This document shows positions 1 to 36,057 of a DNA stretch of 36,057 nt, in pieces. The stretch covers positions 1-36,057 of the forward strand of contig JASJCX010000005.1 in assembly GCA_030065255.1 (NCBI GenBank). Direction: 5' to 3'. A program made the translations under genes and the position numbers. Source of the stretch: Calothrix sp. MO_167.B42 (lineage in GTDB: Bacteria; Cyanobacteriota; Cyanobacteriia; Cyanobacteriales; Nostocaceae). A model generated the notes under the pieces. It saw only the letters and a program-made list of their open reading frames with translations. It had not been told where the DNA came from and made no database searches. How positions within the stretch are numbered: position 1 is the stretch's first letter; each line of letters opens with the position of its first letter.

Positions 1-85
1 ATCCTGCGGAAAGCCCTCCGGGTTGCGCCAGTTGCTTTATGCCGGGAAACCCGTCCACCGCAATGGCTTACCGCTTCGCGTCTAA

Positions 86-130
86 TGCGTCTTTGCGCGA
101 ACTTAATTCATTCCTGGATTCAGCAACGCC
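86..130. repeat. Right end of a GGCGTTGCTGAAT-type inverted-repeat element
   Basis: These 45 bases match 6132-6176 exactly, which is the right end of a complete 112-bp element. The terminal inverted repeat CCTGGATTCAGCAACGCC ends at 130, directly against the stop codon of the neighbouring hydrolase at 131-133. Bases 1-85 do not match the 6065-6176 copy, and no left terminal repeat is visible. This is therefore either a longer relative cut by the window edge or a fragment. Confidence 0.7.
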
Positions 131-934
131 CTATTTTATAGTTGATTTATCTAAAAAATTCAGTATTTTTTCTGCCACAGCATGGGTTGATTCAATTAAT
201 AAACCATGTCCGCAATTTTCCATGAGGACTAATTGGGCATGGGAAATTAATTGTGTTAATTGCTCAGAAAATGTTACTGGGGTGAGAATATCCTGTTTAC
301 CTACCATCACCAAAGTCGGACAGGAAATCTCTGGGATTCTAGCTGAAGTGTCACTATGGAGAATGGCTTGACTTTGATGATATAGTGCTTGGGCGGTAGG
401 ACGAAAGGGGTAATTAATTGCCATTTGCAAAATTTGATTGATTGCTTGGGGAGTAGAAAGAAATTGCTCGGTGAATATCCAGGGTAATATGACTTTTTGA
501 TACTGTTGCCAATCCAATGTTTGCGGTAATTCTCCCCAGGTTTCGATGATGGTGTGGAATATGCTATTTGCCTGTGCCCAAGATGAAATTATGATTAAGT
601 TTTGCACTTTTTGGGGATAATTCAATGCCAATTCTTGGGCAATTTGACCCCCCATGGAGTGTCCAATTACACTGACCGAATCAATGTATAAATGTTCTAG
701 TAATGCCGACACGTCCCTAGCCATTTCCTGAATGGTGTAGGGTTTTGTAGGGGTAGAACTACGTCCCACTCCCCGGTTATCTACGCGAATCACCTGATAT
801 TTTGTAGTCAAATGGGGCATCATTAATGACCAGTAGGAATTGTCACAGGCAAACCCTGCTAGCAATAGTAAGGGTTTCCCTGTGCCACTAATGTTGTAAA
901 ACAATTCAATGTCATCGGCCTGAATTTTCGGCAT
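131..934 (-). CDS. Alpha/beta-fold hydrolase
   Basis: A 267-residue soluble protein with the classic alpha/beta-hydrolase layout. The nucleophile elbow is GHSMGGQ (Ser93), preceded by the HGX-like loop near residues 25-29. The likely catalytic Asp is Asp215 (VGKQDILTP) and the His is His243 (NCGHG). The length and the DNRGVGRSS segment near residues 52-60 are typical of small esterase or carboxylic-ester hydrolases in the broad family. The substrate cannot be read from sequence. There is no signal peptide, so it should be cytoplasmic. It starts at an ATG (MPKIQADD) and ends against a repeat element at 130. It is transcribed leftward, like the nitroreductase next to it, but about 200 bp of repeats separate them, so a shared operon is doubtful. 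Confidence 0.9.
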   Translation of the reverse strand: MPKIQADDIELFYNISGTGKPLLLLAGFACDNSYWSLMMPHLTTKYQVIRVDNRGVGRSSTPTKPYTIQEMARDVSALLEHLYIDSVSVIGHSMGGQIAQELALNYPQKVQNLIIISSWAQANSIFHTIIETWGELPQTLDWQQYQKVILPWIFTEQFLSTPQAINQILQMAINYPFRPTAQALYHQSQAILHSDTSARIPEISCPTLVMVGKQDILTPVTFSEQLTQLISHAQLVLMENCGHGLLIESTHAVAEKILNFLDKSTIK

Positions 935-1012
935 TATTCAGGAAATTTATTGTATAGCAATGGACGTATTGGTTATGACAGTATTGTTCGACTCAAGAAC
1001 TGTCACCGAAGA

Positions 1013-1127
1013 GGCAGGGGGCAGGGGGCAGGGGGCAGGGGGAGTGTGGGGAGTGTGGGAGGTTTAACCATCAACTATCAACTACCAACTACCAACTACC
1101 AACTACCAACTACTAACTGTCAACTAA
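1013..1127. repeat. Two short tandem-repeat arrays (STRR type)
   Basis: The first array, at about 1013-1040, is GGCAGGG repeated four times, followed by two GAGTGTGGG-like units. The second, at about 1071-1127, is a CAACTAC/CAACTAT heptamer repeated about six times with one degenerate unit. Heptamer arrays of this kind are well known in heterocystous cyanobacteria. This array ends five bases from the stop codon of the nitroreductase. The open frames across it are repeat-driven and are not called as genes. Confidence 0.85.
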
Positions 1128-1131
1128 ATAT

Positions 1132-1791
1132 CTAACTTTGATAAGGCTGATTAATTTTATCTATAAATACATTAGCAGATAATGGTAAACGGCCGGGATT
1201 GAGACGGGGTTGGGCAGCATAACCAACGGGAACTAAAACTGCGATCGCTAAATCTGTATCCGTTGCACCAATTACTTCTTTAACTTTATCTTCCATCCAG
1301 CCATTCATCAAGTTGGTAGATAAACCCAAGCTTTCGGCGGCCAAAACTAAATGGGTTGCTGCAATCATGGCATCTTTAACCGCGTACTCCCGTCGCTTAT
1401 CTCCCAATCCAGCTTGGAATTGAGGGATAGCAGTTTGAAAATAGTTGACTACTTCCTCGCTCCAAGCACCAGTTGCTAAACCTTGCTGTAAGATTTGTGG
1501 TAAGTCTTGTTCACCATGGGGTTCGGCTGCAAAGACAAAAGTGACAGGGGCTTGGATAATTTGTTGTTGATTGAAAGCCGCAGCAGATAAAGCTGATTTT
1601 TGCGCTTCATCTTCAACGATAACAATGCGCCAGTCTTGTAGGTTATAACTACTGGGTGCTGCAACGGTTAATTCCACTAATTTGTGCAGCAATTCTGGGG
1701 AAATAGGATCTGGCTTAAAATTTTTAATAGAACGACGCTGAATAATTGCACTGGGTACGTCTAAAGCCTGGGTTTGAGTAATTGGATTCAT
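1132..1791 (-). CDS. Nitroreductase-family flavoprotein
   Basis: A 219-residue protein of the nitroreductase superfamily: FMN-dependent, NAD(P)H-using oxidoreductases that usually work as homodimers in the cytoplasm. The N-terminal IIQRRSIKNF segment (residues 17-26) is the usual phosphate-binding arginine pair. APSSYNLQDWR (about residues 45-55) is the second FMN-contact motif (S-x-x-N-x-Q-x-W-R). The C-terminal VLVPVGYAAQP stretch is typical of the fold. The length is normal for the compact class. The physiological substrate (nitro compound, quinone, flavin or enal) cannot be inferred. The start is an ATG at 1789-1791. The 212-bp gap to the SpoIIM-like gene holds common intergenic repeat sequence (for example AACCGCAAAGGACGCAAAG near 1893), so it is probably a single-gene unit. 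Confidence 0.9.
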   Translation of the reverse strand: MNPITQTQALDVPSAIIQRRSIKNFKPDPISPELLHKLVELTVAAPSSYNLQDWRIVIVEDEAQKSALSAAAFNQQQIIQAPVTFVFAAEPHGEQDLPQILQQGLATGAWSEEVVNYFQTAIPQFQAGLGDKRREYAVKDAMIAATHLVLAAESLGLSTNLMNGWMEDKVKEVIGATDTDLAIAVLVPVGYAAQPRLNPGRLPLSANVFIDKINQPYQS

Positions 1792-1989
1792 GAGTTTCCT
1801 GATTTATCATGTTCACCAAGTACCAATCCTATCAGTGATGGACAATTATGAATTTGTAATTCGTAATAAAAAAGCCAATTTGACTTGATTAACCGCAAAG
1901 GACGCAAAGTACACAAACAAAGAAGAAAATAGGAGAATAATAAATTTAGCGCAGCTTCACAAAGAAATGGTATTGTAAAGTTTCGCTCC

Positions 1990-2010
1990 TTAACTCTTAA
2001 CTCTTAACTC
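1990..2010. repeat. TTAACTC heptamer array overlapping a stop codon
   Basis: Three perfect copies of TTAACTC stand in a row. The last unit (2004-2010) contains the TAA stop codon, and most of the final serine codon, of the SpoIIM-family gene read on the minus strand. The array therefore reaches into the 3' end of that coding region. Confidence 0.8.
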
Positions 2011-2960
2011 CCTTTCCGGCGATTACAATAAGCCACTAACAACACAAACAAAACCATCCCTACTAAGTACTTAAGGGCATCGGGTACATTCGGATTAGGG
2101 GAGAAAAACCCTTCAATCAAACCTGCCATAAGTAGCATGGGTACAATCCCAAATACTAATTGCACAGCTTGGGAACCATAGAACTTCAAAGCATCAATGC
2201 GGCGATATTTACCAGGAAATAATATCCCTCTACCAATTAAAAAGCCCGCCCCCCCAGCAAAAAAGATTGCAGGTAACTCCAAGGAACCGTGGGGGAAAAC
2301 AAAGGCCCAAAATGGGTAAGCCAAATTGTTTTGTCCTACGAGAGTACCAACCGCACCAATTAATACACCATTGTAAAATAGCAAAAATGCTGTGTACAAA
2401 CCCGCAGTAATCCCACCAGCCACAGCACCAAAGGAAACAGATAGGTTATTGGTGGTAATTTGACTAGATGCTAGGGGTTCTATACCCACAATGGAACCCA
2501 TCCATAATTCTTGGCGATCGCGTACCTGGGAAATCATACTTTCTGGTACAATCAAAGACATAAAGGTGGGGTCACTCCATGCATACCACCAAGCAATTAA
2601 CGCCCCCACCAAAAATAATGCCGTGGCTAGGGCAATATAGACAAAAGTTTGTTGCACCAGAGCAGGTAATCCCCACTGGTAAAACTTTACCACCCCTTGC
2701 CATTCTTGTTTGCGAGAACCTTGGTATATTTGACTATAGGCGCGAGTTGTTAGGGATTGCAAATTTTGTACTAAAATATTGCCTACCTTTTGGGTACGGG
2801 CACGGGCCAAATCTCCAGCAACGGAACGATATAAACTGGCTAATTCCCTGATTTTTGCAGAACCCAGGGACTTGAAACCTTTTTTTTCTACTTGTCTTAA
2901 TAAACTATCCAAACTTTGCCAATTTGGCTCTCGCCGTGCAATCCAACGTTGAATATTCAT
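2004..2960 (-). CDS. SpoIIM/DUF95-family integral membrane protein
   Basis: A 318-residue membrane protein of the stage II sporulation protein M family, which is widespread outside sporulating bacteria and of unknown molecular function. A soluble helical N-terminus with arginine-rich helices (about residues 1-90) is followed by roughly five hydrophobic helices (about 105-128, 175-210, 215-222, 230-250 and 265-312). The conserved PHGSLELP segment (223-230) is a hallmark of the family. It starts with ATG at 2958-2960, 107 bp from the divergently transcribed membrane gene at 3068, so the two probably share a promoter region. The RDD-family gene lies further on at 4105, and SpoIIM and RDD proteins are recurrent neighbours in bacteria. 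Its stop codon lies inside a heptamer array. Confidence 0.9.
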   Translation of the reverse strand: MNIQRWIARREPNWQSLDSLLRQVEKKGFKSLGSAKIRELASLYRSVAGDLARARTQKVGNILVQNLQSLTTRAYSQIYQGSRKQEWQGVVKFYQWGLPALVQQTFVYIALATALFLVGALIAWWYAWSDPTFMSLIVPESMISQVRDRQELWMGSIVGIEPLASSQITTNNLSVSFGAVAGGITAGLYTAFLLFYNGVLIGAVGTLVGQNNLAYPFWAFVFPHGSLELPAIFFAGGAGFLIGRGILFPGKYRRIDALKFYGSQAVQLVFGIVPMLLMAGLIEGFFSPNPNVPDALKYLVGMVLFVLLVAYCNRRKGS

Positions 2961-3067
2961 ATACTTTTGGGAATACTGAGTATAACTTAATTTAAAATAA
3001 CTGCAAATTCATCTACTTTCATAATGCCTGAATTACAGCATTTTATTCAAAAGGAGTCTCGGATTTT

Positions 3068-3922
3068 ATGTCATTTAGTCCCAACCCTTCTAGTTCCTTG
3101 CAACCCTTAAGTATTGGTAATGTTGTCAGTGCTGGGATACGACTTTATCGTTCCCATTTTAAACAATACTTATGTTTGACTTTACAATCATTCTTGTGGT
3201 TTTTAATCCCAATTTATGGATGGGCAAAGGCATTCACCATTAATGCTATGATTTCTCGGTTAGCTTTCGCTGAATTGATTAATCAACCAGAAAGTGAAAA
3301 AGACTGCCGGAGTGAATTAAACTCTCGGATATGGAACTTTCTAGTTACCCAAATATTAGTAGGATTAATGATTTTTGGGGTTAATTTACTTATCTCTATA
3401 CTAAGAAATATTATTATTGGTGTTGCTAATCAACCTTCCATTCGCAATCCTATAGTCTCTTTTTTGGTGGTGATAGTAGCACAATTGGGGGGTTATATTG
3501 CCTATCTGTGGTTTTATGCCCGGGTTTTTCTACCGGAATTGCCCATGGCGGTGGAAAATACCTTAGATGCAGGACAAGCAATTGCTCGCAGTTGGGAATT
3601 AACCAAGGGTAATGTCTGGCGCTTACAAGCGATTATTTTTGTGGCATCCTTAATTACTATTCCTTTAGTAGTTATTGCTGGCATCCCTTTTATTATTGCG
3701 ATGATATCAATTAGTACAATAATTGTCACTAATCCAGATGCGATGACTAACCCAGCCATATTGAATTCTTTCTTTCTGTCGATCATAATTGGCATTGTTC
3801 TGATGTTATTAGTTAATGCCATAATTAATCCTTTTTGGCAAGCAATTAAAGCAGTTATTTACTACGATTTAAGGGCTAGGCGAGAAGGACTAGGTTTACA
3901 ATTGCGCGATCGCAAAATTTAA
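3068..3922 (+). CDS. Polytopic membrane protein, DUF975/GDPD-membrane-domain-like
   Basis: A 284-residue protein rich in hydrophobic helices (about residues 45-68, 95-118, 125-152, 185-215 and 235-262). The segments LSIGNVVSAGIRLYRSHFKQY near the N-terminus and LDAGQAIARSWELTKGNVW near residues 167-185 resemble the repeated amphipathic motif of uncharacterised membrane proteins related to the glycerophosphodiester phosphodiesterase membrane domain. No catalytic motif is visible, so no activity is proposed. It starts at ATG 3068 with an AGGAG ribosome site about 15 bases upstream (AAAAGGAGTC). It diverges from the SpoIIM-like gene and is followed after 182 bp by an RDD protein. The three together look like a small membrane-protein neighbourhood. 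Confidence 0.75.
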   Translation: MSFSPNPSSSLQPLSIGNVVSAGIRLYRSHFKQYLCLTLQSFLWFLIPIYGWAKAFTINAMISRLAFAELINQPESEKDCRSELNSRIWNFLVTQILVGLMIFGVNLLISILRNIIIGVANQPSIRNPIVSFLVVIVAQLGGYIAYLWFYARVFLPELPMAVENTLDAGQAIARSWELTKGNVWRLQAIIFVASLITIPLVVIAGIPFIIAMISISTIIVTNPDAMTNPAILNSFFLSIIIGIVLMLLVNAIINPFWQAIKAVIYYDLRARREGLGLQLRDRKI

Positions 3923-4104
3923 AATCATACTGATAAAAACCCCAACAAATACCCAAACGAAGTAAAACAAGAGTAAGAAGGAGAAGAAATTTAAATAATT
4001 TTGAATCAGGGCTAGGGGTTGGCTCTATTACTTGGGATTACTAATAGATAAAATAAATTCATACCTACACATAGAAATGTATAACATCATATATATTCAA
4101 AACA

Positions 4105-4890
4105 ATGCACATTTTTAACCGAGTTAAACATCAAACACCAGAAAGCGTAGAATTGGAATTTATTCTGGCAGGAATTGGTAGTCGTGCCTGGGCATTGTTA
4201 ATTGATTATCATATTTTAGGACTGTCTCTAGTTGTATTATTTGTTCTCTGGGTAACACTAGTTACCCAGTTAATGGAATTGTTGAATAACCAAAGTGTTT
4301 TTCTTTGGTTATATGCGATTTTTCTGATTATTAACTACTTTATTTATACAGGATATTTTGTCTTTTTTGAAACCCTATGGCAAGGTCAAACACCAGGTAA
4401 GCGGATTGCAAAAATTCGAGTTATTCGTGAAGATGGTAGACCTGTAGGTTTGCAACAATCAGCACTAAGAGCATTACTACGTCCTATTGATGATACCTTA
4501 TTTTTAGGAGCATTTTTGATTCTGCTCAACCGCAAAGAAAAGCGCCTGGGAGATATTTTAGCTGGTACTTTAGTGATTCAAACCCAGACTCCTGCCAGCA
4601 AGAAAGCCACTTTATCCTTGTCTGAGCGATCGCAATCTCTAGCGGTCGAGTTACTAAAAATAGGCGATTTTACCCAAATGTTACCAGATGACTTTGCAAT
4701 TATCCGTGAATATTTACAACGGAGAGAGCAAATGACAGCTAAAGCCAGAGCTAAATTAAGTTTAGAGTTAGAAGAACAAATACAAGCAATTTTAAAGATA
4801 GAACAGCTACCTGGGCCAGCTTCTTCAGATATCTTTTTAGAAGCTGTTTATGTAGCTTATCAACAACAATCTCCAGATTTTAATTATTAA
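4105..4890 (+). CDS. RDD-family membrane protein
   Basis: A 261-residue protein with an N-terminal RDD domain (about residues 20-155). The conserved Arg and Asp lie in GSRAWALLIDYHILG. Three hydrophobic helices follow (about 35-57, 68-92 and 130-142). The GQTPGKRIAKIRVI segment before the last helix and the LGDILAGTLVI end are typical of the family. The C-terminal 100 residues are hydrophilic and helical and look cytoplasmic. Some RDD proteins are implicated in ion transport, but that cannot be assumed here. Proximity to the SpoIIM-like gene is a known genomic association. The ATG at 4105 is the natural start because the domain begins shortly after it. Confidence 0.9.
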   Translation: MHIFNRVKHQTPESVELEFILAGIGSRAWALLIDYHILGLSLVVLFVLWVTLVTQLMELLNNQSVFLWLYAIFLIINYFIYTGYFVFFETLWQGQTPGKRIAKIRVIREDGRPVGLQQSALRALLRPIDDTLFLGAFLILLNRKEKRLGDILAGTLVIQTQTPASKKATLSLSERSQSLAVELLKIGDFTQMLPDDFAIIREYLQRREQMTAKARAKLSLELEEQIQAILKIEQLPGPASSDIFLEAVYVAYQQQSPDFNY

Positions 4891-4960
4891 TTAGATGTAT
4901 CAGGGTGTGCAAACATTGTATTTTTTTATTTCATCAAATATAGAAAATTAGAGTATAAAT

Positions 4961-5902
4961 ATGTATCAGCCATTAGTAACCATCGGAATTTGCACATTCA
5001 ATAGATTTGAAAGTTTATGTAAGTATAGTCTTCCGGCAATAGAACAACTTATTTATTCCAACTATGAAGTCATAATTGTTGATGATTGTTCAACTGATAA
5101 AACTCAACAAATTCTTGGTGAATATCAGCATAAAATTAATCAATTATCTGTTCTCCGGAACGAAAAAAATCGAGGACTCCCTTATTCCAGAAACAAAATT
5201 CTTGAAAATGCCAAAGGAAAAATTATTGTATTTACGGATGATGATGTCAGCATTTTTCCTGACTGCTTAAATGAAATTGTGAAAGTTTATGAGCAAGATT
5301 CTGAAGTTTTATTTATTTGGGGCGGGGTGTACCAATGTCATGGTTCATGGGATCGAGATCAACTGACATTTGGAAGTGGTAGTTTATTTTCAATTAGGCG
5401 TATAGTCGCTGAACACTTTCGTTTTGACACTAATATTCGTTACTTCAATACCTATGGTTGTGAAGAACATGATTTTGCTCGACGGGTGCAACGAGAGCAA
5501 GCCAAAATAGTCAAAATTGCAGCAGTCAAGGCAAATCATTATCAAGCCCCTGCTAAAGACAGAGCATGGCGAGGTTTAGGAGGAAATCTGAATTATCTTT
5601 ATGAAAAAGTTAAACGAGGTTCTATTTTCGAGTATTATAAGTCAATTCTAATTGGACTTCCTTATGCCATTCAACGTTTGGTTTTAAATTATCCTACCCA
5701 AGGAAAATCTGATAAAAATGCTTATCAAGAAGCAGTTAATTCATTTCACCAAGTGCTTATTCTCCTGAAAAATAGAAAATTTTTACTTGCAAGTAAATAC
5801 TTATTTTATGTCATGGCTGATATTCCTATTAAGGCAATGATTAGGAAAAGGATAGAAGCAAAACAGATACATGGTTTTTCTGAGTATTTACACAAGTGCT
5901 AA
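4961..5902 (+). CDS. Family 2 glycosyltransferase
   Basis: A 313-residue GT-A-fold glycosyltransferase. The N-terminal PLVTIGICTFNR strand, the nucleotide-binding VIIVDDCSTD (about residues 37-46) and the metal-binding IIVFTDDDVSIFP (about 88-100) are the standard GT2 motifs. A CEEHDFARRV segment near 168-177 is the usual ED-type acceptor/catalytic region. No membrane helix is evident except a weak hydrophobic patch near the C-terminus. Donor and acceptor sugars are unknown. It is 70 bp downstream of the RDD gene on the same strand but 3.4 kb from the polysaccharide cluster and in the opposite orientation, so a role in that pathway is not demonstrated. Codon use is AT-rich, like the distant cluster. 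Confidence 0.9.
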   Translation: MYQPLVTIGICTFNRFESLCKYSLPAIEQLIYSNYEVIIVDDCSTDKTQQILGEYQHKINQLSVLRNEKNRGLPYSRNKILENAKGKIIVFTDDDVSIFPDCLNEIVKVYEQDSEVLFIWGGVYQCHGSWDRDQLTFGSGSLFSIRRIVAEHFRFDTNIRYFNTYGCEEHDFARRVQREQAKIVKIAAVKANHYQAPAKDRAWRGLGGNLNYLYEKVKRGSIFEYYKSILIGLPYAIQRLVLNYPTQGKSDKNAYQEAVNSFHQVLILLKNRKFLLASKYLFYVMADIPIKAMIRKRIEAKQIHGFSEYLHKC

Positions 5903-6005
5903 TTATAGCCTTAAGCGCAAGTAATAAGTAATAAATAATAAGTAAGTAATCAATTTACTGTTCATAGGTTTGAGCCTGAGGGTTTTAGGGGTTTGAAAAC
6001 ACGTC

Positions 6006-6064
6006 CTAGCGTCATAACGCACCCTACAAATACCTAATTTCTTTCAATATTCAAACCGGATTCC
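6006..6064. repeat. Right half of repeat family 1 (GCACCCTAC...GGATTCC)
   Basis: These 59 bases closely match the right half of the complete family-1 element (8344-8401), differing by about one substitution and a short run-length change. The family-1 end is split here: the 112-bp element at 6065-6176 is inserted inside it, and the terminal CGGATTCCTATA resumes at 6177-6188. The left half of family 1 is not recognisable upstream. Bases 5919-5950 hold degenerate TAATAAG heptamers. Apart from these repeats and the element at 6324-6427, the 564-bp gap 5903-6466 shows nothing gene-like. Confidence 0.8.
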
Positions 6065-6176
6065 GGCGTTGCTGAATGGAAGTATGAATTTACATTTTTC
6101 GATATTATTGAAGAACCATTCTTTGCGCCTTTGCGTCTTTGCGCGAACTTAATTCATTCCTGGATTCAGCAACGCC
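6065..6176. mobile_element. 112-bp MITE-like element with 8-bp target duplication
   Basis: The ends are inverted: GGCGTTGCTGAAT on the left and ATTCAGCAACGCC on the right. The element is flanked on both sides by the same 8 bases, CGGATTCC (6057-6064 and 6177-6184), the signature of a transposition event. It has no coding capacity, so it must have been moved in trans by an unidentified transposase. The uninterrupted target is seen in the related repeat at 8387-8404. Related ends occur at 86-130 and at 23394-23407. Confidence 0.85.
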
Positions 6177-6323
6177 CGGATTCCTATATAATTGATATTC
6201 ATACGCCTTATTATGAATTAAAAATCCACTAGCTATATCAACTCTTTCAGCCTCCACTCCAACCTTCATTTCTAACTATATGAACGAGACTACGTTGTTC
6301 CAGCTTCTAATTCACATCAGCCG

Positions 6324-6427
6324 TATAGTATTTCCTATCCCCTCTCCTTAATAAGGAGAGAAAAGATAAAGCTATGCTTTATCGGGGTGAGGTTAATCCA
6401 TACCTCACTAGGCTCAGAAACGCTATA
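6324..6427. repeat. TATAGC-type inverted-repeat element upstream of phnD
   Basis: The left end TATAGTATTTCCTA (6324) and the right end CAGAAACGCTATA (to 6427) form imperfect terminal repeats. Inside is a palindrome, CTCTCCTTA-A-TAAGGAGAG (6342-6360), and an AAAGC/GCTTT hairpin (about 6367-6381). The right end matches the 63-bp element at 9288-9350 almost exactly over about 20 bases. The element covers the open frame upstream of the true phnD start, which argues against the longer start at 6374. Confidence 0.7.
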
Positions 6428-6466
6428 GATACTCACAAATTCCCCCAGAATATCAAATTAACTTCT

Positions 6467-7375
6467 ATGCATCGCCGCAATTTATTAACTACTTTACTAG
6501 TCCTACTGCCCATTTTATCCGCTTGCCAACAACCTAATTCTATATCTAACAATTCTTCTGTAACCAATGGGACAAAAAAAGAAATTCTCATTGGATTAAT
6601 TCCCGCAGAAAGCAAAGCAGAGATCGAAAAACAATTCGATCCCATGCGAAAATACTTACAGAAAAAAGTGGGAATACCTGTAAAAATTTTTGCAGCCACT
6701 AACTATGCAGGGGTGGTGGAAGCAATGAGCCGGGATAAAATTGATGTTGCTTGGTTTGGTCCTTTATCCTACGTTTTAGCTGAAAAAGAAGCTGGTGCAG
6801 AAGCTTTTGCTGTAGGGGTAAGAAAAATTAATGGTAAATCTACTTATAAGAGTATATATGTTGTCCCTGGTGATTCTAATATCCAATCTATTAAGGATCT
6901 CAAAGGTAAAAACGTTGCTTTTGTTTCTCCAACTTCCACTAGCGGGGGTTTAGTTCCTACTTATCTAATCAAGAAGGAAACTGGTAAAATGCCAGAGGAG
7001 TTTTTTGGTAATCTAAGTTACGTAGGTGGTCATGATGCTGCGGAGCTAGCAGTTAAAAATAAGACTGTTGATGCGGCAGCAGATAGTGATATTACTTATA
7101 ATAAAATGATCAAAAATGGTCAGATTACCAAAGAAAGTAATCGGATTATTGCTGAGTCTGAGCCATTACCAGGCTTACCTTTAGCCTACCGCAAGGAACT
7201 AGATCCCTCCCTCAAGCAAAAAATAAAAGATGCCTTCTTGAATGCCCATAAAGATATTCAAGTGACTGGATACGGAGAATTGTTACGTTATGAAGAAGCT
7301 AAGTCCCAGGATTATCAAATAATTAGTGATATGATTCAAGAGCTTGGTTTACAACGCCAAGATGTTTTGAAATAG
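6467..7375 (+). CDS. phnD: Phosphonate/phosphite-type ABC transporter substrate-binding lipoprotein
   Basis: A 302-residue PhnD-family periplasmic binding protein for phosphonate, phosphite or related oxyanions. The chosen start is ATG 6467. It gives a lipoprotein signal (two Arg, a hydrophobic core, then the lipobox LSAC with Cys20). An upstream in-frame start at 6374 would add 31 residues encoded by a repeat element and would bury the signal. Family landmarks are IGLIPAES near the N-terminus, VAWFGPLSYVLA, VAFVSPTSTSGGLVPTYL (the oxyanion-binding Ser/Thr segment) and DAAADSDITYNKM. The ligand cannot be separated between phosphonate and phosphite by eye. Two permease genes follow, the first after 31 bp. 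No ATPase gene accompanies them. No Pho box was recognised. Confidence 0.9.
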   Translation: MHRRNLLTTLLVLLPILSACQQPNSISNNSSVTNGTKKEILIGLIPAESKAEIEKQFDPMRKYLQKKVGIPVKIFAATNYAGVVEAMSRDKIDVAWFGPLSYVLAEKEAGAEAFAVGVRKINGKSTYKSIYVVPGDSNIQSIKDLKGKNVAFVSPTSTSGGLVPTYLIKKETGKMPEEFFGNLSYVGGHDAAELAVKNKTVDAAADSDITYNKMIKNGQITKESNRIIAESEPLPGLPLAYRKELDPSLKQKIKDAFLNAHKDIQVTGYGELLRYEEAKSQDYQIISDMIQELGLQRQDVLK

Positions 7376-7406
7376 TCAATATCTTAGCAGATGGAAAAGT
7401 GAGAAC

Positions 7407-8204
7407 TTGAGGGGATTAATCTGGCGCTTTCCGACTAAAAATGGTTTACCACCCTTATCAATCATCCTGATTGTAGTTCCTGTCATGTCAATATTATTAT
7501 TGACGGCTCCAGTGGTGGAAATAAATCTAGAAAGATTATGGTTATCTCCAGGTAAGTTATTCCAATTTTTACTGAATTGGTTAACATTTCCCGATTGGCA
7601 ATACTTACCGACGTTAGCCATGAAGTTATGGGAAACCCTACAAATAGCGGTGTTATCAACATTTTTCTCTCTATTTTTCAGCCTACCCATGGGAATACTG
7701 GCTGCTAAAAACACCACACCCCATTCCCTCATCTATCATCTTAGTCGTAATCTCTTGAGTTTAATACGTACTTTACCAGAATTATTATGGGCATTGGTGT
7801 TTGTATCTGCATTGGGTATGGGAGCCTTACCTGGTGTCATGGCATTAATTTTTGTTACCACAGGTTTCTTCGGTAAATTAGTAGCGGAAAGTTTGGAAGT
7901 GGTTGAGAATCAAGCTATTACCGGAATACAAGCCACTGGTGCGAGTCAGCTACAAATATTACTCTTTGGGATTTTTCCCCAAGCATTACCAGATTTGATT
8001 GCTACTTTACTATATGTCCTAGACCATAACATCCGTGCTGCAACAATTTTAGGTATTGTGGGGGCTGGGGGTATTGGCTTTGATTTAGTCGAAAACATCC
8101 GACTTTTTAACTACAGTCGTCTGATGTTAATTCTCTTGGCAATTTACCTATTGGTAACTATTTTCGATCGCTGCTCTAATATAATACGCGATCGCATTAT
8201 TTAA
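7407..8204 (+). CDS. phnE: Phosphonate-type ABC transporter permease (first copy)
   Basis: A 265-residue inner-membrane permease with about six helices. It has the ABC permease EAA-loop pattern at ITGIQATGASQLQILLFGIFP and the PhnE-typical IVGAGGIGFDLVENI stretch. The start is read as TTG 7407, since there is no in-frame ATG between the phnD stop and the first helix; ATG 7485 would remove most of the first membrane segment. The gap of 31 bp to phnD indicates co-transcription. The stop at 8202-8204 runs directly into TAAGTAA heptamers, followed by a 177-bp inverted-repeat element that separates it from the second permease. Confidence 0.88.
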   Translation: MRGLIWRFPTKNGLPPLSIILIVVPVMSILLLTAPVVEINLERLWLSPGKLFQFLLNWLTFPDWQYLPTLAMKLWETLQIAVLSTFFSLFFSLPMGILAAKNTTPHSLIYHLSRNLLSLIRTLPELLWALVFVSALGMGALPGVMALIFVTTGFFGKLVAESLEVVENQAITGIQATGASQLQILLFGIFPQALPDLIATLLYVLDHNIRAATILGIVGAGGIGFDLVENIRLFNYSRLMLILLAIYLLVTIFDRCSNIIRDRII

Positions 8205-8227
8205 TTAAGTAATAAGTAATAAGTAAT
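8205..8227. repeat. TAAGTAA heptamer array after the first permease
   Basis: About three TAAGTAA-type heptamers begin immediately after the stop codon of the first permease and end at the left boundary of the inverted-repeat element at 8228. Confidence 0.65.
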
Positions 8228-8404
8228 ATAGGAATCCTAATTGATTTTTGAAATATACGTAGGGTGTGTTGTCGCGAAGCGCAACGCACCATTATATAGG
8301 GGTAATAGTGCATATAGCCCTTCGGGCATGGCTTCGCTAAAGACTAGCGTCATAATGCACCCTACAAATACCTAATTTTTTCAATATTCAAACCGGATTC
8401 CTAT
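8228..8404. mobile_element. 177-bp MITE-like element, repeat family 1
   Basis: Imperfect inverted ends read ATAGGAATCC...TAGGGTG from the left and, on the other strand, ATAGGAATCC...TAGGGTG from the right. An internal palindrome-rich part contains CCCTTCGGGCATGGCTTCG. The ends leave TATA at both borders, which would fit a TA target duplication, but this is not certain. It separates the two permease genes of one transporter. A half copy lies at 6006-6064 and a degenerate copy may lie at 27697-27835. No protein is encoded. Confidence 0.75.
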
Positions 8405-8479
8405 AAATAATAAGATACGTAGGTTTCAAGGTTCAACAATATCCTCACCTAGTTGCATATTGCTATACTTCAAACTCGA

Positions 8480-9274
8480 ATGTCACAGCAACCCAAAAAT
8501 CTGCCAGATTTACCACCTCGTCCCCAGAATTGGATACCATTGTGGTTAGGTTTATGTTTAATTATCCTCAATTGGATCGGCAGTAATTTAGAATTTTCCG
8601 TTTCCAATGTGATTCTCAATATTCATCATATTTGGGAATACCTAAGCCGCTATACTTCCCCTGATTTCAGCGAACTACCAAAATACTTACTACTGATGGG
8701 AAAAACTGTAGCGATCGCATTTTGGGGAACATTTGTCACTTTCATTCTCAGCATTATTCTATCACCATTAGCCAGCAAAAATCTCTCACCTCATCCATTT
8801 TTATATAAGAGCTGTCGGGAATTATTAAACATCTGGCGAGCTATACCAGATGTGGTTTTAGCCTTAATATTTGTTAGTGCTTTAGGTGCGGGTTCATTAT
8901 CAGGAGTTTTAGCTCTCGGAATACATATGGCTGGGGTTTTGGGCAAATTTTTTGCAGACAGTATGGAGCGAATTGAACCCGGTATTTATGAAACATTATG
9001 GTCAACTGGAGCTTCCTTTCCTCAAACTATTGCTTTTGCAGCTATACCATCAATATTTCCAGAAATAATTAGCTACACTCTTTATACATTTGACCGTAAT
9101 GTCCGCATGGCTACTGTTTTAGGGTTAGTAGGAGCAGGAGGTATTGGTGTAGAATTGGAAAAAACAATGGGTTTTTTCCAATACGAAGGTTCTGCGGCTA
9201 TTTTGATAGTAATTTTGTTAAGTATCATATTGATAGATTATCTATCAGCATTTATTCGCAAACAAATTCAATAG
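8480..9274 (+). CDS. phnE: Phosphonate-type ABC transporter permease (second copy)
   Basis: A 264-residue permease homologous to the first one. Helices are at about residues 20-40, 70-98, 120-150, 190-215 and 235-258. The EAA-loop region is IYETLWSTGASFPQTIAFAAIP, and VLGLVGAGGIGVELEK matches the PhnE signature. Start: ATG 8480 is preferred; a TTG at 8453 would add nine residues. The transporter would work as a PhnE1-PhnE2 heterodimer with a PhnC-type ATPase encoded elsewhere. The element at 8228-8404 lies just upstream, so expression may depend on read-through or on a promoter created there. It ends just before a 63-bp inverted-repeat element. Confidence 0.88.
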   Translation: MSQQPKNLPDLPPRPQNWIPLWLGLCLIILNWIGSNLEFSVSNVILNIHHIWEYLSRYTSPDFSELPKYLLLMGKTVAIAFWGTFVTFILSIILSPLASKNLSPHPFLYKSCRELLNIWRAIPDVVLALIFVSALGAGSLSGVLALGIHMAGVLGKFFADSMERIEPGIYETLWSTGASFPQTIAFAAIPSIFPEIISYTLYTFDRNVRMATVLGLVGAGGIGVELEKTMGFFQYEGSAAILIVILLSIILIDYLSAFIRKQIQ

Positions 9275-9287
9275 TCCCTGCATAATT

Positions 9288-9350
9288 TATAGCATTTCCT
9301 ACAAAGAGTGAAGTACACATCAAAACCTCACTAGGCCCAGAAACGCTATA
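9288..9350. repeat. 63-bp TATAGC inverted-repeat element
   Basis: The ends TATAGCATTTCC and (reverse complement) TATAGCGTTTCT are inverted copies. The right end CCTCACTAGGCCCAGAAACGCTATA differs by one base from the end of the element at 6324-6427. It lies between the convergent ends of the second permease and the PIG-L gene. No coding content. Confidence 0.75.
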
Positions 9351-9359
9351 TATTTTACC

Positions 9360-10142
9360 TTATTCAGTAAAAAATATTTCATCAGACCTTAAAAATAAGT
9401 TGACAAAGGCTGGAGGTAAAATTTCTAATTGCGAACTATAGGAAGACATTGCTTTATGCTTTTTGTCTCGAACAGATGTAATTTTTAATCTTGATGCTGA
9501 TGCTATATCCTTTAATTTTAACTTCAAAAATAGAGGTGCTTCCCAAAATAACCAAATTGGATACTGTAACAATTCACTCTCTATTTTAGCTTGGGCGATT
9601 GCTTCCTTAACTATTTTATAGGTAGCCTCATGATCTTTATGACAATCCTGGCGATGGGGAACATAAACTTCCCCTGGCTGATGAATTTTTAACAGCTCAG
9701 TTACCTGCTGAATAGTTTTTTGTCGTTCTTCCCTTGCTAAAAACTGTAACTTACCATCAGGCTTGTCTAAAAAATGAATTGATGATTCCTTTACTCCTAA
9801 AACCTCTAATGCTGTGACAGCTTCTTGTTTACGAGTTTGAATAATTTTTCCTTGGGCATGGGAATCTAAATCAACAAATCCTTGTCCACCATCTGTTAAA
9901 AAAACTACGGTAACTGGTATTCCATGTTCGCGTTTAAGTGCAATTGTACCACCGCAACCAAGGGTTTCATCATCTTGATGGGGAGAGAATACCATTGCTG
10001 ATTTATGACTCAATTCTCTTATGTGGCTACCACGGTGCAAAATCCATTTACTTAAGAAATTTGAGTGAATCGATTGAATTTTTTCTAATAAAATATTAGG
10101 TACAATTTTTCTAATGAATCGCAGGAAAATTTTCATACTCAT
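9360..10142 (-). CDS. PIG-L/LmbE-family deacetylase
   Basis: A protein of about 260 residues in the PIG-L superfamily, zinc-dependent hydrolases that remove acetyl groups from N-acetylglucosamine-containing glycans, lipids or thiols. The first zinc motif is FSPHQDDETLGCGG (PHxDDE). The second metal/catalytic region is PHRQDCHKDHEA, about 105 residues later. Both are intact. The start is uncertain: ATG 10142 (MSMKIF) or ATG 10136 is preferred over a GTG at 10169. The N-terminal basic, hydrophobic stretch (KIFLRFIRKIVPNIL) may associate with the membrane. It is the last gene of the leftward polysaccharide cluster but is 179 bp from the preceding gene, with a hairpin between, so it may be transcribed separately. 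A role in deacetylating the glycan or its lipid intermediate is an inference from position. Confidence 0.88.
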   Translation of the reverse strand: MSMKIFLRFIRKIVPNILLEKIQSIHSNFLSKWILHRGSHIRELSHKSAMVFSPHQDDETLGCGGTIALKREHGIPVTVVFLTDGGQGFVDLDSHAQGKIIQTRKQEAVTALEVLGVKESSIHFLDKPDGKLQFLAREERQKTIQQVTELLKIHQPGEVYVPHRQDCHKDHEATYKIVKEAIAQAKIESELLQYPIWLFWEAPLFLKLKLKDIASASRLKITSVRDKKHKAMSSYSSQLEILPPAFVNLFLRSDEIFFTE

Positions 10143-10200
10143 AAATAAATTTTTGTAGATATACAACACTGTACAGATAAATGAAAGACAAGGCTACATA

Positions 10201-10235
10201 CAAAAGCTTTTGTGGGATGGGCATCCTTGCCCATC
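10201..10235. terminator. Palindrome and hairpin between sugar transferase and PIG-L genes
   Basis: CAAAAGCTTTTG (10201-10212) is a perfect palindrome. GATGGGCA-TCCT-TGCCCATC (10216-10235) is a perfect 8-bp stem with a 4-base loop. The second resembles a common cyanobacterial intergenic repeat. No clear T-run follows, so a terminator role for the gene ending at 10322 is only possible. Confidence 0.4.
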
Positions 10236-10321
10236 TGAATGTAAGCAACTAGCGAATTTATTCATGGAATAAATCCAAAATTTAAAAGCCTAAATTCAAA
10301 ATTAATTGACTCGCTATCTGA

Positions 10322-11749
10322 CTAGTAAGCACCTGTTTTTTGTAATACAACCTGTACTGTTTTCAGTAAAATTCGCATATCTAACCAAAGTGACCAATTC
10401 TCAATATATTTGAGGTCTAATTTAATTGTATCCTCAAAATTATCAATATTAGAACGACCAGAAACTTGCCATAGTCCAGTGATACCTGGTAAAACTTCTT
10501 GGCGAATAAAATATGCCGACTTGAATCTATCTACATCTCTATTAGGCAGAGGGCGGGGACCAACAAGACTCATTTCGCCAATTAAAATATTAAATAATTG
10601 AGGCAATTCATCTAAACTATAACGGCGTAAAAATTTACCAACTTTTGTGATTCTTGGGTCATCCTTAAGTTTAAATAAAACTCCATCTTTATTTTCATTT
10701 TTAGCTTCTAGGGACGCTTGTAATTTTTCTGCATTTGAGACCATTGTTCGGAACTTCCATATTTTAAATTCCTTACAATGTAAGCCAATACGATTTTGTT
10801 TAAATAAAATTGGTCCGGGAGAATCTAACTTAATCAACACAGCAATTACTAAATAAACTGGTGATAATATAAATAACAAAATCATAGAAGCACAAATATC
10901 AAAACAGCGTTTAATCCAAAAATCACTACCTGTAATAATTGGTGCTGGAATTGTCATACAAGGAACTTCGCCAATCATTCTAAATAAAGACTTTGAATGA
11001 CAAAGTTCATTCTTCGTTGGTAAAATACGTAATGTAATGCCAGCAGTGGAAAAATTCCAACAAACATACAAACGATTTTTAATAGCATTCCAAGAAACAA
11101 AAGCTTCTGTAACACCTTTATGGCGCAGATATTTTAAGGTTGCTTCTCGATTTTGCCAGTCTAGACATTCAGATTCAGAAATTCCTTCAATTGTATAGCA
11201 TTTTTCCTGTTCAATTAACTTAATATGGGATTCTTTTTCTTCTATATCCGTAATTAAAAAAATTGGATATCGAATAGCTCCCTTACTACGTAACAATTTA
11301 GTAAAAACATCAAAAAATAAGCGATTACTACAGGTTATAGCTATTGATATCAACCACAATAAAATAAAAGTTGAGCGAGATACATAATAATTTGGTTCAT
11401 AGAGAAAAGCTATGAGTAATAAAGAAACTGCTGACAAGGATAATGCCTTAATTAGAGATAGATAATTACGACGACTAGGACCTTCTTTATATAATCCTTG
11501 TGAAGCAATTATACCAATTTCAACAATCAGAGTTAAAAATAAAAATGGGGAATTTTGAGTCCAAGGTGATGCAAATGAAGTTCCGTAAAATACAGCTAAT
11601 TTATGTGCAATTATGAGGGCGACTAAATCCAAAGTGAGGAGTATTAATATCCGTAGTATTTTAGTCAATAATCCTCTCTGAATTCTGACAGATTTTGCAG
11701 ACCTTAAGTCGGATTTACTATTGATTAAAGAGATAGATTTGTATGTCAT
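10322..11749 (-). CDS. Undecaprenyl-phosphate sugar phosphotransferase (priming enzyme)
   Basis: A 475-residue polyprenyl-phosphate hexose-1-phosphate transferase that would attach the first sugar to the lipid carrier on the inner membrane. Four hydrophobic helices lie at residues 28-145, followed by a Rossmann-like linker (160-265). The bacterial sugar transferase domain starts with the membrane re-entrant helix near 283-308. Family motifs are present: DSPGPILFKQNRIG, KFRTM (332-336), SLDELPQL (378-385), SLVGPRPL (394-401) and PGITGLWQVSGR. The length and order match WbaP/exopolysaccharide-type primers. The sugar (glucose, galactose or an N-acetyl sugar) is not predictable. Although biosynthetically first, the gene is near the distal end of the cluster. 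It is 80 bp downstream of the GH10 gene. Confidence 0.93.
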   Translation of the reverse strand: MTYKSISLINSKSDLRSAKSVRIQRGLLTKILRILILLTLDLVALIIAHKLAVFYGTSFASPWTQNSPFLFLTLIVEIGIIASQGLYKEGPSRRNYLSLIKALSLSAVSLLLIAFLYEPNYYVSRSTFILLWLISIAITCSNRLFFDVFTKLLRSKGAIRYPIFLITDIEEKESHIKLIEQEKCYTIEGISESECLDWQNREATLKYLRHKGVTEAFVSWNAIKNRLYVCWNFSTAGITLRILPTKNELCHSKSLFRMIGEVPCMTIPAPIITGSDFWIKRCFDICASMILLFILSPVYLVIAVLIKLDSPGPILFKQNRIGLHCKEFKIWKFRTMVSNAEKLQASLEAKNENKDGVLFKLKDDPRITKVGKFLRRYSLDELPQLFNILIGEMSLVGPRPLPNRDVDRFKSAYFIRQEVLPGITGLWQVSGRSNIDNFEDTIKLDLKYIENWSLWLDMRILLKTVQVVLQKTGAY

Positions 11750-11829
11750 CTTAATAAGTGTGTGTATTTTGGGTTGTTCTTTACCTTGTGATGTTTAACT
11801 TATAAATTAAACGTGAATTATATTTTGTA

Positions 11830-12996
11830 TTAGCGTGTTGGAGCATTATCAAAAGCTCTTGCTATGGCATTCCACGCCAGCTTACGTTGGAAATTGGAAT
11901 TCAGTGGTAAAGGACGTACTGCTTCACTATCAGCACGAGGAGCGTAATCTGAAAGCCAAGTTACCTTATCGCTTAAGCCCCAAGTTAATACTGCAATCAC
12001 TGCTGGTTCATCGAGAACCGTTGAGAGATAGTCTTCGTAAACCTCAGCAATAATGCGATCACGATTATCAATATCAAAGGCTAACACGTCATCTGTTACA
12101 TCTAGTTCAGTAATAAAAATTTTTAGACCAAGACTGGCCACATCAGCCAAAAATTGCCGGAATTTTTGGGCATTAAAATAGGGTTTACCATCACCCAGAA
12201 GATGAGATTGAATACCTAAACCATGAATAGGGGTACCTCTAGATTTTAAACGCTCTAAAAGGTTGAGAATCGCTATTCTTCTTGCCTCATCTCTAGGGGT
12301 GTCATACTCAAAAGCTGTTTCATTGTATACTAACAAAGCATTGGGATCGGCTTCAGCAGCGACTCGAAAAGCAAGTTCAATGTAATCCGGACCTAACAAT
12401 TGGAGCCAAGGTGCTTGACGTAAGCCATCAGCACGTCCATCATCTATATCAATAGCCTCATTGACTACATCCCAAGAATGCATCTGACCAGCATAATGTT
12501 GAGTTACAGTGGCAATATGTTCGGTGAAAATTCCTTCAGCATTTTGCTGATTCACGATTTCATCAAACCATTCAGGTAATACCAGATGCCAGACTAAAGT
12601 GTGGCCTCGAAACAACATATTGTGAGTGCTGGCAAAATTAGCTAACCAATCACCTTGGGTAAAATCAAACTGATTGCGGATACCTTGCACAAATCCCCAC
12701 TTGAGTTCACCTTCGGGAACTAACATGCCACACTCTTGAATCAAACTATTTGCCAAGCCAGTATCTACTGACAGGGTTTCGTAATTAGCTGCTGCTCCAT
12801 AAATCAATCCCTTAGCAGCAGCACGCTGGCGAAGACTGGCTGTACCAACTACGGTAAAGTCTTGATTTGTTTCGCCCAGGGCTCGCATATTGCCGCCATA
12901 ATATGTATGTATGAATTTGTTGCTCATGCCTATAGTAGCTAAAGCACCTAAACCTAACCATAGAGAACGCCGCCTAGTAATTCGGTTATTAAACAT
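11830..12996 (-). CDS. Secreted GH10 glycoside hydrolase (endo-beta-1,4-xylanase-like)
   Basis: A 388-residue family GH10 enzyme. Visible GH10 landmarks are RGHTLVWH (130-137), the acid/base glutamate in WDVVNEAID (Glu180), the histidine in GIQSHLL (residue 265) and the nucleophile glutamate in FITELDVTD (Glu297). The W...WGLSDK segment (about 339-344) closes the substrate cleft. The catalytic set is complete, so the protein should be active. The N-terminus ITRRRSLWLGLGALATIG resembles a twin-arginine signal, implying export in folded form. No carbohydrate-binding module is present. The start codon lies inside the end of the preceding glycosyltransferase gene (8-bp overlap), so the two are translationally coupled. 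Its place in a synthesis cluster suggests trimming or release of the polymer made there rather than plant xylan degradation. That is an inference, and the substrate may differ from xylan. Confidence 0.92.
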   Translation of the reverse strand: MFNNRITRRRSLWLGLGALATIGMSNKFIHTYYGGNMRALGETNQDFTVVGTASLRQRAAAKGLIYGAAANYETLSVDTGLANSLIQECGMLVPEGELKWGFVQGIRNQFDFTQGDWLANFASTHNMLFRGHTLVWHLVLPEWFDEIVNQQNAEGIFTEHIATVTQHYAGQMHSWDVVNEAIDIDDGRADGLRQAPWLQLLGPDYIELAFRVAAEADPNALLVYNETAFEYDTPRDEARRIAILNLLERLKSRGTPIHGLGIQSHLLGDGKPYFNAQKFRQFLADVASLGLKIFITELDVTDDVLAFDIDNRDRIIAEVYEDYLSTVLDEPAVIAVLTWGLSDKVTWLSDYAPRADSEAVRPLPLNSNFQRKLAWNAIARAFDNAPTR

Positions 12997-13744
12997 TGAT
13001 CATTTCCCGTAATAACAATTTAGCTACAAACCAAGGCTCTAATAGATAACGCCTCCAGAGTCTTTTTGGCTCACGTAATAAACGATACAACCATTCAAAC
13101 CCCACTGTTCCCATCCAACGAGGTGGGGTAGGAACAGCCCCAGCAACATAGTCTATACAAGCTCCACCAGTCAATATCGTGTGGGCTTGAAGATGATGCA
13201 AGTTATCTAAAATCCAGTGTTCTTGTCGTGGCATACCCATACCGACTATTAATATATCAGGTTGGTATTTATTAATAGTTGCTACAGTATTTAAGCTTTC
13301 ACGACTATCCTGACGGTTATTTATATAGCCGTGAGCTGTTTTAATTAACAAGTGAGGAAATTTCAATCGTAATATTTTGGCTCCTTTTTCTGCTACTCCA
13401 GGTTTAGAGCCAAGATAAAATACACGCCAATTATTTTCTGCTGCTTTTGCCATTAAAGGCCATATCCAGTCTGCATAAGTTACTCGTTGCTCTCGCTTAA
13501 TGGGAAAACCTAATAACTTGCCAATAAAGACTAAAGGCATACCGTCTATATGCACATAATCAGCTTTACTATAAAAGGCCCGCATTTTGTAGTCATGATG
13601 ATAAAGATAAAGGCTATGCAGGTTATGATTAGCAATTATCCATTTTTGATTACTTGCAATGGCTTCTGCAATCAATGAATTCAATTGTGGAATTGACAAG
13701 GCATCAACCTCCACACCAAGAAGTTTATAAGAAGATCGCTTCAT
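12989..13744 (-). CDS. WecG/TagA/CpsF-family glycosyltransferase
   Basis: A 251-residue GT26 enzyme. Family members add N-acetylmannosamine, its uronate or other hexoses to a lipid-linked primer on the cytoplasmic face of the membrane. Visible motifs are YVHIDGMPLVFIGK (the Asp of the active site), WRVFYLGSKPG, DILIVGMGMPRQEHWI and GGACIDYVAG. The start is taken as ATG 13744 (MKRSSYKLLGVEVD), where the family homology begins. A TTG at 13783 would add 13 residues with no support. Its stop overlaps the GH10 start by 8 bp. It probably acts on the second sugar, after the priming transferase two genes downstream. Confidence 0.92.
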   Translation of the reverse strand: MKRSSYKLLGVEVDALSIPQLNSLIAEAIASNQKWIIANHNLHSLYLYHHDYKMRAFYSKADYVHIDGMPLVFIGKLLGFPIKREQRVTYADWIWPLMAKAAENNWRVFYLGSKPGVAEKGAKILRLKFPHLLIKTAHGYINNRQDSRESLNTVATINKYQPDILIVGMGMPRQEHWILDNLHHLQAHTILTGGACIDYVAGAVPTPPRWMGTVGFEWLYRLLREPKRLWRRYLLEPWFVAKLLLREMINV

Positions 13745-13809
13745 AAGGATGTCACTAAATTTATATTTAACAAACAGATACAAAAGTTAAACTCAAATGT
13801 CCTATGGTT

Positions 13810-15012
13810 CTAAGAATTTCTGCCCAAAATTTGCTCTACACCTGTAACTAATTTTTCTACCCTAACTTTCCAACTATGATTAGTTTCTATCTCTTGACGG
13901 GCTGCAATTCCCATTTCTGATAGTTTTGCTCTGTTGCGATAAGCTGCAATTAAAGCAAGTTTCAAATCTTCTTTATTACCAGGTTGAAATAAGAAACCTG
14001 TTTTACCAACACAAACTAATCTTTGAGCATCTTCAAAAGCTGATGCTATTACTGGCTTTGCCATTGCCATATATTCATAAAGTTTCATTGGCGATAAATA
14101 CATTTTTCCTATTTGTGGTTGAATTTGTCCAGAATAACCAATATCAAAACCAGCAATATACTGAGGAACTTGTTGCCAAGATACTCTACCAACAAAATTT
14201 ACACAATTAGACAGTTCTAATTGCTGAATTTGCTTTTCCCAAAGCTCTTTCATTAATCCATCTCCGACTATGACTACGGATATATCCCATCCTTCTATTC
14301 TTAATTCATGAATAGCTGTAAACAAAATATCTAATCCAGCCCAGGCATATAAACTACCTACAAATCCCACTGTAAACCCTGGAAATATTCGTTTAGGGAC
14401 GTGTCGTTGGGGATTAATAAAATCCGTATCTACTCCATTTGGCACTAATACTATTTTGTCCGCAGGAATATTAAATTCACTAACGAGAATGTCTTTTAAT
14501 GTTTCACTAACACATGCGAGAACATCACATTCTTTATATGCTTTAATTTCTATCCACTGAGCTAGTCTATCCAATACTAAAGCCTGACGATCTACTTTAG
14601 CCTCATAAAATAATAAAGCCTCTGTTTGCAGAATCCACGGTATTCCATGACGCTGAAAAATCCATCCCAAACATTGGAGAGTAGCAGCATATTCATATAC
14701 ATAATTTACTCGATGACCAATTTGTTGCCAGCTTCTCCAAGAATTAATCACACCAAGAATTAGGCGCATAAAGTCTACAGTTAAGGTGCGAAAAAACCCT
14801 TTACTAATTGCTGCTCCAGAGCCTTTTGCTGACCATTTTTTTGGTACCCTATCTCCCACTATAAAAGGTTCTACTTGCCAATTAAGTGCTGTAAAACCTC
14901 CCATCAATCCCAAAATACGGGAACGAGGCCCAGACATTTCTGCATCGGGATGAGTGGAAATGCGAGGTGCTCCAGTTAAAAAACCAAGCCGTGGTTTCAT
15001 GACGTTAACCAT
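13810..15012 (-). CDS. Family 4 glycosyltransferase (GT-B)
   Basis: A 400-residue GT-B retaining glycosyltransferase. The N-terminal acceptor domain (residues about 1-195) ends with VLVPNGVDTDFINP. The C-terminal donor domain begins FTVGFVGSLYAWAG, and the nucleotide-sugar segment is SPMKLYEYMAMAKPVIAS, in which Glu and the following residues match the E-x7-E region. The last motif ends with GKTGFLFQPG. The sequence WILQTEAL in the N-terminal domain is typical of this subgroup. The start is ATG 15012 (MVNVMKPRLGF); ATG 15000 is an equal alternative. It is 28 bp from the upstream transferase gene, in one operon. The sugar and linkage are unknown. Confidence 0.9.
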   Translation of the reverse strand: MVNVMKPRLGFLTGAPRISTHPDAEMSGPRSRILGLMGGFTALNWQVEPFIVGDRVPKKWSAKGSGAAISKGFFRTLTVDFMRLILGVINSWRSWQQIGHRVNYVYEYAATLQCLGWIFQRHGIPWILQTEALLFYEAKVDRQALVLDRLAQWIEIKAYKECDVLACVSETLKDILVSEFNIPADKIVLVPNGVDTDFINPQRHVPKRIFPGFTVGFVGSLYAWAGLDILFTAIHELRIEGWDISVVIVGDGLMKELWEKQIQQLELSNCVNFVGRVSWQQVPQYIAGFDIGYSGQIQPQIGKMYLSPMKLYEYMAMAKPVIASAFEDAQRLVCVGKTGFLFQPGNKEDLKLALIAAYRNRAKLSEMGIAARQEIETNHSWKVRVEKLVTGVEQILGRNS

Positions 15013-15040
15013 TGATTTAATAAATAATCAATCAGAACTA

Positions 15041-16045
15041 TTAAGATGATAAAGAAAAGGATTTTTGTATATCTTCCCAGCTAATTTTCCATAAATCTGC
15101 TATTTTTATATAACGAGATTTGATCCCATCTTGGGGAGCAAAGTATTTTTCTTTTAATTCTTCTGGGTCTTTTTTTAATCCAATTTCTTTTTCAATTAAC
15201 TTAGATATATATATGCAATAATCTAGTCTTAAATTATTCATTTTTTGCAAAGTTTGTTCCCTAATCTCTTGGGGTTTTGGTGGTGATTTTTGCCACTGTT
15301 GGACAGCCTGAGCAACTGCTTCAGGTTCTGGGGGAACAATGATAGAGTTCTCAGGGGTAAAAAACTCATCTCGCCCACCTTTGCTGGGGGTACTAACAAC
15401 AGGTATGCCACAAAGTAAATATTCACAGGAGGCTAATACTGCTCCTTCTAATGCGGAAAGACATAAACCAACATCAGACTGATTATATTTTCTGGCTAAC
15501 TCAGAACGAGAAAGGAATCTATCATTAAAGTCAGCATGTTTTAGTTCGGGACAAAAGCTGTGTAAATCCCCTCCATAGGATACAACCATTAAACGTTCTA
15601 TATTTTTTGCTAACCAATGACGCTTGACTGCAAGTAATTGAGCAGTGTAAATTGCATCGTATATTTTTGGTTCATCAAGTGGTTGATATATATGCTCATT
15701 AATATAGATATTTTGATTTAAATGGGCTCCTCGAACAGAAAGACGTTTTCGCATCACCTCTTCGTCAGTTGCACTTACCATTAAATGGTGCGTTCTTCCT
15801 TCGAGGGTATGTAGAGTTTGTTTTACTTTGCGTTTTGCCATTTCCTTCCATGAGCCAGCCCATGAAGGAACATGTTCTAGTACATGTTTGGGACGGAACC
15901 ATTTAGGTAGGGGTTGATAGGTTAGTTTTTTTTCTTGATATATTAATCCACCAAGAAAAGGATAACTGCCGAGAAAAGAAACAATTAATGGCTCAGTACT
16001 CAGAACGTAAAAACCATGAAATAACATAAGCAGAATTCGCTTCAA
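15041..16045 (-). CDS. GT-B glycosyltransferase (GT1/GT4-like)
   Basis: A 334-residue, somewhat short GT-B protein. The N-terminal half is poorly conserved (MKRILLMLFHGFYVLSTEPL). The C-terminal half carries the donor-binding region YNQSDVGLCLSALEGAVLAS followed by CGIPVVSTPSKGGRDEFFTPENSIIVPP, equivalent to the conserved E...G(T/I)PVV...G segment of family 4. The acceptor side cannot be assigned. It lies 47 bp from the upstream GT2 gene and 28 bp from the downstream GT4 gene, consistent with one transcript. It is rich in lysine and AT, like its neighbours. Confidence 0.82.
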   Translation of the reverse strand: MKRILLMLFHGFYVLSTEPLIVSFLGSYPFLGGLIYQEKKLTYQPLPKWFRPKHVLEHVPSWAGSWKEMAKRKVKQTLHTLEGRTHHLMVSATDEEVMRKRLSVRGAHLNQNIYINEHIYQPLDEPKIYDAIYTAQLLAVKRHWLAKNIERLMVVSYGGDLHSFCPELKHADFNDRFLSRSELARKYNQSDVGLCLSALEGAVLASCEYLLCGIPVVSTPSKGGRDEFFTPENSIIVPPEPEAVAQAVQQWQKSPPKPQEIREQTLQKMNNLRLDYCIYISKLIEKEIGLKKDPEELKEKYFAPQDGIKSRYIKIADLWKISWEDIQKSFSLSS

Positions 16046-16092
16046 TTAATTACTGGATAAAAACTGAGAATGCAGTGGGAATTAAAAGACGT

Positions 16093-16998
16093 TTAAGTAT
16101 TTAAAATTTTCTGTTCTACTTCTTCTGTAAAAGAAGGAGATATGCTCAAATTTTTATATCCAATAACTGCTCGTAAATATGGTAGAGGCCAATACATGAA
16201 CCAAAATATACCAGAATGTCGCTTGACAAAAGTGGTCCACGGCTTAAGTGGAAAAGCTTTTGGTTGGAGAACTTTTCGTAAGCGTTGATAAATAGAAAGT
16301 TGAGTATCTACCCAACTTCCACCAACGGTATTTTTAGAACAAGTACCGATATATCCAGGTGCTATCCATACAGAACATCCTAATTTTCTGGCTCTCAATC
16401 CATAATCTAAATCTCCTAGGGAATGGATAAATGCAGAGTCCAAATTTCCTACTTTTTCGGCGACATTATGGGGTATGAGTACGCAATTTCCATACATTGT
16501 TTCACATTCTTGTAATTCTTGACTTGGCTGCAAAAATTCATACTTATTTGAATACCAATTCTGGGAACGTACAGCACCACCATAAGTTGGTTTATTTGTC
16601 ACCACATCACAAGTTGAACCAACAACAATGGAGTTAGCTTTTCCTTGCTGTGTTAAATAATTGTAGGTAGTTAGTAGTTTATTCAAAGCATTAGGCTTGA
16701 GCATAGTATCATCATTTAACCAGAGATAAAAATTATATTTTTTCCTCAAAGCTGTGGCAAAAGCTAAACTCATTCCTCCTACCCAAAAAAGATTTCCGGA
16801 ACCTTTAAGGATATTAACTGCTGGGTAATTTAATTTGACTGCATCTGATGTCCCATCGGTACAACCATCATCAACTAAATAAACATCAAATTTGATATTT
16901 TGCCCATATAGAGCTTGTAAACAAGCTAAGGTGGTTTGACATCTGTTATGGCAGGTGATTAATACTGCTATGTGCATAGAATTATTTTGGAGTGTCAT
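16093..16998 (-). CDS. Family 2 glycosyltransferase (rhamnosyltransferase-like)
   Basis: A 301-residue inverting GT-A enzyme. The nucleotide-binding VYLVDDGCTDGTS (about residues 39-51) is followed by the subgroup-specific GSGNLFWVGGMSLAF and the metal motif YLWLNDDTMLKP. The GDLDYGLRARKLG segment near 190-202 contains the usual catalytic acid region. The GNLFWVGGM and WLNDDT pair is common in enzymes annotated as rhamnosyltransferases, but sugar specificity should be treated as unknown. It is preceded by the polymerase-like gene after 36 bp and belongs to the same operon. Cytoplasmic or peripheral membrane. Confidence 0.9.
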   Translation of the reverse strand: MTLQNNSMHIAVLITCHNRCQTTLACLQALYGQNIKFDVYLVDDGCTDGTSDAVKLNYPAVNILKGSGNLFWVGGMSLAFATALRKKYNFYLWLNDDTMLKPNALNKLLTTYNYLTQQGKANSIVVGSTCDVVTNKPTYGGAVRSQNWYSNKYEFLQPSQELQECETMYGNCVLIPHNVAEKVGNLDSAFIHSLGDLDYGLRARKLGCSVWIAPGYIGTCSKNTVGGSWVDTQLSIYQRLRKVLQPKAFPLKPWTTFVKRHSGIFWFMYWPLPYLRAVIGYKNLSISPSFTEEVEQKILNT

Positions 16999-17034
16999 TA
17001 TATTTTCTTGATTTTATTTTCCCAATTGTTGACA

Positions 17035-18282
17035 TCAACTTAATTTTTGGCTGCTTTTGAACCTTCTATATTGAACTGCTGCTGAAAGAATTGTTGATAC
17101 ATATAGAAACCATATAAGACTATTAGATGCAAAAAAGATATTACTTTCTGTCAGATTGGTAATCCACAATAAGCAACAGATTTGTAACATCCACAAAAAC
17201 TCTATTGCTCTACTATAAATTAGTAAGTCGATAATTTTTTTGAAAGATTGTAAAAAATGAATTAAGAATGTTATTAAACCCAAAAATCCAAATTCTAATA
17301 ACATATCAACAAAGCCATTGTGAGCATGGAAATTGATCGTACCTTCTTGAAATTCAGGTAATAAAGCTGCCCAGGAATTAGATAAAACATAGTTACCTGC
17401 TTGAGAATTCCAAAAACCCTTATACCCATAACCTAACCAAGGTTGTTCTGATATTTTTTCAAAACATAGTTGCCATAGCGGTAGACGACCATTAAATTCT
17501 AAATCTTTCCCCCAAACATCAACCAGCATATATTCAATATTTAAGGAGATTAAACATCCAATAATACTCACAAACACCAATGAAATTAGGCTTAGTAATA
17601 ATCTATTGTTTTTTTGTTTGACAATAAATTTATACATGAACATTATCAATATAGAAAACAAAATAATTAGTAAACCACTTTTACTTTGTGATAGCAAAAG
17701 AATAATTATTGAACAAAATAATCCTATGACTGCAATTATTTTTTTGAGATTTTTATTAAATATATGAAAAATAAAAGATAAAGCTGCTACACCCATCTGT
17801 CGCCCTAAAATTTGCTTATGGGTATAAATTCCTGACCAGGCCATGGACCCATTAATAAATTGTGTACCGGAAGAAGGGAACAATATACTATTACCAAAAC
17901 TCAAAATCATGATTATTCCTGCTGCCCAAGATAATAATTTTATTTGTTGTCCTGGTGAATATTGCATGGCAAAATATACTGCAAATAAAGTAGAGCGTAG
18001 TAATAATCTAGACTGATATATACTTTCGGATGGATTTGTAGACCAAAAAAAAGAAAAATATACTATCAATAATAAAAGGATAAAACTTATGTCTATAGTG
18101 GCAATATAAAAGAATTTTTTACCACGGGTGACAATGATAATGAATAAAAAACCATAGCTAATGATGCTGGTTATATTTGTGACTATGCTTGGAAGTGATA
18201 AGGGTTCAATAATAATAATTAGTAGAATGCAAATGGCAACTTCCAATTTATTGATTAGAGGGAAGAGAAATTTATTTTTCAT
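17035..18282 (-). CDS. Wzy/O-antigen ligase-like membrane polymerase
   Basis: A 415-residue polytopic membrane protein with ten or more hydrophobic helices and a larger periplasmic loop (about residues 255-335). The loop holds GYGYKGFWNSQAGNYV and the diagnostic HAHNGFVDMLLEFGFLGL, the H-x-H-N motif of the WaaL/Wzy superfamily. In a Wzx/Wzy pathway it would join flipped repeat units on the periplasmic side. Ligation of glycan to another acceptor is the alternative. It is the only candidate polymerase in the cluster and lies between glycosyltransferase genes (gaps 36 and 78 bp). It is extremely AT-rich even compared with its neighbours, as is usual for Wzy genes. Confidence 0.88.
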   Translation of the reverse strand: MKNKFLFPLINKLEVAICILLIIIIEPLSLPSIVTNITSIISYGFLFIIIVTRGKKFFYIATIDISFILLLLIVYFSFFWSTNPSESIYQSRLLLRSTLFAVYFAMQYSPGQQIKLLSWAAGIIMILSFGNSILFPSSGTQFINGSMAWSGIYTHKQILGRQMGVAALSFIFHIFNKNLKKIIAVIGLFCSIIILLLSQSKSGLLIILFSILIMFMYKFIVKQKNNRLLLSLISLVFVSIIGCLISLNIEYMLVDVWGKDLEFNGRLPLWQLCFEKISEQPWLGYGYKGFWNSQAGNYVLSNSWAALLPEFQEGTINFHAHNGFVDMLLEFGFLGLITFLIHFLQSFKKIIDLLIYSRAIEFLWMLQICCLLWITNLTESNIFFASNSLIWFLYVSTILSAAVQYRRFKSSQKLS

Positions 18283-18360
18283 TGTTATATATTTGAATAA
18301 TCAAACATATCTTAGATGTGATAGCTGTCTAGTCTCTAATCTAGATATTATTAAAACAAT

Positions 18361-19632
18361 TTATGAACATTTGACCGATTTATTCCGTTCCAGAATATCG
18401 TTAAAAATATTCACATAACGTTGTGCTTGCAGTTCAAGTGTAAATTCCTTTTCCACTTTTTCCCGGGCGTTATAAGATAGTTTTGTGTGTCTATCTGGAT
18501 TTTCTAGTACCCAAGTAATTCCTTTGGCTAAATCATCAAATTCATAGGGTTGAGCTAAATAACCATTGTATTGATGATCGACAATATCTTTTAAGCCAGT
18601 AGCATTAAAAGCTACTACTGGAGTACCGCAAGCCAAGGATTCAGAGGCTGTTTGACCAAAAGATTCTTGTAAGGATGGCACTACTGTCACATCAGCTGCT
18701 GAGTAAACGGTTGCTAAAGAAATATCATCATGAAAGTATCCTAAATAGTGTGCTTTAAAGCCTAAATCTGGTAAATTTTCTGGCTGGGATGCACCGAAAA
18801 TACATAATTCTAATTTCTCTTGCCAATGAGATTGGCTTAAATGTTGCAATGCTGGTTGTAATAAATGAAAGCCCTTATTTTTATCACTGCTTGCTTGTAA
18901 AGAACCAAATAAAATAAGTTGTTTATCTTGAGGTAAATTCAATAATTTTCGAGCAAATTCTTTGTTAATTGGTCTATATTTTTGGGTATCGAGTCCATGG
19001 GGAATTACCTCAATGGGTGAATTCTGAAAAAGAGGGCTGGAACTGGCACATTTGGCTAACCAATTACTAGGTGAAATAAGTGTGATTTCCAGATTTTTCC
19101 AAGCTTTAGCTTTACGCCACCATATCCAATGGGATAAATCCCTCTGATGTTTACTACCTAACTGTGGACAACTACCACAGGATGTTTTGTAATGATTACA
19201 ATCTCCAGTGCAATGACACCCGCCTGTAAAAGCCCACATATCATGCAAAGTCCAGACTAAAGGAGGCTTAAGTTTGGCAAGGGTTTCTATCTGCATAAAG
19301 CCCGCAGATACCCAATGTAAATTAATGATATCTGGAGCAATTTGGTTGGCCATTGAACTGATTCTGTCTGGCATCCATTGCACAAAAAATGTCGTTTCAC
19401 GATGACGCTGACGATAAATTTTTAATGGTAAAGTATCAAATGTTAGTTTTGCTTTTGCTAAACCTTGAGATAACCTAGTCCTGGGTGCAATTACATCTTT
19501 ATCTCTACTCAATTTCTCTTGGACTAGCATTTGTGAGGTTACCCTCATATTTTGTAACCCTTGATGTAAGCGATAGGCTGCACGTGCCGCTCCGCCATTA
19601 ATATCAGATGTACTTATATGTAAAATTTTCAT
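18361..19632 (-). CDS. Family 4 glycosyltransferase (WcaC-like)
   Basis: A 423-residue GT-B enzyme starting MKILHISTSDINGGAARAAY, the signature opening of the WcaC-like subgroup. LHWVSAGF and VWTLHDMWAFTGGCHC follow. A cluster of five cysteines (139, 141, 145, 152 and 155) is a known peculiarity of this subgroup and may bind metal or form disulfides. The donor domain has GSLQASSDKNKGF and ESFGQTASESLACGTPVVAF, with the E-x7-E glutamates intact. It probably transfers one hexose to the lipid-linked repeat unit in the cytoplasm. It is 78 bp from the polymerase gene and 29 bp from the GT2-like gene. Confidence 0.92.
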   Translation of the reverse strand: MKILHISTSDINGGAARAAYRLHQGLQNMRVTSQMLVQEKLSRDKDVIAPRTRLSQGLAKAKLTFDTLPLKIYRQRHRETTFFVQWMPDRISSMANQIAPDIINLHWVSAGFMQIETLAKLKPPLVWTLHDMWAFTGGCHCTGDCNHYKTSCGSCPQLGSKHQRDLSHWIWWRKAKAWKNLEITLISPSNWLAKCASSSPLFQNSPIEVIPHGLDTQKYRPINKEFARKLLNLPQDKQLILFGSLQASSDKNKGFHLLQPALQHLSQSHWQEKLELCIFGASQPENLPDLGFKAHYLGYFHDDISLATVYSAADVTVVPSLQESFGQTASESLACGTPVVAFNATGLKDIVDHQYNGYLAQPYEFDDLAKGITWVLENPDRHTKLSYNAREKVEKEFTLELQAQRYVNIFNDILERNKSVKCS

Positions 19633-19661
19633 ATTAAATCACTTTTTATTTCGATTGCTTT

Positions 19662-20606
19662 TTACTTTTTGTGTAATATGTGGTGAAATTTATTCATATT
19701 TTCTTTGAATTCCTCCTTCAGAAAATCCAATAAAGTAATTTCATATACATTTTTTTCAATAAAATTATCTGCATCATCATCTCTAATCATCATTGGTGGA
19801 TGATTTAAAGGAAATTCCATTGAGTCTGTAGGTAAGTATGGATTTCTGGTATTAGAGGTGAAATTAGTTGAGTCTATACCAAAACCAATATTAGAAATTA
19901 GATTTACATTGGAGACAATACCCAAACAATTTTGCAATAAACAAGCAAAAGTCCATTGATAATCCCAAGTTATAGTTGAAGGATTATCATAAATATTTTG
20001 AAAAATATTAGTCCAATAATTAACTTTTATAGGGTCTAAAAATACCTGTTTCAGAAGACCTATAGATTTGATTTCTGGCCATATTTTCATGTATAAATCA
20101 TAATGCTTCCATGCCCTTTTCCAAGTTGCCCATCCCCAACAAGAGTTATACCGTGAAAAGTAGTAACTATAACTTGTTCTATTCAATCCAGATAAACCAT
20201 TATCTCCGGAAATTGAAGCAACTCTAGTATCATATCTGTACTTCTCAAGTAATTCTTCACAAAAACGGAAAAATGTAGGATGAGGTACACAGTCATCTTC
20301 TAAAATAATTGCTTCTTCGACATTGCTAAAAACCCAATCTATACCACTAGAAACACGTTTTGCACAACCTAAGTTAATATCTGAATAATTCTTGATTACT
20401 TCGCAATCCCAATCGACTGTATCAATGATGGCACGAGTAGCAGCACATTTCTCACCCTCATCAGCATACTCAGCACGAGGCCCATCTGCTATGACAAAAA
20501 GCTTCGGTGGCTTTGCTTGACGAATTGCTTGAAAAACTTTCTGTGTTGTATGAGGTCGCTTGAAGATTATAAAGGCAACTGGTGTTTTTAATTGATAAGT
20601 GTTCAT
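19662..20606 (-). CDS. GT2-like/GNT-I-type glycosyltransferase
   Basis: A 314-residue protein with a GT-A fold. TPVAFIIFKRPHTTQKVF opens the Rossmann-like domain. KLFVIADGPR follows the second strand. AIILEDDCVPHPTFFRFCEELL holds the EDD metal motif (about residue 97). SCWGWATWKRAWKHYD (about 150-165) is typical of a subgroup often annotated as hypothetical or HlpA-like. It belongs with sugar-nucleotide glycosyltransferases; donor and acceptor are unknown. It is 34 bp from the flippase gene and is part of the operon. Confidence 0.85.
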   Translation of the reverse strand: MNTYQLKTPVAFIIFKRPHTTQKVFQAIRQAKPPKLFVIADGPRAEYADEGEKCAATRAIIDTVDWDCEVIKNYSDINLGCAKRVSSGIDWVFSNVEEAIILEDDCVPHPTFFRFCEELLEKYRYDTRVASISGDNGLSGLNRTSYSYYFSRYNSCWGWATWKRAWKHYDLYMKIWPEIKSIGLLKQVFLDPIKVNYWTNIFQNIYDNPSTITWDYQWTFACLLQNCLGIVSNVNLISNIGFGIDSTNFTSNTRNPYLPTDSMEFPLNHPPMMIRDDDADNFIEKNVYEITLLDFLKEEFKENMNKFHHILHKK

Positions 20607-20640
20607 ATTTTTTTACACAAAGATTGGGAATAGATGCTAT

Positions 20641-21957
20641 TCACTTTATAAATGCAAGAGATTGGATTTGAATGATAAATAATTTTCTCGTTTCTTGATG
20701 CAAAATATTACTGAAGAATGAAGCAAATGCTTGTGCCACAACAGTAGCAATCGCAGCACCAATTCCTCCATAGGTAGGAATCAATAATATATTTAAAATC
20801 ACGTTAGTAACTGCCCCAATTAAAGTTCTACGTAGGGAAAGATGTGTTAAATTTTCTGCAATAAACCAAGGTGATGTCGCCACACCCATAAAAACAAATA
20901 AGGAAGCCCAAATATGAATTGATAAAACTGTCTTGGCGGCTATATATCCATTACCAAATAAAAGGGTAATTATTGTCCCTGATAAAAATGTCATCGGTAT
21001 AGCGATGGCAACGGAAAGTAATACCATCAAACGTAGTAATTGTTTAATGCGCCGATTATATAGCCTTGCATCATTTTCCTTGGCTTCATAAATTGAGGGA
21101 GAAACAGAAGCCACAATGGCTGTGGGGATAAAATACCAAATTTCAGAAATACGAGTTGCTGCTGAGTAAAAACCTACAGCACTATCATCAAGCATTTTTC
21201 CCAGCATAATCTGGTCTATTTTCATGTAAATCATGATAGTGAAACCAGAAAGAATCAAAGGCCAACTTTCTTTCAGGAGAGTTTTAGCAAGGGAAGAACT
21301 CCAACGCCATAATCGAATCGAAAAACCCTTGAGCCTATATGCAATTGCTAAACCAATTCCAGCTAGGCTAATCTCTGCCAATGCTGCCCAAACAAAGGCA
21401 ATTAATGGGGCTTGCATCTGAATTAGAGAAATTTTAACTAGGGCAATAACTATAAAAGCGATATTTCTGGCAAAAACCGCATATTTTGACTGTACCTGTG
21501 ACTGAAACCAAAAATCAATCGTCTCAACAGCTTCAATAACTCCTGCTACTCCTAAAATAGATACTATCCAAATTGTGAGAATATCATCCTGATGCAAGAA
21601 GACTATACAACTAACTGCTAATAATAGTGATGCAAAACCACCTAGCACTTTTAGGCAAAAAGCTGTTCCTAATATCTTCTCTTTGTTAGATGAATCATTG
21701 ACCAAATCCCGAATCACAATATTGTCTAACCCTAAAGTGGCAAGGGGACTGAATAGAGTTATAAAGGCAATAGCATAGTTATAAAGACCATATTGTTGTA
21801 CTCCTAAGTAACGTGCTACCCATATTACTACAATCAGATTTATACCCATGCGAAGAAGCCTATCGGCAAACAGCCAACCAGTATTGGCAATGATTGCACG
21901 CAATTTAGAACCAGATTGAAATAATGATAATTTCTGAATTTTCAACTTATTTAGCAT
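20641..21957 (-). CDS. Wzx-type oligosaccharide flippase
   Basis: A 438-residue MOP-superfamily polysaccharide transporter with about 12-14 helices. The N-terminal NTGWLFADRLLRMGINLIVVIWVARYLG and QYGLYNYAIAF segments are characteristic. It would flip the undecaprenyl-linked repeat unit across the inner membrane. The start is ATG 21957 (MLNKLKIQ); a GTG at 21972 would add five residues. The first 30 codons plus about 60 bp of leader are present a second time at 23110-23262 as a dead fragment, showing that this 5' end took part in a tandem duplication with the adjacent FemAB-like gene. It is 65 bp downstream of that gene. Confidence 0.93.
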   Translation of the reverse strand: MLNKLKIQKLSLFQSGSKLRAIIANTGWLFADRLLRMGINLIVVIWVARYLGVQQYGLYNYAIAFITLFSPLATLGLDNIVIRDLVNDSSNKEKILGTAFCLKVLGGFASLLLAVSCIVFLHQDDILTIWIVSILGVAGVIEAVETIDFWFQSQVQSKYAVFARNIAFIVIALVKISLIQMQAPLIAFVWAALAEISLAGIGLAIAYRLKGFSIRLWRWSSSLAKTLLKESWPLILSGFTIMIYMKIDQIMLGKMLDDSAVGFYSAATRISEIWYFIPTAIVASVSPSIYEAKENDARLYNRRIKQLLRLMVLLSVAIAIPMTFLSGTIITLLFGNGYIAAKTVLSIHIWASLFVFMGVATSPWFIAENLTHLSLRRTLIGAVTNVILNILLIPTYGGIGAAIATVVAQAFASFFSNILHQETRKLFIIQIQSLAFIK

Positions 21958-22022
21958 GGGCAAAATTTGCACGAGTGTGACTGATTTATCAAATATAAAT
22001 GGATAAAAATAGTAATATTATG

Positions 22023-23108
22023 CTATGAGATAGATGCTGGCGATTTTTGAGTGAGAAAGTATTGATATTCCTGTCTATGTGTATTCATCTCTTGTCTTCC
22101 TTCAGCTGCAATTATTCTTAAATTATTCTGCCAAGCTTCTAAGTTGCAGATATTAGTAGGTTGAAATTCACCTAGTACTTGTTGAGCAAAATTGAATGCA
22201 ATTTTGATTTCTCTAAGTTTTTCTGCTGTGTCAGGAAAACGAATTAGATATTTTTTAAGCCACCCATTCACAGAGTTTTTCCAGGTTCCTCCTATTCCAC
22301 TAATTAATCTTGTATGTGTTGCGTAGTGCCACTTATAAATTTCTCTGCCAATTAAAAAATCGAATTCTTGATGTTTTTGCTCATAACTATTTTCTAGAAT
22401 TGATAGCAGCATTAAACGACCAGGAGAATATGAAGCATACTGGGGATCGTATGTGGGTATCCAATAGTAAAAGCGACCTTGCCACAAAGCTCCTAAATTG
22501 GCAGCTACTAATGTCTCTCCGGCGGAAAAACTAGAAACTACAAGTAGACCTTGTTTAGCGAGTTCTATAAAGAAATTGACATTGCTGGGTTGAGCAAATA
22601 ACTTGTGAAAAGAGTGGAACTGTGTTGACTTAAATTTAATACAAAAATCAAATACTTCTTCTCGGGTATCTTGCCAGCGAAAAGTTATACTTCCCACATC
22701 TTTTGCTAGTTTTCTTTGACATCGCCGTGCATCCGCTAACAGCTTAGAACGCCTTGATTTTACATGGGCAGTAAATTTATCCCAAGTTGCAAAATTTGTC
22801 CAATCAATTAAAGGAGAAGTGATATAAGGTACAAATAAATTTTGGTCTAAGCATTCTTGTGTGCTGACAACTCCTTGACATGCTGAGTCTATATAAGAAA
22901 CTGCTTTGCTAGTTTTGAATGTTTGTAAAGATGGAACAGGCTCAAAAAAATCTATAAATTGCCATCCAGTAATGGGTTCTCCATCTGGGAATGTAGGTAA
23001 TCGCCATACCCTATCTTGCAGTAAAAAGTCTTCTAGATGCAATTGTACATCTGGAAAATATGCTTTGTTCAGTGCTTCAAGAAATGGGGCAGAAGAATAG
23101 ATATTCAT
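22023..23108 (-). CDS. FemAB/GNAT-like acyltransferase, copy B
   Basis: A 361-residue protein of the BioF2-like/GNAT transferase group, which includes FemAB-type enzymes. The conserved part is SPGRLMLLSILENSYEQ, then EFDFLIGREIYKWHYATHTR, the usual PGxLL...EFDFL-G-E-YK pattern of this fold. The start is ATG 23108 (MNIYSSAPF), the position matching the paralogue. A TTG at 23132 would read out of frame through a dead flippase fragment. The bases just before the ATG come from that fragment and contain no clear ribosome site. It may transfer an acyl, acetyl or aminoacyl group to an amino sugar of the repeat unit. The substrate is unknown. Confidence 0.85.
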   Translation of the reverse strand: MNIYSSAPFLEALNKAYFPDVQLHLEDFLLQDRVWRLPTFPDGEPITGWQFIDFFEPVPSLQTFKTSKAVSYIDSACQGVVSTQECLDQNLFVPYITSPLIDWTNFATWDKFTAHVKSRRSKLLADARRCQRKLAKDVGSITFRWQDTREEVFDFCIKFKSTQFHSFHKLFAQPSNVNFFIELAKQGLLVVSSFSAGETLVAANLGALWQGRFYYWIPTYDPQYASYSPGRLMLLSILENSYEQKHQEFDFLIGREIYKWHYATHTRLISGIGGTWKNSVNGWLKKYLIRFPDTAEKLREIKIAFNFAQQVLGEFQPTNICNLEAWQNNLRIIAAEGRQEMNTHRQEYQYFLTQKSPASIS

Positions 23109-23262
23109 AAAACAGCCAACTAGTATTTGCAATAATTACACGCAGTTGATAATGAGATTTTAAAATTATTATTCTTTAAATTTTCAACTTATTTAGCATG
23201 AATAAAATTTGCACAAGTGTGACTGATTAATCACATATAAATGGATAAAAAATCGTAATATC
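23109..23262 (-). pseudogene. Dead 5' fragment of the Wzx flippase gene
   Basis: Read on the minus strand, an ATG at 23199 begins a segment matching the first 30 codons of the intact flippase (21957 down to 21868) without length change: MLNKLKI, then a TAA at codon 8, then LRVIIANTSWLF. The preceding 60 or so bases also match the flippase leader (ATCCATTTATAT and AATCAGTCACACT). Similarity stops one base before the ATG of FemAB-like copy B. This is the scar of a tandem duplication. Confidence 0.88.
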
Positions 23263-23414
23263 TTCTTACCGGTATAACCCTTTAACTGCCTATAAATGAA
23301 CGTACAAAGAACAATCTGCGCTGCATAAATACGGGATAATATAACAGTCCAAATCATTGAAATTTCGTGACTGATTGGGCTAAATTATCCCATGATTCAG
23401 CAACGCCTCATAAT
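23263..23414. other. Insertion with one GGCGTTGCTGAAT end, no gene
   Basis: About 145 bp present only between FemAB-like copy A and the dead flippase leader; the equivalent position after copy B lacks it. One boundary, at 23407, is GATTCAGCAACGCC, matching the end of the elements at 86-130 and 6065-6176. No matching inverted end is seen near 23265. It is probably a truncated mobile element. A 37-codon open frame on the minus strand (from about 23360) has no recognised family. Confidence 0.5.
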
Positions 23415-24521
23415 CTAATTTGATGAGTCAGAGCTCCACGATTTTTGAGTCAGAAAGTACTCATACTCTTGTTTATGTGTATTTATATCTTGCTTTATTT
23501 GTGCTGCAAGTGCTTTTACATTCTTCTGCCAAACGTTGAAGCTATTAACATTACTAGATTGCCATTGACTGAGTATTTGTTGAGTATAATTGAACATAAT
23601 CTTCGCTGCTCTGAGATTTTCTGCTGTTTTGGGAAAATTAATCAGATGTTGCTTAAACTGCTCATTTACAGAACTTTTCCAGCTTCTTCCCATAGGAGAA
23701 ATTAGTCGTGTATGGGTTGCGTAATACCACTTATAAACTTCTCTACCGACTAATAAATCAAACTCTTTGTGTCCTTGACGATAACTTTCTTCCATAGTCG
23801 AATGCATCAATAAACGACCGGGAGCATAAGTATTATATTCGGGATCGTATACTGCAATCCACGAGTAAAAACGGTCTTCCCAAACAGCGCCTAAATCCAC
23901 AGCCAAAAATTTGTCACCGATGGAAAGACTTGAAACTACTAACAAACCACTATTAATCAGCTCTTGAAAAAAGGAGATATTGGTAGTGTCGGTAAACATA
24001 TCTTGGGAGTTAGCAAACTGTGTAGCTTTCATTTTCATGCAGAAGTCGAAGGCTCCTGGCCTAGTGTCATTCCAGATAAATTTTACCGGACCTACTTCCT
24101 TTTCTAACTTGCGTTTCCGCCGTTGAGAATCACGATAAATCTTGGGGTTGTGGGATTTTACATGGGCGAGAAATTCCTCCCAAGAAGCAAAGTTAGACCA
24201 ATGGATAGAAGGAGAAGCTGTATAAGGCACAAATAAATTTAGATCAAACCACTCTTGAGCCGTAACTACTCCATGACACGCCCAGGGAATGGAAGGCACT
24301 ATTTTTCTAGTAGTTTTTGTCGTAGTGGTTTTTGCCTGTGAGAACGGGATCGGCTCAAAAAAGTCAATAAATTGCCAATCAGTAATAGGTTCTCCATCTG
24401 GAAATGTCGGTAATCGCCATATCTGACCTTGGAGTAAAAAGTCTTCTAGATGCAATTGTACCTCTGGAAAATAGGCTTTATTAAAGGCTGCAAGAAATGG
24501 AGTAGAAGAATAAATATTCAT
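23415..24521 (-). CDS. FemAB/GNAT-like acyltransferase, copy A
   Basis: A 368-residue paralogue of the gene at 22023-23108, similar along its whole length. Shared segments include HLEDFLLQ, WRLPTFPDGEPIT, the PGRLL region (APGRLLMHSTMEESY) and EFDLLVGREVYKWYYATHTR. It starts at ATG 24521 (MNIYSSTPF), 13 bp after the tyrosine-kinase gene, so it is tightly coupled to it. Differences include a threonine-rich insertion near residues 65-75 (AKTTTTKTTRK). Retention of two intact copies suggests different acceptors or donors. Acyl or aminoacyl transfer to the glycan or its precursor is an inference from fold and neighbourhood. Confidence 0.85.
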   Translation of the reverse strand: MNIYSSTPFLAAFNKAYFPEVQLHLEDFLLQGQIWRLPTFPDGEPITDWQFIDFFEPIPFSQAKTTTTKTTRKIVPSIPWACHGVVTAQEWFDLNLFVPYTASPSIHWSNFASWEEFLAHVKSHNPKIYRDSQRRKRKLEKEVGPVKFIWNDTRPGAFDFCMKMKATQFANSQDMFTDTTNISFFQELINSGLLVVSSLSIGDKFLAVDLGAVWEDRFYSWIAVYDPEYNTYAPGRLLMHSTMEESYRQGHKEFDLLVGREVYKWYYATHTRLISPMGRSWKSSVNEQFKQHLINFPKTAENLRAAKIMFNYTQQILSQWQSSNVNSFNVWQKNVKALAAQIKQDINTHKQEYEYFLTQKSWSSDSSN

Positions 24522-24534
24522 ATGACTTTAGTAT

Positions 24535-26757
24535 TTATATATCTGTGTTTGATAAAGAAGTTTTTTTCTTAAAGGGAAAATCTTGCCATGGATTCCTTGA
24601 CTCCACAGACTCTTGGGAGAAATAAAGGTAACTGTCAGGCTCACGATTTTTACTGACATCATTCACGACCATACCTAAAACATTCTGACTAGATTGTTTT
24701 AACAACTCTTTGGTCGTATTCGCACTATTCCATTCAACTATGCCAGGACGAACCACTAATAACATACCATCAGTTAGACGACCTAAAGTAGTCGCATCTG
24801 CTGTTCCCAGAATTGAATTAGTGTCAAAAATAACAAAGTCATAATCGCGGATAAAACCTTGAACTAATTCGGCCATCCGCCGGGAATTAAGCAGTGATAG
24901 TGGATTTGGTGGTAAAGTTCCCGATGGAAGTATAAATAGGTTCTGCATTACCCGTTCTATTGGTATATTAATATTTACTTGATTAGTGATTAAGTTACTT
25001 AGACCAACCACATTCTTCAAGGAAAGATCCCAAATATGATGCTGGGTGGGATGACGCATATCAGCATCTACTAGTAAAACTTTATTACCCATTTGAGCCA
25101 TTGCCATGGCTAAGTTAGCAGCAACAAAGGACTTTCCTTCCTTGGGTACTGAGCTTGTAACTACAATACTCTTTAGCTGTTGATCGGAAAGAAAATTTAA
25201 ATTAGATTGCAATATCTGATATGCATCACCAATCGGAAACTGTGATATGTCTCTGCCAATTAATTTGGGAATCTGTTCCTCTGACTCTGATTTCCATAAC
25301 CAATTCTGCTGATGATTATCACTGAATGAGGGAATAATCCCCAGTAGGGTGTATTGAAATAGTTCTTTGGCTTCTTGAACCGTTTTCAGGGATTGGTCAA
25401 TTAAATCTAATGCTAAGGCCGCAATTACACCTAATAAAGCACCAAAAACTATCCCACCACCAAGAATCAGTTTCTTACGAGAAGCTGTGGGCCCATCGGG
25501 TATAAAAGCAGGAGAAATTACACGCACATTACCAATATTTTGGTTCTCGGCCAACTCCACTTCTTTGAGTTTCTTTAATAATGATTCATAACTTCCCTGG
25601 GATGCTTGCAATTTCCGCTCTAGTTGTCTTTGAGTCTGCTCTAGTTTAGGTAACTTTTTTGCCCTTTCTTTATAAATAGCCAAATTTTGAGATAGTTTAT
25701 CAATTTTTTGCTCTAAAGCAAGATGCTCTGTTTCAGTACGTGCAAATTCTTGGAGCAAGTTTTGTCGTAAATCTCCAATCTGGAGATTCTTCAGCCCAGG
25801 CTGATTTTGACCAACGACTTGTTCTGTCTGCTGTGTTAATAAACTGTTAAGAGTAGAAACTTTTTCTTTTAAATTTAAGACTGTAGGATGTTCTGGTTGA
25901 AACTTAATCAGGGCTAATTGCAACTGGCTTTGCGCTTCCTTGAGCTGAGTCAAAAGTTGCTGAATTCCTGGTGTTTGACTCAGTGAAGCAGCGGTTACTG
26001 TTTGTTGCGAGTCAATACTTGCTTGACTTCGTAACTTTCCTAATTTAGCACCCACAAAAGACAATTGGGCTTGATTTTCGGATATCTGCTCTTCTAATTT
26101 TGCGATCGCTTGTACCCCTGCAGTTTCTTCTTCTTGCAAGGAAATCACTTTATTGTCTTCTTTAAATTTACGCAGGTTTGACTCAGCTTGTCTTACAGAT
26201 ACCTCTGCTTTTGGTAGTTGATCTAATATAAACGTTCGGGCTGAGGCTGCTTCAGCTCGATTAGCTTGGATATTTTGTTGAATATAAATTTCGATCAGTT
26301 TATTAACAATTCTCGCAGCCTCAACGGGATTTTCATGGGTATAAGAAATTTGTAAAACATCTGTACCCTTAGCACCCGTTGCGCTTAAACTATCCGCTAA
26401 TGCTTGGACAGAAAGGGGCTCCCCTGTCTCTTCTTTGAGTCCTAATTCTGCAATGGTTTTGTCAATAACTGGACGGGATAGAACAATTTTTGCTTGAGTC
26501 TCTAGAGGATTACCCTGTAAAGTTAAAGGCTCTATTTTCCCTAGTGTTTCCCCTAATCCTGTAAGTGAAGAAGTACGATTGGTTTTGATTAACAAACTTG
26601 CTTGTGTCTGATAGCTCTGTTTTAGGGAAAACGCTAATAGTGATGTCAGGGTAATAACCATCCCGAATACACTGAATGCAGCTACCCGACGGCGTTGCAG
26701 TATTAACCAGTATTTGTAAAAATTTATTTCTTCTATATTGTCTCTAGATTCTATCAT
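24535..26757 (-). CDS. Polysaccharide co-polymerase/tyrosine autokinase (Wzc-like)
   Basis: A 740-residue fusion of a chain-length regulator and a BY-kinase. A cytoplasmic N-terminus is followed by helix 1 (about 26-46), a Wzz domain (to about 165), a long periplasmic coiled coil (about 185-405) and a GNVR-like segment (NIGNVRVISPAFIPDGP, 408-422). Helix 2 is at 429-452. The kinase domain has Walker A SSVPKEGKS (535-543), Walker A' VLLVDADMRHP (560-570) and a Walker B region FVIFDTNSI (641-649). The last reads DTNS where DTPP is usual. The C-terminal tail has only two tyrosines (710 and 712) rather than a long tyrosine cluster. It is the first gene of the leftward cluster and controls polymer length with the Wzy-like protein. 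No cognate phosphatase gene is nearby. Confidence 0.92.
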   Translation of the reverse strand: MIESRDNIEEINFYKYWLILQRRRVAAFSVFGMVITLTSLLAFSLKQSYQTQASLLIKTNRTSSLTGLGETLGKIEPLTLQGNPLETQAKIVLSRPVIDKTIAELGLKEETGEPLSVQALADSLSATGAKGTDVLQISYTHENPVEAARIVNKLIEIYIQQNIQANRAEAASARTFILDQLPKAEVSVRQAESNLRKFKEDNKVISLQEEETAGVQAIAKLEEQISENQAQLSFVGAKLGKLRSQASIDSQQTVTAASLSQTPGIQQLLTQLKEAQSQLQLALIKFQPEHPTVLNLKEKVSTLNSLLTQQTEQVVGQNQPGLKNLQIGDLRQNLLQEFARTETEHLALEQKIDKLSQNLAIYKERAKKLPKLEQTQRQLERKLQASQGSYESLLKKLKEVELAENQNIGNVRVISPAFIPDGPTASRKKLILGGGIVFGALLGVIAALALDLIDQSLKTVQEAKELFQYTLLGIIPSFSDNHQQNWLWKSESEEQIPKLIGRDISQFPIGDAYQILQSNLNFLSDQQLKSIVVTSSVPKEGKSFVAANLAMAMAQMGNKVLLVDADMRHPTQHHIWDLSLKNVVGLSNLITNQVNINIPIERVMQNLFILPSGTLPPNPLSLLNSRRMAELVQGFIRDYDFVIFDTNSILGTADATTLGRLTDGMLLVVRPGIVEWNSANTTKELLKQSSQNVLGMVVNDVSKNREPDSYLYFSQESVESRNPWQDFPFKKKTSLSNTDI

Positions 26758-27696
26758 TATTCATTGACCATCCAATTGTGCAAAACTATTTGAAAATGCG
26801 ATGTCCTATTCGCAACTAGTTTGTATGTAATCTATTAAAAGCCAAATTTAAAGCATTTAATTTTCGCAACAAAATCAAGAGGAATGTTTCAAGTAAGACA
26901 ATATGTCATATATAAATTTCAGACAACTTACCAGTTAATCAAGGAACAATTATTTAAATTTCTTGATTCAAAATCCTACAAAGACTAGTTTTTTCACGGG
27001 TTAGCAATATCTTGGAACGATGCACTTGTATCTTTCATTTTCTCAGTGTAGATGCATTATATAGTGTATTATTTAACTCAATTTTACTCTTTTTCTTGAT
27101 TTATTTAATCATTAGTTAATTTACCATATAAGCTTAAAAACATTCTTGGAAGATAAACTTTTTTATCAAACACTCTGACCTAATGTATATCAATTTTTCT
27201 CTGTAGGCAACATAATACTTTTTTTATATTTTTAAATAAAGTACTTTGTACAAAATTTTATGAAAGCTTAATATTTTTCTCCTTTTGTACAGTAAATAAC
27301 CAGTTAATATATGGCTGAATTGAATATAAACAGTGCTATTCGTTAAACCCATCCTAAAATGTATAACCCTTGCTATGCAAGATTTATGGAGTTTGTCAAG
27401 ATATTATTAATCAACGTAATAATCAGCCTTAGAGACGTTTTCTAATAATTTAGAAGCAAAAAATAAAATTTATAAGTTTGAATACGAACATTATTTTTAA
27501 TGTTAAATATAGCTTGTAAGGTAACCTTAGTAATAAGAAAATTTTAAAAATTTTTATTTTTGTATTCTATTTTTAAACTAATTTAATTTACGGAGGTGTT
27601 TATTATAGTGGTTTTCATTTAAATGAAGTATGCCATAAGCTTTAACTAATAGACTTTGGAACTTTAAGTACGCACCTTATAATATAAGGGAACATT

Positions 27697-27835
27697 ATAG
27701 GAATCAGATTTGATTTACCGCCAAAAGATACCTAGGATGTATAAGGGACAGCTTAATGTAGCAAATTATTGATAATTGTGGGTTATGAAATATGTTCTAA
27801 CACACCCTACAGTACCTAATTTTTTTCAAAAATAA
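27697..27835. repeat. Possible degenerate family-1 repeat
   Basis: ATAGGAATCAGATTTGA at the left and CACACCCTACAGTACCTAATTT at 27801-27822 resemble the two halves of the element at 8228-8404. The middle and the last 15 bases do not match, so the copy is decayed or partial. Confidence 0.4.
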
Positions 27836-28023
27836 AATAGTAATTTTATATATTAATTTCTTTTACACTGAGAAAATATTGTCAGTTTAATTACGATTAA
27901 ATCAAGAACCATACTTTGCATGGGAAGAAATTGGGGTCTTATGTCAATACCATGGGGATCTTAGAACAGTGGATGTGATGGAAGATTTATGTAGATTTGC
28001 GCTTTATTTGTGGGATCGGGTAA

Positions 28024-28062
28024 ATTAATTAACTTAAGTTTGCAGGAATTAAGTTAATTAAT
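28024..28062. repeat. Perfect 14-bp inverted repeat
   Basis: ATTAATTAACTTAA (28024-28037) and its exact reverse complement (28049-28062) are separated by 11 bases. It lies 238 bp upstream of ligA. It could be an operator-like site, a hairpin in a leader, or the end of a decayed element. No T-run is adjacent. Confidence 0.75.
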
Positions 28063-28285
28063 AAGCCCGAAGAATATGGTCTAAAGTCTCTTATTCACCC
28101 AGAAAATTGAAGAAGGCAGGGGGCAGGAGGCAGAAGAAAATGTACCTCTATTTACCTGCAATGTGCTGTAAAGAACTCCAGATTGAAAGAATTCAGTTTA
28201 GAAATGGGAAAAATTGTGATAGAAAAAGTCATGTTTACTTGCCAAAAAAATTTTTGTGGCTAAATATGTAACACCCTGCCATTAA

Positions 28286-30372
<2,087 letters not shown>

Positions 30373-30430
30373 AGTATTAGGGAAACTTACTTATTACTTC
30401 CCTCATCCCCTCACTCCCTCACGTGAAAAG

Positions 30431-30468
30431 TCAGATCCCCGACTTTTACAGAAAAGTCGGGGATCTGA
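30431..30468. terminator. 17-bp perfect hairpin between ligA and cysE
   Basis: TCAGATCCCCGACTTTT, a 4-base loop (ACAG) and the exact complement AAAAGTCGGGGATCTGA. This is a highly recurrent cyanobacterial intergenic palindrome. Its place between convergent genes suits a bidirectional terminator, although no long T-run follows on either side. A weaker, bulged stem lies at 30552-30582 next to the cysE stop. Confidence 0.6.
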
Positions 30469-30589
30469 GCCTCTGTAAATGAACTGCATTGGGGCATAAT
30501 CGACAAAAAAATAAGGCGTGTTCACAAACACACCCCACAATTGTGATAACTGTTAGCGCAGCTCCTGGTGAAGGAGGCTAACTGATGAT

Positions 30590-31354
30590 TCAGATACCCG
30601 CACCATCAAAAAACTGCTTAATAGCTTTATCTTTGATATCGCAGCAGGGTGCTTCTTGAGCTATTTCTGCCTCACAGTTAGTAACATTACCTACTAAAAC
30701 AGGAGTTTTGGTCGTAGACTGAGTATGCTGGAGATCTTGTATTTGTTCTTCCAGTAATTCTATGCGATCGACTAAAGCCCGAATCACCTGGGCTTCTGAA
30801 TCTGGTAGATTGTTATGTTCTAAGGGAGCAACCCGAACCCCAGAACGGTAAACTATTCTACCGGGTACACCAACGACTGTGCAATCCGAAGGTACATCCC
30901 TCAGGACAACGGAACCAGCACCAATACGGACATTATTACCAATGAGAATATTGCCTAATACCTTCGCACCAGCACCGACAACTGCATGTTCCCCCACAGT
31001 GGGGTGGCGTTTACCACTTTCTTTACCCGTACCACCTAGGGTTACGCCTTGATAAATTAATGTGTAATCACCAATAATGGCTGTTTCACCAATAACAACC
31101 CCCATACCATGATCGATAAATACCCCTTGTCCGATTACAGCACCAGGGTGAATTTCAATACCAGTAATAAATCGAGAAATGTGAGAAATCAAGCGGGGAA
31201 TAAAAGGAATGCCGACACTATAGAGCCAGTGAGCCAACCGATGAAATAGCAAGGCTTGTAAGCCAGGGTAGCAAAACAAGACTTCTAGCCAGTTGCGGGC
31301 AGCTGGATCACGTTCAAAAATAATGCGAAAGTCAGCAAGGAGTGTAGATAGCAC
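30590..31354 (-). CDS. cysE: Serine O-acetyltransferase
   Basis: A 254-residue enzyme making O-acetylserine from serine and acetyl-CoA, the first step of cysteine synthesis in the cytoplasm. The N-terminal helical part (residues 1-65) includes FERDPAARN. The left-handed beta-helix (about 68-170) has hexapeptide repeats with [12 protein letters not shown] (catalytic His82) and GKRHPTVG (His117). A C-terminal extension after residue 175 has a short coiled coil ([13 protein letters not shown]) and ends KQFFDGAGI. That tail would be expected to contact O-acetylserine sulfhydrylase, since a terminal Ile is the usual docking residue. The start is ATG 31354. It is convergent with ligA and monocistronic. 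Confidence 0.96.
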
Positions 31355-32106
31355 GCTTATTGCATCCTAAAATTTCGGCAAAGTAAGTTACTCTATCTTA
31401 ACTTTTTAAGTGTCAACCAAGTGAAGTACCTACAGTGACGCTTCGCGTACACAGTAGGCTTCCCGTCTCACCCGCCCCCGCCCCATTAAACTCGTGTTTA
31501 ATTTGGTCTTACACAGCGTCTCTGGTCTTGGGACCTTTATCTCCTCAAGGGAGAACCCAGGCAGCCGCCCATCTTCCATAGGCAGTTTAATTTTTGTTCG
31601 TACAACATTCCTCGGATTTACTGCAATGGCATACCATCTAGAAATGTTCCTTCCCCGATCTCTGATGTGTCTGCGGCAAGTCTTACTACTTTGAAGTTAG
31701 CCTTTCTGTTCCATGCAGTCAGGTGGGTCATCGACCATTTACATATTATCATGTATGCAGAAAATTGGATTTACCAAATACCGACCCTTTGAAAGTGGCG
31801 ATTCCTCATCGACCCTCCTGCCCTGTTAATCCTACGGATTAAATCGGTTGTGGGTCAATTCGTCATCGCCCAACAATTCATCTCACACTGCCCTATGCCT
31901 TCGGCACGCTCCGCGAACGGGTCAGATGGGAGCCTTCTTGTTGAAAGAGGTAAGCGAAGCTATGCCGTAGGCTTTACGCTACACTCCGTTTCGCTCGCAA
32001 TGACAGCTTTTGGATCAATCATTCTGTGGAGTTATCTAAAAAGCGTGGGCTTTGCGCCAAATTTTGTAAACTAGCTAAACTGATCTCGCGGTACGGCGTG
32101 AGTCTC
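31355..32106. other. 750-bp unassigned block with repeat debris
   Basis: Bases 31431-31455 form an inverted repeat around CGCTTCGCG (CTACAGTG...CACAGTAG). Bases 31895-31990 hold CTTCGGCACGCTCCGCGAACG and TCGCTCGCAATGACAGC, common cyanobacterial intergenic repeats. Between them, 31470-31890 is more GC-rich than the surroundings and has short broken open frames. One example, on the minus strand, reads MTHLTAWNRKANFKVVRL; another includes IKLPMEDGRLPGFSLEEI. No intact gene, tRNA or known RNA was recognised. A decayed mobile element is possible but unproven. Confidence 0.4.
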
Positions 32107-32601
32107 TTACTGTTTCAGGTAAAGAGAGTAGTTTGTTTGGGAATTTTTCCTAAAATTACCTACCCATATTTTATATAGTCCAGCTTTCCAGTCATTGTCA
32201 GTAATGCTAGCATCTTTATTTTTACCAGTATCATCACCACAACGAATGGTGCTATCGTCTGGTCCTAATATAAGTAAAGTTGTATCGCTACCACTGTCAA
32301 CCTGTAATTCCAAATTAGAGAAGTCTTTGTTTAACACCATAATGTGATCGGGGTTGGGTGTGGCAAATCCAGTACAAGGATTGCCATTTCGATCGCGTTT
32401 GCTGATCATGTGCAAGCTGAAGGAGCCTTTGGTATAGCCAGTGAGTCTTCCTTTGCTAGGTTCAAACCCTGGGGACACGTCAATCTTCCCAAAATTAGAT
32501 GAATTGGCGATAGCTGGTGTGGCGGTAACGGCGGCGATAATGGTCAAAATTAAAGTGGCATATAATCCAACATGGGGAATGTCCAACTTTCGTTGAGTCA
32601 T
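32107..32601 (-). CDS. Small secreted protein, PPC-domain-like
   Basis: A 164-residue protein with a clear N-terminal signal sequence (hydrophobic VGLYATLILTIIAAVTA, likely cleavage after AIA near residue 32). The mature part is predicted to be beta-rich. SGSDTTLLILGPDDSTIRCGDD, GLYKIWVGNF and NYSLYL near the end are reminiscent of pre-peptidase C-terminal-like beta-sandwich domains in cyanobacterial secreted proteins. Two cysteines (CTGF and IRCGDD) may form a disulfide. No catalytic motif is visible and function is unknown. It has its own leader upstream, and a 109-bp repeat separates it from the upstream DUF3352 gene, so it is probably transcribed alone. Confidence 0.8.
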   Translation of the reverse strand: MTQRKLDIPHVGLYATLILTIIAAVTATPAIANSSNFGKIDVSPGFEPSKGRLTGYTKGSFSLHMISKRDRNGNPCTGFATPNPDHIMVLNKDFSNLELQVDSGSDTTLLILGPDDSTIRCGDDTGKNKDASITDNDWKAGLYKIWVGNFRKNSQTNYSLYLKQ

Positions 32602-32721
32602 TGATTTAAAAATAATTATAGTTTTTTATATATACATTTTAAGCTCTATTAATATATGTTTGTTTTGGGAGTATGACACCTGGGAATCTGTACGCACAAA
32701 TTTTTACAAATGTCACACATC

Positions 32722-32830
32722 TTATACCAATTCAAATAATGTTTGCGACACATAAATTAAATTATTCGTAGGGGTTTAACAGTGCTAAACACCTACCCAT
32801 CTGTCGCATTCTTTTTTTAAATTGGTATTA
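32722..32830. mobile_element. 103-bp inverted-repeat element (TACCAATT ends)
   Basis: The ends TACCAATTCAAA...TGCGACA and, on the other strand, TACCAATTTAAA...TGCGACA are imperfect inverted copies of about 27 bases. TTA stands at both borders (32722-32724 and 32828-32830), a possible short target duplication. The centre is a hairpin, TAGGGGTTTA-ACAGTGC-TAAACACCTA. No coding capacity. It abuts the stop of the DUF3352 gene. Confidence 0.75.
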
Positions 32831-32834
32831 GTTG

Positions 32835-34553
32835 TTAGGATTCCAGTTGCAAAAATAAAGATGCTTTGAGGAACTCAGTATTACTACCCTCACTGCTAAA
32901 AATCAGGGATACTCTTGCAAAATTCCCAGATGGGAGCAATTTACTCACAAAGGGCTTACCTAGGGCTGAAAATAGCTGAATAATGGGTAGTTTTTGTTTG
33001 AGCATTGCCTCACCTGTACTCCAGTCAAAGTATGCATAGCCTTGATTGGAGTCAGACATAATCTGCAAACCATTTTGGAAATAAGGATTTTGTGTGAAGT
33101 TATTTCCCTGTGTTGCCAATATTTTATCCATGGCTGCAATGGAGGATGCAAAGATTTCATAATCCCCTAATGTTGTATGTAAACCTCTAATTTGTGCGTC
33201 AACATTAAAGGATTTATCTTTCTGAGTATTTTGGGAATTGGTAGCTGCTTGTATCTGGGTCCAAGCGGAGATTTTTTGCTGGTCTAATGAGAAACTATTA
33301 ATACTTAACCCAGACGCAGCAGCAATCCCATCTAAACGGGAAATTCCAGCTTGACCATCCGCTTTGTCTACAACTAAAATCCAATCTGGTGCTTTTTTCC
33401 CTTTATTGGGCAACAATCCCAGGGCATATTCTCCCTTAATCCAACTCAAAATATCCCCAGATAAGTCAATTTTCGGGGAATTTTGCATATATGCCAGTGA
33501 TTCTACCCATTGGCTAGTTTTACCTCCACGGGAACCTGATATGGTGTTGGTTAATTGCATCCAAAATTGTGCCGCAGCAGTATTGCCCAAGTTGCTTAAA
33601 TCTTTACCTGTTAAGACTAATCCTGCTGTGTCGGGAATCCATTGTAATGCTGCTGTGGGTGTAGTTAATGGGGTTGATATTAGTAATTTATCGGATGCTG
33701 CTAGTATAATATTTTGCGCTAGTAACCCTTTGTTCGAGAACTTCAGGGCAACCATTTGACTATCAAAAACTGGATCTACTAGCTGTAAGCCCTGCCACTG
33801 CGCCACTGTAGGAAAATTAATAAAAGCTGTAGCTAGTACGGGTTCTTTGGGTAATTCCTGTATAGCTTTTTGATATTTGTCAGAACTGAGTAAATTTACA
33901 TCTGGTGCTTGGACATTATTCACTGCATTTCGCAATACTTGGGGATCGTTAGCAAATAATACAAAGCTGTCTCCTACCAAAGCACTAGCCAGGGGTGGTA
34001 AATTTTCGACTTGTTTTAGTTGATTTTGCGACTGAGTCGGTTCTGGATGGTCATAAAATAGCTTTACACCTTCATATTCTTCTACAACCAGTTGATTACC
34101 CGCTAATACTCGCTGGGAAAATAGTAAATCGACAAATTCCTGACTTTTTGCTGGTTGTGCGGTAGCCAAAGCCATGAGATATCCTGGCTGCAATCCATTT
34201 TCATCATCCCGATCTATATCTGGGGTAGTCACAGCTAAGGTAATTTCTTCCCCTAACCACGGTTGAATATCTTTTTGGTAATTAATACCAGAGTTGGTGA
34301 ACACACTATTTTGTAATAGGGAAACTACCCCTTTTCCAGATGAAGCTGGTAAACGCTCTGGATTTATTAGCATTGACACCATCACTGGCGCTTGTTTGGG
34401 GATAAAGATGGCTGCATTTGGTTCGGACATGGTGCCATTGGTGGCTAAATTGGTGGTGCTTCTGGGCAATAACCAATAAAAGATGGCACAACCAATTAAA
34501 ACTAATGCCACGGCACCGATTGCAATTAAACCAAAAACAGAGCGTTGCTTCAT
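32835..34553 (-). CDS. DUF3352-family membrane-anchored protein
   Basis: A 572-residue protein with one N-terminal hydrophobic segment (about residues 7-29, FGLIAIGAVALVLIGCAIFYW) that would act as an uncleaved anchor or signal. The rest is a large periplasmic or lumen-facing region. Features typical of DUF3352 are AAIFIPKQAPVMVSMLINPERL after the anchor, several Phe-Val-Leu-Phe-Ala strands (DSFVLFANDPQVL) and YAYFDWSTGEAML near the C-terminus. The family is common in cyanobacteria and has no established function. The start is ATG 34553. The repeat at 32722-32830 lies directly downstream. No operon partner is evident. Confidence 0.88.
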   Translation of the reverse strand: MKQRSVFGLIAIGAVALVLIGCAIFYWLLPRSTTNLATNGTMSEPNAAIFIPKQAPVMVSMLINPERLPASSGKGVVSLLQNSVFTNSGINYQKDIQPWLGEEITLAVTTPDIDRDDENGLQPGYLMALATAQPAKSQEFVDLLFSQRVLAGNQLVVEEYEGVKLFYDHPEPTQSQNQLKQVENLPPLASALVGDSFVLFANDPQVLRNAVNNVQAPDVNLLSSDKYQKAIQELPKEPVLATAFINFPTVAQWQGLQLVDPVFDSQMVALKFSNKGLLAQNIILAASDKLLISTPLTTPTAALQWIPDTAGLVLTGKDLSNLGNTAAAQFWMQLTNTISGSRGGKTSQWVESLAYMQNSPKIDLSGDILSWIKGEYALGLLPNKGKKAPDWILVVDKADGQAGISRLDGIAAASGLSINSFSLDQQKISAWTQIQAATNSQNTQKDKSFNVDAQIRGLHTTLGDYEIFASSIAAMDKILATQGNNFTQNPYFQNGLQIMSDSNQGYAYFDWSTGEAMLKQKLPIIQLFSALGKPFVSKLLPSGNFARVSLIFSSEGSNTEFLKASLFLQLES

Positions 34554-34800
34554 ATCTATTCACGTAGGCTGTTAGGAGAGTGGTGATATGGCAAAAGGTA
34601 GAAACGCCAAAAAACAGAAGGTTGATTATTTATATTCTGCTATTTCACTCTTTGAATATTTTCTCACCTTTATGTCTACTGCTATACCAACTAAAATATT
34701 AAACTGCCTGCACCACAATCGGATACTTTTATTTTTATATCTAGGAAAAATTATTTGGTATGCAAATGGTTGTCCGATGCTTTGATAATCCCATACTTAC

Positions 34801-34838
34801 GAGCAATTTAGTTGCACCAAGCTTCAACTAAATTGCTC
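34801..34838. repeat. Perfect 14-bp inverted repeat with 10-base loop
   Basis: GAGCAATTTAGTTG (34801-34814) and its exact complement CAACTAAATTGCTC (34825-34838). There is no adjacent T-run, so it is a palindromic site or repeat rather than a clear terminator. Confidence 0.8.
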
Positions 34839-34970
34839 ATTCTTGCCTCTGTGCGTTTCTCTGTGTTCTCTGCGGTTCAATCCCTCTCCTTTTATTAGGC
34901 TGCGTGCGGAATGTGAGTTATGGGATTCCCAACATTCCCACCGAAAACCTCACCCTGTCCTCACGGACAT

Positions 34971-34993
34971 CCCTCTCCTTATTAAGGAGAGGG
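34971..34993. repeat. CCCTCTCCTTA palindrome downstream of the aminotransferase
   Basis: CCCTCTCCTTA-T-TAAGGAGAGGG is an almost perfect palindrome, 17 bases past the stop of the aminotransferase gene. The same core occurs at 6342-6360. It may end transcription of that gene but is also a dispersed repeat. Confidence 0.55.
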
Positions 34994-35010
34994 AAAGATT
35001 TTTGTTTCAG

Positions 35011-36057
35011 TTAAACCCGAGACTTGACAAATTTTTCCAACCGATCCAAACCTTTTTCAATGGTTGCCATGTCGGTAGCATAAGATAGACGAATATTATT
35101 ATCCGCAGCAAAAGCAATGCCAGGAATCACCGCCACTTGATGTTCTGTCAATAAAGCGTTACAAAAGTCCATAGACTTTAACCCAGTTTGACTGATATCG
35201 GGGAACATATAAAAAGCACCATCGGGTTTGGCGCAACTTAATCCCGGAATGGCATTGAGTCTGGCTAACATTACCTTTCGCCGTTGGGCAAAGGCTTGGC
35301 GCATTTCTTCCACACAGTCCTGGGAATCTTCCAAAGCTGCGATCGCTCCATATTGAGCAAAGGTACACACGTTAGATGTACTATGGCTTTGAATGGTAAT
35401 AGTAGCTTTAATTAAATCTGTTGGTCCTGCTAAATAACCAACACGCCAACCAGTCATGGAATAACCTTTGGCAAATCCATTACTGATAATGGTGCGCTGA
35501 AAAATCTCTTGACTTAAGGAACCAATACTGATATGGGTGGCTCCATCATAGAGAATTTTCTCATAAATTTCGTCAGAGACAACCAGTATATCAGTGTCAA
35601 CTATGACTTGAGCGATCGCTTTGATTTCCTCTGGTGAATATACCATCCCTGTGGGGTTAGATGGGGAGTTGAGGACAAATAGCTTGGTTTTGGGGGTAAT
35701 TGCTTGACGTAACCTTTCCGGGGTGATTTTGTAGCCGGTGGATGCATCGGTGGGTACAATTACAGCCTTACCCCCAGCGAGGGTTACCATTTCTGGATAG
35801 CTTAACCAGTATGGAGCTGGAATTATCACCTCATCCCCTGGTTCGATCAAAGCCAACATGAGATTAAACAAAGAATGCTTACCACCATTGGTGACAATCA
35901 CATTTTCTGCCTGATAATCTAGCCCATTATTGGATTTTAGCTTATTGGCGATCGCTTGTCGTAATTTTGGTTCTCCCGCCGCAGGGCCATATTTGGTCTT
36001 ACCTTCATCTAAAGCCTTTGCAGCTGCGGCTTTAATATGGGCTGGGGTGTCAAAATC
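35011..36057 (-). CDS. aspC: Aspartate aminotransferase (class I PLP), 5' end beyond window
   Basis: 348 residues are visible and the N-terminus (about 40-50 residues) is cut off by the window edge at 36057. It is a class I PLP-dependent aminotransferase of the prephenate/aspartate type. [16 protein letters not shown] is followed by [12 protein letters not shown], the substrate-stacking [10 protein letters not shown], and [12 protein letters not shown] (the Asn of the cofactor site). [11 protein letters not shown] follows, then the Schiff-base lysine in [16 protein letters not shown]. The C-terminal NIRLSYA holds the carboxylate-binding Arg. All key residues are intact. The reaction is aspartate + 2-oxoglutarate to oxaloacetate + glutamate; prephenate could also be used by some members. 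An internal GTG at 35901 is not the real start. Confidence 0.93.

Follow-up and report, generated by a model that had tools for sequence, protein, structure and literature searches.

A wzx fragment between two acyltransferase genes in a Calothrix exopolysaccharide locus: a probable tandem duplication scar with a mosaic history

Tandem duplication that truncates a neighbouring gene at the new joint is a general mechanism in bacteria. In the literature searched, at the level of titles and the beginnings of abstracts, no description was found of a scar or an acyltransferase pair like the one reported here. The locus lies in a window of 36,057 nucleotides, the whole stretch of DNA that was analysed, from the draft genome of Calothrix sp. 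MO_167.B42 (5.54 Mb, 384 contigs, 80% complete), and its joint is known from this one draft genome. An exopolysaccharide locus is encoded on the minus strand and comprises, in this order, a Wzc-type tyrosine autokinase or chain-length protein (24535-26757, recognized by domain and profile matches), two acyltransferase genes named U (upstream) and D (downstream), a wzx-type flippase gene, glycosyltransferases and a Wzy-type gene. Beyond the kinase, on the side away from U, lies the ligA gene. The polysaccharide locus also encodes a protein of glycosyl hydrolase family 10 (11830-12996; PF00331, 3.4e-84). The region between U and D, which had been described in an earlier note as the result of a duplication, is a real and fairly ordinary scar, with a history more complex than first proposed.

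Both acyltransferase genes are intact and are read on the minus strand. U (23415-24521, copy A of the earlier note) encodes 368 amino acids and D (22023-23108, copy B, with its ATG at 23108) encodes 361. Aligned over 366 columns, the two proteins are identical at 58% of the amino acids (E 1e-163). They matched PF13480 (Acetyltransf_6) with E-values of 1.4e-25 and 5e-26, corresponding to 90.5 and 92 bits for a cut-off of 22; in both of them, an N-terminal region and the C-terminal part fall outside the stretch matched by this GNAT-type family. The FemAB label previously given to the pair found no support in these databases: PF13480 was the only Pfam family detected (E up to 0.001) and no FemAB model of NCBIfam was matched at E up to 0.01. 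Neither protein scored above the cut-off of any NCBIfam model. The AlphaFold2 model of D, obtained from 4 rows, displayed a mean pLDDT of 39, too low for use, and the profile search against solved structures gave two hits only (E 0.39 and 0.78).

The copy of the wzx start was evident from the pairwise alignment. On the minus strand, positions 23110-23251 aligned with 21868-22009 over 142 nt, ungapped and with 82% identity (117/142), and the blast match extended to 22018/23262 at 84%. The local alignment score was 175, far above the mean of 19.8 and the maximum of 33 found for 1000 pairs of dinucleotide shuffles. This is in good agreement with the match of about 150 bp to the flippase leader and first 30 codons that had been claimed. 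The intact wzx-type gene (20641-21957; PF01943, PF13440) is preceded by a leader (21958-22018) delimited by the alignments and by blast. In the copy, the leader (23200-23262) was identical at 46 of 52 positions of its ungapped part. The dead codons 1-30 (23110-23199, ATG at 23199) were identical at 71 of 90, showing identity beyond the leader too. The coding part was found to be unchanged in length, and its translation revealed a TAA stop at codon 8 (23176-23178), both as reported before. At the joint, codon 30 of wzx is followed by one base and then by the ATG of D; the similarity thus ends exactly where it had been placed, and the 5' flank of D is made of flippase sequence. When the fragment was searched in its own draft genome (80% complete), only itself and the wzx start were matched. 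A TTG at 23132 was considered as an alternative start of D and rejected, as the ATG is the start used in U and in the relatives.

The arrangement with a single acyltransferase gene was found in four close relatives (G002, G003, G023 and G684), in which the kinase, one acyltransferase gene and wzx stand in a row, and the synteny check proposed earlier was therefore positive. In G002 and G003 ligA is on the same contig, as in the window, so that their site corresponds to the window site; in G023 and G684 it is located elsewhere. In a further genome (G001), no other ORF of the window was matched in the 20 kb around ligA, the contig starting 2.4 kb before this gene. When 60 relatives were searched at E 0.001, the acyltransferase family was present in 6, counting the own genome, with weak matches only in G012. 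It was also rare in a wider search at 1e-40 (3/388 genomes of the order and 4/386 of the phylum, own included).

Silent divergence between U and D was estimated with a codon model written for this analysis, and it was found to be uneven along the genes. Over codons 1-54 the dS value was around 0.67-0.68, and over the part starting with codon 246 it was 0.65, while codons 55-245 were saturated. A single dS for ends and middle was rejected (2dlnL 22.8, p 1.8e-6), with the limits 55 and 245 having been chosen once sliding windows had been inspected, and the two ends agreed with each other (p 0.90). A change-point search on third positions delimited the divergent block to codons 57-190, a fit equalled by 0 of 200 permutations; the test with these fitted limits gave p 6.7e-9, a value biased by the choice of limits. 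This block corresponds to 22539-22940 in D (minus strand; change-point and likelihood ratio). The dN/dS values were below 1 in all cases, being 0.36 for the U-D ends and, for the middle compared with G002, 0.27 in U and 0.17 in D. At silent sites, the middle differs by far too much to support the earlier view of U and D as plain products of one duplication. Since silent divergence is uneven along the duplicated unit, duplication alone is not the whole history.

The comparison with G002 points to D as the unusual partner. U was evenly close to this relative over codons 1-245 (dS 0.56 and 0.62, p 0.79), and as a whole (0.67) it was about as far from it as the kinase (0.74) and ligA (0.51), with D and wzx further off. 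Thus, judging from the sequences, the first 245 codons of U look vertical and the middle of D looks foreign. In a 10-row protein tree built from residues 1-285, D was loosely placed on a long branch (0.5 vs 0.18 for U). As U is evenly close to the Calothrix relatives, either the middle of D was replaced or U was converted. No closer donor of the middle of D was detected among 218 genomes of the family, 7 of which gave a match at 1e-6, own included. The best identity to this segment outside its own gene was 55%, and in G797 it was 51% over 87 of 141 residues. Considering the locus and this divergent middle, U and D could be two acyltransferases of different specificity decorating one exopolysaccharide.

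The C-terminal part behaves differently from the middle. About 90 residues are common to U (23418-23687) and D (22026-22289), both on the minus strand, and are largely unlike those of the four close relatives, whose proteins are 316-319 aa long. In the tree of codons 245-290, U and D formed a clade with support of 99/99. Holding U together with G002 and G003 was rejected (p-AU 0.0096, in a test for which the tool warns of long branches). Among U, D, G002 and G023, the informative sites of codons 240-300 favored U+D by 20, against 3 and 3 for the other groupings. In codons 30-210, on the other hand, 25 sites favored U+G002, against 10 and 7. Trees of codons 1-54 and of codons 55-245 left U+D vs U+G002 undecided. 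For these two reasons, the evidence that U and D descend from one gene comes from their C-terminal part, together with the joint and the scar.

Similar ends around a saturated middle would also be expected if U and D were old tandem paralogues with ends homogenised by gene conversion. In such a case one copy would have been lost in G002 and G003, and the scar would be a by-product of unequal crossing-over. A tandem pair does exist in another genome of the family, G034, where two related acyltransferase genes lie at 8438-10907 of L013 with a spacing of about 1.49 kb. This pair resembles U and D in consisting of two adjacent genes of the same kin. It differs in that, within the 4.3 kb that were compared, the repeat is the gene itself, with 999 aligned columns and 76% DNA identity. 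Between the two genes no piece of an adjacent gene was found, the other hits in those 4.3 kb being short repeats upstream of the pair. Moreover, both genes of G034 fall outside the six-row clade formed by U, D and the four relatives (100/100), which indicates that the G034 pair is not the U/D pair. Taking into account that each of the four close relatives has one copy, and that a precise wzx fragment is not an expected outcome of conversion, old paralogy was judged improbable.

A simple decay of the fragment, as had been suggested, was not supported. Its leader and codons 1-7 were identical to wzx at 67 of 73 positions, and codons 8-30 at 50 of 69 (Fisher p 0.0036, the cut at the stop codon having been chosen after the alignment was seen). 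At half the U-D silent clock, which supposes that only the scar drifts freely, 18.2 changes are expected in codons 8-30 and 19 of 69 were observed. For the full U-D clock this part is too similar (P 0.005). In the leader part, 6 changes in 73 were found vs 19.3 expected at half the clock (P 9e-5). The leader is thus below the U-D clock, and one neutral duplication fits only if it has been constrained or homogenised. Three readings are left: constraint on both leader copies, their homogenisation, or a duplication more recent than the divergence of the U-D ends would imply.

Codons 8-30 were hardly closer to their own wzx (50 of 69) than to those of the relatives (48 in G008, 47 in G003, 46 in G002 and 46 in G024). 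This makes allelic integration a serious rival. According to it, the resident locus had the order kinase-U-wzx, and a segment from a related donor, carrying D and wzx, entered the resident wzx at codon 30, so that the fragment would be the resident stump and the intact wzx that of the donor. It would fit the foreign appearance of the middle of D and also the distances to G002, with dS values of 1.08 for D and 1.15 for wzx against 0.67 for U and 0.74 for the kinase. The leader and codons 1-7 speak against it, as they match the own wzx and not those of seven relatives; the C-terminal part common to U and D would also need a further recombination. As codons 8-30 hardly discriminate, only leader and codons 1-7 are left as the firm link between the fragment and its own wzx. 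The similarity of codons 8-30 to the relatives does not refute duplication, because a freely drifting fragment loses its likeness to all wzx genes. Overall, allelic integration was considered rather unlikely, and tandem duplication was kept as the preferred explanation.

A further origin of the joint was also considered, namely an assembly chimera in which two strain variants of the locus were joined. The incomplete state of the genome, with its 384 contigs, and the resemblance of U and D to different alleles in the middle would be in line with it. In addition, an exact word of 29 bases occurs in both genes (23020-23048 and 24433-24461), around 60 bases from the joint, and could mislead a short-word assembler. 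The word, however, lies at codons ~21-30 of D, away from the change-point at codon 57, and no overlap was seen by eye at the joint itself. The stop codon and the 19 changes in 69 positions of the fragment speak for age. The chimera was regarded as improbable, to about the same degree as old paralogy.

The well-kept leader leaves room, as a hypothesis only, for a retained function before D. The fragment could be the regulatory front of D, with the wzx leader and an upstream ORF of seven codons (MLNKLKI-stop) under selection. This proposal is tentative and was given a low likelihood. If true, an accidental duplication would have provided a domain-swapped acyltransferase with a ready flippase-type leader, tying its expression to that of wzx. 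The shared leader was not found before wzx in seven relatives, where 9-17 of 52 positions agreed with wzx and 13-18 of 52 with the fragment; this comparison was ungapped and anchored at the assumed start, a position without a start codon in G023 and G684. Blast of the loci of ten relatives gave no leader match above chance-level words. Scanning 21800-24700 for promoters yielded 11 promoter-like sites vs 10.8 expected, none of them on the minus strand within either leader, and the terminator scan of the same region gave 2 terminator-like sites vs 1.2 expected. When the two leaders were folded as RNA, the z values were 0.55 and 0.39, so that no structure exceeded that of shuffles.

The insertion of about 145 bp behind U, also described in the earlier note, proved to be real but somewhat different in size and nature. 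The extra DNA without counterpart behind D comprises 152 bp (23263-23414), of which 91 bp correspond to a degraded MITE-like element with terminal inverted repeats (23317-23407, plus strand), placed 7 bases downstream of the U stop codon. A spacer of 54 bp (23263-23316), between the scar and the element, also lacks a counterpart behind D, and it gave no match in the 21 genomes searched. The element itself was matched in 13 of the 21 genomes, a count that includes the own genome, where 6 matches were obtained, the element itself among them. When 11 other copies were aligned, terminal inverted repeats were observed, together with 8-base target repeats beside several of them (by eye). In the 23317-23407 copy the target repeats, GAACAATC and TCATAATC, agree in 5 of 8 positions. 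Judging from these sequence features, the element is taken for a MITE: it is short, multicopy and bounded by terminal inverted repeats like other bacterial MITEs, the copy behind U differing from them in being degraded. A second MITE of the same family, one of the 11 copies aligned, with a longer middle, matching ends and, by eye, a clear target repeat CGGATTCC, was observed in the window at 6066-6175, and its terminal 13 bases are also present at 117-129.

Tandem duplication of one acyltransferase gene with the beginning of wzx, followed by mosaic exchange, the stop and the MITE, is considered the best explanation and a probable one. The ancestral unit would have been the kinase-acyltransferase-wzx segment of a Wzx/Wzy-type exopolysaccharide locus. 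Its duplication would have joined codon 30 of wzx to the single base that precedes the ATG of the acyltransferase gene, giving the order kinase-U-wzx'-D-wzx, where wzx' is the truncated copy, with both U and D remaining intact. Afterwards, the middle of D (codons ~57-190, covering the linker and the first part of the GNAT domain) may have been replaced by divergent homologous sequence. Equally possible, a D-like gene may have been duplicated, and recombination with an allele of the Calothrix type may have restored the N-terminal part and middle of U. A stop at codon 8 would have arisen in the truncated wzx, and the MITE would have inserted behind U. D would be translated from its own ATG, keeping the wzx leader as its upstream region. 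In this form, the duplication proposed in the earlier note holds with regard to the single-copy order of the relatives, the C-terminal clade and the leader link, whereas plain duplicates and simple decay found no support.

The locus may serve as an example of how polysaccharide loci could gain a second decorating enzyme, by a duplication with a truncated neighbour and the exchange of one middle. The fragment, having decayed unevenly, is a small case in which the possible reuse of a dead gene's leader before another gene could be tested. Compared with known tandem duplication scars, the arrangement shows the same head-to-tail copies, the partial second gene between them and a novel joint at which no overlap was seen. 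It differs from them in the mosaic nature of the pair and in the good preservation of the leader that belongs to the truncated gene.
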